From Nocardiopsis trehalosi NBRC 14201 (GTDB taxonomy: Bacteria; Actinomycetota; Actinomycetes; Streptosporangiales; Streptosporangiaceae), in the NCBI RefSeq assembly GCF_001552555.1, contig NZ_BCRK01000017.1:1-55573 (forward strand): DNA of 55,573 nucleotides. The letters run 5' to 3'. Within the stretch, counting starts at the first letter, position 1. Each line of letters opens with the position of its first letter. Made by a program: the position numbers and the translations under genes. Positions 1-55,573 of the stretch are shown here, in pieces. The notes under the pieces were generated by a model. That model did not search any database and was not told where the DNA came from. It saw nothing but the letters and a program-made list of their open reading frames with translations.

Positions 1-60
1 CCCGGCGGTCGCCGCAGGACGGCGGAGGACGCCGGAGGTCGCCGCAGGACGGCGGAGGGC
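1..60. repeat. Two tandem copies of a 30-bp repeat
   Basis: Bases 1-30 and 31-60 match at 27 of 30 positions. The array touches the window edge, so more copies may lie outside. It is GC-only sequence upstream of the first gene. Two adjoining copies without spacers are not CRISPR-like. Confidence 0.7.
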
Positions 61-145
61 GGCGCCGGTCCCGGAAAAAGGGTTCGCCGCGTCCGATCAC
101 GCACCGTTAGGCTCCCCGGTGCACCGGGGCGGTGGGAGGGGGCTC

Positions 146-1231
146 ATGCCGGACGAGCGGCGTATCAGCGGGTGGCTGCGGGACGACTTCGGGCTGGACG
201 TCCGCCACGTCGTGCCCGTCGGCGGGGGCGCCGACGTGCGCGCCGCCGTCTTCCGGGCCACCACGGTCGACGGCGCCGACCTCGCCGTCAAGTGGACCAC
301 CGGCGGCTCCCCGGCCGGCCTCGCGGTACCGGCCTTCCTGGCGGCGTCCGGGATCGAGGGCGCGCCCGCCCCCGTGCCGACCCGCGCCGGGGGCTGGTGG
401 AGCGAGCGCGAGGGCGCCCGCCTGTCCGCTGTGCGCTGGGTGGCCGGGACGCCCGCGCTCGACGCCCCGCTGGGGCCCGCGCACTGGACCGCCTACGGCC
501 GCCTGCTCGCGCGCCTGCACGGCGGCCGACCGGGCCCCGACGTCACCCGGTGGGTACCGCGGGTCGACTACGCGGGCGACGCCGCCCGCTGGGCCGCCGG
601 GTTCGACGCGGTCACGGCGCGGATCGACCGCGCCGAGGCGGCCCCCGGCCCGCGTGCCCTCCTCGGTGCCGGGGCGGGCACCGACCCGCGCGACCCTCTC
701 GTCAACCGCCTCCTCGCCCTATGGGCCCGGCAGCGGCCCCGGCTGGCGGAGCTGCGCGACCGGACGGACCGCCTGGCCGCCCGCCTCGCCGCCGCCGACA
801 GCGCCACCGGATGCGCCGCCGACTCCCCCGCGCCCTCCCCCGCCGACCCGCACGTGCTCTGCCACGGCGACCCGCACCTGGGCAACGTCATCGCGACCGG
901 TCCCGGCGCGGTGGCGCTCATCGACTTCGACGACGCCGTCCTCGCCCCGCCCGAGAAGGACCTGATGTTCGTCCTGGGGCCCGGCGTGCTGTCGTTCGCC
1001 CCGGTGGACGACCGGCAGCGGGCGTGGTTCCTCGCCGGGTACGGCCCGGTGCGCCCCGACCCCGACCGGCTCGCCTACTTCCGCTGCGTGCGCGCCCTGG
1101 AGGACGCCGGCGACCTCGCCGCCCAGGTCCTCGACACCGCCGCCCACCCCGCCGCCGCCCGCGCCGAGGCGCTCGGCCACCTCGAGGGGTTCTGCTCGCC
1201 CGCCGGCCTGCTCGACCAGGCACTGGCCTGA
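146..1231 (+). CDS. Aminoglycoside/choline-type phosphotransferase family protein
   Basis: This 361-residue protein has the kinase fold of the APH family, which transfers phosphate from a nucleotide to a small hydroxylated substrate. The catalytic loop is HGDPHLGN at about residues 240-247 and the metal-binding IDFDD follows at about 259-263; AVKW at about residue 48 is a likely nucleotide-binding lysine. The ATG at 146 is preferred because GGGAGGGGG lies just upstream. A GTG at 119 in the same frame is an alternative, with TAGGCT at 108-113 that could drive a leaderless start. The substrate is unknown; it could be resistance or metabolism. The gene stands alone, with no same-strand partner. 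Confidence 0.85.
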   Translation: MPDERRISGWLRDDFGLDVRHVVPVGGGADVRAAVFRATTVDGADLAVKWTTGGSPAGLAVPAFLAASGIEGAPAPVPTRAGGWWSEREGARLSAVRWVAGTPALDAPLGPAHWTAYGRLLARLHGGRPGPDVTRWVPRVDYAGDAARWAAGFDAVTARIDRAEAAPGPRALLGAGAGTDPRDPLVNRLLALWARQRPRLAELRDRTDRLAARLAAADSATGCAADSPAPSPADPHVLCHGDPHLGNVIATGPGAVALIDFDDAVLAPPEKDLMFVLGPGVLSFAPVDDRQRAWFLAGYGPVRPDPDRLAYFRCVRALEDAGDLAAQVLDTAAHPAAARAEALGHLEGFCSPAGLLDQALA

Positions 1232-1782
1232 CAGGTCCGGGCTGGTGTGGACGGGCTTCCGGACTTGACGACCCGCCCGTTGTCGAGGACGCGGGCGGCG
1301 GGCGGGCGTTGCCCCCGGGTCGATCGAGTGGACCTGCTTCTCGGACACGCGGCGGTACCTGCCGCCACCAGGGACGGACTCGCCCTTGGCGGGAACCGTG
1401 AACCCGTCGACCTTGACCGCCGCCGAACCCTCGTCGTCCTCGATGGCTGGTCAGAGTCCGAAGAACGACTGCCGGTCTTTTCCAGGCCCGCTCCCGCATC
1501 GGTCCGGCTCGGGCACCGCGCCGAGCAGGTCACAGGGGAGCCGGTGCGGCAGGGCGGCGTGCGGGTCGCACCCCCGCCCGGTGCGGGACAGCGCGTGCTC
1601 CCCCGGTAGATGGAGAACGACGCGGGCGGCGGACCTCCGGCGGGTGCCCGGAACCGGGACGGCCGCGCCCTCGCGGACGGCCAGGGGACCGCCGTGCCGA
1701 CGCCCGCCGGTGGAACGAGGCCGGGGGGGCGGAACGGTACCGCTGGTTCCGCCGGGCGGCCACCGGACTCGGCGGGGGGCGG
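1232..1782. other. Gene-poor gap with a possible degraded coding remnant
   Basis: I see no intact gene here. On the minus strand, between about 1450 and 1315, one frame reads with protein-like composition (VKVDGFTVPAKG, then RYRRVSEKQVHSIDPG) directly after an in-frame stop at 1451-1453. A second minus frame continues with RVLDNGRVVKSGSP at about 1255-1300. This pattern suggests a frameshifted, truncated gene of unrecognised family. The rest (1460-1782) shows nothing I can support. Confidence 0.3.
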
Positions 1783-2424
1783 CTACTCCCCCACGGTGCC
1801 GTCGATCGCCTCGCGGAGCAGGTCGGCGTGGCCGTTGTGCCGCGCGTACTCCTCGATCATGCGGGTCAGGACGTAGCGCAGCGAGATCTCCTCGCCGCGG
1901 TGCTCCACGGTGTCGTCGAGGGACGCGAAGCGGTCCGCGATGACGCGGGAGCCGTCGCACTCCCGCCGCCAGAGCGCGAACGCCGCGTCGGCGTCGGCGT
2001 CGGCGACGAGGAACTCGGCGTAGTCGCCGTCGGCTTCGGACCACGGCGACGGGACGTCCTCCCCGTTCAGAGTCCGGCGGAACCAGACGGCCTCGATCGC
2101 GGCCATGTGCCGGACGAGGCCGAGCAGGGTCAGCTTCGAGGTCGGCACGGCCGCCCGCCTCAGCTGATCGGCGGTCAACCCCTGGCACTTCAGGGCCAGC
2201 GTCGCCCGCTGGAAGTCGAGGAACGCGGTCAGGGATTCGCGGTCGCCGGCCGTGCGGGAGGGCTGGCGGCGGTGGTCGTCCTCCTGCGGGTGGTCGCGGC
2301 GCCGCACCGGTCCGGACCGCTGCGCGCTCCCGGCCGCCACCGCCCGGCGGACGAGCACGGCGGCCCCGCCGATGAGCACCGCAAGGAAGAGCAGTGTGAG
2401 GAGTTCGCCGGTTCCAAGGTTCAT
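1783..2424 (-). CDS. DinB/DUF664-family protein with N-terminal membrane anchor
   Basis: The protein has 213 residues. Residues 7-30 form one hydrophobic segment followed by arginines, so the N terminus is probably membrane-anchored with the rest cytoplasmic. From about residue 63 it matches the DinB_2/DUF664 four-helix family: the pattern LTLLGLVRHMAAIEAVWFRR carries the conserved His near the metal site, and EEYARHNGHADLLREAIDG near the end gives further His ligands. Family members include thiol-dependent S-transferases, but most are of unknown function. DinB proteins are normally soluble and about 160-170 residues, so the extra N-terminal segment is unusual. A strong promoter lies about 60 bp upstream. 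Confidence 0.8.
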   Translation of the reverse strand: MNLGTGELLTLLFLAVLIGGAAVLVRRAVAAGSAQRSGPVRRRDHPQEDDHRRQPSRTAGDRESLTAFLDFQRATLALKCQGLTADQLRRAAVPTSKLTLLGLVRHMAAIEAVWFRRTLNGEDVPSPWSEADGDYAEFLVADADADAAFALWRRECDGSRVIADRFASLDDTVEHRGEEISLRYVLTRMIEEYARHNGHADLLREAIDGTVGE

Positions 2425-2489
2425 CGGTCACCCGCGTCCGGAAGGGCAGTGGAGGATGTGGCGGAAGTGTCGAGCGCAGTGCGGATGCG

Positions 2490-2517
2490 ACAGTACCCAA
2501 CGCGGCGGGGTTGTCAA
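2490..2517 (-). promoter_or_regulatory. Sigma-70-type promoter of the DinB gene
   Basis: Read on the minus strand there is a perfect -35 TTGACA (2517-2512), a 16-bp spacer and a -10 TACTGT (2495-2490). Transcription would start near 2484, giving a leader of about 60 nt before the start codon at 2424. Confidence 0.6.
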
Positions 2518-2706
2518 CGAGCCCGCGATCCCCGGCCCGCCGTGCCGTGGGTGGCGGCGGAGGGCCGCCCGTGGCCGGCTCCGGCAGGTCCCGGGCCGTG
2601 CCGCACACGCCGCCGGAAGCCGCTCTCCGCTGGTACCGATGGCCGGTCCCGGCCTCTGCCACCGGCCCCCCGGATCCGATGAGCGGCGGCGAGGACCGGC
2701 CGGACG

Positions 2707-2979
2707 CGCGACGGCGACGCGGTGCTGCGGGTCGCCGACACCGGGGCCGTACACACCGCCGCGAGCGCCGCCCGGCTCACCGAGCCGTTCCTGCGCTTCG
2801 AGGGGCGCACCCGCCGCGACGGCGAGGGCCACGGCCTGGGCCTGGCCCTGGTCTCCCGGGTGGTCGCGGTCCACGGCGGCACCCTGGACCCGCGCCCGCG
2901 CGACGGCGGAGGGCTGGACGTCACCGTCACCCTCCCCGGCCGCATGACGCCCCCGGGCCGAGCCGTACCCGGGCGGTAG
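2707..2979 (+). pseudogene. Remnant of a sensor histidine kinase (ATPase domain only)
   Basis: The reading frame encodes only the last half of a HATPase_c domain. DGDAVLRVADTG corresponds to the N/G1 region, LTEPFLRFEG to the F box, and GEGHGLGLALVSRVVAVHGG to the G2 box of histidine kinases. No sensor, HAMP or dimerisation/phosphoacceptor domain precedes it and no response regulator is adjacent. A GTG at 2722 could start an 85-residue peptide, but a functional kinase is not possible. I read it as the 3' end of a decayed two-component gene. Confidence 0.7.
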
Positions 2980-3070
2980 CGCCCCAGGGCGGCCGGGACC
3001 GGGCGGCGCGGGGCGATGTCCGCCGCCCGCCTCCGACCGGGACGCGGTCCACTTCGAACCGGGCGCCGCC

Positions 3071-3135
3071 GACCTCAGACCGAAGCGCCGCCCGCCTGGG
3101 CCGGAGCCCCGTCGACCTCAGATCGGAGCGCCGCC
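3071..3135. repeat. Duplicated 3' end of the VOC gene
   Basis: GACCTCAGACCGAAGCGCCG at 3071 recurs as GACCTCAGATCGGAGCGCCG at 3114, 43 bp apart, with 20 of 22 bases conserved over the full unit. The second copy is the stop-codon region of the VOC gene, so the first looks like a short duplication of that gene's 3' end. Confidence 0.55.
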
Positions 3136-3459
3136 GAAGGAGAGTTCGTTGCCGTCGGGGTCGCGGAAGATCGCCTTGCGCACCCCGTTGTCGTAGGTCT
3201 CGCGCTTCGCGGGCTGCAGGCCGCGCTCGGCGATCGCCGCGATGCGGGCGTCGAAGTCGGCGGCGAAGACCGTGTGCATGGCGTGCCCGGCGCGTTCGGG
3301 CAGGTGCTCGATGTACACGTACCGGTGCTCGGCCAGCTCCCACACCGCCTCGACGTCGTTGGGGTGGAAGGCCGGTGGGCCGCCGAGCAGGCGCTCGTAC
3401 CAGGCCAGCGCGGCCGGATAGTCGGCCACGGGGATACCGGCGAAGAGGTCGACGCTCAT
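3118..3459 (-). CDS. VOC (glyoxalase/bleomycin-resistance fold) family protein
   Basis: This 113-residue protein has a single vicinal-oxygen-chelate domain: the opening LFAGIPVADYPAALAWYERLLG and the closing IFRDPDGNELSFG are the typical first and last strands of the family. Such proteins bind a metal and act on, or sequester, small molecules; the substrate is not evident. I chose the ATG at 3459 because the domain begins immediately after it and the in-frame upstream extension is low-complexity. TACGCT lies exactly 7-12 bases upstream of this ATG, consistent with a leaderless transcript. Confidence 0.85.
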   Translation of the reverse strand: MSVDLFAGIPVADYPAALAWYERLLGGPPAFHPNDVEAVWELAEHRYVYIEHLPERAGHAMHTVFAADFDARIAAIAERGLQPAKRETYDNGVRKAIFRDPDGNELSFGGAPI

Positions 3460-3465
3460 CCCGCA

Positions 3466-3471
3466 AGCGTA
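3466..3471 (-). promoter_or_regulatory. -10 hexamer for a leaderless VOC transcript
   Basis: TACGCT (minus strand, 3471-3466) fits TANNNT and sits at -12 to -7 relative to the A of the ATG at 3459. No Shine-Dalgarno sequence precedes that ATG. Confidence 0.5.
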
Positions 3472-3560
3472 GGCCGGACCCCCGGCAGAACCCGGCCACC
3501 ACCCACCCCACGTGTCGGGGCACCCCACCGGCGGTCCCGATGCGGTGCCCCTCGGGGGAA

Positions 3561-3743
3561 CTACACCTCGCCCGCCTTCACGCCGGACACGAGCGCGGCC
3601 CACTCTTTCACCGGGAACCCGAGATGCCCGAGTCCGCGGTGCTGCGTGTCGCGCACGTAGACGGCTCGCTCGGTCTCACGCACCTCAAGGCAGTTGGTGG
3701 CCCCGTCGCTGTAGGAAGACTTGTGCCACTTCTCAAGCTGCAT
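3561..3743 (-). CDS. DUF397 domain protein
   Basis: This 60-residue protein is a whole DUF397 domain: WHKSSYSDGATNCLEV at the start, then VRDTQHRG, and FPVKEWAALVSGVKAGE at the end. DUF397 proteins are small actinobacterial partners encoded beside Scr1/WhiJ-like XRE regulators and are thought to bind or antagonise them in developmental control. Its start overlaps the 3' end of the upstream XRE gene by 11 bp, so the two are co-transcribed and translationally coupled. Confidence 0.93.
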   Translation of the reverse strand: MQLEKWHKSSYSDGATNCLEVRETERAVYVRDTQHRGLGHLGFPVKEWAALVSGVKAGEV

Positions 3744-4608
3744 GGTTCAGTCCCTCGATCTCTCTGCGGATGCGCTCCAGCGACCTTTCCGGACTGTCTG
3801 CCGCTGCCTGGAGGGCCGCGTAGAGCATCCTGTACTGCGCTACTTCGGTCTGCGATACGACGACCTGACCCTCTCGCACCGACTCAGCGAACATGACCTC
3901 GGGTTCGTCCTGCCGGGTGATCAGCTTGAACGGTCCACTCACACCCGGATGCCCCGGAGCGTCACTCGAAATCACCTGGACTGACAGTCTCCCTGTTTGC
4001 ACGAGGTCGGCCACATGCTCCAGTTGACGTCGCATGACGCCAACGCCGCCGTAGCGACGACCGAAGATCGTCTCGTCCACGACCAGCCACAGTTTAGGGC
4101 TGTGGCGCTCCGCCACACGTTGCGCCCTCTCCCATCGCTGGGCTGCCCTGTGCTCTGCCTCGTCCGGGGTAAGCCATGGAGTGCCGTTGCGAAAGAGCGT
4201 CCGCGAGTATTCCACGGTCTGCAAGTGCGCCGGGAACACCAGAACCTGGTACTCGTATACGGCCCATGCGGTGTCGATCAGTTCAGCTAGTTCGTAGCGC
4301 CATGCTTCGCGCCCGTCGCCTGTGAGTTCATCCCACAGCCGGGACAACCTGGCGCTACCGAACTCCTTGTCGAGGGCGTCCAACATACGAGAGGTCGGCG
4401 CCGACTTACCACGCTCCAAATCGGACATACGCGTCCGAGAGGAGCCGACCCTTTTCGCGATCACGTCAAGGGTCATGTCCGCCGCCTGGCGGAGTCTGCG
4501 CACTTCAGAGCCGAAGCGCGCACGCGCACGTACATCATGCTGCATAAATCCATTGCACCACACGCCCCAGCGTTCACGGAGGGATTCCGGAATCTTCCAC
4601 AGTGGCAT
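3733..4608 (-). CDS. XRE-family regulator with DUF5753 (WhiJ/Scr1-like)
   Basis: The 291-residue protein has an N-terminal helix-turn-helix (FGSEVRRLRQAADMTLDVIAKRVGSS, about residues 32-57, recognition helix ending SDLERGK) and a C-terminal DUF5753 domain with the usual motifs (YEYQVLVFPAHLQT, VVDETIFGRRYG, HPGVSGPFKLI). Homologues repress developmental or secondary-metabolism genes in streptomycetes and work with DUF397 partners. The ATG at 4608 has GGAAAG at good spacing; an internal ATG at 4545 would give the more usual short N terminus. The gene is clearly less GC-rich than its neighbours. It is divergent from the HATPase gene at 4755. Confidence 0.92.
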   Translation of the reverse strand: MPLWKIPESLRERWGVWCNGFMQHDVRARARFGSEVRRLRQAADMTLDVIAKRVGSSRTRMSDLERGKSAPTSRMLDALDKEFGSARLSRLWDELTGDGREAWRYELAELIDTAWAVYEYQVLVFPAHLQTVEYSRTLFRNGTPWLTPDEAEHRAAQRWERAQRVAERHSPKLWLVVDETIFGRRYGGVGVMRRQLEHVADLVQTGRLSVQVISSDAPGHPGVSGPFKLITRQDEPEVMFAESVREGQVVVSQTEVAQYRMLYAALQAAADSPERSLERIRREIEGLNHAA

Positions 4609-4754
4609 GGAAGTCTTTCCGAATAGAGCCGATCGACTTCCGGATCGGATGACCAGGCGAAATTCTGGTTCCGCGAGCGAGGTCCGAGGTCACGGTCTCC
4701 CCTGGCACCGCACCAGGGACGGGAGCCTCATGCCTCGCTCCGGAAGGAGAATTC

Positions 4755-5288
4755 ATGTGGCAGGACGACCGACCCTCACCCGCCACGGCCCGTGGAAAAG
4801 CTCCCGGCGCCACACCGCCACACGCGCCCGCCGCATCGGCGGCCCTACCCCAGCGGCGGCGGTTCCCCGCCACCCCGTCGTCCATCCGACGGGCGCGCGC
4901 GTTCGTCGTGGAGGCGCTGGCGCGCCATGACCTGCACGGCCTCCGCGACGGGGCGGGGATCATCGTCTCCGAGTTGGCGACGAACGCACTACGGCACAGC
5001 CGCAGCGGGCGGCGCGGAGGCCACTACTCGGTCACCGTCGCACAGACCGCCACCGGGGCGCGCGTCGAGGTCACCGACGACGGCCCGTGGTCCACCCGCC
5101 CCACCGCGCCCGTGGTCCGTGCGAATCCCATCACCGATCCCGAGACCGGGCCTGGGACCGGGATAGGCGAGGGCGGGCGTGGCCTCTTCCTCGTCGCCGC
5201 GTACAGCGTCGAATGGGGCACGACCCGCCACACCGACGGTCGGCGCACCGTCTGGGCCGGACTCCGGTCGGGCGGCACCGATGGTTGA
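4755..5288 (+). CDS. Anti-sigma-factor-type ATP-binding protein (HATPase_c_2)
   Basis: The 177-residue protein carries a GHKL ATPase domain of the RsbW/SpoIIAB type. VSELATNALRHS at about residues 71-82 is the N box with the Mg-binding Asn, VEVTDDGPW is the G1 box, and GEGGRGLFLVAAYS is the G2 box. In actinomycetes such stand-alone domains sit beside XRE/DUF397 pairs in whiJ/abaA-like loci and may act as serine kinases or anti-sigma factors. GGAAGGAG precedes the ATG with good spacing. The 3' end overlaps the next gene by 8 bp. Confidence 0.9.
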   Translation: MWQDDRPSPATARGKAPGATPPHAPAASAALPQRRRFPATPSSIRRARAFVVEALARHDLHGLRDGAGIIVSELATNALRHSRSGRRGGHYSVTVAQTATGARVEVTDDGPWSTRPTAPVVRANPITDPETGPGTGIGEGGRGLFLVAAYSVEWGTTRHTDGRRTVWAGLRSGGTDG

Positions 5289-5736
5289 CCTTCCCGCGTG
5301 TCGGCGCGGGCTCATCGTCGTCCACGCCGACGACCCCGACGGCGCCGTCCCGCTGACCGTCGAGGCCGTCCTTCCCCCCGAACACGTCCTGGTCCGCGAA
5401 CCCCGCACCGAGCAGGCCCGGCACGTGCGCATCCGCGACGTCGTTCCCCTGCACGCCGGGCACCTGTGCGCGCTGGCCCGCGCCTGGCCCGAGGGCACCC
5501 AGGTGCTCATCGGCGGCGGCCACATGTGCGAGGTCATCGGGTGGGAGCCGCACCGCTCCGCGTTCGGCCTGCTCTACCTGCGTGACATGGCCGACGGGAC
5601 GACCACCCTCGCCCACTGCCGCGACGTCGTCCGGACCGTCCCGGTCAACGCGTTCACGCCGCCCCCGCTGTGCCGGGTCGAACCGCGTCCCCGGCCGGCC
5701 ATCCGGCGCGCGGGTGGGTCCGGGAGAGGGCGGTGA
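5281..5736 (+). CDS. Hypothetical protein coupled to the HATPase gene
   Basis: I do not recognise a family for this 151-residue protein. It looks soluble and globular, with beta-rich segments (GLIVVHADD, TQVLIGGGHMCEVIGWE, AFGLLYLRDM) and a basic, proline- and arginine-rich tail from about residue 127. The ATG at 5281 lies inside the last codons of the HATPase gene, so it is translationally coupled to it and probably serves in the same regulatory pathway. Confidence 0.7.
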   Translation: MVDLPACRRGLIVVHADDPDGAVPLTVEAVLPPEHVLVREPRTEQARHVRIRDVVPLHAGHLCALARAWPEGTQVLIGGGHMCEVIGWEPHRSAFGLLYLRDMADGTTTLAHCRDVVRTVPVNAFTPPPLCRVEPRPRPAIRRAGGSGRGR

Positions 5737-5769
5737 CGGGTGGGCTTCCGGTCTCCCGGACGACTCGAG

Positions 5770-5806
5770 CGGCGCCGCCGTGCGGGCGTACCGCGCGGCG
5801 GCGCCG
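5770..5806. terminator. Bidirectional terminator-like hairpin
   Basis: Two 16-bp arms (5770-5785 and 5791-5806) pair with one G-U-compatible mismatch around a 5-nt loop. The hairpin sits between two convergent genes that end at 5736 and 5825, so it can serve both strands. There is no U-tract. Confidence 0.65.
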
Positions 5807-5824
5807 TTCGGTGCCGGGCGTCCG

Positions 5825-6490
5825 TCAGGGGGCGGGCGTGGTGGAGACCGTCGCGTCCGGGCAGGCGGCGGCGAGGCGGGTCAGCGTGTCGCGTTCGGCC
5901 GTGTCCGCGGTGAGGCCCCACCGGACCTTCACGGTGGTCCACTCCGTGGCGTAGCGGCAGTGGGTCTCGGCGGCGGAGGGCAGCCAGGTGGCGGGGTCCT
6001 GGTCGGCCTTCTGCCGGTTCTCGCGGGCGGTGACGGCGACGAGGGCGACCGGCTCGCCCAGGTCGTTGGCGTAGTCGCGGCGCCGCTGGGTGGTCCACTC
6101 GGAGGCGCCGGAGTCCCACGCCTCGGCCAGCGGGACCATGTGGTCGATGTCCAGGCCCCGGGCGTCGGTGTGGACCTGCCCGTCGTAGTAGGAGGACCAC
6201 TCCCCGCCGCTGATGCGGCACCGCTCGCCGACCTCGGGCGCCGTGGTGGCCTCCTCCAGGAGCACCTCGGCGCGCGTGGAGCAGCCGTCGCGGTCGCCGT
6301 CGGACCAATGCGGGAACAGGTCGCGGTCGTAGCCGTCCCGGCTCTCCTCGGCGGCGGGCAGCGCGGCGACGGCGTCCGCGAGGGGGACCTCCGCGGCCGC
6401 GTGCGCGGGCGGCCCGGCGACCAGCGTGCAGGTCACCAGGGACACGGCGGCGCAGGCGGCGGCCCGCCGCAGGGGCAGGGAGCGGGGCAT
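5825..6490 (-). CDS. Secreted HNH endonuclease-family (DUF1524) protein
   Basis: The 221-residue protein starts with a signal peptide (basic RSLPLRRAAACA, hydrophobic core, then AHAAAE as a Sec cleavage site near residue 32). The mature part is a GmrSD-like/DUF1524 HNH nuclease. DIDHMVPLAEAWDSGAS carries the DxDH metal/catalytic motif at about residues 115-131 and AVTARENRQKADQDPATWLP the conserved Asn/Lys region. Secreted members are probably extracellular nucleases for nutrient release or competition. The ATG at 6490 is preferred because GGAGGG lies 4 nt upstream; an ATG four codons earlier is less well placed. Confidence 0.9.
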   Translation of the reverse strand: MPRSLPLRRAAACAAVSLVTCTLVAGPPAHAAAEVPLADAVAALPAAEESRDGYDRDLFPHWSDGDRDGCSTRAEVLLEEATTAPEVGERCRISGGEWSSYYDGQVHTDARGLDIDHMVPLAEAWDSGASEWTTQRRRDYANDLGEPVALVAVTARENRQKADQDPATWLPSAAETHCRYATEWTTVKVRWGLTADTAERDTLTRLAAACPDATVSTTPAP

Positions 6491-6517
6491 GGCGCCCTCC
6501 ATTCCTCTATCACGTTG

Positions 6518-6535
6518 GGTTGTCGCGGAACAACC
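6518..6535. promoter_or_regulatory. Inverted repeat upstream of the secreted nuclease gene
   Basis: GGTTGT and ACAACC (6-bp perfect arms) flank CGCGGA, 28-45 bp upstream of the start codon at 6490. This is where the promoter is expected, so it may be an operator. No regulator can be assigned. Confidence 0.35.
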
Positions 6536-6749
6536 TAGGGTGTCGACCGGGGAATGTCCGCGACCGCCGCGCGGCGGCCTTCGCGGGCGGGGAGGCGGCC
6601 GTCGCGGCGGTCGCCCCGCTCTCCGGCACGGCGCGCGGCCCGGATCGGCCGACGGGGGCCGGGATAGCATCGGGTGGCCGGGCCGCGGGTCCCCGCGGCG
6701 CGCCGCACGCGCGGCGGTCCGGCCGGGACGGAGCCGGAGGCGATGCACG

Positions 6750-7196
6750 GTGGAGGAGACGCTGGCCGCACTGGCCCTGTCCGGCGGGACGACCCTGGTC
6801 GGCGCCATGGCGACGTCGGCGTGGCAGGCGGCGTCCTCGGGCGTCGCGCGGCTCTTCGCCCGCCGGGGGGACGACGTCGCGGGCCAGCTCGACGACCACG
6901 CGGCCCTCGTCGACCGGGCGCCCGACCCCGATCAGGCGCGGCAGAGCCTCGTCCCGCTGTGGCGGCTCCACCTGGAGGACCTGCTGCGCCGCGACCCCGC
7001 CGCAGCCGACGAGCTGCGGGACCTGATCGACCGGGTCCGGTCGCAGTTGCCCGCGACCGAGCAGCGGTGGGTGCAGACCATCGTCGCCAAGGACGGCGGG
7101 CAGGCGTTCGGGGCGCAGGGCGGCAACGTCATCGTGCACCAGGCCGGCCCCGACCGGGACCTCCCCGGGAGCGGGCCTTCCGGCACCGCTGTCTGA
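6750..7196 (+). CDS. Putative small effector/partner of the adjacent STAND NTPase
   Basis: This 148-residue protein has three visible parts. The N terminus (about 1-37, LAALALSGGTTLVGAMATSA then VARLFARRG) is hydrophobic and probably helical. The middle (about 45-112) is charged and helical. The C terminus (118-133, QAFGAQGGNVIVHQAG) is a glycine-rich strand-forming motif. I recall similar small actinobacterial proteins encoded beside TPR/NTPase genes, without assigned function. The same motif pattern occurs near the N terminus of the convergently encoded NTPase, whose gene ends 34 bp away. The start is a GTG with GGAGG 9 nt upstream. A role as effector or adaptor is inference. Confidence 0.7.
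   Translation: MEETLAALALSGGTTLVGAMATSAWQAASSGVARLFARRGDDVAGQLDDHAALVDRAPDPDQARQSLVPLWRLHLEDLLRRDPAAADELRDLIDRVRSQLPATEQRWVQTIVAKDGGQAFGAQGGNVIVHQAGPDRDLPGSGPSGTAV
7101..7148 (+). other. Glycine-rich putative signalling motif in the small protein
   Basis: These codons encode QAFGAQGGNVIVHQAG (residues 118-133). Aligned without gaps to FAYGAIGADIHVFGDG of the neighbouring NTPase, 6 of 16 residues are identical and 3 more are conservative (F/Y, N/D, V/I). The layout resembles bacterial amyloid signalling sequences that pair NLR-like proteins with effectors. Confidence 0.45.
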
Positions 7197-7230
7197 ACGG
7201 GCCGTACGCCGCCGTCCGCGCCGCGCCGGA

Positions 7231-10200
7231 TCACTCCTCCCCGCCCCTGATGCGCGTGATCCACGCCCGGAGGCGGCCGGGGCGGGGCGGTACCGGCCCG
7301 CCCCGTCCGTCGCTGCCGCCGCCGTCGCGCCGAAAACGCAGCTCCGCCAGCTCGGCGCGGGCGCCGTCGAGGTCCGCCGCGACGACGTCCGGCCGCTCCG
7401 CGGCGAGCCGCGTGTACACGCGCACCGCCTCCTCCAGCGCGGCGACGGCACCCGCGCGGTCGCCCTCGGCCCGCCGCAGGCCCGCCAGGGTGCGCAGCAC
7501 GCGCGCCAGGACGGGCAGGTTGGCCTCCGGGTCCCGGCGGGCCGACCGCCGGAGGACCCGGGCCGCGCGGTCCAGCGCGGCCGCGGCCTCCTCCGCCCTG
7601 CCCAGTCCGACCAGCACCGCCGCCAGGTTCTCCGTGGCGAGCGCGAGGGCCACGGCGTGCTCGCGGGGTCCGCGCTCCGCCAGCGCGTCGAGGATCGCCA
7701 CCGCCTCCTCCGCATGCGCCCGCGCCTCCTCCAGCAGCCCGTCCGCCCGCAGGTTCAGGGCGGCGACGTGGAGCGACGCGGCGACCGGGCGCCCGTCCCC
7801 GGACACCGAGCGGAACAGGTCGGCGGACTCCCGTGCGGCGGCGGCCGCCTCCCCGTGGTCGCCCACCCCCTCCGCCTTGTCCGCCAGGTAGCGCAGGGCC
7901 AGCGCCAGGTCGCGGCGGTGCCCGTCGGCCCCGTCCCGGGCCAGTCGCCGGTACGCGGCGACCGCCTCCCGCCCGACCTCGGCGGCCTCCCCCCAGCGCC
8001 CCATCAGCTCCAGCGCCTGCCCGAGGATCTTCAGCGTGATGGCGTGTCCGGGGGCGTAGGCGCCCGGGTCGTCGCGGGCGAGTCCGCGGTACGCCCGCGC
8101 GAACCGGTGGAGCAGCGGGACCGCCTCGTCCCGCGCCAGGCGCCGGTAGAAGTCGGCGCCCTCGTCGTCGGGCAGGCCCGCCGACGCGGCGACGACCTGC
8201 CACAGCGTGGCCGCCAGGCCGTCCTCCAGCCGGTTCCCGTCCTGGGCGCGCAGCTCCTCGGCCGCCACCTGCACGGCGCGGGCCGCCTCCTCCCAGCGCC
8301 CCAGATCCGCGAGCAGGGCGGCGTCGACGCACAGCACGCCGAGCAGGTCCTCGTCCCTGGTGGGGACGCCCTGCGCCGTCCGGAGGAAGTCGGCGAACTC
8401 GCGGTGCGCGTCCAGCACGTCGTCCCACCGCCGCAGCCGCCGCAGGAAGGCGAGGACCGCGAAGAAGCCCTGGACGACGGCGGTCGCGGCGACCACCGCG
8501 CCGGGGCCTCGGGCCAGGCGGCGGAGCAGCCCCACGGCCGTGTGCAGGCTCCCCGCCGTGCCCTCGGCGAACCCGTGCACCAAGGAGAGGCTCAGGATCG
8601 AGAACAGGACCGCCTCCGCGGCGTCGCGGTCCCCCTCGGGCTCCTGCCGGCCGCGGATCTCCACGGCCTCGGCGAACGCGGTGACGACCTCCTCGATCCG
8701 CCCGAGGTTGAGGAGGAGGGCCGCCCGGGCGGTCACCAGGAATTCGAGGTTCGTGTCGTATGCGCGAGGGTCGTCCCGTGGCAGTCGGCGGGCGGCCGCG
8801 ACCGCCTCCGCGGCGAGTTCCTCCGCCCGGTCGGGACGGGACGCGGCCAGGGCGCCGGCGAGGTTCACGAGCATGTAGGGCACGGTCTCCGCGTGGCCCT
8901 CGGGGTCCTGGCGGGCCAGCCGGCGCGCGATCTCGACCGCCTCGCGGGCCAGCTCCGCGGCCTCCTCCGACCGGCCCAGGTACGGCAGGAAGAACGCGGC
9001 GCCGGTGAGCGCGGCGGCCAACCCCTCGTCGTACTCGACGGGGTCGGCGCCCGCCAGGTCGCGGCGGGCGCCGACGGCCTCGCGGAAGGCGGCCGCGGCC
9101 TCGTCCGGCCGGGTGGAGGAGGGGCGGACGGCGCCGCGGCCGGCGGCGATCGACAGCGCCTCGTCGTGCGGTTCGAGCCCTTGGAACACCAGGGCCATGG
9201 CGAGTGCGAGGGCCGTTTCGGCGCGGCCGGGGCCGAACTCCCGCGGGTCCGCCGCTGCGAGGCGGCGGTAGCGGCCCAGCGCGTCCGCGTACACGGCGAC
9301 GGCCTTCTCGTTGCGGCCGGCCTGGTCGAAGCGCGCGCCGAGGCCGACCAGGATGCGGGCGCGGGCGGCGTCGTCCGCCGCCGCGGGCAGGCGGTGGGCG
9401 GCGAGGCGCTCCACCAGGTCGGCGGCCGCGACGGCGAGGTCCCCGGTCGCCTTGTCCGGCAGCAGGGCCTCGACCGCTTCGAGCGAGGCGGCCAGGTGCG
9501 GCCAGCGCTCGCTCGCGCTGCTGAGGAAGACGACGGCGCGCGCGGCGAACGGCGGCGGGCCGCCGCCCTCGGCGGGGGTGAGCAGGAGCCGGGGGGCGTC
9601 CGCGGTCCAGGCGTCGGCCGGGTGGTCGGGGTTGTCGTGGCCGGGGAGGCACAGGGCGATGAAGTCCTCCGCCAGGCGGTCGGGGTAGAGCGGTTCCAGG
9701 ACCGTGCCGGGGTCGGCGGGCGGATAGCAGGACGTGTGGTCGGCGAGGACGCGGTCGGCGCCGGGGCCCAGGCCGACGGCGGTCAGGACGCCCTCGGCGT
9801 CCCGGTGGCCCATGGGCCCGGTGAGGGCGGCGACGAACGCCGCCCGCGACAGCCGGGTGACGGCGTGGGCGGTCTCGGCGGGCGCGCGGTGGCGGTCGCC
9901 CCCGGTGCACAGGTCGTGCCAGTGGGCGCGCTCCCGGCCGAGCAGGTAGGTGGTCAGGCCGGTCATGGTGGCGGGCGGGGGACGTGAGGCGGAGCGGGCG
10001 TGGCCGTCGACGGCGACCAGCGCGGCCATGTGCACGGCCAGCGTCAGCCCGAAGTCCGGGTGGGCCAACCCGTCGGGCGGGGCGATCGCCTCCGCCGGGA
10101 CGCCGTAGTGCTCCGCGAAGGCGTCGCGGGCGGCGCGGAACATGCGCGGCCGGGCGTCCCGCCCCTCCCACCCACCGGGCAGCGGGGGCAGGGCGCGGAC

Positions 10201-10980
10201 CGACGTGGCGGCCTGGACGCCGGCCAGGGACGCGCGGACGGCCGACCACGCGTCGCGGCCGCGCGCCAGGAGCAGCACGCGGGCGGGGCGGGCGGGGTGG
10301 TGCAGCACGGCGTTGCTGAACAGCCAGGTCAGGTGGGCGAGGGGCCACCGGTCGGCGTAGTCGGCCACGAGCAGCACCCCGCCGTCCGGCGTGGGCCGCA
10401 GATCCTGGCCGCCGGGTGGCGGCAGCGTGGCGCCGGGGCCGTGGACGGCGGTGACGGCGCGCCACCCGTCGTCCTGCGACTCCCGGGCGAACCGGTCGGC
10501 CAGCCGGCTCTTGCCCTGCCCGCCCGGGGCGTGCAGCCAGCGGACGGCGAGGCGGTCGGCGGAGTCGCGCCAGCTCCGCAGGTCGGCCAGCTCCTCCTCG
10601 CGGCCGGTGAAATCCACGACGGCGTACCGGGCGAGCAGCATGCGGCTGGGCGACTCCCGCAGCCACCGGGAATCCGGCGGGGCCGGCGGGCGCCGGTTCT
10701 CCAGCACGTACAGCGGGGTGCCGTCGCCGAAGACGTGGATGTCGGCGCCGATGGCGCCGTAGGCGAAGCCGTCGACCGCGTGCACGTTCTGCCGCGGGTC
10801 CGCGGGATCGGGCGACCGGGGGTCGCCGGGGAGGGAGGGGAACAACGGGCGCCCCCATCGTCGGAAACGCCCCCGGCCGGAGGTGCGGGGCGGTGCGCCC
10901 GGGCCGGGAGGGGGATGCGGATGGACACGGGTGTTCGGCCGGTCTCCGGACGCCGCTGTCCGGTGCGCCGCCGCACGCAC
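7231..10980 (-). CDS. STAND-type NTPase with long tetratricopeptide-repeat array
   Basis: The open frame gives 1249 residues. Residues 71-87 hold a glycine-rich motif (GFAYGAIGADIHVFGDG). The NTPase core follows: FTGREEELADLRSW at 124-137, Walker A GGQGKS at 153-158 with Lys157, Walker B GVLLVADYAD at 201-210, and a sensor-like RVLLLARGRD near 234. LEPLYPDRLAEDF marks the end of the ATPase/winged-helix part. The rest, from about 480 on, is tandem TPR-like helical repeats with recurrent YRRLA..DP. This is the layout of NLR-like signalling or defence ATPases. The GTG at 10980 is the furthest start, but the first 60 residues are low-complexity; a GTG at 10785 just before the motif is another candidate. 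Confidence 0.88.
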   Translation of the reverse strand: MRAAAHRTAASGDRPNTRVHPHPPPGPGAPPRTSGRGRFRRWGRPLFPSLPGDPRSPDPADPRQNVHAVDGFAYGAIGADIHVFGDGTPLYVLENRRPPAPPDSRWLRESPSRMLLARYAVVDFTGREEELADLRSWRDSADRLAVRWLHAPGGQGKSRLADRFARESQDDGWRAVTAVHGPGATLPPPGGQDLRPTPDGGVLLVADYADRWPLAHLTWLFSNAVLHHPARPARVLLLARGRDAWSAVRASLAGVQAATSVRALPPLPGGWEGRDARPRMFRAARDAFAEHYGVPAEAIAPPDGLAHPDFGLTLAVHMAALVAVDGHARSASRPPPATMTGLTTYLLGRERAHWHDLCTGGDRHRAPAETAHAVTRLSRAAFVAALTGPMGHRDAEGVLTAVGLGPGADRVLADHTSCYPPADPGTVLEPLYPDRLAEDFIALCLPGHDNPDHPADAWTADAPRLLLTPAEGGGPPPFAARAVVFLSSASERWPHLAASLEAVEALLPDKATGDLAVAAADLVERLAAHRLPAAADDAARARILVGLGARFDQAGRNEKAVAVYADALGRYRRLAAADPREFGPGRAETALALAMALVFQGLEPHDEALSIAAGRGAVRPSSTRPDEAAAAFREAVGARRDLAGADPVEYDEGLAAALTGAAFFLPYLGRSEEAAELAREAVEIARRLARQDPEGHAETVPYMLVNLAGALAASRPDRAEELAAEAVAAARRLPRDDPRAYDTNLEFLVTARAALLLNLGRIEEVVTAFAEAVEIRGRQEPEGDRDAAEAVLFSILSLSLVHGFAEGTAGSLHTAVGLLRRLARGPGAVVAATAVVQGFFAVLAFLRRLRRWDDVLDAHREFADFLRTAQGVPTRDEDLLGVLCVDAALLADLGRWEEAARAVQVAAEELRAQDGNRLEDGLAATLWQVVAASAGLPDDEGADFYRRLARDEAVPLLHRFARAYRGLARDDPGAYAPGHAITLKILGQALELMGRWGEAAEVGREAVAAYRRLARDGADGHRRDLALALRYLADKAEGVGDHGEAAAAARESADLFRSVSGDGRPVAASLHVAALNLRADGLLEEARAHAEEAVAILDALAERGPREHAVALALATENLAAVLVGLGRAEEAAAALDRAARVLRRSARRDPEANLPVLARVLRTLAGLRRAEGDRAGAVAALEEAVRVYTRLAAERPDVVAADLDGARAELAELRFRRDGGGSDGRGGPVPPRPGRLRAWITRIRGGEE
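10720..10770 (-). other. Glycine-rich putative signalling motif of the STAND NTPase
   Basis: The region encodes GFAYGAIGADIHVFGDG, immediately upstream of the NTPase core. It matches the C-terminal motif of the small protein at 7101-7148 and is in the position where NLR-like proteins carry amyloid-type adaptor motifs. Confidence 0.45.
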
Positions 10981-11107
10981 GGAGGGTCACGCGCCGGGCA
11001 CGCTCTCCCCCTCGCGGTCACGCTACCGGAGCCGGCCGGCCGCGCCCGGTGGCGAAGCTGTCCGTCTCCGGCCACACGCCGCCCCGCTCCACGGAGCGCG
11101 GGCGCGG

Positions 11108-11576
11108 CTAGGGGGTGACGGTGAGGCAGGGCAGGGGTTCGGTCCAGTGGGACGGGTCGCGGAGGACACCGGTGGCCGCGCTCACGAAGGCCGGCCCGGC
11201 CGGCCGCCACCCCGCGCCGGGGGAACCCGCCCAATCGACCGGCGCGCCCAGGTCGGCCCAGCCCCGCGAGGGCTTCGCGCTGTGGCCGGTCGATCGGCAG
11301 CGACGGGTCGACCCGGACGCCGACCGCGCCTCGTGCGGCCCCGATGAGCACCGGACTGCCGCGCGCGTTCCACCGGAACGAGAGCGCCGTCCCGTGGCGG
11401 GACAGGTCCGCGACGCGCGCCGCGTCCGCGCCGTGGTACCCGTTGACCTCCAGCAGGGAGACGTGGGCCCCGGCCCGCCGCACCGCCACACCGGAGCAGA
11501 CCGTCCAGCCCACGCCGAGTTCGGCGATCCCCGGATGGTCGGCCGGCATGCGCGCGTAGAGGTCGCACAGGTCCAC
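11108..11576 (-). pseudogene. Frameshifted DUF6461-like gene
   Basis: From about 11576 to 11290 one minus frame reads as a DUF6461-type protein: GWTVCSGVAV, LLEVNGYHGAD, then LSRHGTALSFRWNARG. Near 11265 the homology moves to another frame (ADLGAPVDWAGSPGAGWRP and WTEPLPCLTVTP) that ends at the stop at 11108. The original frame instead runs on into unrelated sequence. A single frameshift therefore splits the gene, unless the base call is wrong. DUF6461 is a small actinobacterial family of unknown role. GTG 11576 is a plausible original start. Confidence 0.6.
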
Positions 11577-11588
11577 GGCGGCGGGCGC

Positions 11589-11594
11589 TAGGTT
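11589..11594 (+). promoter_or_regulatory. -10 hexamer for a leaderless methyltransferase transcript
   Basis: TAGGTT sits exactly at -12 to -7 from the ATG at 11601, and no Shine-Dalgarno sequence is present. Confidence 0.5.
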
Positions 11595-11600
11595 GGGCCG

Positions 11601-12224
11601 ATGCGCCGACCGGAGCCGCCGCCACCGTACTGGAACACCAACGTCGCCCGTCACCCGGGGATCCTGCGCGCCGTCCCCGAGGGGTGCCGCGACGCGCTGG
11701 ACGTGGGGTGCGGGGACGGCCTGCTGGTGCGCCGGCTCGCCGAGCGGGCGGAGCGGGTGACCGGGATCGACGCGTCACCCGCGATGATCGCCCGCGCCCG
11801 CGCGCTCGCCGCCGGCCGCGACGGCGTCGGCTTCGTCGAGGGCGACTTCCTGCGCGCCGACCTGCCCGCGGCGGGTTACGACTTCGTCTGCTCGGTGTCG
11901 GCGGTCCACCACATGGACTTCGCGGCGGCCCTCACCCGCATGCGCGGTCTGCTGCGCCCCGGCGGCACCCTGGTCGTGGTCGGCCTCGCCCGGGAGGCGA
12001 GCCCGGCGGACTGGGCGGTGGTGATCGCGGCGGCCCCGCTGGTGCGGGCGGTGAAGGTGCTGCGCCGCGCGTCCGGCCCGGCGGGGATGCCCGAGGCGGC
12101 ACCCCCGCTGAGCTATGGGCAGGTGCGGGCGGCGGCCCGCCGCATCCTGCCGGGGGTGCGCTACCGCCGGCACGTGCTCCGCAGGTACTCCCTGACCTGG
12201 GTGAAGCCCACCGGCCCGAGCTGA
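11601..12224 (+). CDS. Class I SAM-dependent methyltransferase
   Basis: The 207-residue protein is a Rossmann-fold methyltransferase. Motif I is ALDVGCGDG (about 32-40), motif II is VTGIDASPAMIARA (about 53-66), FVEGDFLRADLP supplies the acidic residue of motif III, FVCSVSAVHHM is motif IV, and RMRGLLRPGGTLVVVGL is the post-motif strand. It resembles small-molecule (UbiE/type 11) enzymes; the substrate is unknown. The gene is divergent from the broken DUF6461 gene and its transcript appears leaderless. Confidence 0.9.
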   Translation: MRRPEPPPPYWNTNVARHPGILRAVPEGCRDALDVGCGDGLLVRRLAERAERVTGIDASPAMIARARALAAGRDGVGFVEGDFLRADLPAAGYDFVCSVSAVHHMDFAAALTRMRGLLRPGGTLVVVGLAREASPADWAVVIAAAPLVRAVKVLRRASGPAGMPEAAPPLSYGQVRAAARRILPGVRYRRHVLRRYSLTWVKPTGPS

Positions 12225-12340
12225 GCCCGCCGGCCCCCGGCCGCCGGAACCGGCTAGGGCCCGTTCCCAGGAGGAGGCGACACCCCGGCCGATCCGGATC
12301 GTCGGACCGGGTGCGCGACGCTCGGCACCCGGCCGTCGGC

Positions 12341-13060
12341 TCACCCCCGGGAGGAGTCGTGGCATCCGCACGGGTGGTCGGCCGCGCCGTAGCCGTCGCT
12401 GAGCCGCATCCAGGAGAACGCCGGTTCCTGCGGTACTCCGGCCGGTGAGTTCTCCCAGTCCTCCTGCCGCCCGAACGGGGTGAGGTCGAGGAGGTCGAAG
12501 ACCATCATGAAGGGCTCCTCGCCTCGGGCGTGGGTCGACCAGGTGTGGAAGACGCGGTCGCCGCGACGCAGGAACACGCTGATCGCCTGGCGCTCCTCGC
12601 CGTCGACGGTCGCGCCGAAGTCGGTGTTGAACCCGTCGCCGACGGTCGAGTACCACGGCAGGCGCCACCCCATGCGGTCGCGGAAGGCGTACAGCCGGTC
12701 CACGGGGGCACGGGAGGTGAGCGCGAACGCGGTCCGCCGGGCGTGCAGGTGGGAGAGCGGGCCGATGTGCTCCGCCATCATCGAGCACCCGTCGCAGCCT
12801 TCGTTCCAGTCGGGGGCGAACATGAAGTGCTGGACGATGAGCTGCGGATGCCCGCCGAAGAGGTCGAGCAGGGTGACGCGCCCTTCCGGCCCGTCGAACG
12901 CGTAGTCCGCGCGCACTTCGACCATGGGCATGCGCCGGCGCGCCGCGCTGATCGCGTCCTTCATCCGGGTCAGGGCCTTCTCCTGCTGCAGCAGGACACC
13001 TCTGGCGTCGTTCCACGTGGCGCGGTCGACGATGGGCGGCCCGGCGTGCCCGGCGTTCAC
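12341..13060 (-). CDS. DUF899 thioredoxin-like family protein
   Basis: This 239-residue protein is a DUF899 member. RMPMVEVRADYAFDGPEG and LLDLFGGHPQLIVQHFMFAP open the thioredoxin-like domain, and DWNEGCDGCSM contains the conserved CxxC-type cysteines. YSTVGDGFNTDFG and FHTWSTHARGEEPFM complete it. The biochemical role is unknown; a redox function is inferred from the fold. The GTG start at 13060 overlaps the stop of the SRPBCC gene by 4 bp (GTGA), so it is the second gene of that operon, under the ArsR-type operator at 13518-13565. Confidence 0.88.
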   Translation of the reverse strand: MNAGHAGPPIVDRATWNDARGVLLQQEKALTRMKDAISAARRRMPMVEVRADYAFDGPEGRVTLLDLFGGHPQLIVQHFMFAPDWNEGCDGCSMMAEHIGPLSHLHARRTAFALTSRAPVDRLYAFRDRMGWRLPWYSTVGDGFNTDFGATVDGEERQAISVFLRRGDRVFHTWSTHARGEEPFMMVFDLLDLTPFGRQEDWENSPAGVPQEPAFSWMRLSDGYGAADHPCGCHDSSRG

Positions 13061-13533
13061 CGGTGGAACCCTTCGCGCAGGTTGATCCCGTGCTCCAGCC
13101 AGACCTTGAGCGCGGCGAGCATGCCGGTCCATCCCTCGCAGTTGCCGAAGGCGGCTTCGGCTCCCTCGGGGGTCGGCCGCCACGAGGTCTCGGTGATCGT
13201 GACCAGGGTCCGCGCACCGGCGTCGATCGGCTCGAACTCGAAGACCACCCTCGTCGTGCCGCCGGTGCCGGACGCCGCCCGGCCGCCCCACTCGACGACG
13301 ATCCGGTGCGGTGGGTCGGCCTCGACCACCGCGACGGGGAAGGCGCCGGGGAAGTCGGCGAAGTCCCAGACGACCTGCTCGCCGGCCTTCAGGCGCCCTC
13401 GGGCGCCGCCGGTGGCGAAGTACCGCGAGAGCTGCTCGGGGTCCGCCACGGCCTCGTACACCTGCGCGCAGGGACGTGCGACACGCCCCGACACGGTGAA
13501 CGAGAGCTCGTCCAGTACGCCATCAGGTTTCAT
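13057..13533 (-). CDS. SRPBCC/AHSA1-like ligand-binding protein
   Basis: The 158-residue protein has the Bet v 1-like SRPBCC fold of the AHSA1 group: VYEAVADPEQLSRYFA near the start, VVWDFADFPGAFPVAVVEADPPHRIVVEW in the middle (recorded here as two adjoining strands), and a C-terminal helix GWTGMLAALKVWLEHG. These proteins bind hydrophobic ligands and in actinomycetes are often paired with an ArsR regulator and a DUF899 gene, exactly as here. The first codons MKPDG arise from the palindrome that also encodes MKPDG of the divergent ArsR gene. The transcript is probably leaderless. Confidence 0.9.
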   Translation of the reverse strand: MKPDGVLDELSFTVSGRVARPCAQVYEAVADPEQLSRYFATGGARGRLKAGEQVVWDFADFPGAFPVAVVEADPPHRIVVEWGGRAASGTGGTTRVVFEFEPIDAGARTLVTITETSWRPTPEGAEAAFGNCEGWTGMLAALKVWLEHGINLREGFHR

Positions 13534-13565
13534 GTTGTAAACTTATAACATGAAACCTGATGGCG
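13518..13565. promoter_or_regulatory. 48-bp palindromic operator covering two divergent start codons
   Basis: Perfect 19-bp arms (CGCCATCAGGTTTCATGTT, 13518-13536; AACATGAAACCTGATGGCG, 13547-13565) flank a 10-bp centre, giving 22 of 24 paired positions. Both start codons lie inside the arms. The centre holds two interlocked -10 hexamers: TAAACT (13538-13543) for the plus gene and TAAGTT (13545-13540, minus) for the minus gene. Each is at -12 to -7 from its start codon. The likely ligand is the ArsR protein encoded at 13550. Confidence 0.8.
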
Positions 13566-13876
13566 CCAAGGACGCCGACGACGATCGGGTGTTCAAGGCG
13601 CTGGCCTCGCCGGTGCGCCGCCGCATGCTCGACGAGCTGAGGAAGGCCCCCCACACCACCGGATCGCTCTGCGCACTCCTGCCCGAGCTGGACCGCACGA
13701 CGGTGCTGCAGCACCTGCGGGTGCTCGAACGCGCGGAACTGGTCACCGGACGCAAGGTGGGGCGCGAGCGCCACCTGTCGCTCGCGCCGCTGCCGATCAA
13801 GCGCATATACGACCGCTGGATCAGCGACTACATGACCGCCGCGGTCGATCTCCTCGACCGCCTGGACACCGACTGA
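13550..13876 (+). CDS. ArsR-family transcriptional regulator
   Basis: The 108-residue protein is a winged helix-turn-helix of the ArsR type: RVFKALASPVRRRMLDEL (helices 1-2), TTGSLCALLPELDRTTVLQHLRVLERAELVTGRKVG (helix-turn-helix with recognition helix at about 48-62; the segment is given across its domain), then the wing and a C-terminal dimer helix. No metal-binding CxC is present, so it is not a metal sensor; ArsR proteins linked to SRPBCC/AHSA1 genes sense organic ligands or act as simple repressors. It is divergent from the SRPBCC-DUF899 operon by only 16 bp and probably controls both sides through the palindrome. Confidence 0.92.
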   Translation: MKPDGAKDADDDRVFKALASPVRRRMLDELRKAPHTTGSLCALLPELDRTTVLQHLRVLERAELVTGRKVGRERHLSLAPLPIKRIYDRWISDYMTAAVDLLDRLDTD

Positions 13877-13913
13877 CGACGGCCGACGCCGGCCGGCACC
13901 GCCGACACACCTC

Positions 13914-14573
13914 CTAAGCGGGCGCCCGGGAGGTGTCGGGGGCCGTCCACAGGCCGACGATCGCGTCGATGAGGCCGGTGGCGAGGTCCTCCCAGCTGGG
14001 CTGGAGGGTGGCGGCGTGCGCGGCGAGGGCGCGCTCGCGGTCCGCCGCCATCTGGGTGATGAGGTGGCGCGTCATGGCCGACCGCTCCTCGAACACCCCG
14101 GGGGGCAGGTCGGGCAGGCACCGGCTCATCCCCTCCCGCAGCGCCCGCATCGACGGGACGGCGGCGGAGACCTCCTCGGTCGTGAGCGCGTAGAGGGCGG
14201 GGTCGGCCGTCACCTGGGCGATGAACCGCGCGTACCAGCTCGGGTGGCCCAGGGTCGCCAGGTGGCGGGTGGTCGGGCGGACCGCGCAGGCCACCCAGTC
14301 CCGCAGGCCGGCGGAGTCGTCCATATCGGCCAGCAGCCCGTCGCGGATCGCCTCGATCCGCTCGGCGTGCCGGCGCACGATCGCGCAGATGAGGTCGGTC
14401 TTGGTGCCGAAGTGGTAGGTGACCGCGGCGTTGTTGCCCTGCCCCGCGGCCTCGCTGATCTGGCGGTTGGCCACCGCGTAGAGCCCGCGTTCGGCGAACA
14501 GCCGCTCCGCCGCACCCAGCAGCGCCTCCCGCGTCGCGGCCGCCCGCTCGTCGTGCCTCGTCCTGCCCGCCAT
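13914..14573 (-). CDS. TetR-family regulator next to the ABC-F gene
   Basis: The 219-residue protein has a TetR N-terminal domain: ATREALLGAAERLFAERG, then the helix-turn-helix VANRQISEAAGQGNNAAVTY and HFGTKTDLI. The C-terminal ligand-binding domain is all-helical and diverged. The ATG at 14573 was chosen because the domain follows at once; an ATG 3 codons earlier is possible. It is divergent from the ABC-F gene, and a 20-bp inverted repeat on the ABC-F promoter is a likely operator. Confidence 0.9.
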   Translation of the reverse strand: MAGRTRHDERAAATREALLGAAERLFAERGLYAVANRQISEAAGQGNNAAVTYHFGTKTDLICAIVRRHAERIEAIRDGLLADMDDSAGLRDWVACAVRPTTRHLATLGHPSWYARFIAQVTADPALYALTTEEVSAAVPSMRALREGMSRCLPDLPPGVFEERSAMTRHLITQMAADRERALAAHAATLQPSWEDLATGLIDAIVGLWTAPDTSRAPA

Positions 14574-14748
14574 CAGCACCATCCACCACACGGGGCCTCG
14601 TTCCCCCCGCGGCCGCCGGCCCGGACGCCGCCGCGGGGCCCCGCCCGACCCGGCGGGGTGGAACGGAAGCCTACGCAACCGCAGGCCGCACCTTGGAACG
14701 GGGCGCGCGCCGCCGCGCGCCGGCCGCCCCGGAATAACCGCGAGCCTA

Positions 14749-14768
14749 TTTATCACACCCGTGATAAA
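14749..14768. promoter_or_regulatory. TetR-type operator overlapping the ABC-F promoter
   Basis: TTTATCAC and GTGATAAA (perfect 8-bp arms) flank ACCC. TAAAGT at 14765-14770 is the -10 of the ABC-F gene, at -12 to -7 from its ATG at 14777. A repressor bound here would block the promoter directly. Confidence 0.65.
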
Positions 14769-14776
14769 GTCCGCGC

Positions 14777-16450
<1,674 letters not shown>

Positions 16451-16452
16451 GG

Positions 16453-17058
16453 ATGCCCGCGCGCATCGACCCGGGGCAGCGGCGACGGCACGTCGTCGGC
16501 GCCGCGTTCCGCCTGGTGGTGGCCGAGGGCATCGACGGGCTGTCGCTGCGGAAGGTCGCCGCCGAGGCCGGGCTGAACGTCGGCTCGGTCCGGCACTACT
16601 TCGACGGGCACGAGGACCTGCTCGCCGCCGCCGCCGAGGAGGCCGGCGACCGGATGGGCCGGCGGCTCGCCCGCCACCCGGTGGACGGGTTGCGCGGGCT
16701 CACCGGCGCGGCGGCGCTCGACGCGCTCCAGGCGCTGGTCGAGGAGGTGCTGCCGGTCGACACCGAGCGGCGGGAGGAGGCGATCGTCGTCCTGGAGCTG
16801 ATCCTCGCCGCGCGCACCCGGCCGGTGTTCCGGCCGATCTCCGCGCGCATGGCGGCGGACCTCGGGCGGGTGGTCGCCGACGCGCTGGCCGCGCTGGGCG
16901 TCCGCGACCCGGAGGGCGCGGCGGCGCAGGTGACCGCGCTCATCGGCGGGCTGACGATCGACACGGTCACCCCGCACGGCTCCCTCGGCGTCGACCGCCT
17001 CCGCGCCACGCTGCGCGCCCACCTGTCGATGCTCCTCGCCCACCACGGCGACCGGTGA
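16453..17058 (+). CDS. TetR-family regulator downstream of the ABC-F gene
   Basis: The 201-residue protein has a TetR helix-turn-helix: HVVGAAFRLVVAEGIDGLSL, RKVAAEAGLNVGSVRHYF, then DGHEDLLAAAAEEA. The C-terminal domain looks like the BetI/TetR_C_6-type all-helical ligand domain. The ATG is 2 bp after the ABC-F stop codon, so the two genes form an operon. With the divergent TetR gene at 13914 this gives the ABC-F gene two candidate regulators. Confidence 0.9.
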   Translation: MPARIDPGQRRRHVVGAAFRLVVAEGIDGLSLRKVAAEAGLNVGSVRHYFDGHEDLLAAAAEEAGDRMGRRLARHPVDGLRGLTGAAALDALQALVEEVLPVDTERREEAIVVLELILAARTRPVFRPISARMAADLGRVVADALAALGVRDPEGAAAQVTALIGGLTIDTVTPHGSLGVDRLRATLRAHLSMLLAHHGDR

Positions 17059-17060
17059 GC

Positions 17061-17098
17061 CGCCGTCCCGCCCGCCGCCGGACGCGGGCGGGACGGCG
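17061..17098. terminator. Bidirectional terminator-like hairpin
   Basis: Perfect 14-bp arms (17061-17074 and 17085-17098) with a 10-nt loop lie directly after the TetR stop codon at 17058 and before the convergent gene ending at 17139. Confidence 0.7.
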
Positions 17099-17138
17099 GG
17101 CGGGACGGCGGCCGGGCGGACCGACCGGCCGGGCGGGC

Positions 17139-18182
17139 TCAGCGCCCCCGGGGGAACCCGGCGACGGCGGCGAACGCGGCCTTCGGCTCCCACCGCATGT
17201 CCGGGTAGGTGGCGCCGTTGCGGTCCTCGTACACCTTGACGATGCCGTAGCCGGCGAGGTCCAGGTCGTCGCGGGGGTCGCCGTCGGGGCGGTGCACGTG
17301 GTCCTCCAGGGCGAAGACGAACACGAAGGCGCTGTCGACCCCCGCCGCGTCGAAGATTTCCAGCAGCTCGCGCACGTAGGCCGCCTGGCCGGCCTCGTCG
17401 CGGACGTACTCCCCCGCCAACCGCAGCGGGGCGCCCGTGTCCGGGTCGTACTCGACGATCTCCAGCCCGCGGGCGCCGACGTCGCCGGCACCGCGGAAGG
17501 TGGAGGCGCCGAACTCGGTGATGGCCACCGGCCGCCCCTCGGCGACGAGCGCGCGGACGTCCTCGGCGAACCGGTCGGCCGTCTCCGCTGTGCGGTACAG
17601 GTCCAGCGAGACGAAGTCGAAGGGGGTCCAGTCGACCCGCTCCAGCGGCACGGCGGCGTAGGTGATCCGGCCGCCGAAGCGCTCGCGGACGGTGGCGGCG
17701 GCCCGGCCGAGGAAGGCGTTGATCCGCGCGCCGAGTGCACCGACGTGCTCGCGCGCGCCGCCCGGCCGGGTCAGCGCCGCCACCCGCTCCTCCAGGGTGG
17801 CGCCGGGCAGGAAGCCCGCCGCCATGATGCTCAGCTCGGCGCCGGCGACGAAGACGACCTCGGCGCCGCGCCGGCGGAGCCGTTCGGCCCGCTCGGCGCA
17901 GTCGGCGAACAGCGGGAGCATCTCGTCGGCGGTGAGATCGAGCGGGTAGGGCGAGAACCACACCTCCAGGCCCAGGTCGGCGGCGATCCCGGCGGCGAGT
18001 TCGAGCCGATCGGGGTCGCCGCCGGTGACGCGGACCGCGTCGCAGCGCAGGTCGTCGCGGATGATGCGCAGTTCGCGCTCGACCACGTCCGGGTCGAAGC
18101 GCACGCGCGAGACAGCGCCTCTGCGGACCCAGCCGGTGTCGTAGGTGATGCCCTTGGCACGCACGTGCCACGCCCCTTCCAT
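17139..18182 (-). CDS. TIM-barrel glycoside-hydrolase-like protein
   Basis: The 347-residue protein has no signal peptide and looks like an (alpha/beta)8 barrel: KGITYDTGW at the first strand, DAVRVTGGDPDRL, GLEVWFSPYPLDL, VVFVAGAELSIM with Glu116 after strand 4, DFVSLDLYR, VAITEFGAS with Glu223 after strand 7, and FVFVFALED. This Glu pair is in the right place for the acid/base and nucleophile of a clan GH-A hydrolase. Homologues are sometimes labelled abortive infection protein without clear support. A GTG at 18164 preceded by GGAAGGGG is an alternative start. The gene is divergent from a TetR gene and shares an operator with it. Confidence 0.65.
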   Translation of the reverse strand: MEGAWHVRAKGITYDTGWVRRGAVSRVRFDPDVVERELRIIRDDLRCDAVRVTGGDPDRLELAAGIAADLGLEVWFSPYPLDLTADEMLPLFADCAERAERLRRRGAEVVFVAGAELSIMAAGFLPGATLEERVAALTRPGGAREHVGALGARINAFLGRAAATVRERFGGRITYAAVPLERVDWTPFDFVSLDLYRTAETADRFAEDVRALVAEGRPVAITEFGASTFRGAGDVGARGLEIVEYDPDTGAPLRLAGEYVRDEAGQAAYVRELLEIFDAAGVDSAFVFVFALEDHVHRPDGDPRDDLDLAGYGIVKVYEDRNGATYPDMRWEPKAAFAAVAGFPRGR

Positions 18183-18188
18183 CGGGAT

Positions 18189-18209
18189 TAAGGTACGCGA
18201 CGTACCTTA
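18189..18209. promoter_or_regulatory. TetR-type palindrome between the TIM-barrel and TetR genes
   Basis: TAAGGTACG and CGTACCTTA (perfect 9-bp arms) flank CGA. The repeat lies 7 bp upstream of the ATG at 18182 and covers the likely -10 (TACCTT on the minus strand, 18195-18190). The TetR protein encoded at 18286 is the obvious candidate ligand. Confidence 0.65.
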
Positions 18210-18285
18210 CTTGCCCCAGGGCCGGGGGCGCCACCATCATGTGCGGGTACGCCGGGTACCGATCGCGGGAAGGGGAGCGCGGACC

Positions 18286-18903
18286 GTGGCAGGCGACGAG
18301 GCGGCACAGGGGGGCGGGCGGACGCGGCGCCGCGGCGCGGCCCTGGAGGAGGCGATCCTGTGCGCCGCGGTCGACGAGCTCACCGAGTCCGGTTTCGCGG
18401 GACTGACCATGGACCGGGTCGCCCGCCGCGCCGGGACCAACAAGAACGCGATCTACCGCCGCTGGCCGAACCGCCTCGCCCTCGGCACCGCCGCCTACGG
18501 GCGCCTGGCCGCCGCCGTCCGCCCACCCGACACCGGGAGCCTGCGCGGCGACGCCCTCGAACTGCTGCGCGGCGCGAACCGCCACTGGAGCTCACCGCTC
18601 GGCGCGATCCTGCGCGAGCTGATGGCGGCGGCGGGCGGCGCCCCGGAGTTCCTCGCCCACCTGGCCCAGCCCGCCGACACCGGGGCGGCGCCGTGGCTGA
18701 CCGTCCTGGGACGCGCGGTCGCGCGCGGCGAGGCACCCCCCGAGGCCCTCCACCCGCGGGTCGCCACGGTGGCCATGGTCGTCCTCCGCGACGAGTTCGT
18801 CGTCCGCGGCGCCCCCTCCGTCCCCGACGACGTCCTGACCGAGATCGTCGACGAGGTCTACCTCCCCCTGATCCGCAGCCGCGCCCGCGGCACCCCGGAC
18901 TGA
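18286..18903 (+). CDS. TetR-family regulator
   Basis: The 205-residue protein has a TetR DNA-binding domain: LEEAILCAAVDELTESGFAG, then LTMDRVARRAGTNKNAIYRR and WPNRLALG. The WPNR-type fourth helix and the C-terminal part (LGAILRELMAAAGG) match the TetR_C_16/33-like group common in actinomycetes. The GTG start at 18286 follows GGGAAGGGGAG. It is divergent from the TIM-barrel gene and probably represses it and itself through 18189-18209. Confidence 0.9.
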   Translation: MAGDEAAQGGGRTRRRGAALEEAILCAAVDELTESGFAGLTMDRVARRAGTNKNAIYRRWPNRLALGTAAYGRLAAAVRPPDTGSLRGDALELLRGANRHWSSPLGAILRELMAAAGGAPEFLAHLAQPADTGAAPWLTVLGRAVARGEAPPEALHPRVATVAMVVLRDEFVVRGAPSVPDDVLTEIVDEVYLPLIRSRARGTPD

Positions 18904-19346
18904 CGACGGCACAAGGCGGAGCGGCGGGCCGCCGCGTCCACGAGGAGGACCCGGCGGCCCGGTCCGGGCGCACGGACGTCAACCCGTTCTGGATCGCCGA
19001 CCGCGACGACGGGTGGCGCCTGACCGTCGGCCACCTCGTTCCCGGAGTCGACTTCGTGACCTTCACGGCCAAGGACGACTCCGGGGAGGCGAGCATCTAC
19101 GTCTTCGACCGGGGGACGGCCTCGGGGTCGTGGGCACTGGGCGAGTATGCGCCGCACGAGGCTTCCTGGGAGACGAGATCGGCCGGCCCCCGCGACCTGT
19201 GGGCGGAGATCGGGGCGGCGCGCGCGGTATGGGAGGCGGCCGACCGCCCGGCACGGGACCGCCTGGGGCTGACGGTGACCGCCGATGGCGAACACCGCCT
19301 GTGGGCGGACGACCCGGGCCACGTGCTCGCCCTGCCACGCGGGTAG
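18904..19346 (+). pseudogene. C-terminal remnant of a PCMT-like methyltransferase
   Basis: About 145 codons encode a domain seen at the C terminus of actinobacterial isoaspartate-type methyltransferases linked to ribosomal peptide maturation: NPFWIADRDDGWRL, YVFDRGTASGSWALGE, GPRDLWAEIGAARAVWEAA, RDRLGLTVTADGEHRLWADD. The catalytic SAM-binding domain is missing. No ATG or GTG precedes NPFW in this frame after the TetR stop codon. It is most simply the 3' remnant of a deleted gene. The family assignment rests on pattern memory and is moderate. Confidence 0.5.
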
Positions 19347-19508
19347 GGCGCCGGCGGGACCGCGGGTCAACGGACCCGCTACCCGCCGGGCATGGCCCCG
19401 AGGTCGTCGTCGGTGATCCCCGCAGACCCTCCCGGGCGCGCGGTGGGAGGGAAGGGTGGGGCGCCAGGGGCTCTGGTGCGGGGGGCGAGTGGGGGTGATG
19501 ATGGCGGG

Positions 19509-20819
19509 ATGGAGCATGGTGCCCCCGGGAACTCCGTTCCCCCCTCCCCCGCGCCCACTGTTCACCGGCTGCCGGTACGCCGGCTCGTGGCGGCGAGCAT
19601 CGGTAACGCCATCGAATGGTACGACTGGACCATTTATGCGACATTCAGTATTTACTTCGCAACCCAGTTCTTCCCATCGGAGAACGAGGATCTAGCGCGC
19701 ATCAACACCTTTGCGACGTTCGCCCTCGCCTTCTTCTTCCGCCCCCTCGGCGGGCTGCTGATCGGGCGGCTGGCCGACGTCCGGGGGCGGCGGCCCGCGA
19801 TGATCCTCACGATCGTGCTGATGGCCGGCGGCTCGCTGGTGCTCGCGGTGCTGCCCACCTACGAGCAGGTCGGCTGGGCGGCGCCGGTGCTGCTGCTGCT
19901 CGCGCGCATCGCCCAGGGCCTGTCGATCGGCGGCGAGGTGTCCAACGCCTCCGCCTACCTCGGGGAGATCGCGCCGCCCGACCGGCGCGGCCGGTACTCC
20001 TCGTTCTTCTACCTGTCCACGGGCACGGCGGTCCTCATCGCCTCGCTGCTGGGGTTCGCGCTGGCCCGGACCCTGCCCGAGGACGCGCTGCACGCCTGGG
20101 GCTGGCGCATCCCGTTCGTCGTCGGCGCCCTGCTGGGGCTGGTGGGGCTCTGGCTGCGGCGGGCGCTCGCCGAGACCGAGGCGTTCGAGCGCGCCGGAGC
20201 CCGGGCACGGCGGCTGCCGCACCCGCTGCTGACCACGCTGCGGAGCCACCCCAAGGCGGTGGGCCGGCTGGTCGGCTTCACCATGCTGTCCACCCTCTGC
20301 TACTACACGTTCTTCAGCGCGCTCGGCCCCTTCGCGGTGGACTCGCGCGGCGCCGACGACGTCGACGTGTTCCTCGCCCTGTCGGTGGCGACCGCGCTGT
20401 TCGTGGCCCTGCAGTACCCGATGGGCGCGCTCGCCGACCGGGTGGGCCGCCGGCCCCCTCTGCTGGCCTGGTCGGCGGCGACCGCGGTCCTCATCGTGCC
20501 GCTGTCGCGGCTGGTGGGCCCGGACCTGTGGGGGCTGATGACCGCGTTCTGCGTCGGCCTCGCCCTGTACACCGCCATGACGTCGATCGCGCCGGCCGTG
20601 ATGAGCGAGCTGTTCCCCACCGAACTGCGCGGGCTGGGCATCGGCGCCTGGTACAACCTGACGGTCGCGCTGTTCGGCGGGACCGCCCCGCTGGTGATCA
20701 GCACGCTGGCGGCGCTGGGCTGGTCGACGGCGTTCTTCTTCTACGTGGCGGCGGCCGCGGCCGTGTGCTTCGTCGTGGTGCTGGCCATGCCCGAGACCCG
20801 CGGCACCGAACTGCGCTAG
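19509..20819 (+). CDS. MFS transporter of the metabolite:H+ symporter (MHS) type
   Basis: The 436-residue protein has twelve predicted membrane helices. The opening IGNAIEWYDWTIYATFSIYF and FRPLGGLLIGRLADVRGRRP are diagnostic of the MHS group, which takes up organic acids, proline, betaine or shikimate with protons. RIAQGLSIGGEVSNASAYLGE is the typical helix 4 segment. The ATG at 19509 is chosen because homology starts soon after; the leader before it is low-complexity. Codons 37-65 (19620-19700) are noticeably AT-richer than the rest. It ends 3 bp from the convergent regulator gene. Substrate unknown. Confidence 0.9.
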   Translation: MEHGAPGNSVPPSPAPTVHRLPVRRLVAASIGNAIEWYDWTIYATFSIYFATQFFPSENEDLARINTFATFALAFFFRPLGGLLIGRLADVRGRRPAMILTIVLMAGGSLVLAVLPTYEQVGWAAPVLLLLARIAQGLSIGGEVSNASAYLGEIAPPDRRGRYSSFFYLSTGTAVLIASLLGFALARTLPEDALHAWGWRIPFVVGALLGLVGLWLRRALAETEAFERAGARARRLPHPLLTTLRSHPKAVGRLVGFTMLSTLCYYTFFSALGPFAVDSRGADDVDVFLALSVATALFVALQYPMGALADRVGRRPPLLAWSAATAVLIVPLSRLVGPDLWGLMTAFCVGLALYTAMTSIAPAVMSELFPTELRGLGIGAWYNLTVALFGGTAPLVISTLAALGWSTAFFFYVAAAAAVCFVVVLAMPETRGTELR

Positions 20820-20822
20820 CCG

Positions 20823-21395
20823 CTAGCCCGGCCCGTCCCCCTCCCCCGGCCCGTCCTCCTCCGGTGGTGCGGCCGCCGCCGGGAACAGGATCATGCTGAG
20901 CAGGTGGGGGTCGCGGCCGGGGGCGGGCGGGTGGTGGGCGCGGGCGGCGAGCACGGCGCGGAGGTCGGCGACGAGCCCGGCCAGCTCCTCCGGGCTCAGC
21001 CACAGCATGCCCTGGCGGTAGCCGACGGAGTCGGCGGAGGGGTCGGCGCCGTCGCGGTCGAGGTAGGCGTTGAACTCGGCGTGCAGCACGGCCATGGCCG
21101 CGGTGAACGCGCGCCGGTGGTCCTCCGGGGACATCGCCGCGGCCGCGTCGGCGTCGATCACCGCCCGTTCGCGGTTCAGCCGGTAGTGGCGCTCGACGGC
21201 GCCGTGCACGCGCCGCTCGTCGGCGACCGCGAGGACGCCCGCCTCGGCCAGCAGGGCGACGTGGCGGTACACGGTCGTCTTGGGCACGTCGGGCAGCCGC
21301 GCGCAGAGGTCGGCGGTCGTGCGGGTGCGGTCGCCGGACATGGCGTGCACGATGCGCATCCGCACCGGGTGGAGGAGGAGTTCGAGGGTGTCCAT
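20823..21395 (-). CDS. ArsR-like winged-helix regulator
   Basis: The 190-residue protein begins with a winged helix-turn-helix (LLLHPVRMRIVHAMSGD, TTADLCARLPDVPKTTVYRH, VALLAEAGVLAVADERR) followed by an effector-type helical region seen in HTH_20/DUF6665-like regulators (MSPEDHRRAFTAAMAVLHAEFNAYLD). It is divergent from the erythromycin-esterase gene, with a 61-bp gap that holds a direct repeat, and is probably its repressor. The C terminus is Pro/Gly/Glu-rich. Confidence 0.87.
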   Translation of the reverse strand: MDTLELLLHPVRMRIVHAMSGDRTRTTADLCARLPDVPKTTVYRHVALLAEAGVLAVADERRVHGAVERHYRLNRERAVIDADAAAAMSPEDHRRAFTAAMAVLHAEFNAYLDRDGADPSADSVGYRQGMLWLSPEELAGLVADLRAVLAARAHHPPAPGRDPHLLSMILFPAAAAPPEEDGPGEGDGPG

Positions 21396-21402
21396 CCCCG
21401 TA

Positions 21403-21435
21403 CGTTCCCATAACTGGTACCGTTCCCAAAGTTGG
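21403..21435. promoter_or_regulatory. Direct repeat in a divergent promoter region
   Basis: CGTTCCCATAACTGG (21403-21417) and CGTTCCCAAAGTTGG (21421-21435) match at 12 of 15 bases with an 18-bp period. They lie between the divergent ArsR-like and esterase genes and are candidate regulator half-sites. Confidence 0.5.
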
Positions 21436-21455
21436 AAACGCACGAGGAGGACCCG

Positions 21456-22793
21456 ATGGCCACCCCCACCCCCGCCCTCAGCCCCGCCGCGGTGCTGCCC
21501 CTGCGCACCCTCGACCCGGGCGGCCCGGCGGACGACCTCGCCTGGTTGGACGAGCTGGTCGGCGACGCCCGCGTGGTCGCCATCGGCGAGAGCGCCCACT
21601 ACGGCGCCGAGTCCCACCGGCTCCGCCACCGCCTGCTGCGCCGCCTCGTGGAGCGCCACGGCTTCGGCGCCTACGCCATGGAGACCGGCTTCGTGGAGGG
21701 CCGCCTGGTCGACGCCTGGGTACGGGGCGGCGGCGCCCCGCTCGGCCGGGTGCTGGCCGAGGGCACCACCTCGCTGATGGGCCTGTGGCGGGAGATGGGC
21801 GCCCACCTGGAGTGGATGCGCGCGCACAACGCCACGGCCGCGCGCCCGGTCGCCTTCCACGGCATCGACATGCCGGGGTCCATGGTGTCCCTGCTGCCCG
21901 GACTCGACGCCGTGGCCGCCCACCTCGGCCGGGCCGACCCCGGGCTCGCCCCCGACCCCGCTCTGTGGGAGACCGCCACCGCGTTCGCCCGGCCGTCCGC
22001 GTTCACCGCGCCCGAGTCCCTCGCCGCCTACGCCGGACTCGCGCCCGAGCGCCGCGACGCGCTGACGGCCGGCCTCGCCGACCTCGCCGCCCGGCTGGCG
22101 CCCCGGCAGCGGGAACTCCGCGCCCGCAGCGGCGCCGCCGCCCACGACCGGGCGCTGCACGACCTGCGGGTGACGGCCGTCCTCGACGCCATGCTCCGCG
22201 CGACGGCGCGCGGCGACTTCGCGGGGATGGCGGGGCTGCGCGACGCCGCCATGGCCGACACGGTCGGCTGGATTCTGGAGCGCGAGGAGCGCGTGGTGCT
22301 CGCCGCCCACAACGGCCATGTCCAGCGGCACCCGGTCGCCATGCCCGGCGTGCCCGCGATGACGCCGCTGGGCCTGCACCTGGCCGACCGGCTGGGCGGG
22401 GAGTACGTGGTGATCGGGACGACCACGGGCGCGGGGCGCACGCTCAACACCGGCCCCGACTTCACCGAGGGCCGGCTGTTCGCCGAGCAGGGGGCGCCCG
22501 ATTCCGGCAGCCTGGACGCGCTGCTGGCGGCGTCCCACGACGGCCCGTTCGCGGTCGACCTGCGGCGCGCCGCTCCGGACGACGCCGCCGCACTGCGCGC
22601 CACCACGCGGCACCGCCACGGCGCCTACTACTCGGAGGTGGCACCGCTGGACGCCTTCGACGCCCTGGTGCACCTGCCCCGGACCACCGCGGCCACCCCC
22701 GACCCCGACGCCCTGACGCACGCGCCCGCCGAGGTCCGGGAGGCGTTCGCCCGGTACGCGGCCGAATTCCGCGACGGGGTGACCGCCGGCTGA
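21456..22793 (+). CDS. Erythromycin esterase family protein
   Basis: The 445-residue protein has the conserved core of the Ere family: VVAIGESAHYGAESHRLRHR with the catalytic-site Glu and His, GFGAYAMETGFVEG, FHGIDMPGS, and VLAAHNGHVQRHP in the second half. Ere enzymes hydrolyse the macrolide lactone; many actinobacterial homologues are uncharacterised and may act on other esters. GAGGAGG precedes the ATG at 21456. Control by the divergent ArsR-like protein is likely. Confidence 0.9.
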   Translation: MATPTPALSPAAVLPLRTLDPGGPADDLAWLDELVGDARVVAIGESAHYGAESHRLRHRLLRRLVERHGFGAYAMETGFVEGRLVDAWVRGGGAPLGRVLAEGTTSLMGLWREMGAHLEWMRAHNATAARPVAFHGIDMPGSMVSLLPGLDAVAAHLGRADPGLAPDPALWETATAFARPSAFTAPESLAAYAGLAPERRDALTAGLADLAARLAPRQRELRARSGAAAHDRALHDLRVTAVLDAMLRATARGDFAGMAGLRDAAMADTVGWILEREERVVLAAHNGHVQRHPVAMPGVPAMTPLGLHLADRLGGEYVVIGTTTGAGRTLNTGPDFTEGRLFAEQGAPDSGSLDALLAASHDGPFAVDLRRAAPDDAAALRATTRHRHGAYYSEVAPLDAFDALVHLPRTTAATPDPDALTHAPAEVREAFARYAAEFRDGVTAG

Positions 22794-22957
22794 TGGCATG
22801 CCGGCCGAGGGCCGGCCCGCTCGGCGACGGCGGCCGCCCGGCGCGGGCCCGCACCTCCCCGGCGGCGCGCGGACCGGCCGGGCGGGGCGGCTGACCTCCA
22901 GGGGGCCGGGCCGCTCGCCGGTCCGCTCGGGCCGCCGCCGCCCGGCGCGTCCGCCGG

Positions 22958-23479
22958 CTAGCGGGAGCGCCGGTCGATGAGGGACGCGATGCCGTCGAGG
23001 ATGCGGTCGAGCCCGAAGTCGGCCATCTCCTCCGCCGCGTCGGGGGCCGGGGTGGTCGCGGCGAGGATGTACCCGTCGACGACCCCCCGGAGCTCCGGGA
23101 AGCGGTCGGCGTCCACGACGGCGTCGAGCGTCCTGGCGTAGGCGTCGTCCGCGTCGCCGCCCGCGGCCGCCGCGCGCGCCCTGCCGTGCGCCAGCTGCGT
23201 ACGCGTGGCGGCCTCGTTGCGCACGTGGCCGGTCACGAGCGCGATGACCGCCAGCTTCTCCGGCGGGGCGAGGGGGGTGGACGCGAGCACGCGGAGCGCG
23301 TACTCGATCCAGGCCAGGTTGCACGGCATGACCGGGAGCCGCGAGACCGGCACCTCCGGAATCCACGGGTGCCGGCGGTAGCGGTCCGCGGCGCCCGCCG
23401 CCCACGCGGCCAGCCCGGCCCGCCAGTCGCCGCCGAGCGGGTCCGGAACGTCCGGTTCGCCGAGGGCCGCGTCGGCCAT
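22958..23479 (-). pseudogene. TetR-family gene lacking its DNA-binding domain
   Basis: The 173-codon frame encodes only the TetR C-terminal domain: WRAGLAAWAAGAADRYRRHP, LPVMPCNLAWIEYALRVL, PPEKLAVIALVTGHVRNEA, then FGLDRILDGIASLIDRR. Full-length members carry about 65 further residues with the helix-turn-helix upstream. Here homology begins at ALMADAAL, the usual junction after the HTH, and an in-frame stop lies three codons before the ATG. It directly abuts a plus-strand TetR-like gene that has also lost its 5' end. Confidence 0.7.
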
Positions 23480-23481
23480 CA

Positions 23482-24144
23482 GCGCTCATCCCCAAGGCGC
23501 TGGGCCACCTGCAGCCGAACCGCATCCTGGCCCGGGCCGGCTACGCCCCCGACCCCCGGACCATCACCACGCGGTGGGGGACGGTGACCGCCTTCCGGTC
23601 CGACGCGGCGGTGTGGGCGCTGACCCGCAGGGACCGCGCCGAGCAGCCGCCCCCGATCCGCCTGGCCGCCGCCCTGGAGGGCCTCGGCGGCGGGGCGGAC
23701 CCGGTGGACGCCACCGTGCGCACCGCCGACACGCTGCTCCGGGAACTGGCGGCCGACCCGCGCTCCTACCTCATCACCCACCTCACCCCGCTGCTGTCGG
23801 GCGACGGGGACGCGGCCGGGGCGGTGGCGGAGGGCCTGCGCGCCGAGCAGCACCACTGGTCGGCCGCCTACGGCGCGCTGATGGACCTGACGGGGGCGCC
23901 GCTGCGCGCCGGCTGGACGCCGCACCGGGTCGCCCTCACCCTCCAGGCCATGGTCAGCGGCTTCCTGGTGCACCAGCGGGTCCAGCCCGCCGACTACGAG
24001 TGCGCGCGCACGAGCGGGCACGGCAAGGTCAGCCTCTTCGCCGACTCCGTGCTGGCCTTCCTCTGCGGCGTCCTCGATCTCGACCGGGACGGCCACCCGC
24101 CCCATGAGGCACTGCGCCGCAAGTGGACCACCCCGCACGGCTGA
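23482..24144 (+). pseudogene. TetR-like gene lacking its first codons
   Basis: The frame reads from about 23482 as ALIPKALGHLQPNRILARAG, then a helix-turn-helix-like TITTRWGTVTAFRSDAAVWA and an all-helical C-terminal part ending at 24144. This matches a TetR-type layout beginning inside helix 1, but no ATG, GTG or TTG exists in frame upstream. A GTG at 23584 could give a 186-residue product without the HTH. Together with the truncated gene on the other strand it marks a deletion joint near 23480. Confidence 0.6.
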
Positions 24145-24212
24145 GGCCGCCCCCGGGGACCGGCGCCCCGGCGCCCCTCCCTCGCCCCGCCGCCACGGAG
24201 TAGCTCCTCAGT

Positions 24213-24224
24213 AGTACCGGTACT
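24213..24224. promoter_or_regulatory. 12-bp palindrome upstream of the membrane/HTH pair
   Basis: AGTACCGGTACT is a perfect palindrome about 110 bp before the GTG at 24333. A smaller repeat, CTCAC-C-GTGAG (24327-24337), spans that GTG. Either could be an operator; the evidence is weak. Confidence 0.25.
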
Positions 24225-24332
24225 GGGCATCGTTCCATAGCGCGATCACGGAAAAGCGACGCCTCCGCCGATGCCGTCCCGGAGCACATTGAAAGCGGTG
24301 TAGGGAGTCCACACATATGGCACGATCTCACC

Positions 24333-24755
24333 GTGAGCGCACTTGCTTTCGCCCTATGGGGCCTGTTCGGTGCAGCGGCGGTCGAAGGTCTCCAATTCAA
24401 CAATGCCGTGCGCAGATTGCAATGTTGGCCGTGGTTAGGCGCCTCCGAACCATCTTTCGGCCCATGGTTGACCTCGGTCTTCATCAGGCTCGGTGTGGGG
24501 TCGGGGCTTGCGCTGGCGGCCGGCTCGACCGGGCAGGTATCTGGGGCCTTCGGGGCACTCGCCGTGGGAGTCGCGGCACCCTACATCATCGAACAGCTCA
24601 GTCGTTCGGCTTCGGTCGTGAATACGACGCCCGCCGCGATCGAATTGGCGGAGCCCTCAGTTCTGGAACCGGCGATGGAAAATGAACAGATCACACCATC
24701 GGCCCCGGTCCAGCCACCTGACACTGGCCAGCGGTCCTCGGGGACGGAGGGTTGA
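24333..24755 (+). CDS. Small membrane protein, unknown family
   Basis: The 140-residue protein has an N-terminal hydrophobic helix (about 2-20), a Trp/Pro-containing loop, and two further hydrophobic helices (about 50-63 and 66-86, with GAFGALAVGVAAPYIIEQL). A hydrophilic, acidic and proline-rich tail follows from about residue 95. I recall loosely similar actinobacterial proteins, but no function. The start is a GTG. The next gene begins 1 bp after its stop codon, so the two are co-translated. This stretch is much less GC-rich than the surroundings. Confidence 0.7.
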   Translation: MSALAFALWGLFGAAAVEGLQFNNAVRRLQCWPWLGASEPSFGPWLTSVFIRLGVGSGLALAAGSTGQVSGAFGALAVGVAAPYIIEQLSRSASVVNTTPAAIELAEPSVLEPAMENEQITPSAPVQPPDTGQRSSGTEG

Positions 24756-24756
24756 C

Positions 24757-25263
24757 ATGGGTACTTCGGCGCATTTCGTCTGGGAGGTTCTGACAGCCCT
24801 CCAGCGCAACACCGGGGCGTACAACGACCGCGTTCGTTCAACCGTCCCCACCGCCTCCGCAACACTTTCCGCAGACGATCTCGCCTTGCTGGCGGAGATC
24901 GCGTCCGGCGTGACGACCACCGAGGCCGCGGAAAGGTTAGACATCACCTCCCGTGACCTGCGCCGCCGCCTGCGGTCCATCTGCGACCAGCTGGGCGTCG
25001 ACACACCGATCGAGGCCGTCGTATGGGCTGCGCGTCGCAAGCCACGGGCGACCGCAACACTCGCAAACGAACCCGTACTGGCTCCCGAGCAGACTCGGCT
25101 CCTGGCGGAGCTCGCGACCGGCGCGACGCTGCAGACGGTCTCTAGACGGCTCAACCGCGAACCCGAGGATCTGCGGAGCGATACCCGCGAGATATGCAAC
25201 GTGTTGGGCGTCCGAACACCCATCGAGGCCGTCGTATGGGCAGCTGCGCGAGGACTTGTCTGA
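24757..25263 (+). CDS. Protein with two tandem LuxR-like helix-turn-helix repeats
   Basis: The 168-residue protein contains two copies of one repeat of about 60 residues. The first runs LSADDLALLAEIASGVTTTE to PIEAVVWAARR, the second LAPEQTRLLAELATGATLQT to PIEAVVWAAARG. Each has the helix-turn-helix spacing of GerE/LuxR domains, including the conserved LL.E.A.G start and a final helix. There is no receiver or ligand domain. Both copies end in PIEAVVWAA, which argues for internal duplication. It overlaps functionally with the membrane protein gene directly upstream; a membrane-tethered DNA-binding system is possible but unproven. Confidence 0.75.
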   Translation: MGTSAHFVWEVLTALQRNTGAYNDRVRSTVPTASATLSADDLALLAEIASGVTTTEAAERLDITSRDLRRRLRSICDQLGVDTPIEAVVWAARRKPRATATLANEPVLAPEQTRLLAELATGATLQTVSRRLNREPEDLRSDTREICNVLGVRTPIEAVVWAAARGLV

Positions 25264-25530
25264 TCTGACCGGACCCCGCAGATCGCAGTCGACCGCGTGA
25301 CGTCACCCGGCCCGGGTACGTCCGGAGGGCGGCATGCCCGGGTCCGCTCCGGCGATGCGGCGCGCCCGGTCGAGGGGGCGACGCCGTTTTTGTCACACCT
25401 CCAAGGCGTTGAACAGCGGCGCCGCCAAGATCGACAATCGGGACCGGGCGGCGCCGGCACCGCCCGGCCGCCCTTCCCCGTCCGCCCGGGACCGGGCCGG
25501 CCACCGCGCACACGAGGGGAGCCGCCGCCC

Positions 25531-26748
25531 ATGGCCGCCGACGGCACCCCCGAACGACCCGACCGGCGCACGTGGCTGTGGCTGCTGCTGGTGAGCGTCG
25601 TCGCCACGCAGACGGCGCTCAACCTCGCCCGGCCGCTGGTGTCCTACCGCAGCATCGCGCTGGGCGGCGACGCCGTCGCGATCGGACTGATCACCGCCGC
25701 CTACGCCGTGCTGCCCGTTCTGATCGCCGTCCCCATCGGACGGCTGACCGACCGGTCCCGGCGCACGGCGTGGCTGCTCGCGGTGGGGGCGGGCGCGCTG
25801 GCGGTGTCCTCGCTGGCGCTCGCCCGCGCCGACGGCCTGTACGCCATCGCGGCGGCCGGAGCGGGGCTCGGCGTCGGGCACCTGGTGTGCATGCTCGCCG
25901 GGCAGGGGCTGATCGCCCGGCTGTCGCCCGATTCCTCGCTCGACCGCGACTTCGGCTGGTTCTCCGCCGCCGCGTCCCTGGGCCAGCTCATCGGCCCGGT
26001 GCTGTCGGGGGCGCTGCTGGGCGACGCCACCGGATCGGCGCTGCTGGGACCGACGTCGGTGGCGCTCACGGTCGCCGGGGTGGTCGCCGCCGCCGGGCTG
26101 GTCCCGCTGGTGGGGCTCGCCCGGTCGGCCCCCGCTCCGCGCCCGCGCCCCTCCGGCGAGGACGGCGACGGCGACGCGGCCCCGGCGGAGCGCCCTTCGA
26201 CGGTGAGCCTGCTGCGCCGGCCGGGCATGCCCTCGGGCCTGCTGGCGAGCCTGTCCCTGCTGGCGTCGATCGACGTGCTGACCGCCTACCTGCCGCTGGT
26301 GGCCGAGAGCCGCGGGATCGCGCCGGCCGTGGTCGGCGTGCTGCTGGGGGTGCGCGCGGCGACGTCGCTGGTGTCGCGGCTGATGCTGTCGTGGCTGCTC
26401 AAGCGCTGGTCGCGGGGGACCCTGATCATCGCGAGCACCAGCGGGGCGGGGGTGGCGCTGGCGGTGGTCGCGCTGCCGATCGACGAGCCGCTGGTGCTGG
26501 GCGCGGTCCTGGCCGCGGGCGGGTTCCTGCTCGGCCTGGGCCAGCCGCTGACCATGACGATGGTGGTGACGGCGGTGCCCGCGACCGCCCGGGGCACCGC
26601 GCTGGCGCTGCGCCTGTGGGGCAACCGCATCGGCCAGGCCGCCATCCCGGCGGCCGCCGGCGCGGTCGCGGGCCTGGCGGGCACATCGGGGGCCCTGTGG
26701 TTCTCCTCTGCGGTCCTGCTGGCCTCGGCCGCCTTCGCCCGCCGCTGA
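25531..26748 (+). CDS. MFS transporter
   Basis: The 405-residue protein has about twelve membrane helices. The loop between helices 2 and 3 is PIGRLTDRSRRTAWL, the usual MFS motif A. GQGLIARLSPDSSLDRDFGW follows helix 4. A hydrophilic central loop (about residues 205-222) is rich in Asp, Glu and Pro. It resembles drug or metabolite exporters; the substrate is unknown. The ATG at 25531 is picked because hydrophobic helix 1 follows at residue 15; GAGGGGAG lies upstream with long spacing. Confidence 0.88.
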   Translation: MAADGTPERPDRRTWLWLLLVSVVATQTALNLARPLVSYRSIALGGDAVAIGLITAAYAVLPVLIAVPIGRLTDRSRRTAWLLAVGAGALAVSSLALARADGLYAIAAAGAGLGVGHLVCMLAGQGLIARLSPDSSLDRDFGWFSAAASLGQLIGPVLSGALLGDATGSALLGPTSVALTVAGVVAAAGLVPLVGLARSAPAPRPRPSGEDGDGDAAPAERPSTVSLLRRPGMPSGLLASLSLLASIDVLTAYLPLVAESRGIAPAVVGVLLGVRAATSLVSRLMLSWLLKRWSRGTLIIASTSGAGVALAVVALPIDEPLVLGAVLAAGGFLLGLGQPLTMTMVVTAVPATARGTALALRLWGNRIGQAAIPAAAGAVAGLAGTSGALWFSSAVLLASAAFARR

Positions 26749-26854
26749 CGGGCGGGTCCGCACCGCCACCGCGCCGCACGCCCGGCACCCGCCTCGGGCG
26801 CGCCGGCAGCCCGCCCCCGCCCGGGCCGGCGCGGCGCCGACCCGATGCGGCTTC

Positions 26855-27742
26855 CTACCCGGCGAGGGCCTCGGTGATCTGGCGGGTGGTCTGGGCGGCG
26901 ACCCGGGGGTCGGTGGCGGCGTAGGCGGTGTGGGCGGCCAGGCCCGTGGTCAGCGCCCAGCCGCGACCCCGGGCCCACGTGGCGTCGTCCACGTCCAGCG
27001 CGGCGCGGAAGACCGCGCGGCTGCGGGCCGACATCACGGTGAAGGCGATGGTCAGGTCGCAGGCGGGGTCGCCCACGCCGAGTTCGCCGAAGTCGATGAC
27101 CGCGCCGAGCCGCCCGCCCCGGGTCAGCAGGTTGCCGGTGTGCAGGTCGCCGTGGAACCAGACCGGGGGGTGCTCCCACGCGGGGGCGGCGAGCGCGGCG
27201 TCCCACAGCGCGGTCATGGCCTCGGCGCCGAACTCCCCGCCGAACGCGGCGATGGCCTCCCTGGTCGACCGGTCGCGCGCGGCGAGCGACCGCACGGTGA
27301 GGCCTTGGGCGCCGTCCCCGGGCGAGGGGCACCGCCGCAGCGCGGTGAGGAACCCGGCCAGGGCGGTGGCGGCCTCGGCGGAGTCTGCCAGCGCCCCGAC
27401 GGCGACCGGGTCGCCGTCGAGCCAGCGGGTCACCGCCCACGGCCACGGGTAGCCCAGGGCGGGTTCGCCGACCGCCACCGGCACCGGGACGTCCAGCGGC
27501 AGGTGCGGGGCGAGTCGCGGCAGCCATTCGGCCTCCTTGCGGGCCTGGCCGATGGCGCCGGCGTGGCGGGGCAGCCGGACCGACAGCTCCGCGCCCAGCC
27601 GGTGGATCACGTGGTCGGAGCCCGCCGGCTCCACGCGCCGCAGGGGCAGGGCGGCCCACTGCGGGAACCGCGCGTCGACCAGGCGCCGGACCAGCGCGGT
27701 GTCGACGGCGGGGCGATTGGCGGGGGTGCTCTCGGCGGTCAT
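26855..27742 (-). CDS. Aminoglycoside phosphotransferase family protein
   Basis: The 295-residue protein is a second APH-fold kinase, unrelated in detail to the one at 146. AELSVRLPRHAG contains the nucleotide-binding region, VWFHGDLHTGNLL the catalytic loop with Asp, and LGAVIDFGELGVGDPACDL the metal-binding DFG-like motif. AVTRWLDGDP is the typical hinge. Such proteins phosphorylate antibiotics or sugars, and many are uncharacterised. No RBS is obvious before the ATG at 27742. Confidence 0.9.
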   Translation of the reverse strand: MTAESTPANRPAVDTALVRRLVDARFPQWAALPLRRVEPAGSDHVIHRLGAELSVRLPRHAGAIGQARKEAEWLPRLAPHLPLDVPVPVAVGEPALGYPWPWAVTRWLDGDPVAVGALADSAEAATALAGFLTALRRCPSPGDGAQGLTVRSLAARDRSTREAIAAFGGEFGAEAMTALWDAALAAPAWEHPPVWFHGDLHTGNLLTRGGRLGAVIDFGELGVGDPACDLTIAFTVMSARSRAVFRAALDVDDATWARGRGWALTTGLAAHTAYAATDPRVAAQTTRQITEALAG

Positions 27743-28123
27743 CGGGGTCCCGGGGGTCGGCCCGCTCCGGATCGGCGGGCGGCCGCGGCCATCCCAACCC
27801 ACCGGGCGGCGGCCCGTCCACCGGTTTTCCGGTCGCGGGCGGGGCGGAGCGGTGCGCGGCGCCCGGCGGGGCCGCCCCCGCCTGACCCGGACGCCCGGGC
27901 GGTCCGAGCTCGCGGCCACGGCCACGGCCCTCCTGCGCGCTGATCCGCAGCTGCGCACAGCGGGGGCCGAACGACGCTCTCCGCGCCGATCAGCTCGAAC
28001 GGTCAGACCAGGGCAGAGTTCGCGGGTCGGCTTGCGGGCGCCGCCCAGGACCCCCGCCGTGCCAGCCTGCGACATAGGCATAGGTAGGGATAGCGCTCGC
28101 TGACGGAAGCCGCCAAGAAACCC
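27743..28123. other. Intergenic gap without recognised gene
   Basis: I see no credible coding sequence here. Open frames are Arg/Pro-rich shadows. A short stem (GCCGCC...GGCGGC, 28109-28132) overlaps the end of the downstream minus-strand gene and may act as a weak terminator. Confidence 0.4.
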
Positions 28124-28738
28124 CTAGGCGGCGAGGAGAAGGCGCCCGGCGAACACGGTCTGCCAGGTCCAGCCGATCGTGAGCCCGACCCGCTGGACCA
28201 GCCCGCCGTGGTCGCGCCAGGGGACGCGCCGGTCGAACGCCGCGCTGGACAGCACCATCGCCGCCGCGAAGAGCACCCCGCTGGCCACCGCGTAGCCGGC
28301 CCACGCGGGCGGGCCGGCGGCGGCCGACACGAAGCAGGCCGCGGCGAGGGCGGCGAACCCCGCGAGGGAGAACCCGTCGTGCAGGCTTCCGGCCCCGCTG
28401 TGGTGCCGGAGCCGCTCGGGGGTCCCGGGCGGGTAGCCGCTCACCGGATCGGTGCGGAACGCGCCCGCGCCCAGCAGCCCGATCGCCCACCCGCCGACCA
28501 GCAGGGCGGTCCAGTGCGACGCTCCGGCCTGCCACAGGCCCACCGCGCCGGCCAGCGTCAGCCCTCCGGCGGCGAGGAAGTTCGCGGTCTGCACCCACGC
28601 CCCGGGGCCGAGGGCGAGCGAGCTGACCGGGTGGCGCAGCGGGCGGTAGTCCGGCCGGTGCGCGCCCGCCGCCAGGTAGCCGAGCGTGAACAGCGGGCCG
28701 GCGGCCGCGCCGCAGGCGAGGAGGAGGTGAGGTCCCAT
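28124..28738 (-). CDS. DUF998 integral membrane protein
   Basis: The 204-residue protein has six predicted helices and the DUF998 pattern: ACGAAAGPLFTLGYLAAG, then RHPVSSLALGPGAWVQTANF and FRTDPVSGYPPGTPERL with a HH.G..HD segment in the fourth loop. DUF998 proteins are of unknown function. TATGTT at -12 to -7 from the ATG indicates a leaderless transcript, with an inverted repeat overlapping it. Confidence 0.88.
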   Translation of the reverse strand: MGPHLLLACGAAAGPLFTLGYLAAGAHRPDYRPLRHPVSSLALGPGAWVQTANFLAAGGLTLAGAVGLWQAGASHWTALLVGGWAIGLLGAGAFRTDPVSGYPPGTPERLRHHSGAGSLHDGFSLAGFAALAAACFVSAAAGPPAWAGYAVASGVLFAAAMVLSSAAFDRRVPWRDHGGLVQRVGLTIGWTWQTVFAGRLLLAA

Positions 28739-28741
28739 TCG

Positions 28742-28757
28742 GTCAACATAGGTTGAC
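28742..28757. promoter_or_regulatory. Operator-like inverted repeat on the DUF998 promoter
   Basis: GTCAAC and GTTGAC (perfect 6-bp arms) flank ATAG. On the minus strand the repeat contains TATGTT (28750-28745), exactly -12 to -7 from the ATG at 28738. No regulator gene is adjacent. Confidence 0.5.
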
Positions 28758-28839
28758 GACTCCGTCCGTGTCCACCCCCCTTCGCCGCGCGGACGGCGCC
28801 CCGGTCGGCGTCCGGTCGGCGACCGGGCGCCCGGCGCGG

Positions 28840-29952
28840 TCAGGCGTCGTAGTCGACCACGACCCGCTCCGTCACCGGGAGCGCCTGGCAGGACAGGGCG
28901 TAGCCGGCGGCGACCTCGGTGTCGTCCAGCGCGTAGTTGCGGCGCATCCGCACCTCGCCGTCGCGGACGAGCACCCGGCAGGTGCCGCACACCCCGCCCT
29001 TGCAGGCGAACGGCAGGTCGGGGCGGTGGCGCTGGGCGGCGTCGAGGACGGGCACGTCGCGGGGCAGCAGGAGTTCGCTGGTGCGGCCGTCCAGCACGAC
29101 CGAGACCCGGCTCGCGGGCCCGTCCACGGCGTCCTCGGTCCGCCGCACGGGCGGCGGCGGGGCCGCGTCGACGAAGAACAGCTCGCGGTGGACCCGGTCG
29201 GCGGGCACGCCGCGCCGCCGCAGCACCGCGCGGGCGTCCTCGACCATGCCGAAGGGCCCGCACAGCCACCAGTGGTCGACCGCCTCGGTGGCGACGAACG
29301 CGTCCAGCAGCGCGTCGATGCGCGCGGCGTCGAGCCGGCCGCTGAGCAGGTCGGCCTCGCGGACCTCCCGCGAGAGCACGTGCACCAGCTCGAACCGGGT
29401 CCCGTGGGCGTCCTTGAGGTCGGCCAGTTCGTCGGCGAACATCACGGTGTCGGCGCGCCGGTTGCCGTAGACGAGGGTGACGCGGGCGTCGGTGGTGCGC
29501 AGCAGGGTGGCGGCGATCGACAGCACCGGGGTGATGCCGGACCCGGCCGCCACGCACACGTGCCGCCCACCCGCCCCGGGCTCGGGGTGGAACCGGCCGG
29601 AGGGCGGGGCCGCCTCGACCGTGTCGCCGGGCCGGGCGTCGCGCACCAGCCAGGTGGAGAAGCGGCCCCCGGGGACGAGCCGCACCCCGACCTTCGGGGC
29701 CTCCCCCGCCGCGGCGCAGATGGAGTAGCTGCGCCGCTCCTCGCGCCCGTCGAAGACCCGCCGCAGGGTGAGGGACTGGCCGGGGGCGAACGCGAACGCG
29801 TCGGCCAGGCCGTCGGGCACGTCGAGGGTGACGGCGGCGGCGTCCGCGCACAGCGGTTCGACCGCGGCGACGCGCAGCGGGTGGAAGGCGGTCCGGCGGC
29901 GCCCGCCGGCCGGGCGGGCGGCCGGGGCGGTGCCGGGCGCGGGCGCTGTCAC
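28840..29952 (-). CDS. paaE: Phenylacetyl-CoA epoxidase reductase subunit PaaE
   Basis: The 370-residue protein is the electron-transfer subunit of the PaaABCE oxygenase. It has a FAD-binding domain (RRSYSIC), an NAD(P)-binding domain (AAGSGITPVLSIAATLL and WWLCGPFGMV) and a C-terminal plant-type 2Fe-2S domain (CKGGVCGTC, then the fourth Cys in YALSCQ). It passes electrons from NADPH to the di-iron centre of PaaA. The GTG at 29952 follows AGGAG and begins 2 bp after the paaD stop. The first 20 residues are Ala/Pro-rich. Confidence 0.95.
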   Translation of the reverse strand: MTAPAPGTAPAARPAGGRRRTAFHPLRVAAVEPLCADAAAVTLDVPDGLADAFAFAPGQSLTLRRVFDGREERRSYSICAAAGEAPKVGVRLVPGGRFSTWLVRDARPGDTVEAAPPSGRFHPEPGAGGRHVCVAAGSGITPVLSIAATLLRTTDARVTLVYGNRRADTVMFADELADLKDAHGTRFELVHVLSREVREADLLSGRLDAARIDALLDAFVATEAVDHWWLCGPFGMVEDARAVLRRRGVPADRVHRELFFVDAAPPPPVRRTEDAVDGPASRVSVVLDGRTSELLLPRDVPVLDAAQRHRPDLPFACKGGVCGTCRVLVRDGEVRMRRNYALDDTEVAAGYALSCQALPVTERVVVDYDA

Positions 29953-29954
29953 GG

Positions 29955-30653
29955 TCAGATCTCCTTGACGTGCTCGTAGGGTTCGCGGCAGGCGCGGCAG
30001 CGGCGCAGGGCCCGGCACGAGGTGGCGCCGAACCGCGACAGCTCCTCGGTGTCGGCCGATCCGCAGCGGGGGCAGGCCGGCCCGGGGCGGGTGGTGTGCA
30101 GGGTCAGGGGCACCGGCCCGGCGCCCCGGCGCGGGGCGGGGCCGGGCGGGGCGATGCCGTGGGCGGCGAGTCGGCGCCGCCCCTCGGCGGTGATCCAGTC
30201 GGTGGTCCAGGGCGGCGCGAGCACGGTGCGGACCTCGGCGCGCGGGAACCCGGCGGCGCGCAGGGCGCGCACGACGTCGGCGCGCATCTCGGCCAGGGCG
30301 GGGCAGCCGGTGTAGGTGGGGGTGAGGTCGGCCGTCGCGGTGCCGTCGGGGCCGACCGCCACGCCGCGCAGCACGCCGAGGTCGGCCAGGGTGAGCATGG
30401 GCAGTTCGGGGTCGGTGACGGCGGCCGCGGCGGCGTAGGCGCGCCGCTCCGCGTCGGACCGGTCCTCGGCCGGGGCGCCGCCGGGCGCCGTCCCGCCGGT
30501 CGTGCGCCGCCCGGCCGGCGGCCGGTCGGCCCGGGTCCGCCCGCTCGGTGCCCCGCCGACCGGTGCCCCCTGGGCCGGGGACGCCCCGCTCGGCACCGCG
30601 TCGGCCGGGGCACGGCCGGGCGCGGCCCCGGGCGCGGTCCCGCGCCGGGTCAC
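29955..30653 (-). CDS. paaD: Phenylacetate pathway maturation protein PaaD, with N-terminal extension
   Basis: The conserved part (about residues 75-232) has a MIP18/DUF59 domain (VTDPELPMLTLADLGVLRGV, then PTYTGCPALAEMRADV) and a C-terminal zinc ribbon (CPRCGSADTEELSRFG, CRACREPYEHVKEI). PaaD is thought to help iron insertion or maturation of the PaaABCE complex. The GTG at 30653 overlaps the paaC stop as GTGA. About 70 residues of Ala, Gly, Pro and Arg precede the domain, while typical PaaD is near 165 residues. This is either a disordered extension or a late start used in vivo. Confidence 0.92.
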   Translation of the reverse strand: MTRRGTAPGAAPGRAPADAVPSGASPAQGAPVGGAPSGRTRADRPPAGRRTTGGTAPGGAPAEDRSDAERRAYAAAAAVTDPELPMLTLADLGVLRGVAVGPDGTATADLTPTYTGCPALAEMRADVVRALRAAGFPRAEVRTVLAPPWTTDWITAEGRRRLAAHGIAPPGPAPRRGAGPVPLTLHTTRPGPACPRCGSADTEELSRFGATSCRALRRCRACREPYEHVKEI

Positions 30654-31531
30654 CACGTCGCGTCCGGGTGGGCGCGGGCCACGCGCTGGAGTTCCTCCAG
30701 CAGCGGGGCGAGGTGCGGGGTGTGGCCGCCGTCGCGCCCGGCCGGGGCGGCGGGCGGGGGCGGGTCGGGGACCGCGAGGGTGGCGGCCTCCAGGACGGTG
30801 CGCAGCACCCCGGTGACCTCGTCGCGGACGTCGGCGGGGTCGACGGCCGCCCCGCACGCGGCGAGCCGCCGCTCGACGGGGTGGGCCGTGAACAGCTCGG
30901 CGGTCGCCGGCCACACCTCGGCCAGGCCCGCCGCCATGCGGTCGCGGGAGTAGGCGGTGCCGTCGCCGAGCCGCACGGTCCACGCGGCGGCGTAGTCGCG
31001 GTGGTAGGCGAGTTCGGCGGTGCCCTTGGCGGCGACCGCGGCGAGGACCGGGTCGGCGGAGTCGGCGAGGCGGGTGAACACGGCCAACCGCCAGGTGGCG
31101 GCGACCAGCAGCCGGGCGGTGGAGCGGGCGAAGTCGCCGTTGGGCTCCTCGACCAGGCGGACGTTGCGGAACCCCTCGGGCCCGCGCCGGTAGGCGAAGG
31201 CGTCCTCGTCGCGCCCGGTGCCGTCGGCCTGCCCGGCGCGCGCCAGCAGCAGCCGGGCCTGGCCGAGGAGGTCGAGGGCGATGTTGGCCAGCGCGACCTC
31301 CTCCTCCAGTTCCGGTGCCGAGGTGCACCACTGGGCGAGCCGCTGGGCGAGGACGAGCGCGTCGTCGCCGAGCATCTCGCAGTAGCGGCCCAGGTCGCGC
31401 CCGTCGACGCCGTCGGGCACGGCGGTGTCGACGCCGGCCAGGGCGTCGGTGAACCCGGTGCCGAAGGCCCAGCGGGCGTCGGTGCCGTCGTGGTCGGCGG
31501 TCAGGGCGTCGTACACGTTGTCGCCGGTCAT
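30650..31531 (-). CDS. paaC: Phenylacetyl-CoA epoxidase structural subunit PaaC
   Basis: The 293-residue protein is the non-catalytic ferritin-like partner of PaaA: LGDDALVLAQRLAQWCTSAPELEEEVALANIALD at about 54-87 (two long helices), RNVRLVEEPNGDFARST, and GTAELAYHRDYAAAWTVRLGDGT. It stabilises the heterodimer with PaaA in the phenylacetyl-CoA 1,2-epoxidase. The start lies 28 bp after paaB, and its end overlaps paaD by 4 bp, in the usual paaABCDE order. Confidence 0.95.
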   Translation of the reverse strand: MTGDNVYDALTADHDGTDARWAFGTGFTDALAGVDTAVPDGVDGRDLGRYCEMLGDDALVLAQRLAQWCTSAPELEEEVALANIALDLLGQARLLLARAGQADGTGRDEDAFAYRRGPEGFRNVRLVEEPNGDFARSTARLLVAATWRLAVFTRLADSADPVLAAVAAKGTAELAYHRDYAAAWTVRLGDGTAYSRDRMAAGLAEVWPATAELFTAHPVERRLAACGAAVDPADVRDEVTGVLRTVLEAATLAVPDPPPPAAPAGRDGGHTPHLAPLLEELQRVARAHPDATW

Positions 31532-31559
31532 CGCGGTCCTCGGTGCGTGGCCGCCCCGC

Positions 31560-31862
31560 TCAGATGTGCGGGACGTCGTCGGGCAGCGGGTAGAAGGTGG
31601 GGTGGCGGTAGACCTTGTCGCCGCTGGGCGCGAAGAACGCGTCCTTCTTGCCGGGGTCGGACGCGGCGATGGCGGCCGACCGCACGACCCAGATGCCGAC
31701 GCCCTCGTTGCGGCGGGTGTAGAGGTTGCGGGCGGCGTGCAGGGCCATCTCCTCGTCGGCGGCGTGCAGCGAGCCGACGTGGACGTGGTTGAGGCCGCGC
31801 TTGCCGCGCACGAACACCTCGAACAGGGGCCAGTCGGCGCGGGCGGGATCGTCGGCGGTCAC
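31560..31862 (-). CDS. paaB: Phenylacetyl-CoA epoxidase subunit PaaB
   Basis: The 100-residue protein is a full Paa[41 protein letters not shown], and the closing [16 protein letters not shown]. PaaB bridges PaaAC heterodimers of the epoxidase. The GTG at 31862 overlaps the paaA stop as GTGA, so translation is coupled. Confidence 0.95.
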
Positions 31863-32860
31863 GGTCGTCCTCCGGGGTGCTTGGCGGCGTGGGCGGCGGC
31901 GGCCGCGCGGACCCAGGCGCCGTCCTCGTGCGCGGCGCGGCGGCGGGCGATCCGTTCGGCGTTGCGGGGGCCGTCGCCGGCCAGGACGCGCCGGAACTCC
32001 GCCCAGTCGGGTTCGCCGAAGTCGTGGTGGCCGCGTTCGGGGTTCCACCGCAGCTCGGGGTCGGGCAGGGTGACGCCGAGCTTCTCGGCCTGGGGGACGG
32101 TCATGTCGACGAACCGCTGCCGCAGGGCGTCGTTGGTGTCGCGCTTGATGCGCCAGGCCATGGACCGCGCGGTGTTGGGCGACTCGGCGTCGGGCGGGCC
32201 GAACATCATCAGCGAGGGCCACCACCACCGGTCGACGGCGTCCTGGACCATGGCGCGCTGGGCGCCGGTCCCCGCCATCATGCGCAGCAGCAGCTCGTAG
32301 CCCTGCCGCTGGTGGAAGGACTCCTCCTTGCAGATGCGGACCATGGCGCGGGCGTAGGGGCCGTAGGAGCTGCGGCACAGCGGGACCTGGTTGCAGATGG
32401 CGGCGCCGTCGACCAGCCACCCGATGACGCCGACGTCGGCGAAGGTCAGCGTGGGGTAGTTGAAGATCGACGAGTACTTCTGCCGCCCGGTGACGAGCCG
32501 CTCGGTGAGGTCGGCCCGGTCGACGCCGAGGGTCTCGGCGGCGGCGTAGAGGTAGAGGCCGTGCCCGGCCTCGTCCTGCACCTTGGCCAGCAGGATGGCC
32601 TTGCGGCGCAGGCTGGGGGCCGACGCGATCCAGTCGCCCTCGGGCTGCATGCCGATGATCTCGGAGTGGGCGTGCTGGGCGATCTGGCGGACGAGGGTGC
32701 GGCGGTAGCCGTCGGGCATCCAGTCGCGGGGTTCGACGCGCCGCTCGTCGGCGACCAGGGCGTCGAACCGGGCCTGCAGCCGGGCCTCGTCGGCCTCCGC
32801 CGTGCCGGTGGCGTCGGTCGCGGCGCCGGGCGGCGCGGCGCGGTCGGTCGGCGTGGTCAT
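31859..32860 (-). CDS. paaA: Phenylacetyl-CoA epoxidase catalytic subunit PaaA
   Basis: The 333-residue protein is the di-iron catalytic subunit: [39 protein letters not shown] with the Glu-Asp-Glu-His iron ligands, [20 protein letters not shown], and [20 protein letters not shown] with the second ligand pair. It forms the ring 1,2-epoxide of phenylacetyl-CoA. The ATG at 32860 is preferred over 32875 because GGGGAGGG lies immediately upstream. It is the first gene of the operon and is divergent from paaK. Confidence 0.96.
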
Positions 32861-32876
32861 GGTCCCTCCCCGCATA

Positions 32877-32890
32877 ACCGAACGATCGGT
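32877..32890. promoter_or_regulatory. PaaR-like operator upstream of paaA
   Basis: ACCGAACGATCGGT differs by one base from the perfect palindrome upstream of paaK. It lies between the predicted transcription start and the paaA start codon. TetR-type PaaR repressors of actinobacteria bind closely similar sites and release on phenylacetyl-CoA. Confidence 0.8.
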
Positions 32891-32898
32891 CAGTAATC

Positions 32899-32927
32899 AG
32901 TATCACGCAGCCTCCGCCCGCCGACAA
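32899..32927 (-). promoter_or_regulatory. Promoter of the paaABCDE operon
   Basis: On the minus strand TTGTCG (32927-32922) and GATACT (32904-32899) are separated by 17 bp. Transcription would begin near 32892, just before the operator at 32877-32890. Confidence 0.5.
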
Positions 32928-32967
32928 CCCCCCGCCGCTCCGGCGGCGCCACCCCCGAGGCGCGCCC

Positions 32968-32996
32968 TTGACACGCCCCGACACCGCCTGGATTAA
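32968..32996 (+). promoter_or_regulatory. Promoter of paaK
   Basis: A perfect -35 TTGACA (32968-32973) is followed after 17 bp by GATTAA. The start would be near 33003, directly before the operator at 33007-33020. Confidence 0.6.
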
Positions 32997-33006
32997 TCCG
33001 GAAGCG

Positions 33007-33020
33007 ACCGAACGTTCGGT
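33007..33020. promoter_or_regulatory. PaaR-like operator upstream of paaK
   Basis: ACCGAACGTTCGGT is a perfect 14-bp palindrome at about +4 to +17 of the predicted paaK transcript. Its near copy lies at 32877. Both arms of the paa locus are thus likely repressed by the same TetR-type protein, which is not encoded in the window next to paa. Confidence 0.8.
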
Positions 33021-33064
33021 AGGCGCACCCGGCCCGGCCCGCGCGCCCCGGCACAGGAGGCGCC

Positions 33065-34414
33065 ATGGCCCCGCGAGAGACGACCACCCCGCCGATCCCC
33101 GCCCCGCGCCGCCGCGCCGCCGCCCCCGACCGCTCCACCCTCGACGCCGGCGAGCGCCTCCAACCCGACGACCTGCGCGAACTCCAGCTCCGCCGGCTCC
33201 GGTGGACGCTGCGCCACGCCTACGACAACGTCCCGTTCTACCGGGAGCGGTTCGACGCCGCCGGGGTCCGCCCCGAGGACTGCCGCACCCTCGCCGACCT
33301 CGCCCGCTTCCCCACCACCACAAAGGACGACCTGCGCGCCCACTACCCCTACGGCATGCTGGCCGTGCCCCGGGAGCGGGTCGCCCGCCTGCACGCCTCC
33401 AGCGGCACCACCGGCCGCCCCACCGTCGTCGCCTCCACCCGGCGCGACGTCGACACCTGGGCCGACCTGGTCGCCCGCTCGCTGCGCGCCGCCGGGGCGC
33501 GCCCCGGCGACCGGGTGCACGTGGCCTACGGGTACGGCATGTTCACCGGCGGGCTGGGCGCCCACTACGGCGCGGAGCGCCTCGGCTGCACCGTCGTGCC
33601 CGTCTCGGGCGGGCAGACCGCGCGCCAGGTGCACCTCATCCGCGACCTGCGGCCCGAGGTCATCATGGTCACGCCGAGCTACCTGCTCACGATCCTCGAC
33701 GAGTTCGAGCGCCAGGGCGTCGACCCGCGCTCCACCTCGCTGCGCGTGGGCGTCCTCGGCGCCGAGCCCTGGACCGAGGCCATGCGCGCCGAGATCGAGG
33801 ACCGGTTCGACATCGACGCCGTCGACATCTACGGGCTCTCGGAGATCATGGGCCCCGGGGTGGCGAGCGAGTGCGTCGAGACCAAGGACGGCCCCACGGT
33901 CTGGGAGGACCACTTCCTGCCCGAGGTGGTCGACCCCGCCACCGGGACGGCGCTGCCCGACGGCTCCCGAGGCGAGCTGCTGCTGACCACGCTCACCCGC
34001 CAGGCCCTCCCGGTGATCCGCTACCGCACCCGCGACCTCACCCGGCTGCTGCCGGGCACCGCGCGCGCCATGCGGCGCATGGACCGCGTCACCGGGCGCA
34101 GCGACGACATGCTCATCGTCCGGGGCGTCAACCTGTTCCCCACCCAGGTCGAGGAGGCGGTGCTCGGCGTCGCCGGGCTGGCCCCGCACTTCCTGCTGCA
34201 CCTCACCCGCGAGGGGCGCCTGGACCGGCTCACCGTCCGGGTCGAGGCCCGGCCCGACTGCCCGGCCGAGCGGCGCGGCCCCGCCGCCGCGCAGCTGGCC
34301 GAGGCCGTCCGCACCGCGGCCGGGGTGGGCGTGGAGGTGGAGGTCGCCGACCCCGGCACCCTGGAGCGCTCGGCCGGGAAGTCGCGCCGCGTCGTGGACG
34401 ACCGGCCCGCCTGA
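33065..34414 (+). CDS. paaK: Phenylacetate-CoA ligase
   Basis: The 449-residue protein is an ANL-superfamily ligase that activates phenylacetate with ATP and CoA. LHASSGTTGRPTVVAST at about 109-125 is the P-loop, VAYGYGMFTGGLGAHYGAER is the substrate-pocket region, DIYGLSEIMGPGVA is motif A5, and GRSDDMLIVRGVNLFPTQVE is the C-terminal hinge. Length is typical. AGGAGG precedes the ATG. Its product is the substrate of PaaABCE encoded divergently. Confidence 0.96.
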   Translation: MAPRETTTPPIPAPRRRAAAPDRSTLDAGERLQPDDLRELQLRRLRWTLRHAYDNVPFYRERFDAAGVRPEDCRTLADLARFPTTTKDDLRAHYPYGMLAVPRERVARLHASSGTTGRPTVVASTRRDVDTWADLVARSLRAAGARPGDRVHVAYGYGMFTGGLGAHYGAERLGCTVVPVSGGQTARQVHLIRDLRPEVIMVTPSYLLTILDEFERQGVDPRSTSLRVGVLGAEPWTEAMRAEIEDRFDIDAVDIYGLSEIMGPGVASECVETKDGPTVWEDHFLPEVVDPATGTALPDGSRGELLLTTLTRQALPVIRYRTRDLTRLLPGTARAMRRMDRVTGRSDDMLIVRGVNLFPTQVEEAVLGVAGLAPHFLLHLTREGRLDRLTVRVEARPDCPAERRGPAAAQLAEAVRTAAGVGVEVEVADPGTLERSAGKSRRVVDDRPA

Positions 34415-34462
34415 CCGGCTCGCGGTGGTGATGCCCGGCGCGCAGCGGGGTAGTCGGAGCCC

Positions 34463-35461
34463 ATGCGCGTGCTCATCACGGGATGGTTCTCCTTCCTCGA
34501 CGGCGAGGCGACGGCCGGCGACGTGGGGGCGGCCGCGGCCGTCGCGGCGGCGCTGGACGCCGCCGGAACGGCGCACGACACGGCGTGGAGCCCGGTGTTC
34601 CGCCCGCGCGGGCCCGCCCTGGTCGACGCCGACCCCGACGCCTACGACGCCCTGGTCTTCGTCTGCGGCCCCGTCCACGGCCACCAGGTGCGCGCCCTGC
34701 ACGAGCGGTTCGCCCGCTGCCTGCGCATCGCCGTGGGGGTGTCGGTGGTGGACCCGCGCGACCCCGCCGTCCGCGGCTTCCACCGCGTGCTGCCCCGCGA
34801 CGCGCCCGGCGCCCCCGCCCGGCCCGACCTCGCCGCCGCGGCGCCGCCCGCCCCCGGCGTCCCGGTGGTGGGGGTCACCGCCGCCCCGGACCAGCCGGAG
34901 TACGCGCGGCGGTCGGCCCACGAGACCGTCCACGCCCGGTTGGCCGCGTGGCTGGCGGCCAAGGACTGCGCCCGGGTGCCCCTGGACACCCGGCTCGACG
35001 GGGACGACTGGTTCCACTGCGCCACTCCGGGCCAGTACGACGCGCTGGTGCGCCGCGTCGACGCGGTGGTGACCACCCGCCTGCACGGGCTGGTGCTGGC
35101 GCTGCGCAACGGGGTGCCCGCGATCGCGGTCGACCCCGTGGCGGGCGGCGCCAAGGTCACCGCGCAGGCGGCGGTGTGGGGGTGGCCCGTCGTCACCTTG
35201 GAGCGGCCCGGCGACCCGCTGCCCGAGGCCGAGCTGGACGGGCTGTGGCGGCGCTGGCTCGGTCCCGGGGCCGCCGACCCGCTGCCCGGCGGCGCGCCGG
35301 CGCCCGCGCACCCCCCGCTCGTGCGCGACCTGCTCGACGCGCTGGGCCGCGACGTCCCTCCCGGCCCGCTGCCGGGCGACGCCGCCGCGCGGGGCGCGGT
35401 CCCCGGCCCCCGCCTGCGCGCGGTCCGCGACGCCCCGCGCCCCTCTCCCGGGGGACCGTGA
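34463..35461 (+). CDS. Polysaccharide pyruvyl transferase family protein
   Basis: The 332-residue protein starts with MRVLITGWFSFLDGEATAGD and has the family core TTRLHGLVLALRNGVPAIAV followed by KVTAQAAVWGWPVV. Enzymes of this family add pyruvate ketals to cell-surface glycans. No other glycan gene adjoins it, so the acceptor is unknown. The C-terminal 60 residues are Pro/Gly/Ala-rich. TAGTCG at -12 to -7 is a poor -10 match, and no strong RBS is present. Confidence 0.8.
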   Translation: MRVLITGWFSFLDGEATAGDVGAAAAVAAALDAAGTAHDTAWSPVFRPRGPALVDADPDAYDALVFVCGPVHGHQVRALHERFARCLRIAVGVSVVDPRDPAVRGFHRVLPRDAPGAPARPDLAAAAPPAPGVPVVGVTAAPDQPEYARRSAHETVHARLAAWLAAKDCARVPLDTRLDGDDWFHCATPGQYDALVRRVDAVVTTRLHGLVLALRNGVPAIAVDPVAGGAKVTAQAAVWGWPVVTLERPGDPLPEAELDGLWRRWLGPGAADPLPGGAPAPAHPPLVRDLLDALGRDVPPGPLPGDAAARGAVPGPRLRAVRDAPRPSPGGP

Positions 35462-35500
35462 GAGCACGCCGGATCGGGGCGGGAGGGGTCGGGGGGAGGC

Positions 35501-35734
35501 TCAGCCGGCGCCCAGCAGCGGGGCGAGCAGGGCGGTGAGCACCGCGGCGATGACGCAGGCCCACATGACCACGACCGTTCCGCGCGACAGCGAGTCGCCC
35601 CGGGACGGCCCGGGGATCTCGGCGATGCGGGCGGAGTAGTGCTCCAGCCGCCGCGCGCACTCGGGGTCCTCGGCGGCGAGGTGCGCCTCGATGGCGCGCA
35701 GGCGTGCGTCGTCGCGTCCCCGGAACCCGGCCAT
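35501..35734 (-). CDS. DUF3040-like small membrane protein
   Basis: The 77-residue protein has a DUF3040-type N terminus (LRAIEAHLAAEDPECARRLE) and one C-terminal membrane helix (VVVMWACVIAAVLTALLAPL). DUF3040 proteins are short actinobacterial membrane proteins of unknown function. The ATG at 35734 follows GGGAGGACGTC, which is better than the in-frame ATG eight codons upstream. Confidence 0.75.
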   Translation of the reverse strand: MAGFRGRDDARLRAIEAHLAAEDPECARRLEHYSARIAEIPGPSRGDSLSRGTVVVMWACVIAAVLTALLAPLLGAG

Positions 35735-35867
35735 GACGTCCTCCCTCGGCTCCCCCACACGGGAGTCGGGCCGTCTACCCCGGCACCCCGGGCCGTAACA
35801 CCGCAGGTCCCGGCGGGTCCACCGGGCGGCCGGACGCCCCGGCTCCGGCGTCCGGCGGGGGACGGCC

Positions 35868-35898
35868 TTGACACGCGACCATGGTTAGGCAAACCTAA
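35868..35898 (+). promoter_or_regulatory. Iron-box (IdeR/DmdR-type) promoter of the binding-protein gene
   Basis: TTGACA at 35868-35873 is a perfect -35. The 19 bases 35880-35898 (CATGGTTAGGCAAACCTAA) match the IdeR/DtxR consensus TTAGGTTAGGCTAACCTAA at 15 of 19 positions and cover the -10 region. Iron-bound IdeR would repress the downstream gene. Confidence 0.75.
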
Positions 35899-35963
35899 GC
35901 CCTGATCGTCGGACGTGCGCCCTCCCGCGCCCCTCCGCCCGCCCTGACCCGAGGGATCCCGCG

Positions 35964-36998
35964 ATGCGCCGCCGCCCCGCCCCCGCCGCCCCCGCCGCAC
36001 TCCGCCGCGCCGCCGCCGCGGCCCTCGTCCTCGCGGCGGCCGCCTGCGGGGCGCCCGCGTCCGAGGAGGGGCCGGCCGGCCCGGCGGACGGCGCGTTCCC
36101 CGTCGAGATCGAGCACGAGTTCGGCACCACCGAGATCACCGCCCGCCCCGAGCGCGTGGTCGCGGTCGGCCTCACCGAGCAGGACGCGCTGCTGGCGCTG
36201 GGTGTCGTCCCGGTGGGCACCACCGAGTGGCTGGGCGCCTACCCCGGCGAGATCGGCCCGTGGGCGGAGGAGGCGCTGGGTGACGCGGAGCCGCCCACCG
36301 TGCTGCACGACGAGGACGGTCCGCCGCTGGAGCAGATCGCCGACCTCGAACCCGACCTGATCCTGGCGCTCTACGCCGACCTCACCGAGGGGCAGTACGA
36401 CCTCCTCAGCCGGCTGGCACCGACCGTCGCCCAGCCCGGCGGGTACCGGGGCTACGGCATCCCCTGGCAGGAGCTGACCGAGACGACGGGCGCCGCGATC
36501 GGCGAGCCCGAGGCGGCCGAGCGGGTCGTCGCCCGGGTCGAGGGCGAGATCGCGGCGGCGCGCGAGGAGCACCCGGAGTTCGCGGGGGCGACCGCGGTCA
36601 TGGCCACCGACTGGGACGGCTACTTCGTCTACGGCAGCGAGGACCCGCGCTCCCGGCTGCTGACCGACCTCGGCTTCGCCCTGCCGGACGGCCTGGACGC
36701 GGCCATCGGCGACTCCTTCGGGGCGACGCTGAGCGCCGAGCGCACCGACATGCTCGACACCGACGCCGTCGTCTGGCTCGACGCCGACCCCGAGGAGCTG
36801 CACGCCTCCGACCTCTACGGCGGCCTCGACGTCGTGAGCGAGGGGCGCGAGGTCTACGTCCGCGACCCCGACTACAGCAACTTCATCTCCTTCGTCTCCC
36901 CCCTGAGCCTGCCGTACCAGCTCGAACGCCTGGTCCCCGAACTCGCCGCGGCGGTCGACGGCGACCCCGGCACCGCGGTCGCCGACGCCGCCCCCTGA
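35964..36998 (+). CDS. Iron-siderophore ABC transporter substrate-binding lipoprotein
   Basis: The 344-residue protein has a lipoprotein signal (basic start, hydrophobic core, LAAAACG lipobox near residue 29) and a class III periplasmic-binding fold: ERVVAVGLTEQDALLALGVVPVG, LEQIADLEPDLILALYADLT, and ADAVVWLDADPEEL. It should capture ferric siderophores for an ABC importer. No permease or ATPase gene is next to it, so it is an orphan binding protein. The iron box upstream supports the function. Confidence 0.92.
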   Translation: MRRRPAPAAPAALRRAAAAALVLAAAACGAPASEEGPAGPADGAFPVEIEHEFGTTEITARPERVVAVGLTEQDALLALGVVPVGTTEWLGAYPGEIGPWAEEALGDAEPPTVLHDEDGPPLEQIADLEPDLILALYADLTEGQYDLLSRLAPTVAQPGGYRGYGIPWQELTETTGAAIGEPEAAERVVARVEGEIAAAREEHPEFAGATAVMATDWDGYFVYGSEDPRSRLLTDLGFALPDGLDAAIGDSFGATLSAERTDMLDTDAVVWLDADPEELHASDLYGGLDVVSEGREVYVRDPDYSNFISFVSPLSLPYQLERLVPELAAAVDGDPGTAVADAAP

Positions 36999-37133
36999 CC
37001 GGCCCGCCGCACGGGCGGCCGACCGGCCCCCGGCACCCGACCGGTGCGGGTTTGGGGGGTGGGCGCGGGGTCAGCGGAAGGGCAGCGGCCCCTCCCGGGG
37101 CCGTCCGACCCACGGAAGGGAGACGCGATACCC

Positions 37134-37553
37134 ATGGCCCGCAAGGTGAAGGACGTCATGACCGCTCCCCCGCACACCGTCACCCCCGCGACGACGCTGC
37201 GCGAGGTCGCGGGCGTCATGCGCGACCGGGACGTCGGCGGGGTGGTCGTCGCCGAGGGCGACACCGTCCTCGGCGTCCTCACCGACCGCGACATCGTGGT
37301 CCGCTGCGTCGCCGACGGCGGCGACCCCGGGCAGCGTACGGCCGAGGACGTCTGCAGCGGACGGCTCGCCATCGTCGGCCCGGAGGACGACGCCGCCGAG
37401 GCCGTCCGGGTGATGCGCGACCACGCCGTCCGCCGGCTGCCCGTCGTGGACGGCGACCGCCTCGTCGGCATCGTGTCCCTCGGCGACCTCGCCGTCGAAC
37501 GCGACCCCGGCTCGGCCCTGGCCGACATCAGCGCCGAACGCCCCAACACCTGA
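37134..37553 (+). CDS. Two-CBS-domain protein
   Basis: The 139-residue protein is two CBS motifs only: VKDVMTAPPHTVTPATTLRE to VLGVLTDRDIV, and RLAIVGPEDDAAEAVRVMRD to LVGIVSLGDLAVE. Stand-alone CBS pairs bind adenosine nucleotides and act as energy or redox sensors; actinobacterial examples respond to stress. GGAAGGGAG lies 11-12 bp upstream of the ATG. No partner is adjacent. Confidence 0.9.
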   Translation: MARKVKDVMTAPPHTVTPATTLREVAGVMRDRDVGGVVVAEGDTVLGVLTDRDIVVRCVADGGDPGQRTAEDVCSGRLAIVGPEDDAAEAVRVMRDHAVRRLPVVDGDRLVGIVSLGDLAVERDPGSALADISAERPNT

Positions 37554-37761
37554 CCGGCACCGGCCCGACCCCGGGCGGGGCGCCCACGCGGCACCCCGCC
37601 CGGGGCGTGTCCGCCTCCGGCCGGGCCGCGCCACCGACCGCCTCCGTTCCACGCCCGCCCCCGGCACCGGCACCGGGCACCGGGCCTCCTCCCCGCCTCC
37701 CCGGCCACCGCTCCCGCGCCGCACGCGCCGGACGGCACCGGGGCGGCGGCGCGGCGGCGTC

Positions 37762-37767
37762 TAGACT
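37762..37767 (+). promoter_or_regulatory. Likely -10 hexamer of the MarR gene
   Basis: TAGACT is at -13 to -8 from the ATG at 37775, and no RBS is visible, so a leaderless transcript is possible. Confidence 0.4.
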
Positions 37768-37774
37768 CGGCCCC

Positions 37775-38215
37775 ATGACAGCGACGACCGAGGGGGCCGC
37801 CGGGCTGGGGGTCGCCACCGCGCTGGTGCGCCTGGGCCACCGGGTCCAGCACGTGTTCGCCGACGTGAGCCGCGACCACGGGCTGACGCCGCAGCAGCTC
37901 CAGTTGCTGTGCATGCTCATGACCGGTCCGGTGGGGATGACCCGGCTCAGCCGGCGGCTCAACCTGGAGCGGTCCAGCGTGTCCGGCCTGGTCGACCGGG
38001 TGGAGAAGCGCGGCCTGGTCGTGCGCACCCCCGACCCCGATGACCGGCGCGCCTGGCGGGCGGCGCTGACCGGCGAGGGCGAGCGGCTGGCCGTCGCGGC
38101 CCACGGCGACGTGGCCGCGCGGCTCGACGCGGCCGCCGCCCCGCTGGAGGCCGGCGACCGCGACCGGATGGTGGCGGCCCTGGTCCGCGTCCTCGCGGAA
38201 CTCGACCCCGGCTGA
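37775..38215 (+). CDS. MarR-family transcriptional regulator
   Basis: The 146-residue protein has the MarR layout: HRVQHVFADVSRDHGLTPQQ, LQLLCMLMTGPVGMTRLSRR, NLERSSVSGLVDRVEKRGLV, and the wing RTPDPDDRRAWRAALT. DDRR is the usual wing-tip motif. It converges on the DHA2 exporter at 38391 and may control that gene through the operator at 39911-39961, but this is inference. Confidence 0.9.
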   Translation: MTATTEGAAGLGVATALVRLGHRVQHVFADVSRDHGLTPQQLQLLCMLMTGPVGMTRLSRRLNLERSSVSGLVDRVEKRGLVVRTPDPDDRRAWRAALTGEGERLAVAAHGDVAARLDAAAAPLEAGDRDRMVAALVRVLAELDPG

Positions 38216-38390
38216 GTCCGGCGCCGGGCGGCACCGGTCCGGACACGCGGTCCCCGCTCCCGGTCCGGCCGCCCGCGCGCCCCGACCGGGAGGCGCGGCG
38301 GCGCCCCGGCCGCGCCGGGCGGCGAGGGCGGGCGGACCGCTTCGCCCGTCCCCGCCCGCGCGGAGCGGGGTCAGCCGGGGTGGAGGACGC

Positions 38391-39851
38391 TCACGCGGCT
38401 CCGCGTGCGGCCCCGCGGTCCGGGGCCGAGGCGCCGGGGGCGGTGGCCGTCCCGGCGTGCCCGGCGCGGTGCCGCACGGTGAGGAGGGCGACCACCAGGC
38501 CGAGCACCCCCACGGCCGCCGCCAGCAGGAACAGCGTGGTGAACGCCGCGTCGGCGACCCGGCCGCCCCCGCCTCCCGAGGCGATCACCGCGGCGGCGAG
38601 CGCGGTGCCCACCGCACCGCCCACGGTGCGGGCGATGTTGTTGAGGCCGTTGGCGGTGCCCGTGCGCGCCAGGGGCACGATGTCGGCGATCAGCGTGGGC
38701 AGCGCGCCGATGACCAGGCCGGTCCCGAGGCCGACCACCGCGTAGAACACGGCGTGCTGCCACATCCGGTCGTGGGCCGCGGCGAACAGCAGCGCCCCGG
38801 CCGCCATCAGGCCGAACCCCGCGGTGATCGGCCAGCGCGGTCCCAGGGCGGTGGAGATCCGCCCCACGGCCGTCCCCGCCGGGATGACGGCCAGCGCCCC
38901 CGGCAGCATCAGCAGGCCCGTGACGGTCACACTCGCCCCGAAGCCCACGCCGTCCTCCGTCCCGCTCTGCGCGTACAGCGGCAGGGCCAGGTAGAAGAAG
39001 TAGGACGCGGTGCCGAAGAGGAACGCGGCGGCGTGCGTCATCAGCATCGGCCGGTCGGTGAACTCGCCGACGTCGATGAGCGCGTCCGGCCGCCGCCGCT
39101 CCACCATCACCAGGACGGCGAAGAGGGCGACCCCGAGGGCGAGCAGGCCCAGGACCCGCGCCGACGACCACCCCCATTCCGGGCCCTCGGTGAGCGCCAG
39201 CAGCACCGCGACCAGCCCCGCCCCGAGCAGCACCGTTCCCGGGAGGTCGATCCCGCCGCCCGGGGCGCGGGCGCCGGCCGGCACCCAGCGGGCGACGAGC
39301 AGCAGGCTGAGCAGCGCCAACGCCGCGCCGAGGACGAAGAGGTACCGCCAGGAGAGGTGGTCGGCCACCAGGCCCCCGACGACCAGCCCGGCGCCCGCCC
39401 CGGCCCCGACCACGCCCGACACCAGCCCCATGGCGAACCGCAGCCGCCGGGGCGGCAGCGCCTCGCGCAGGACGGCCATCGACAGCGGGACGACCGCCAG
39501 CGCCGCACCCTGGACGACCCGGGCGGCGATGAGCTGGCCGATGTCCTGCGCCGCCGCGGCCCCGGCCATGCCCAGCGCGTAGACCCCCAGCACCGCCAGG
39601 AGGACCCGCCGCCGGCCGTACTGGTCGCCGAGGCGCCCCAGCACCGGGGTGAGGACCGCGCTGGAGAGCAGGAACGCGCTCAGGATCCACGCCGCGCCCG
39701 CGGGGGTCGTGTCCAGCCGGTCCTCCAGCAGGCCCAGCGCCGGCACCACGACGGTCTGCATGAGCGCGTAGCCGAAGACGGCCGCCACCAGCGCGGCCAG
39801 GATCCGGTTCGGGCCCGCGGTGTCGGGCCGGTGCTCCGCGTCCGCGCTCAC
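38391..39851 (-). CDS. MFS multidrug exporter of the DHA2 (14-helix) type
   Basis: The 486-residue protein has about fourteen membrane helices. Motif A is PVLGRLGDQYGRRRVLL, and the helix 5 motif C region is GLVSGVVGAGAGAGLVVGG. SWRYLFVLGAALALLSLLLV is typical of the EmrB/QacA group. It should export drugs or metabolites by proton antiport. The GTG at 39851 with GGGGAGG upstream is preferred over the ATG at 39905. A strong palindromic operator covers the promoter. Confidence 0.9.
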   Translation of the reverse strand: MSADAEHRPDTAGPNRILAALVAAVFGYALMQTVVVPALGLLEDRLDTTPAGAAWILSAFLLSSAVLTPVLGRLGDQYGRRRVLLAVLGVYALGMAGAAAAQDIGQLIAARVVQGAALAVVPLSMAVLREALPPRRLRFAMGLVSGVVGAGAGAGLVVGGLVADHLSWRYLFVLGAALALLSLLLVARWVPAGARAPGGGIDLPGTVLLGAGLVAVLLALTEGPEWGWSSARVLGLLALGVALFAVLVMVERRRPDALIDVGEFTDRPMLMTHAAAFLFGTASYFFYLALPLYAQSGTEDGVGFGASVTVTGLLMLPGALAVIPAGTAVGRISTALGPRWPITAGFGLMAAGALLFAAAHDRMWQHAVFYAVVGLGTGLVIGALPTLIADIVPLARTGTANGLNNIARTVGGAVGTALAAAVIASGGGGGRVADAAFTTLFLLAAAVGVLGLVVALLTVRHRAGHAGTATAPGASAPDRGAARGAA

Positions 39852-39910
39852 CCCGCGCCTCCCCGCGCCGCCCCGTCCGAGGACGTCCGTCCGGCCATAC
39901 GCCACCTACT

Positions 39911-39961
39911 TCGTAGTGCGAACTGTTCGATTCGCGAAGCATAGTAGTTCGCACTACGAAA
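39911..39961. promoter_or_regulatory. Operator with three TTCG-N5-CGAA elements
   Basis: Perfect 15-bp arms TTCGTAGTGCGAACT (39911-39925) and AGTTCGCACTACGAA (39947-39961) flank 21 bp. Within the block TTCG-N5-CGAA occurs at 39911, 39927 and 39949. The block covers the exporter promoter, so it should bind a MarR- or TetR-type repressor. Confidence 0.7.
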
Positions 39962-39970
39962 CACCGTCAA
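39942..39970 (-). promoter_or_regulatory. Promoter of the DHA2 exporter
   Basis: On the minus strand TTGACG (39970-39965), a 17-bp spacer and TACTAT (39947-39942) form a good promoter that overlaps the operator. Confidence 0.55.
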
Positions 39971-40037
39971 ACCCGGTGCCGCCCCGGTCGCGGGGGCGCG
40001 CCGTTTGAACGGTGCCGGGGGCGGTAGGCGGTCGCGC

Positions 40038-41171
40038 ATGCCCGATCACCGCGACCCGCGCCCGCCCGCACCTCCCCCCGCCGGACCGCCGCCCGGCCGC
40101 CTCCGCAACGGGCCGCCGGAGGCCCAGGGGCCGCGCCGGGCCCGACCGCCGGCACCCCTCGCGCCCTCCGGCGGGCCGGCGGGCGCGGGCCCGGCCGACC
40201 GGCGGGCCGCCCCCGACGCGCTCGTCCTGCGCGCGCTGGGGCTCGGGGACTTCCTGGCGGCCGTCCCCGCCCTGCGCGCCCTGCAGCGGGCGCTGCCCGG
40301 CCACCGCCTGCACCTGGCCGCGCCCGCCGCACAGCGCGCGCTGCTCGACCTCGCCGGGCTGGCCTGGCCCGTGGCCCCCACCGACCCGCTCCGGCCGCCC
40401 GCGTGGTCCGGCCCCCGGCCACCGGAGCTGGCGGTCAACCTGCACGGCAGCGGACCGCAGAGCGTCCGCACCCTCCAGGCCCTGGCACCCGCACGGCTGT
40501 GGACCCACGCCCACCCCGATCTCCCCGGCGTCCCCGGCCCCACCTGGGACGCCGACCTCCACGAGACCGACCGCTGGTGCCGCCTCCTGCACCACCACGG
40601 CGTGCCGGCCGACCCCGCCGACCTGCGCCTGGACCCGCCGCCCACCCCCTCGCCGCGCCCCGGCGCCGCCGTCCTGCACCCCGGCGCCGCCGCGCCCGCC
40701 CGGCGCTGGCCGCCGGACCGCTTCGCCGCGGCCGCCCGCCACCTCACCGCGCGCGGCCACCGCGTCGTCGTCACCGGCGGGCCCGGCGAACGCGCCCTCG
40801 CCGAACGGGTGGCGCGCGACGCCGGACTGCCCGGCGACGACGTCCTGGCCGGCCGCACCCCGCTGCCCGTCCTCGCCGCCCTCATCGCCGACGCCGCCCT
40901 CGTCCTGTGCGGCGACACCGGGGTGGCCCACCTGGCCACCGCCTACGGCACCCCGTCGGTGCGGCTGTTCGGTCCGGTCCCCCCCGCTCTGTGGGGACCG
41001 CGCACCGACCACGACCGGCACGTGTGCCTGTGGGCCGGCACCACCGGGGACCCGCACGCCGACCGGCCCGACCCCGGGCTGCTGCGCGTCACCACCGAAG
41101 CGGTCCTCGACGCCCTCGACGCCCTGGGCACGCTCCCCGCCGCTCCGCGGGCCGCCGCCGACCCGCGCTGA
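40038..41171 (+). CDS. Glycosyltransferase family 9 protein
   Basis: The 377-residue protein resembles ADP-heptose-type GT9 enzymes. LVLRALGLGDFLAAVPALRALQRALPG begins the N-terminal Rossmann domain at about residue 55 (key GLGDF). VLHPGAAAPARRWPPDRFAA and VVTGGPGERALAERVA bind the nucleotide sugar, and LCGDTGVAHLATAYGTPSV is the C-terminal signature. Actinobacterial members glycosylate polymers or metabolites; the acceptor is unknown. The first 55 residues are Pro/Arg-rich and probably disordered. RBS is weak. Confidence 0.87.
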   Translation: MPDHRDPRPPAPPPAGPPPGRLRNGPPEAQGPRRARPPAPLAPSGGPAGAGPADRRAAPDALVLRALGLGDFLAAVPALRALQRALPGHRLHLAAPAAQRALLDLAGLAWPVAPTDPLRPPAWSGPRPPELAVNLHGSGPQSVRTLQALAPARLWTHAHPDLPGVPGPTWDADLHETDRWCRLLHHHGVPADPADLRLDPPPTPSPRPGAAVLHPGAAAPARRWPPDRFAAAARHLTARGHRVVVTGGPGERALAERVARDAGLPGDDVLAGRTPLPVLAALIADAALVLCGDTGVAHLATAYGTPSVRLFGPVPPALWGPRTDHDRHVCLWAGTTGDPHADRPDPGLLRVTTEAVLDALDALGTLPAAPRAAADPR

Positions 41172-41186
41172 TCCGCGCGGACGTGT

Positions 41187-41259
41187 TTCGGCCCGGCCGG
41201 TCGAGGTAGGGGCACCCGTACCGGGCCGAAGCGCCCAAGGACTCCCGGTGAGGGAGTCC
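41187..41259 (+). terminator. Two consecutive stem-loops after the glycosyltransferase gene
   Basis: TTCGGCCCGG (41187-41196) pairs perfectly with CCGGGCCGAA (41221-41230). GGACTCCC (41239-41246) pairs with GGGAGTCC (41252-41259). They follow the stop codon at 41171 and may terminate transcription. Confidence 0.5.
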
Positions 41260-41362
41260 GTCGGAGCCGAGGCGGGCCCCTCCCGTTCTGGGGGGAGCGG
41301 GGCGGGGCCCCTCGGCGGACCCACTCCGGTGGGCGCCCGCCCGGCGCGTGAGAGGTGAAGGA

Positions 41363-41390
41363 CGAGGAGGGCCCCAACGGGCCCTCCTCG
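41363..41390. terminator. Strong hairpin, bidirectional terminator candidate
   Basis: CGAGGAGGGCCC and GGGCCCTCCTCG (perfect 12-bp arms) flank a CAAC loop between convergent genes. Confidence 0.7.
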
Positions 41391-41503
41391 GTCGTGTGCC
41401 CGGCCCCCGGCACGGACACGGCGCGGCGCAGCGGACGGGCGCCGGGCCACCCCCGGGCGGCGCGGGGCCGCACCACCCCGCGCCACCGGGCGAGGACGCG
41501 CGC

Positions 41504-41530
41504 GGAGGGCCTCCCCTCGGGAGGCCCTCC
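41504..41530. terminator. Strong hairpin, terminator candidate for chaB
   Basis: GGAGGGCCTCCC and GGGAGGCCCTCC (perfect 12-bp arms) flank a 3-nt loop, 44 bp past the chaB stop codon on the minus strand. The whole 41172-41573 gap has no gene. Confidence 0.7.
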
Positions 41531-41573
41531 AGGCGCGGTGCGGCCCGACCACCGGAGGCGGCCGGGCCGGGGG

Positions 41574-41984
41574 TCAGGACGAGCGGGCCTTGCGCGTGCG
41601 GGTCCGGCTCTCCTTCTGCAGCGCGTCCACCAGTTCGCCCTTGCTCATGCGCGACCGGCCCGACACGCCCAGCTCACGCGCCCGCGCGTACAGGTGCTCC
41701 TTGCTCGCGTTGGCGTCCACCCCGCCCGCGGACCCCGAGCCGCCGCCCTTGTTCCGCGCGTCCGGGTCGGCGGCGCGCCGGTCGGACGGCCCCTTGCCCT
41801 CCTTGGGCTCCCAGTGGTCGCCCACCTTCTCGAACCCGTGCTTGAGGGCGGAGAAAGCGGTGCGGTGCGCCCGCTCGCCCTCCCCGTAGCTGTCGACCGC
41901 GGAGTCGTGCGCCTTGATCCAGGTCTCCTGGGCCTTCTTCGGCGAGCGCTTGAGGGTGTCCGGTAGTTCGTCCCGCGCCGGCAT
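41574..41984 (-). CDS. chaB: ChaB-family protein
   Basis: The 136-residue protein has an N-terminal ChaB domain (ELPDTLKRSPKKAQETWIKA, HDSAVDSYGEGERAHRTAFS, LKHGFEKVGDHW). The C terminus (SKEHLYARARELGVSGRSRM, SKGELVDALQK) is a Rho-N/SAP-like motif that may bind nucleic acid. A Gly/Ser-rich linker joins them. ChaB is named for a cation-transport regulator in E. coli, but its role is unclear, and in actinobacteria it is widespread. GGAGGAGG precedes the ATG. Confidence 0.9.
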   Translation of the reverse strand: MPARDELPDTLKRSPKKAQETWIKAHDSAVDSYGEGERAHRTAFSALKHGFEKVGDHWEPKEGKGPSDRRAADPDARNKGGGSGSAGGVDANASKEHLYARARELGVSGRSRMSKGELVDALQKESRTRTRKARSS

Positions 41985-42083
41985 GGCCGAGACCTCCTCC
42001 CTTGACGGCGGTGTTCCCGCCCGCCGAAGCGGGCGTTCCCCCTCGACTACCGCGAGCGCCCGGCCGCAAACCGGGCCCCGGCG

Positions 42084-42809
42084 TCACCCGCCGCCCGCCC
42101 CGTCCAACCGGTACAGGGCGTAGGGCCGGCGCAGCACCGGCAGGGCGACGTTGCGCACCCGCACCCCGCCCGCCGTCACCCCGCACTCCGTCCCGGCGTG
42201 CGCGTGCCCGTGCACGCCGAGCGCGGCCCCGCTGTCGTCGAGCGCCTCGGCCAGCAGGTAGTTGCCGAGAAAGGGGAAGATCTCCGGCGGCTCCCCGGTC
42301 AGCGTCTCCTTCACCGGCGCGTAGTGCGTGAGGCCCACCAGCAGGTCGGCGTCGAGCCCGCGCAGCGCCTCGCCCAGCGCCTCGGCGGCCTCGCGGCCGT
42401 GCCGGACGAAGTCCTTGGTCTCGCGCTCGCCGAACTCGGTCGCGCACTTGCCGGCGAACCCGCCGCCGAACCCCTTGACCCCGGCGACGCCCAGCCGCCC
42501 GCCCGGGCAGTCGACCACCGTCCCCTCGCCCTCCAGGACGGTGATCCCCTCGCCGCGCATCAGCTCGGTGATCTCCTTCTGCGCGTCCGAGTGGTGGTCG
42601 TGGTTGCCCAGCACCGCGATCACCGGGACCCCCAGGTCGCGGAACTCCTCGGCGACGACCCGGCCCTCGTCCACCGTGCCGTGCTTGGTGAGGTCGCCCG
42701 CCAGCAGCAGCGCGTCGGCCTCGTCGGGCAGGCCGGCGAGCCGCTCGCGGTACTGTCCGCGCATCGCCTCGTCCAGGTGGACGTCGCCCACCGCCGCGAT
42801 CGTGATCAT
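42084..42809 (-). CDS. Calcineurin-like metallophosphoesterase
   Basis: The 241-residue protein has all metal-site motifs: IAAVGDVHLDE (D-x-H), LLLAGDLTKHG (GD), VIAVLGNHDHHSD (GNHD), LTHYAP and VHGHAHAGTE (GHxH). Family enzymes hydrolyse phosphomono- or diesters; the substrate is unknown. The ATG overlaps the stop of the BON gene as ATGA, so it is the last gene of a three-gene operon. Confidence 0.93.
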   Translation of the reverse strand: MITIAAVGDVHLDEAMRGQYRERLAGLPDEADALLLAGDLTKHGTVDEGRVVAEEFRDLGVPVIAVLGNHDHHSDAQKEITELMRGEGITVLEGEGTVVDCPGGRLGVAGVKGFGGGFAGKCATEFGERETKDFVRHGREAAEALGEALRGLDADLLVGLTHYAPVKETLTGEPPEIFPFLGNYLLAEALDDSGAALGVHGHAHAGTECGVTAGGVRVRNVALPVLRRPYALYRLDGAGGG

Positions 42810-43060
42810 GGCAGCCGCTCCTCCGCTGTGTCGCCGTCGATCCGGGCCACGGTCAACTCGTCGTACACCTCGTGGCCGGGCAGGTTCTCCCGGGCCACCT
42901 CCACGACGGCCCGCCGCCGCTCCTCGCACGCCACCTCCCCGGTGAGGTGCACGTCGCGGTCGCGGACCCGCACCTCGATTCCCAGCTCGTTGGTGCGCGG
43001 GTCCTCGGCCAGGGCCCGCCGCAGCCGGCCCACCTTGTACTGCGGGCGCTCCTCGGCCAT
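42806..43060 (-). CDS. BON-domain protein
   Basis: The 84-residue protein is a single BON domain: VGRLRRALAEDPRTNELGIE, VRVRDRDVHLTGEVACEERR, and EVARENLPGHEVYDELTV. BON domains bind lipids or other ligands at membranes, but this one lacks a signal peptide. It lies 14 bp after the nucleotidyltransferase gene and overlaps the phosphoesterase gene by 4 bp. Confidence 0.88.
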   Translation of the reverse strand: MAEERPQYKVGRLRRALAEDPRTNELGIEVRVRDRDVHLTGEVACEERRRAVVEVARENLPGHEVYDELTVARIDGDTAEERLP

Positions 43061-43074
43061 GCCGATCGCCTCCC

Positions 43075-43644
43075 CTAGTCGGTGTCGTCGATCACGTCGA
43101 GTTCGCGCAGCAGGAACAGGAACGCGCGCGCGTAGGGCGAGTCGGCGACCGCCGCCTCCACCCGGTCCCAGTCGGCCTGCTCGCGCAGCGCGCGGACCGT
43201 CAGCAGCGGCCCGCTGAAGTCGCACTCGTGCTCGGTGAAGGCGCGCAGCCGCATGACCAGCAGGTCGGTCGCGTCGAGCACCGGCACCAGGACGGACTCG
43301 ACCATGAGGGGGGTGGCGCGCTCCAGCATCTCCCGGCTCACGGGCACCCCGCCCGGCCGGTGGATCAGGTCGATCGGGGTGTCCCCGTCGCGCGCCTTGG
43401 CCAACCAGTCCTCCGACGCCTCCTCGACGGTCATGCCCGTCTCCTCCAAGGCGGCGAGGGCTTTGCCGACGTCCTCCTCGCAGAGCACGAAGTCGACGTC
43501 GTGCGCCGGGAAGGACGGGGGTGCGCCGCGCGCGTAGGCGGCGAAACTGCCGCTGAGCGCGAACGGGACGCCCTGCTCCTTGAGCGTCTTGGCGATGCGT
43601 TTGAGGGTGGTCAGCAGGACCTGCGTCTCCGGCCCTTTGGTCAT
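43075..43644 (-). CDS. Nucleotidyltransferase-fold protein
   Basis: The 189-residue protein has a minimal nucleotidyltransferase core: FALSGSFAAYARG (G-S), then PAHDVDFVLCEED with the D-x-D metal pair, and PIDLIHRPGG with a third acidic residue. This is the DUF6036/AbiEii-like type. No antitoxin-like partner is present, so a toxin role is not supported. It begins the operon with the BON and phosphoesterase genes. GGGGGGAG precedes the ATG. Confidence 0.82.
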   Translation of the reverse strand: MTKGPETQVLLTTLKRIAKTLKEQGVPFALSGSFAAYARGAPPSFPAHDVDFVLCEEDVGKALAALEETGMTVEEASEDWLAKARDGDTPIDLIHRPGGVPVSREMLERATPLMVESVLVPVLDATDLLVMRLRAFTEHECDFSGPLLTVRALREQADWDRVEAAVADSPYARAFLFLLRELDVIDDTD

Positions 43645-43817
43645 CGGCTCCCCCCGGGAGTCCTGGTAGCGTCTCCGGCCGCCGGGCTCCGTCGCGGCGC
43701 CCGGCGGCCGCCTGGGGCACCGCTACCACAGGCCCAGCGGGGCAAACCGCGCCCCCGGGTTTCGCCGCCCCGCGCACCGGTAGTGGGACGGGCAACCACC
43801 ACGGAGGGAGCCCGGAC

Positions 43818-44483
43818 ATGCATGTGCGAACGGTGACCGTCGAGGCCGACGGCGCCGCCCTGCCCGGCGACCTCGCGGCCGGACCGGACCCCGTCGGCGT
43901 GATCGTGTTCGCCCACGGCAGCGGCAGTTCGCGGCGCAGTGCGCGCAACACCGCCGTCGCCCAGGCGCTGCACACGCGCGGCTACGCCACCCTGCTGCTC
44001 GACCTGCTCACCGAGGAGGAGGCGCGGGAGGACGAGACCACCCGCTCCCTGCGCTTCGACATCGACCTGCTGACCCGGCGGCTGACCGCCGCGGTCGACG
44101 CGGCCGCCGCCCACCCCGCGACGACCGGCCGGCCCATCGGCCTGTTCGGGGCCAGCACCGGCGCCGCCGCCGCCCTGCGCACGGCCGCCGAGCGGCCCGA
44201 TCTGGTGGGCGCCGTTGTGGGCCGGGGCGGGCGGGTGGACCTCGCCGGGGACGCAGTGGGGGGCGTCGCCGTCCCCGTCCTGCTGATCGTGGGCAGCGCC
44301 GACGAGGACGTGGTCCGGCTCAGCTTCGAGGCGGTCGACCGGATGCACGTCGCCGCCGAGGTGCACCTCGTCCCGGGCGCCACCCACCTGTTCCCCGAGC
44401 CCGGCGCGCTGGAGCAGGTCGCCGGCGCGGCCATGGCCTGGTTCGACGACCACCTCGGCGCGGACCGCTCCCACGGGCGCTGA
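43818..44483 (+). CDS. Alpha/beta hydrolase (dienelactone hydrolase-like)
   Basis: The 221-residue protein has the alpha/beta hydrolase fold: VIVFAHGSGSSRRSARN with the oxyanion region, GYATLLLDLLTEEE, GLFGASTGAAAALRTAA with the nucleophile Ser in G-x-S-x-G, VPVLLIVGSADEDVV with the Asp, and PGATHLFPEPG with the His. Such proteins often accompany phosphoribosyltransferase-like stress genes, but none is here. Substrate unknown. GGAGGGAG precedes the ATG. Confidence 0.9.
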   Translation: MHVRTVTVEADGAALPGDLAAGPDPVGVIVFAHGSGSSRRSARNTAVAQALHTRGYATLLLDLLTEEEAREDETTRSLRFDIDLLTRRLTAAVDAAAAHPATTGRPIGLFGASTGAAAALRTAAERPDLVGAVVGRGGRVDLAGDAVGGVAVPVLLIVGSADEDVVRLSFEAVDRMHVAAEVHLVPGATHLFPEPGALEQVAGAAMAWFDDHLGADRSHGR

Positions 44484-44500
44484 TCCGCCGACCCGCTGAC

Positions 44501-44538
44501 GGCCCGCGCGCCCCTCCCCCGGGCGGGGTGCGCGGGCC
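44501..44538 (+). terminator. Terminator-like hairpin after the hydrolase gene
   Basis: GGCCCGCGCGCCCC (44501-44514) pairs with GGGGTGCGCGGGCC (44525-44538) with a single G-U pair, 18 bp after the stop codon. Confidence 0.7.
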
Positions 44539-45386
44539 CTCGTGTGCGCGGCCGCGCGTGCGGCCGGGGAGGGTGCGGAAGCGGGGGCGCGGATCGCGGT
44601 AGCGGACCGCCTGGGTCGGTGAGGGGGCGCGGAGCGCCTCGGGCGGGCGTTCGGGCCGGGCGCGGGAGCGGGGCCCGGGAAGGGCGGAAGGCGGGAAGGA
44701 CGGGCGGTGGCCGCACCGGACGCGGGGCGGGGACCGGGCCGGGACGCCGACGGTGCTGGACGGGTGTCGCGGCGTCCCGGCCGCACCCCGTGGGCCGGCG
44801 CCGGGCGACTCCCCCCGAAGTCCACCGGGCGCCGACCGCGCGGAGGGGGCCGCGACCGGGCCGCGGACCGCCTCCGGGGGCGGTGCGGGCGCCCGTGGGA
44901 AGGTGCGGGCGCCGGATGCGCCACCGCGGCCCTGGGGACCGGGCGGCGCGCACCCCCCACCTATCCGCCGATCGGCGGTTCATGCGCGGGCAATGGCGGC
45001 TTCTTTACCCGGATTGCCGTCCGCGCATGTCAGCGGGGTCACAGCCGCCCGGGAATTTCCGGGTATGGGGCCCGGTTCTCTTCCGGGAACGGCCGCGCCA
45101 CCGGACTTCGGCGCCCACCGCCCGCTCAGTGGGGGTGGCAGGGGCCCTCCGCGCCCCCCGTGGTCCGACTCACAGCACGCAAAGCGCCGGTCATCCGGGA
45201 TCCAACGTTCGGTGGTTCAGATCACGGGACGTTCATGGGAACACCGGGATTGTCCGTTATGGGTGCCGTGTTGCAGCCGGGGTGTCCCGCTCTTGGGACC
45301 GTTCAGGTGCCTCCGCCGCTCGGCGGGCCGTGTGCCGCCTTCATCACCGCATCTGCACGTTTTCGTATGCCTTTCGGAGTTTTCTG
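44539..45386 (+). other. 850-bp gap and possible long leader of the MFS gene
   Basis: No credible gene is present. The first half (to about 44950) is extremely GC-rich. The second half is AT-richer, with many short ATG starts and small palindromes such as CCCGG-GAATTT-CCGGG (45049-45064 region). It may hold the promoter and an untranslated leader of the MFS gene, but I recognise no riboswitch class. Confidence 0.4.
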
Positions 45387-46685
45387 TTGAGCCTCACCGC
45401 CGTACGCCCGCGCCGTCCGGCCGCCGCCGTCCCCGCACCGTCCCCGACCCCGGCCCCCGAGACGCCCCGCCGTCCCCGCCGGTCCGTCGTCCTGCTGGTC
45501 TTCGTGCTGGGCATGCTCTCGGCCACCAGCTCGCTGGCCACCGACCTCTACCTGCCCGCCTTCCCGCAGATCGCCCACGACCTGGGCGCGACCGAGTCGC
45601 AGGTGCAGCTCACCCTCACCGCGGTGATGGTGGGCCTGGCCGTCGGGCAGATCATCGTCGGCCCGCTCAGCGACCGCTTCGGACGGCGGGTCCCGCTGCT
45701 GATCGGAGTCGCGGTGTTCACCGCGACCTCCTTCCTGTGCATGGTCGTCACCTCCGCTGAGATGTTCACGGCCGTCCGGCTCCTCCAGGGCCTGGCCGCG
45801 GCGGTCTCCGCCGTGGTCTCACGGGCCGTCGTACGCGACGTCTTCGACGGCGACTCCGCCGCGCGGCTGTTCTCGCGCCTGACGCTGATCGTCGGCCTGG
45901 CGCCGATGCTCGGCCCGATCATGGGCGGCCAGCTCCTGCTGTTCGGCCCGTGGCAGCTGCTGTTCGCCGTGCTCGGCGCGGCCGGTGTCGCCGGGTTCGC
46001 CCTGGTCTACTTCGGCCTGCCGGAGAGCCTGCCGCACAGCGAGCGCGTCCGCCAGGACCCGAAGGCCACCCTGCGGCTGTTCGGCCGCCTGCTCCGCGAC
46101 CCGGCGTTCATCGCGCCGACGCTGACCATGGGCTTCAGCTTCGCGATGACCTTCACCTACATCTCCGCGTTCTCGTTCGTCTCCCAGTCGGAGTTCGGCG
46201 CGACCGCGCAGCAGTTCTCGATCATCTTCGGCATCAACACCCTCGGCATGATCATCGGCAACCAGGTCAACGCCGCGCTGATCACCCGGATGGACACCCC
46301 GCGCCGGCTCATCGCCGGCCTGCTCGGGGCCACCGCCTCGGTGGCCGCCCTGGGCGGCCTGCACCTGACCGGCAACGCCACGCTGGTGACCGTCACCGCG
46401 GTGCTGTTCGTGATGATGTTCTTCACCGGCCTGATCTCGCCGAACGCCACGACGCTGGCCATCGTCAGCCGGCCGACGTCGGAGGCGGGCAGCGCCTCGG
46501 CGCTGCTGGGCACGCTCCAGTTCGCCTTCGGCGGCGCGCTGGCCGCCGCCGCCGGGCTCACCAGCACCGGCGAGGCGACCCTGGGCAGCATGGCCCTGGT
46601 CATGGTGGTGACGTCGCTGGCGGCGACGGGCGTCTACCTCGCGCTCGTGCTGCGGCGGCGGAGCGTCTCCCTCGCGGCGGCCTGA
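45387..46685 (+). CDS. Bcr/CflA-type MFS drug exporter
   Basis: The 432-residue protein has twelve helices and the Bcr/CflA pattern: TSSLATDLYLPAFPQIAHDL, VGQIIVGPLSDRFGRRVPLL (motif A), AAVSAVVSRAVVRDVFDGDS, and MLGPIMGGQLL (motif C region). It should export drugs such as chloramphenicol-, bicyclomycin- or sulfonamide-like compounds. The likely start is TTG at 45387, because GGAG lies 7 nt upstream and no ATG or GTG exists between the upstream leader and helix 1. The leader before it is long and AT-richer. Confidence 0.87.
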   Translation: MSLTAVRPRRPAAAVPAPSPTPAPETPRRPRRSVVLLVFVLGMLSATSSLATDLYLPAFPQIAHDLGATESQVQLTLTAVMVGLAVGQIIVGPLSDRFGRRVPLLIGVAVFTATSFLCMVVTSAEMFTAVRLLQGLAAAVSAVVSRAVVRDVFDGDSAARLFSRLTLIVGLAPMLGPIMGGQLLLFGPWQLLFAVLGAAGVAGFALVYFGLPESLPHSERVRQDPKATLRLFGRLLRDPAFIAPTLTMGFSFAMTFTYISAFSFVSQSEFGATAQQFSIIFGINTLGMIIGNQVNAALITRMDTPRRLIAGLLGATASVAALGGLHLTGNATLVTVTAVLFVMMFFTGLISPNATTLAIVSRPTSEAGSASALLGTLQFAFGGALAAAAGLTSTGEATLGSMALVMVVTSLAATGVYLALVLRRRSVSLAAA

Positions 46686-46713
46686 GGCCGGGCGGCACCG
46701 GCCGTACAAAGGG

Positions 46714-46748
46714 AGGGGCGGACACGCGCGGTCGTGTCCGCCCCTTTC
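46714..46748 (+). terminator. Intrinsic terminator of the MFS gene
   Basis: AGGGGCGGACACG and CGTGTCCGCCCCT (perfect 13-bp arms) flank CGCGGT and are followed by TTTCG, 28 bp past the stop codon. The AT-rich gap 46780-46835 that follows lies between convergent genes and shows no gene. Confidence 0.8.
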
Positions 46749-46873
46749 GCATGCCCGCGGTCCGGCGGCAGCCCCGCGATCGGACGATTAGATCCGGCAC
46801 CTTTACGACATAGATTTACTTTTGCGCCTTGAGCCCCTTCAGCGCCCGATGTCCGTTCCGTCCGGCGGGGGCG

Positions 46874-48451
46874 TCAGTCGCGGAGCCGCAGTGCCAGGAA
46901 CAGGTCGACCCGGTCCTCCAGTCGGGACAGGTCGCGCCCGGTCAGCTCCTCCACCCGGCCGATGCGGTACCGCAGCGTGTTGACGTGGACGTGCATCGCC
47001 GCCGCGCACCGCTGCCAGGAGCCGGAGTGCTCCAGGAACCGGCGCAGCGTCGCGACCAGGTCGGAGCGGTGGTCGCGGTCGTAGGCCAGCAGCGGGCCCA
47101 GCAGGCGGTCGCGGTAGGAGGTCCGCACATCCTCGGGCACCGACGCCAGCAGCAGCTCGTGGGAGTCGATCTCGGCGCCGGCGATCACCCGCGACCGCCC
47201 GCCGCGGACCTCGGCCAGCCGCCGCGCGTGCCGCGCCTCGACCGCCGCCCCGCGCAGCCCCGCGACCCCCGCCACCGGCGAGGCCACCCCCACCGCCAGC
47301 CGGTGCTCGGCGAGCCCGGCCTCCAGGACCCGGGCGCCGCGCACGAGTTCGGCGCGCACGGCCTCGGCCGCCCCCGCCGGACCGCCGCCGCCCACCCGCA
47401 CCACCGCCAGCGCCTCGTCCTCCCCCGCGACCACCGCGCCGGGCGTCCCGGCGAGCAGCTCCGCGGTGACCCGGCGCGCCAGGCCGGCGGTCCGGGGCGC
47501 GGGCAGCAGCGCCGCGCTCACCACGACGTGCGCCGCGCCCGCGCCGCCGGCGCCGCCGTCGTCGGCCGGCAGCCGCAGCAGGGCGGCCGCCTCGGAGAAG
47601 CGCTGGGCCGCCAGCAGCCGCGGCAGCCCTTCGACGTGGCGCGCCTCGTCCTGCTCCCGCTCCTCGGCGCGGCTGCGCGCCAGCGCCGCCAGGGCGCCCA
47701 GCTCGGCCACCGCCTCGCGCACCTCCTCCGACGCCGCCTCCGGGTCGCCCTCGACCACCAGCAGCCACCCGGCCAGGGGGTGGCCGCCGCGCGTGCGCAC
47801 AGGCGCGACGACGGCCGCGCGCGGGCCCCCCGCGGCGGGCAGCTCGACCCGGCGCGGGAACGCCCCCGGGGTCAGCGCCCGCTCGGCGGCGAGTTCGCGG
47901 TCGGCGGCCGGCATGCCGGGCCCGGCGGACGCGACGGCCCGCCCGGTGCTCGACAGCACCCAGGCGCGCAGCCCCGCCTCGGCGGCGGCCTCGGCGAACG
48001 CGGCCGGGAAGTCGGCGCCGGCCGCGACGTCGGCGAGCAGCCGGCGGTGCCGGTCGCGGGTGGCGGCCAGCGCGGTCCGCCGGAGCGCGTCGCGGCTGCG
48101 CAGGACCTCCTCGGTGATCTCGGCGAACGAGGTCGCGGCGGGCACCTCCAGCAGCGGCAGCCCGTGCCGGGCGCACGCCGCGACGAGGTCGTCGGGCACC
48201 TCCCCCAGCGCGGTGCCCGCGGCCAGGCAGGCGGCGCCCGCGGCCGCCACGGAGGAGACGAACTCCTCGGAGTCGGCGGGGCCGGTGCGCCACATCATGC
48301 CGGTGAGCACGATCTCGCCGCCGGACAGGTAGCGCTCGGGGCGGAGCAGGTCGGTGGTGTAGGCGCCGGTGACGTCGCGGTCGACGCGGTCGGCGCCGGC
48401 GAGGACGCGCAGCCGCAGCCGCGCGACCGCGACCAGCTCGGCGATGCGCAT
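46874..48451 (-). CDS. pucR: PucR-family transcriptional regulator
   Basis: The 525-residue protein has the PucR layout. The N-terminal purine-catabolism domain contains DRVDRDVTGAYTTDLLRPER and GGEIVLTGMMW. A long GAF-like/GGDEF-related middle follows. The C-terminal HTH_30 contains FLEHSGSWQRCAAAMHVHVN and TLRYRIGRVEELTGRDLSR. PucR proteins activate purine use genes under nitrogen limitation. Its gene is divergent from the xanthine dehydrogenase operon, its probable target. GAGGGG precedes the ATG. Confidence 0.9.
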   Translation of the reverse strand: MRIAELVAVARLRLRVLAGADRVDRDVTGAYTTDLLRPERYLSGGEIVLTGMMWRTGPADSEEFVSSVAAAGAACLAAGTALGEVPDDLVAACARHGLPLLEVPAATSFAEITEEVLRSRDALRRTALAATRDRHRRLLADVAAGADFPAAFAEAAAEAGLRAWVLSSTGRAVASAGPGMPAADRELAAERALTPGAFPRRVELPAAGGPRAAVVAPVRTRGGHPLAGWLLVVEGDPEAASEEVREAVAELGALAALARSRAEEREQDEARHVEGLPRLLAAQRFSEAAALLRLPADDGGAGGAGAAHVVVSAALLPAPRTAGLARRVTAELLAGTPGAVVAGEDEALAVVRVGGGGPAGAAEAVRAELVRGARVLEAGLAEHRLAVGVASPVAGVAGLRGAAVEARHARRLAEVRGGRSRVIAGAEIDSHELLLASVPEDVRTSYRDRLLGPLLAYDRDHRSDLVATLRRFLEHSGSWQRCAAAMHVHVNTLRYRIGRVEELTGRDLSRLEDRVDLFLALRLRD

Positions 48452-48606
48452 GGAGTCCCCTCACTAGGCCGGGGTCAGGGCGCGGCCGTGTCGGGCGCGG
48501 CCGGCACCGCGCCGGTCCGCGTGGCGGACACGTTAGCCCACCCCCGGACTTGTAGGAAAGAACGAAGCGGGGCGGTGGCGCGGACGCCGTCTTCATGGAT
48601 TCGCGT

Positions 48607-48628
48607 TCTGGTTCCCGCGCGAACCGGA
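48607..48628. promoter_or_regulatory. Inverted repeat in the pucR/xanthine dehydrogenase intergenic region
   Basis: TCTGGTTC (48607-48614) and GAACCGGA (48621-48628) pair with one mismatch around 6 bp, about 85 bp upstream of the operon start codon. It is a candidate regulator site in the 262-bp divergent gap. Confidence 0.4.
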
Positions 48629-48713
48629 GTGGTCTACTTCACACAGGCGCCGATCAACGGGCGGCGACCGGCCCGGTGAACGATCCGCGACACGGCGACG
48701 AACGAGGACACCT

Positions 48714-49583
48714 ATGGACTTCCTGAGCCCTTCCACCTGGGAGGAGGCGCTCGCCGCCAAGAGCGAGCACCCCGACGCGGTGCCGATCATGGGCGGGACC
48801 GACGTCATGGTCGAACTCAACTTCGACCGGCGCCGCCCGCCCGCGCTGCTCGACCTCACCCGCGTCCCCGAGCTGACCGCGTGGGGGCCCGACGGGCCGC
48901 ACCTGCGCCTGGGCGCGGGCGTCTGCTACACCGACGTCATCGCCCACCTGGGCGACCGCGCCCCGGCCCTGGCCCAGGCGTCGCGGTCGGTCGCCTCGCC
49001 GCAGATCCGCAACCGCGGCACGGTCGGCGGCAACCTCGGCGGGGCCTCCCCCGCCGGCGACGCCCACCCGCCGCTGCTGGCCACCGGCGCCGAGGTCGAA
49101 CTTGCGTCGGTGCGCGGGGTGCGGCGGGTGCCGATCCGCGAGTTCTACGTCGGGTTCCGGCAGACGGCGCGGCGGCCCGACGAGCTGATCGCGGCCGTGC
49201 TGCTGCCCGCGCCGCGCGGTCCGCAGGCGTTCAGCAAGATCGGGCCGCGCAACGCCATGGTGATCTCCGTGGCGTCGTTCGCGCTGGCGCTGGACGGCGA
49301 CGCCCGCACGGTCGGCACCGGCATCGGGTCGGCGGGGCCGACCCCGCTGCGGGCGCCCGACGCCGAGCGGTTCCTGGCCGAGCGCTTCGACTGGGACGGC
49401 GGCACCCCGCCCGCCCCCGCCGACGTGCACAAGTTCGGCGAACTCGTCGCCGAGGCCGCCCGGCCCATCGACGACGTGCGCGGCAGCGCCGCCTACCGGC
49501 GCCGCTCCCTGGCGGTCATGGCCCGCCGCGCGCTCGCCTGGACCGCCACCGACTACCGCGAGGGGACCGCGAGATGCGCGTGA
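48714..49583 (+). CDS. Xanthine dehydrogenase FAD-binding subunit
   Basis: The 289-residue protein is the FAD subunit of a three-subunit xanthine dehydrogenase (PucC/XdhB-like). VPIMGGTDVMVELNFDRRRP binds the flavin pyrophosphate, SPQIRNRGTVGGNLGGASPA is the second FAD motif, and SAAYRRRSLAVMARRAL is the C-terminal CO-dehydrogenase-type domain. It relays electrons from the 2Fe-2S subunit to NAD. Its 3' end overlaps the next gene by 10 bp. Confidence 0.94.
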   Translation: MDFLSPSTWEEALAAKSEHPDAVPIMGGTDVMVELNFDRRRPPALLDLTRVPELTAWGPDGPHLRLGAGVCYTDVIAHLGDRAPALAQASRSVASPQIRNRGTVGGNLGGASPAGDAHPPLLATGAEVELASVRGVRRVPIREFYVGFRQTARRPDELIAAVLLPAPRGPQAFSKIGPRNAMVISVASFALALDGDARTVGTGIGSAGPTPLRAPDAERFLAERFDWDGGTPPAPADVHKFGELVAEAARPIDDVRGSAAYRRRSLAVMARRALAWTATDYREGTARCA

Positions 49584-50092
49584 CATTCGAGGTCAACGGC
49601 GAGCCCGTGACCGCCGACGACGTCTGGCCCGGCGAGAGCCTGCTCTACGTGCTGCGCGAGCGGCTGGGCCTGCCGGGCAGCAAGAACGCCTGCGAGCAGG
49701 GCGAGTGCGGGTCGTGCACGGTCTACCTGGACGGGGTGACCGCGTGCGCCTGCCTGGTCGCCGCCGGGCAGTGCGCGGGCCGCAGCGTCCGCACCGTGGA
49801 GGGCCTGGCGGAGGCCGGGCCGGACGGCGAGCGGCGGCTGGCCGCCGTGCAGGAGGCGTTCGTCGAGGCCGGGGCCGTGCAGTGCGGATTCTGCACCCCG
49901 GGCCTGCTCGTGCAGGCCGACGACCTGCTGGAGCGGACGGCCCGCGCCGGGCGGGGCGTGCCCGGGGACCCGGAGATCCGGGAGGCCCTCGCGGGCAACC
50001 TGTGCCGGTGCACCGGCTACGAGAAGATCCTCGACGCGGTCCGCCTCGCGGCCGCCCGCGAGGCCGGGACCACCGAAGGGGGTGCGGCGTGA
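49574..50092 (+). CDS. Xanthine dehydrogenase 2Fe-2S subunit
   Basis: The 172-residue protein has both iron-sulfur domains: CEQGECGSCTVYLDG for the plant-type cluster (C-x4-C-x2-C plus a later Cys in CACLV), and CGFCTPG with NLCRCTGYEKIL for the second cluster. It links the molybdenum centre to the FAD subunit (PucE/XdhC-like). The ATG lies within the end of the FAD-subunit gene, and its stop overlaps the deaminase start as GTGA. Confidence 0.95.
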   Translation: MRVTFEVNGEPVTADDVWPGESLLYVLRERLGLPGSKNACEQGECGSCTVYLDGVTACACLVAAGQCAGRSVRTVEGLAEAGPDGERRLAAVQEAFVEAGAVQCGFCTPGLLVQADDLLERTARAGRGVPGDPEIREALAGNLCRCTGYEKILDAVRLAAAREAGTTEGGAA

Positions 50093-51444
50093 GCGCCGTC
50101 GTCATCGAGGGGGCGCACGTCGCCACCGTCAGCGGGGCCGAGTACCCCGACGGGCACGTGGTGGCGGTGGACGGCCGCATCACCGCCGTCGGCGCCGGCC
50201 CCGCCCCGGACGCGCCGGCCGGCGCCCGCCGGATCGACGGGCGCGGCCACCTGCTCACCCCGGGCCTGGTCAACAGCCACAACCACCTCTACCAGTGGGC
50301 GACCCAGGGGCTGTTCGCCGACGCCACCCTGTTCGAGTGGCTGGTGGGCTCCTACGACATCTGGCACCGGCTGGACGCCGAGGTGGTGGCCGGCACGACG
50401 ACGGCGGGCACCGCGTGGCTGGCGCTGTCGGGGTGCACGACCGTCTCCGACCACCACTACATCTTCCCGGCGGGCCGGGGCGACATCGTCGCCGCGGAGG
50501 TCGAGGCCGCCCGCCGGGTCGGGGTCCGGCTGGACCTCGCGCGCGGGTCGATGGACCGGGGCCGCTCCTCGGGCGGGCTGCCGCCCGACGCGGTGGTGGA
50601 GACCCTCGACGGCGCCCTGGCCGGGACCTCGGCGGCGATCGACGCCCACCACGACCCGGCGTTCGACGCGATGACGCGGGTCGCCGTCGCCCCCTGCTCC
50701 CCGTTCTCGGTGAGCCGGGAGCTGATGACCGGCGCCGCCGAGCTGGCCAGGTCGCGCGGCGTCCGCCTGCACACCCACCTCGCCGAGACCGTGGACGAGG
50801 AGGAGCAGTGCCGGGCCGAGTTCGGCTGCACCCCCGCGGAGTACGCCGAGAAGCTCGGCTGGCTCGGCGAGGACGTGTGGCTCGCCCACGCCGTGCACCT
50901 GTCGGACGCGGCGATCGCCCGCATCGCCGCCACCGGCACCGGGATCGCCCACTGCCCCACCTCCAACGCCCGCCTGGGCGCCGGCATCTGCCGCACCACC
51001 GAACTCCTCGCGGCCGGGGTGCCGGTGGGGCTCGGAGTGGACGGCCCGGCGTCCAGCGAGCTGTCCGGGGTGGTCGGGGAGATCCACCAGGCGGTGCTGA
51101 TGGCGCGCGCCCGCAAGGGGCCGCAGGCGCTCAGCGCCCGCCAGGCGCTGCACATGGCCACCCTCGGCGGGGCGCGCTGCCTGGGCCGCGCGGACGAGCT
51201 GGGCGCGATCGCCCCCGGCCGGCTCGCCGACCTCGCGCTGTGGCGGGTCGACGGGTTCGGCCACGGCGTGGTGGACGACCCGGTGGTGGCGCTCGCGTTC
51301 GGGCCGCCGCCCCCGCTGGAGCTGCTGCTCGTCGGCGGGTCGCCCGTCGTGGAGCGCGGCGAGCTGCGCACCGTCTCCTCCGGCGAGGCCGCCCGCGCGG
51401 GCCGCGCCGCCCACACCCGACTGCTCCAGGAGGTGGACCGCTGA
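50089..51444 (+). CDS. Amidohydrolase, probable 8-oxoguanine deaminase
   Basis: The 451-residue protein is a TIM-barrel amidohydrolase of the AtzB/8-oxoguanine deaminase group. Metal site: His64 and His66 in NSHNH, LHTHLAETVDEE, AHAVHLSD and GVDGPASSE with the Asp. FADATLFEWLVGSYDIWHRL is typical of 8-oxoguanine deaminases. Deamination of 8-oxoguanine gives urate, the same product as xanthine dehydrogenase. The gene is inserted between two dehydrogenase subunit genes and is coupled at both ends (GTGA and TGATG). Confidence 0.88.
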   Translation: MSAVVIEGAHVATVSGAEYPDGHVVAVDGRITAVGAGPAPDAPAGARRIDGRGHLLTPGLVNSHNHLYQWATQGLFADATLFEWLVGSYDIWHRLDAEVVAGTTTAGTAWLALSGCTTVSDHHYIFPAGRGDIVAAEVEAARRVGVRLDLARGSMDRGRSSGGLPPDAVVETLDGALAGTSAAIDAHHDPAFDAMTRVAVAPCSPFSVSRELMTGAAELARSRGVRLHTHLAETVDEEEQCRAEFGCTPAEYAEKLGWLGEDVWLAHAVHLSDAAIARIAATGTGIAHCPTSNARLGAGICRTTELLAAGVPVGLGVDGPASSELSGVVGEIHQAVLMARARKGPQALSARQALHMATLGGARCLGRADELGAIAPGRLADLALWRVDGFGHGVVDDPVVALAFGPPPPLELLLVGGSPVVERGELRTVSSGEAARAGRAAHTRLLQEVDR

Positions 51445-53828
51445 TGCCCCGCACCGCGACCCCCGCCGCGTTCACCAGTACGACCCGCGACGGCGTCGGC
51501 GCGAGCCCGCGCCGGCCCGACGGGACCCTCAAGGTCACCGGAGAGTTCGCCTACTCCTCCGACATGTGGGCGGCGGACATGCTCTGGGGCATGACCCTGC
51601 GCAGCCCGCACCCGCACGCGCGCATCCTCGGCATCGACGTCACCGAGGCGGTGCGGCTGCCGGGCGTGTACGCCGTGCTGACCCACGAGGACGTGCCCGG
51701 GGAGAAGCGCTACGGGCTGGAGTACCAGGACCAGCCGGTGCTCGCGTTCGGCAAGGTCCGCTACAAGGGCGAACCGGTGGCGATCGTCGCCGCCGACCAC
51801 CCCGAGACCGCGCGCCGCGCCCTGGACCGCATCCGCGTGGACTACGAGGTGCTGGCCCCGGTGTCCGACCCGCGCCGCGCCGCGTTCGACCCCGACTGCC
51901 CGCTGGTCCACGAGGCGGGGTCGCTGCCCGTCCACGAGCACTACCGCCAGTCGGGCAACCGGGTCCGCTACCAGCCCATCCGCACCGGCGCGTTCGCCGA
52001 CGGCACCCCGGTGGCGGAGCTGCGCGCCCGCGCCGCCGCCGTGGTCACCGGCGAGTACGAGGTGGGCATGCAGGACCAGGCGTTCCTCGGCCCGGAGTCG
52101 GGCATGGCGGTGCCCGCCGAGGACGGCGGCGTGGACCTGTACATCGCCACCCAGTGGCTGCACGTGGACCAGCGCCAGATCGCGCCCTGCCTGGGGCTGC
52201 CGCAGGACAAGGTGCGGCTGACGCTGGCAGGGGTGGGCGGCGCGTTCGGCGCCCGCGAGGACCTGTCCATGCAGATCCACGCGTGCCTGCTCGCGCTGCG
52301 GACCGGCCGCCCGGTCAAGGTCGTCTACAACCGCGAGGAGTCGTTCTACGGCCACGTGCACCGGCACCCCGCGACGATGCGCTTCGAGCACGGCGCGGCG
52401 GCCGACGGCACCCTGCTCTACGCCACCCTGGAGATCATCCTGGACGGCGGCGCCTACGCGTCGGCCACCCCGGCGGTGGTGGGCGTCGCCTCGTCGCTGG
52501 GCCTGGGGCCCTACGAGATCCCGCACACGCGGGTGGACGCCTACGGGGTCTACACGACCAACCCGCCGTGCGGCGCGATGCGCGGGTTCGGCGCGGTGCA
52601 GGCGTGCTTCGGCTACGAGTCGCAGATGGACCGGCTCGCCGCCGAACTCGGCCTGCACCCGGTCGAGCTGCGGGTCCGCAACGCTATGGCGCAGGGGTCG
52701 CGGCTGATCACCGGGCAGGTGATCGACGCGCCCCTGCCGATGGCCGACATGCTGCGGCGCGCCCGCGCCCTGCCGCTGCCGCCGGCCCGCGCCGACCTGC
52801 CCGACCCCGCCGACCTGCGGACCCTGCCGGGCGGGGTGGCCAACACCAGCCACGGCGAGGGCGTGGTGCGCGGGGTCGGCTACGGGGTGGGGCTGAAGAA
52901 CCTGTGCTACTCCGAGGGCTTCGACGACTACTCCACCGCCCGGGTGCGCCTGGAGGTCGTCGGCGGTGAACCGGTCGCCCTGGTGCACACGGCCGCCGCC
53001 GAGGTGGGGCAGGGCCTCATCACGGTGAAGGGCCAGATCGCGCGCACCGAGCTGGGCGTGGAGCGGGTGGTGGTCCACCCGGCCGACACCCGGGTGGGGT
53101 CGTCGGGGTCGTCGTCGGCGTCGCGCCAGTCCTACATGACCGGCGGCGCCGTGAAGACGGCGTGCGAGGCGGTGCGGGCCCGGGTGTTCGACCTGGTCCG
53201 CGAGCGCGGCCTGGTGCCCGCCGACCGCCCCGACGCCGACCTGTCGCTGGTGGGCGGCAAGGTCGTCTCGGCCGCCGACGGGGTGGTGGCCGGCCTCGCC
53301 GAGGCGCTGGGCCCCGACGCCGTCGAGGAGACCCGCGAGTTCCACCACCGGCCCACCGAGGCGCTCGACCCCACGACCGGGCAGGGCGCGTCGCACACCC
53401 AGTTCGGGATGTGCGTGCACCGCGCGGTCGTGGACGTCGACGTGGAGCTGGGGCTGGTCAAGGTGGTGGCGCTCGACGCCGTGCAGGACGTGGGCCGGGT
53501 GCTGCACCCGCAGCAGCTCCTCGGCCAGATCCAGGGCGGCGCGACGCAGGGGCTGGGCCTGGCCCTCATGGAGGAGGTGCAGGTCCGCGACGGCGAGATC
53601 CGCAACCCGTCGTTCACCGACTACCTGATCCCGACCATCCTCGACACGCCGCCCATGCGCATCGAAGTGCTGGAGCACCCCGACCCGCACGCCCCGTACG
53701 GCCTGCGCGGCGCCGGGGAGCCGCCGACCCTGTCGTCGACCCCGGCGGTGGTGGCGGCGGTGCGCGACGCGACCGGCCGGGCGCTGGCCCGCGTCCCGGT
53801 CCGCCCCGAGGACATCCTCGGCTTGTAG
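51444..53828 (+). CDS. Xanthine dehydrogenase molybdopterin-binding subunit
   Basis: The 794-residue protein has the aldehyde oxidase/xanthine dehydrogenase a/b hammerhead (RPDGTLKVTGEFAYSSDMWA) and the large molybdopterin-binding domain: GVGGAFGAREDLSMQIHACL, NPPCGAMRGFGAVQACFGYE with the conserved Arg, TAAAEVGQGLITVKGQIA, and GLRGAGEPPTLSSTPAVVAA with the catalytic Glu. It oxidises hypoxanthine/xanthine to urate (PucD-like). The ATG overlaps the deaminase stop by one base. A terminator hairpin follows it. Confidence 0.95.
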   Translation: MPRTATPAAFTSTTRDGVGASPRRPDGTLKVTGEFAYSSDMWAADMLWGMTLRSPHPHARILGIDVTEAVRLPGVYAVLTHEDVPGEKRYGLEYQDQPVLAFGKVRYKGEPVAIVAADHPETARRALDRIRVDYEVLAPVSDPRRAAFDPDCPLVHEAGSLPVHEHYRQSGNRVRYQPIRTGAFADGTPVAELRARAAAVVTGEYEVGMQDQAFLGPESGMAVPAEDGGVDLYIATQWLHVDQRQIAPCLGLPQDKVRLTLAGVGGAFGAREDLSMQIHACLLALRTGRPVKVVYNREESFYGHVHRHPATMRFEHGAAADGTLLYATLEIILDGGAYASATPAVVGVASSLGLGPYEIPHTRVDAYGVYTTNPPCGAMRGFGAVQACFGYESQMDRLAAELGLHPVELRVRNAMAQGSRLITGQVIDAPLPMADMLRRARALPLPPARADLPDPADLRTLPGGVANTSHGEGVVRGVGYGVGLKNLCYSEGFDDYSTARVRLEVVGGEPVALVHTAAAEVGQGLITVKGQIARTELGVERVVVHPADTRVGSSGSSSASRQSYMTGGAVKTACEAVRARVFDLVRERGLVPADRPDADLSLVGGKVVSAADGVVAGLAEALGPDAVEETREFHHRPTEALDPTTGQGASHTQFGMCVHRAVVDVDVELGLVKVVALDAVQDVGRVLHPQQLLGQIQGGATQGLGLALMEEVQVRDGEIRNPSFTDYLIPTILDTPPMRIEVLEHPDPHAPYGLRGAGEPPTLSSTPAVVAAVRDATGRALARVPVRPEDILGL

Positions 53829-53832
53829 ACCC

Positions 53833-53861
53833 CCGCCGCCGCGCCGCCGGCGCGGCGGCGG
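53833..53861 (+). terminator. Terminator-like hairpin after the xanthine dehydrogenase operon
   Basis: CCGCCGCCGCGCC and GGCGCGGCGGCGG (perfect 13-bp arms, 3-nt loop) start 5 bp after the stop codon. The rest of the 53829-54096 gap shows no gene. Confidence 0.65.
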
Positions 53862-54096
53862 ACCGGACCGCCCGCCCCGGCCCGCCGGCGCCCATCGGCG
53901 CCGGGCCGGGCGGTCCCGTCTTCGCCCGCGCCCGCCGCCCGGCGGGCCGCCCGCCCCGGCGGGCGCGGCGCGAACCGCAGTCCCGCGCGCCCTCGGCCAC
54001 CCGCGCACACCCCGCACCGGACACGCGGGGTGACCGAGGACGCACCCCGAGCGACGGACCGCCGGTCCGCGCGCCCCGCGCCTCCCTGGAGGGCAC

Positions 54097-55533
54097 ATGA
54101 CCCGACACCACACGGCCGACCCGCGGCGGCGGGACCGCGGCGGGCGGTCCCGCGTCGACCGGTTCTTCGCCGTCACCGAACGCGGCTCCACCTACGCGCA
54201 GGAGGTCCGCGGCGGCCTCACGACGTTCATGGCGATGGCCTACATCATCGTCCTCAACCCGATCATCCTCAGCGGGGCGACCGACGTCGACGGCCACGCG
54301 CCCACGGTCGCCCAGCTCACCACCATGACCGCGCTCGCGGCCGGCCTGGTCACCATCCTCATGGGCGTGGTGGGCCGGGCGCCCATCGCGTGCGCGGCGG
54401 CGCTCGGCGTGATGGCCGTCGTCGCCTACCAGGCGGTCCCGCTGATGACCTGGCCCGAGGCGATGGGGCTGGTGGTGTGGCAGGGGGTGGTCATCATCCT
54501 GATGGTGGTCACCGGCATCCGCACCGCCGTGATGCACGCGCTGCCGCACGACCTGAAGCTCGCGATCGGGGTGGGCATCGGCCTGTTCGTCGCCCTCATC
54601 GGGCTGGCCAACGCCGGGTTCGTCAGCGCCGGCGAGGGCAAGCTGCTGCAGATGGGCACGACCGGCCACCTCACCGGGTGGCCGGTCGTGGTGTTCGTGG
54701 TGGGGCTGCTGGTGGCGGCGGTGCTGCTGGCCCGCCGGGTGCCGGGCGCCATCTTCTACGGCATCGTCACGGCCACGGTCGTCGCCGCGGCGGTCACCTA
54801 CGCGTTCGGGGTGCCCGACGCGGAGTGGGGCACCGCGGTGCCGCGGCTGCCGGCGGACCTGGTGACCGCGCCGGACTTCTCGCTGCTGTTCCAGGTCGAC
54901 CTGTTCGGGGCGTGGACGTCGGCCGGGCCGGCGAGCGCGGCGGTCATCCTGTTCACCCTGGTGCTGGCCGGCTTCTTCGACGCGCTGGGCACCGTCCTGG
55001 CCGTGGGCACCCGGGCGGGGCTGACCGACGCCGACGGCCAGATGCCCGGCACCAGCCGCATCCTGGCCGTCGACGGCGCGGGCGCGGTGGTGGGCGGGCT
55101 GACCGGGTCGTCGGCCACGCTGGTGTTCGTGGAGTCGACCGCGGGGGTGTCCGAGGGCGCCCGCACCGGGCTGGCCGGCGTCGTCACCGGGGGGATGTTC
55201 CTGCTGGCGGTGCTGTTCGCGCCGGTGTTCGGCATGGTCCCGGGGCAGGCGGCGTCGTGCGCGCTGGTCCTGGTCGGGGCCATGATGATGATGGGCGTGG
55301 GCCGGATCGCGTGGGACGACGTGTCGGTGGCGATCCCGGCGTTCCTGACCATCGCCCTGATGCCGTTCACCTACGACATCGCGACCGGGATCGGGGCGGG
55401 CGTCATCGCCTTCACCGTGATCCGGTCGGCGAGCGGGCGGCTGCGCGAGGTCGGCTGGCTGATGTGGGTGCTGTCCGCGGTGTTCGGGTGCCACTTCGCG
55501 CTGGCCGGGATCGAGCGGCTGCTCGGCGTGTGA
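54097..55533 (+). CDS. NCS2/AzgA-type purine permease
   Basis: The 478-residue protein has twelve to fourteen membrane helices and the AzgA-like signature: GSTYAQEVRGGLTTFMAMAY, IIVLNPIILSGA, AAALGVMAVVAYQ, FFDALGTVLAVGTRAGLTDA and GSSATLVFVESTAGVSEGAR. These proteins import hypoxanthine, guanine or adenine with protons. It supplies substrate to the xanthine dehydrogenase/deaminase operon upstream on the same strand. TGGAGGG precedes the ATG. The 25-residue hydrophilic N terminus is basic. Confidence 0.92.
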   Translation: MTRHHTADPRRRDRGGRSRVDRFFAVTERGSTYAQEVRGGLTTFMAMAYIIVLNPIILSGATDVDGHAPTVAQLTTMTALAAGLVTILMGVVGRAPIACAAALGVMAVVAYQAVPLMTWPEAMGLVVWQGVVIILMVVTGIRTAVMHALPHDLKLAIGVGIGLFVALIGLANAGFVSAGEGKLLQMGTTGHLTGWPVVVFVVGLLVAAVLLARRVPGAIFYGIVTATVVAAAVTYAFGVPDAEWGTAVPRLPADLVTAPDFSLLFQVDLFGAWTSAGPASAAVILFTLVLAGFFDALGTVLAVGTRAGLTDADGQMPGTSRILAVDGAGAVVGGLTGSSATLVFVESTAGVSEGARTGLAGVVTGGMFLLAVLFAPVFGMVPGQAASCALVLVGAMMMMGVGRIAWDDVSVAIPAFLTIALMPFTYDIATGIGAGVIAFTVIRSASGRLREVGWLMWVLSAVFGCHFALAGIERLLGV

Positions 55534-55546
55534 CCCGGCGGCCGGC

Positions 55547-55573
55547 GGCCCGCCCCGTGCGCGGGGGCGGGCC
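55547..55573 (+). terminator. Hairpin after the permease gene at the window end
   Basis: GGCCCGCCCC (55547-55556) pairs with GGGGCGGGCC (55564-55573), 13 bp past the stop codon. The window ends here, so the downstream sequence is unknown. Confidence 0.55.

What the first reader, a model, noticed from the sequence alone, without database searches (positions are those of the whole stretch)
13518..13565. 48-bp palindrome that encodes the same N terminus for two divergent genes and contains both promoters
Seen: 22 of 24 base pairs of the palindrome match, both start codons are inside it, both proteins therefore begin MKPDG, and two -10 hexamers interlock in the 10-bp centre. Inference: one ArsR dimer or tetramer here would block both leaderless promoters and ribosome entry at both genes. 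Such extreme compaction of a bidirectional switch (16 bp between start codons) is unusual.
Basis: partly seen in the sequence, partly recalled or inferred. Interest (0 to 1): 0.6.

Follow-up and report, generated by a model that had tools for sequence, protein, structure and literature searches.

The report
Two-way switch containing both start codons
A short mirror-image DNA element between two back-to-back bacterial genes appears to be repressor site, promoter and start codon for both genes at once, and its exact 16-letter spacing is kept across many distantly related actinobacteria.

Summary
The palindrome is real: 22 of 24 pairs match at 13518-13565, the best even palindrome in the window. 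Both start codons (13550 +, 13533 -) lie inside it and both proteins begin MKPDG.

Comparison shows two things. The conserved unit is a 22-bp core, CAT-16 bp-ATG, whose middle is an inverted repeat GTTGTA-N4-TAYAAC. In 86 of 87 loci outside Alphaproteobacteria with this ArsR/AHSA1 pair the start codons are exactly 16 bp apart; L095 is the exception. No Shine-Dalgarno-like 4-mer precedes either start (0 of 142), and TA sits at -12/-11 on both sides in 71 of 71 distinct elements. Of 32 more distant ArsR relatives, 22 have inverted repeats of the same 6-4-6 geometry upstream. In alphaproteobacterial relatives arsR still abuts the operator but the partner start is displaced. Best reading: an autoregulated bidirectional leaderless promoter whose operator ends are the two start codons.

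The outer 13-bp arms that create the shared MKPDG are lineage-specific, probably copied from one arm to the other; this is inferred from few lineages. No transcript start or ArsR binding has been measured. New variant of a known kind.

The parts
13518..13565 (.). 48-bp palindrome, 22/24 pairs
13531..13552 (.). conserved 22-bp unit CAT-16 bp-ATG: both start codons plus operator
   Evidence: 86 of 87 non-alphaproteobacterial loci keep CAT-16-[AG]TG; the degenerate 22-bp pattern occurs once in the 6.38-Mb genome with up to 3 mismatches
13534..13549 (.). inferred ArsR operator, inverted repeat GTTGTA-AACT-TATAAC (6-4-6)
   Evidence: same 6-4-6 geometry upstream of 22 of 32 more distant ArsR relatives; half-site of the form GTKRTA in 70 of 71 distinct elements on the left
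13538..13543 (+). predicted -10 hexamer TAAACT for arsR (-12 to -7 from ATG 13550)
   Evidence: TANNNT toward arsR in 64 of 71 distinct elements
13540..13545 (-). predicted -10 hexamer TAAGTT for AHSA1 (-12 to -7 from ATG 13533)
   Evidence: TANNNT toward AHSA1 in 27 of 71 distinct elements
13550..13876 (+). ArsR-family regulator, 108 aa, start codon inside the element
   Evidence: Pfam HTH_20 48.3 bits (cut-off 27), HTH_5 32.1 (22); NCBIfam HTH_metalloreg 56.8 (55)
13057..13533 (-). AHSA1/SRPBCC-family protein, 158 aa, start codon inside the element
   Evidence: Pfam AHSA1 57.3 bits (cut-off 22.1)
12341..13060 (-). DUF899 gene; its likely GTG start (13060) overlaps the AHSA1 stop codon by 4 bp; probably co-transcribed (inference)
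   Evidence: Pfam DUF899 271.1 bits (cut-off 27) for 12341-13063, a query with one extra codon; start read; homologue found in 5 of 54 related loci searched
13518..13530 (.). outer left arm (AHSA1 codons 2-5 and one base), perfect inverted copy of the right arm
   Evidence: 13 of 13 pairs; lineage-specific
13553..13565 (.). outer right arm (ArsR codons 2-5 and one base)
   Evidence: 13 of 13 pairs; lineage-specific

Best explanation
The element is an autoregulated, bidirectional, leaderless promoter. RNA polymerase can open the AT-rich centre in either direction using overlapping -10 hexamers, and each transcript starts at or next to the A of its own ATG, so neither mRNA has a leader. The ArsR protein binds the 16-bp inverted repeat GTTGTA-N4-TAYAAC as a dimer; this site covers both -10 elements and its outer bases run into both start codons, so one dimer shuts off its own gene and the AHSA1 (and probably DUF899) gene together, until an unknown, probably non-metal signal releases it. 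The 16-bp start-to-start spacing is fixed because operator, two -10 elements and two start codons share the same bases. The outer 13-bp arms are a later, lineage-specific addition, probably made by copying one arm from the other during replication, which gave two unrelated proteins the same N terminus. Shown from sequence: anatomy, conservation, lack of Shine-Dalgarno-like 4-mers, 6-4-6 geometry. Inferred: ArsR binding, transcript starts, repression, release signal, origin of the arms.
For: 86 of 87 loci outside Alphaproteobacteria (71 distinct 52-nt elements; window included) have CAT-16-[AG]TG; both codons are in frame with both proteins in 85 of 86, the exception L116 having only a partial out-of-frame AHSA1 hit. 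Loci found by protein alone agree: 46 of 50 (the other 4 alphaproteobacterial) and 35 of 35. TA at -12/-11 in 71 of 71 on both sides. TANNNT at -12..-7 toward arsR in 64 of 71. Shine-Dalgarno-like 4-mers just upstream: 0 of 142 sides. The gene table of a Tsukamurella plasmid places both starts 16 bp apart. Of 32 more distant ArsR relatives, 22 have an exact 6-bp inverted repeat with 4-bp spacer within 110 bp upstream of the matched stretch; other spacers from 0 to 8 gave 1 to 12 of 32. A fused ArsR-SRPBCC relative has GTGATATTTTTATCAC directly before its ATG. The stretch DRTTVLQHLRVLE, taken to be the recognition helix from its place in the HTH (recalled), is nearly invariant in 85 ArsR proteins. 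In 16 displaced-partner loci (15 alphaproteobacterial plus L095) the arsR ATG abuts an operator-like 16-mer in frame 16 of 16 times, and AT is kept at the left edge in 14 of 16 although no in-frame AHSA1 start was found there.
Against: No transcript-start, binding or expression data. L095, from the same class, does not keep the AHSA1 start in the element. Toward AHSA1 the -7T is present in only 27 of 71 distinct elements, so in many relatives that promoter may be weak or start elsewhere. The predicted start distance is 17, one short of the 18 bp reported as commonest for bidirectional promoters (PMC12825309, PMC10268837, passages read). Counts are not independent: loci are related, some species were sampled twice, 6 of the 86 were found with the DNA pattern itself, the two genera were chosen because they held a pattern hit, and the scripts looked only at a spacing of 16, so another spacing would have shown as missing codons or wrong frames, not as a measured length.
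Confidence: 0.75

Rival explanations
1. Only arsR is driven leaderless from this element; the AHSA1 gene is transcribed mainly from a promoter inside arsR, and the element is a one-way promoter plus roadblock.
For: AHSA1-ward -7T present in 27 of 71 distinct elements against 64 of 71 for arsR.
Against: In the window both hexamers fit TANNNT. The AHSA1 start is fixed in 86 of 87 non-alphaproteobacterial loci with no Shine-Dalgarno-like 4-mer. No sigma-70-like promoter was found in 13000-14000, though the scan does not cover other promoter types. A leader crossing the palindrome could form a strong hairpin over the start codon (single-stranded DNA fold -24.5 kcal/mol, z -9.7; RNA not folded).
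Confidence: 0.15
2. The full 48-bp palindrome is the functional site: two ArsR dimers, or a cruciform, read the long arms.
For: Arms are perfect for 13 bp and remain symmetric in Streptomonospora although one position changed on both sides.
Against: Long outer arms were seen only in two related species (13 bp) and Micromonospora lutea (8 bp); without them the arms match at about chance (run length p 0.057, total matches p 0.65).
Confidence: 0.08
3. The shared MKPDG start is selected: two mRNAs with identical first 16 nt would escape the promoter and be translated equally.
For: Identical 16 nt at both predicted 5' ends in the window and in Streptomonospora.
Against: Second codons differ between the two genes in 53 of 71 distinct elements; the first ten residues are poorly conserved in ArsR.
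Confidence: 0.05

Closest known systems
Bidirectional promoters with symmetric -10 elements, e.g. E. coli PacrA/acrR
   Same: Overlapping -10 elements drive divergent transcription; at PacrA/acrR one gene encodes an auto-repressor of both (PMC12825309, PMC10268837, passages read).
   Different: Here both genes are predicted leaderless, start codons are part of the conserved element, even dyad symmetry gives a predicted start distance of 17 rather than 18, and the spacing is fixed across at least 19 named genera (titles).
Divergent leaderless gene pairs in Mycobacterium tuberculosis (prpD Rv1130 / regulator Rv1129c)
   Same: A divergent regulator/target pair with both transcripts mapped to start codons (PMC3898074, passages read).
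   Different: The passages seen give no shared -10 or operator containing both start codons.
ArsR/SmtB-family autoregulated operators
   Same: Winged-helix regulator next to an inverted repeat; 22 of 32 distant relatives show 6-4-6 repeats.
   Different: Mostly one cysteine, so no multi-Cys metal site; the operator abuts the start codon, where in the relatives it begins mostly about 25-57 bases before the matched stretch.
Template switching that homogenises inverted-repeat arms in coding DNA (yeast, PMC8604942, abstract read); coding palindromes in Nematomorpha mitochondria (PMC6649704, abstract read)
   Same: Inverted-repeat arms inside coding sequence; in yeast, arms made alike with several residues changed at once.
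   Different: Here the two arms belong to two different genes, so one copying event would rewrite another protein's N terminus.

Membership tests
Bidirectional promoter (symmetric -10 type) | two -10 elements on opposite strands sharing bases | tested here: met
   TAAACT 13538-13543 and TAAGTT 13545-13540 share 4 bp; in the family both sides fit TANNNT in 22 of 71
Bidirectional promoter (symmetric -10 type) | divergent TSSs 7-25 bp apart, most often 18 | not testable with these tools
   predicted distance 17 if both start at the A of ATG; TSS not mapped
Leaderless genes of actinobacteria | TANNNT about 7-12 bp upstream of a TSS located at the start codon, no Shine-Dalgarno | tested here: inconclusive
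   hexamer position and absence of Shine-Dalgarno-like 4-mers met in the window; TSS not measured
ArsR/SmtB transcription factors | ArsR-type winged helix-turn-helix | tested here: met
   Pfam and NCBIfam scores above cut-offs
ArsR/SmtB metalloregulators with cysteine site | two or more cysteines for As(III)/metal (recalled) | tested here: not met
   the window's ArsR has one Cys (C41); 1 Cys in 66 of 85, 2 in 16, 0 in 3 ArsR proteins of the set; Cys-free metal sites were not tested
SdpR autorepressor family (NCBIfam NF033789) | score at or above 100 bits | tested here: not met
   40.1 bits
AHSA1/SRPBCC proteins | Pfam AHSA1 domain above cut-off | tested here: met
   57.3 bits, cut-off 22.1
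ArsR dimer operator | ArsR binds the inverted repeat | not testable with these tools
   inferred from conservation and 6-4-6 geometry

The most novel reading that the evidence does not exclude
Operator, two promoters and two start codons are one indivisible 22-bp object, inherited and probably transferred as a unit across Actinomycetota, and its palindromic nature makes it a copying hotspot: in separate lineages and in opposite directions, one gene's first codons were copied onto the other, so two unrelated proteins evolve their N termini in concert (MKPDG/MKPDG in the window, MNPDG/MNPDG in Streptomonospora, MTGS/MTGS in Micromonospora lutea).
Probability: 0.35. Interest if true: 0.62.

Novelty: new variant of a known kind. 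Interest (0 to 1): 0.5.

Why it matters
If true, this is a very small regulated two-way gene switch: 22 bp hold repressor site, two promoters and two translation starts. It offers a compact test of how repressor, RNA polymerase and leaderless translation share bases, whether bidirectional promoters work at 17-bp spacing under even dyad symmetry, and whether palindromic regulatory DNA can rewrite protein N termini by template switching. It could also serve as a minimal switch for actinobacterial engineering.

Tried and rejected
General palindromicity of the outer arms was tested and not upheld. In 43 non-redundant loci the run of matching bases after the start codons exceeded re-paired arms (1.60 vs 0.89, p 0.0003), but total matches in 12 nt did not (p 0.15); without the window lineage the run effect was p 0.009, and without M. 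lutea as well p 0.057. A multi-Cys metal-sensing reading was set aside because 66 of 85 ArsR proteins have one cysteine. A phage origin had no support: no match to the AHSA1 protein in the phage collection at E 1e-10. Four of the 13 genomes with the 22-bp pattern (L089, L090, L093, L094) have no ArsR/AHSA1 hit nearby and were not counted. G383 was guessed to be Micromonospora, to sample M. lutea's relatives; 0 of 12 genomes matched. Literature, judged from listings only: ArsR with SRPBCC or AHSA1 and leaderless or operator terms gave nothing on this pair; leaderless bidirectional promoters gave one review; others (8 listed; 10 of 25 listed) showed no such element. Warman et al. 2021 is not held and is known here only through the two later papers.

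Full report
What is there. Window 13518-13565 holds a 48-bp palindrome with 22 of 24 pairs matching. Its score is the highest of the even palindromes in the window and above the best of each of 20 random resamples (18 vs at most 14). On the right an ArsR-family gene starts at 13550, on the left an AHSA1/SRPBCC-family gene at 13533 on the minus strand; Pfam scores exceed the cut-offs for both. The AHSA1 stop codon overlaps by 4 bp the likely GTG start of a DUF899 gene at 13060 (read; Pfam with a query one codon longer). The two mismatched pairs both lie in the centre; outside the start codons the arms match 13 of 13.

Conservation. A scan of one genome per species found 52 loci encoding relatives of the ArsR, 50 of them with a tblastn hit to the AHSA1 protein, all divergent. 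To these were added the window, seven loci from the pattern scan of 394 genomes (13 genomes matched), and 33 from genus searches in 118 and 149 genomes (7 and 28 matched; two loci already held were dropped). Four are alphaproteobacterial. Of the other 87, 86 have CAT, 16 bp, then ATG (83) or GTG (3); the exception is L095, from a genome of the same class, whose arsR ATG abuts the operator but whose AHSA1 start is displaced. Both codons are in frame with both proteins in 85 of the 86; in L116 the AHSA1 hit is partial and out of frame. The 86 include a MAG labelled Deinococcota and a Patulibacter MAG. Six of the 86 were found by the DNA pattern itself; protein-found loci alone give 46 of 50 (the rest alphaproteobacterial) and 35 of 35. 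Some species appear twice, so the 71 distinct 52-nt elements are the better number. The scripts tested spacing 16 only; another spacing would have appeared as lost codons or frames.

What is fixed and what varies. In the 71 distinct elements TA at -12/-11 is invariant on both sides; -7T is present toward arsR in 64 and toward AHSA1 in 27. TANNNT at -12..-7 is met on both sides in 22, only toward arsR in 42, only toward AHSA1 in 5, and on neither side in 2. In the window both sides meet it. None of five Shine-Dalgarno-like 4-mers was found just upstream of any of the 142 starts. The half-site is GTKRTA with a variable 4-bp centre. The ArsR residues before D11 vary, while DRTTVLQHLRVLE is nearly invariant in 85 proteins. 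The gene table of a Tsukamurella plasmid has the same two starts; it is automatic annotation, not a measurement.

Operator inference. Among 32 more distant ArsR relatives, 22 have an exact 6-bp inverted repeat with a 4-bp spacer within 110 bp upstream of the matched stretch, most often GTGACC-N4-GGTCAC (6) or GCAGCC-N4-GGCTGC (5); other spacers from 0 to 8 gave 1 to 12 of 32, and 10 had none with spacer 4. GTTGTA-N4-TAYAAC has the same geometry. One fused ArsR-SRPBCC protein (L032) has GTGATATTTTTATCAC immediately before its ATG. In the host genome the degenerate 22-bp pattern occurs once with up to 3 mismatches, so the regulon may be this locus alone.

A natural comparison. I examined 15 alphaproteobacterial loci (4 and 11 picked from the 43 plasmid records) and L095. 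In 16 of 16 the arsR ATG abuts the same kind of operator, in frame. In the 14 with an AHSA1 hit the nearest plausible in-frame ATG lies 17-66 bp beyond the operator; in L134 and L138 no AHSA1 hit was found. Where the record is annotated with an SRPBCC or 'ATPase' gene at that place (L135, L136, L140-L143), its start agrees with these distances. The left edge keeps AT in 14 of 16 although no in-frame AHSA1 start was found there. So these bases seem to matter for operator or promoter, and actinobacteria use them as a start codon as well.

The outer arms. Across 43 non-redundant loci the arms beyond the start codons are, apart from the window/Streptomonospora lineage (13 bases) and Micromonospora lutea (8 bases), about as alike as re-paired arms (run length p 0.057 without both, 0.009 without the first only). 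Excluding Micromonospora and the window lineage, 2 of 4,290 mismatched pairings gave a run of 8 and none more. In M. lutea the ArsR side equals that of its relatives while the AHSA1 side differs from theirs and copies it; in the window the AHSA1 side resembles some other AHSA1 starts (MKRDD, MTTDG) more than the ArsR side resembles other ArsR starts. This suggests copying in opposite directions. The tree groups the three Micromonospora loci at 0.99 support with M. lutea outside the other two (0.95), and the window with Streptomonospora at only 0.49. Few lineages carry this, so it stays an inference.

How unusual. In 200 kb of the Tsukamurella plasmid, 33 annotated divergent pairs had gaps from 15 to 1,310 bp (the gene table is incomplete, so some gaps are overestimates); two were under 20 bp, this locus (16) and rsmI/glycosyltransferase (15). 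In M. tuberculosis a divergent pair with two leaderless mRNAs (prpD and its regulator) is described and closely juxtaposed divergent promoters are called common (PMC3898074, passages read); E. coli acrR/acrAB is a bidirectional promoter with an auto-repressor (PMC12825309, passages read). The commonest reported TSS distance is 18 bp; even dyad symmetry with symmetric starts forces an odd distance, 17 if both begin at the A of ATG. The pair is patchy (pattern at ArsR/AHSA1 loci in 9 of 394 genomes), which fits horizontal transfer, but that was not tested.

Verdict. The thing is a new variant of a known kind: a bidirectional, autoregulated, leaderless promoter with start codons built into the operator. 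Binding, transcript starts and signal remain to be measured.

Noticed in passing
12341-13060 (-): DUF899 gene overlapping the AHSA1 stop codon; a DUF899 homologue was also found in L031, L033, L035, L037 and L041 (5 of 54 loci searched), and on an Ensifer plasmid (L134) the annotated divergent neighbour of arsR is DUF899, with no AHSA1 hit.
   Followed up: partly
14750-14767: Inverted repeat TTATCAC-N4-GTGATAA just before the gene starting at 14777 (looks like an ABC-F ATPase, by eye only) and upstream of the divergent TetR-type gene (14573-13914, -); likely another regulator site (read).
   Followed up: no
   Followed up: partly
L090 and L093, element near 1501-1522: CACGTTATAGTTTTACCACATG directly before the start of an acyl-CoA dehydrogenase-like gene in two genomes without the ArsR/AHSA1 pair at that place; may be a separate leaderless promoter (function named by eye).
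   Followed up: no
L146:28318-28332: Second very short divergent gap (15 bp) between rsmI and a glycosyltransferase gene on the Tsukamurella plasmid.
   Followed up: no
L134-L136, L140-L143: Alphaproteobacterial plasmids carry arsR with its ATG abutting the operator while the partner start is displaced; a VOC-family gene lies next to the SRPBCC gene in 3 of these 7 annotated records (L135, L136, L140).
   Followed up: partly
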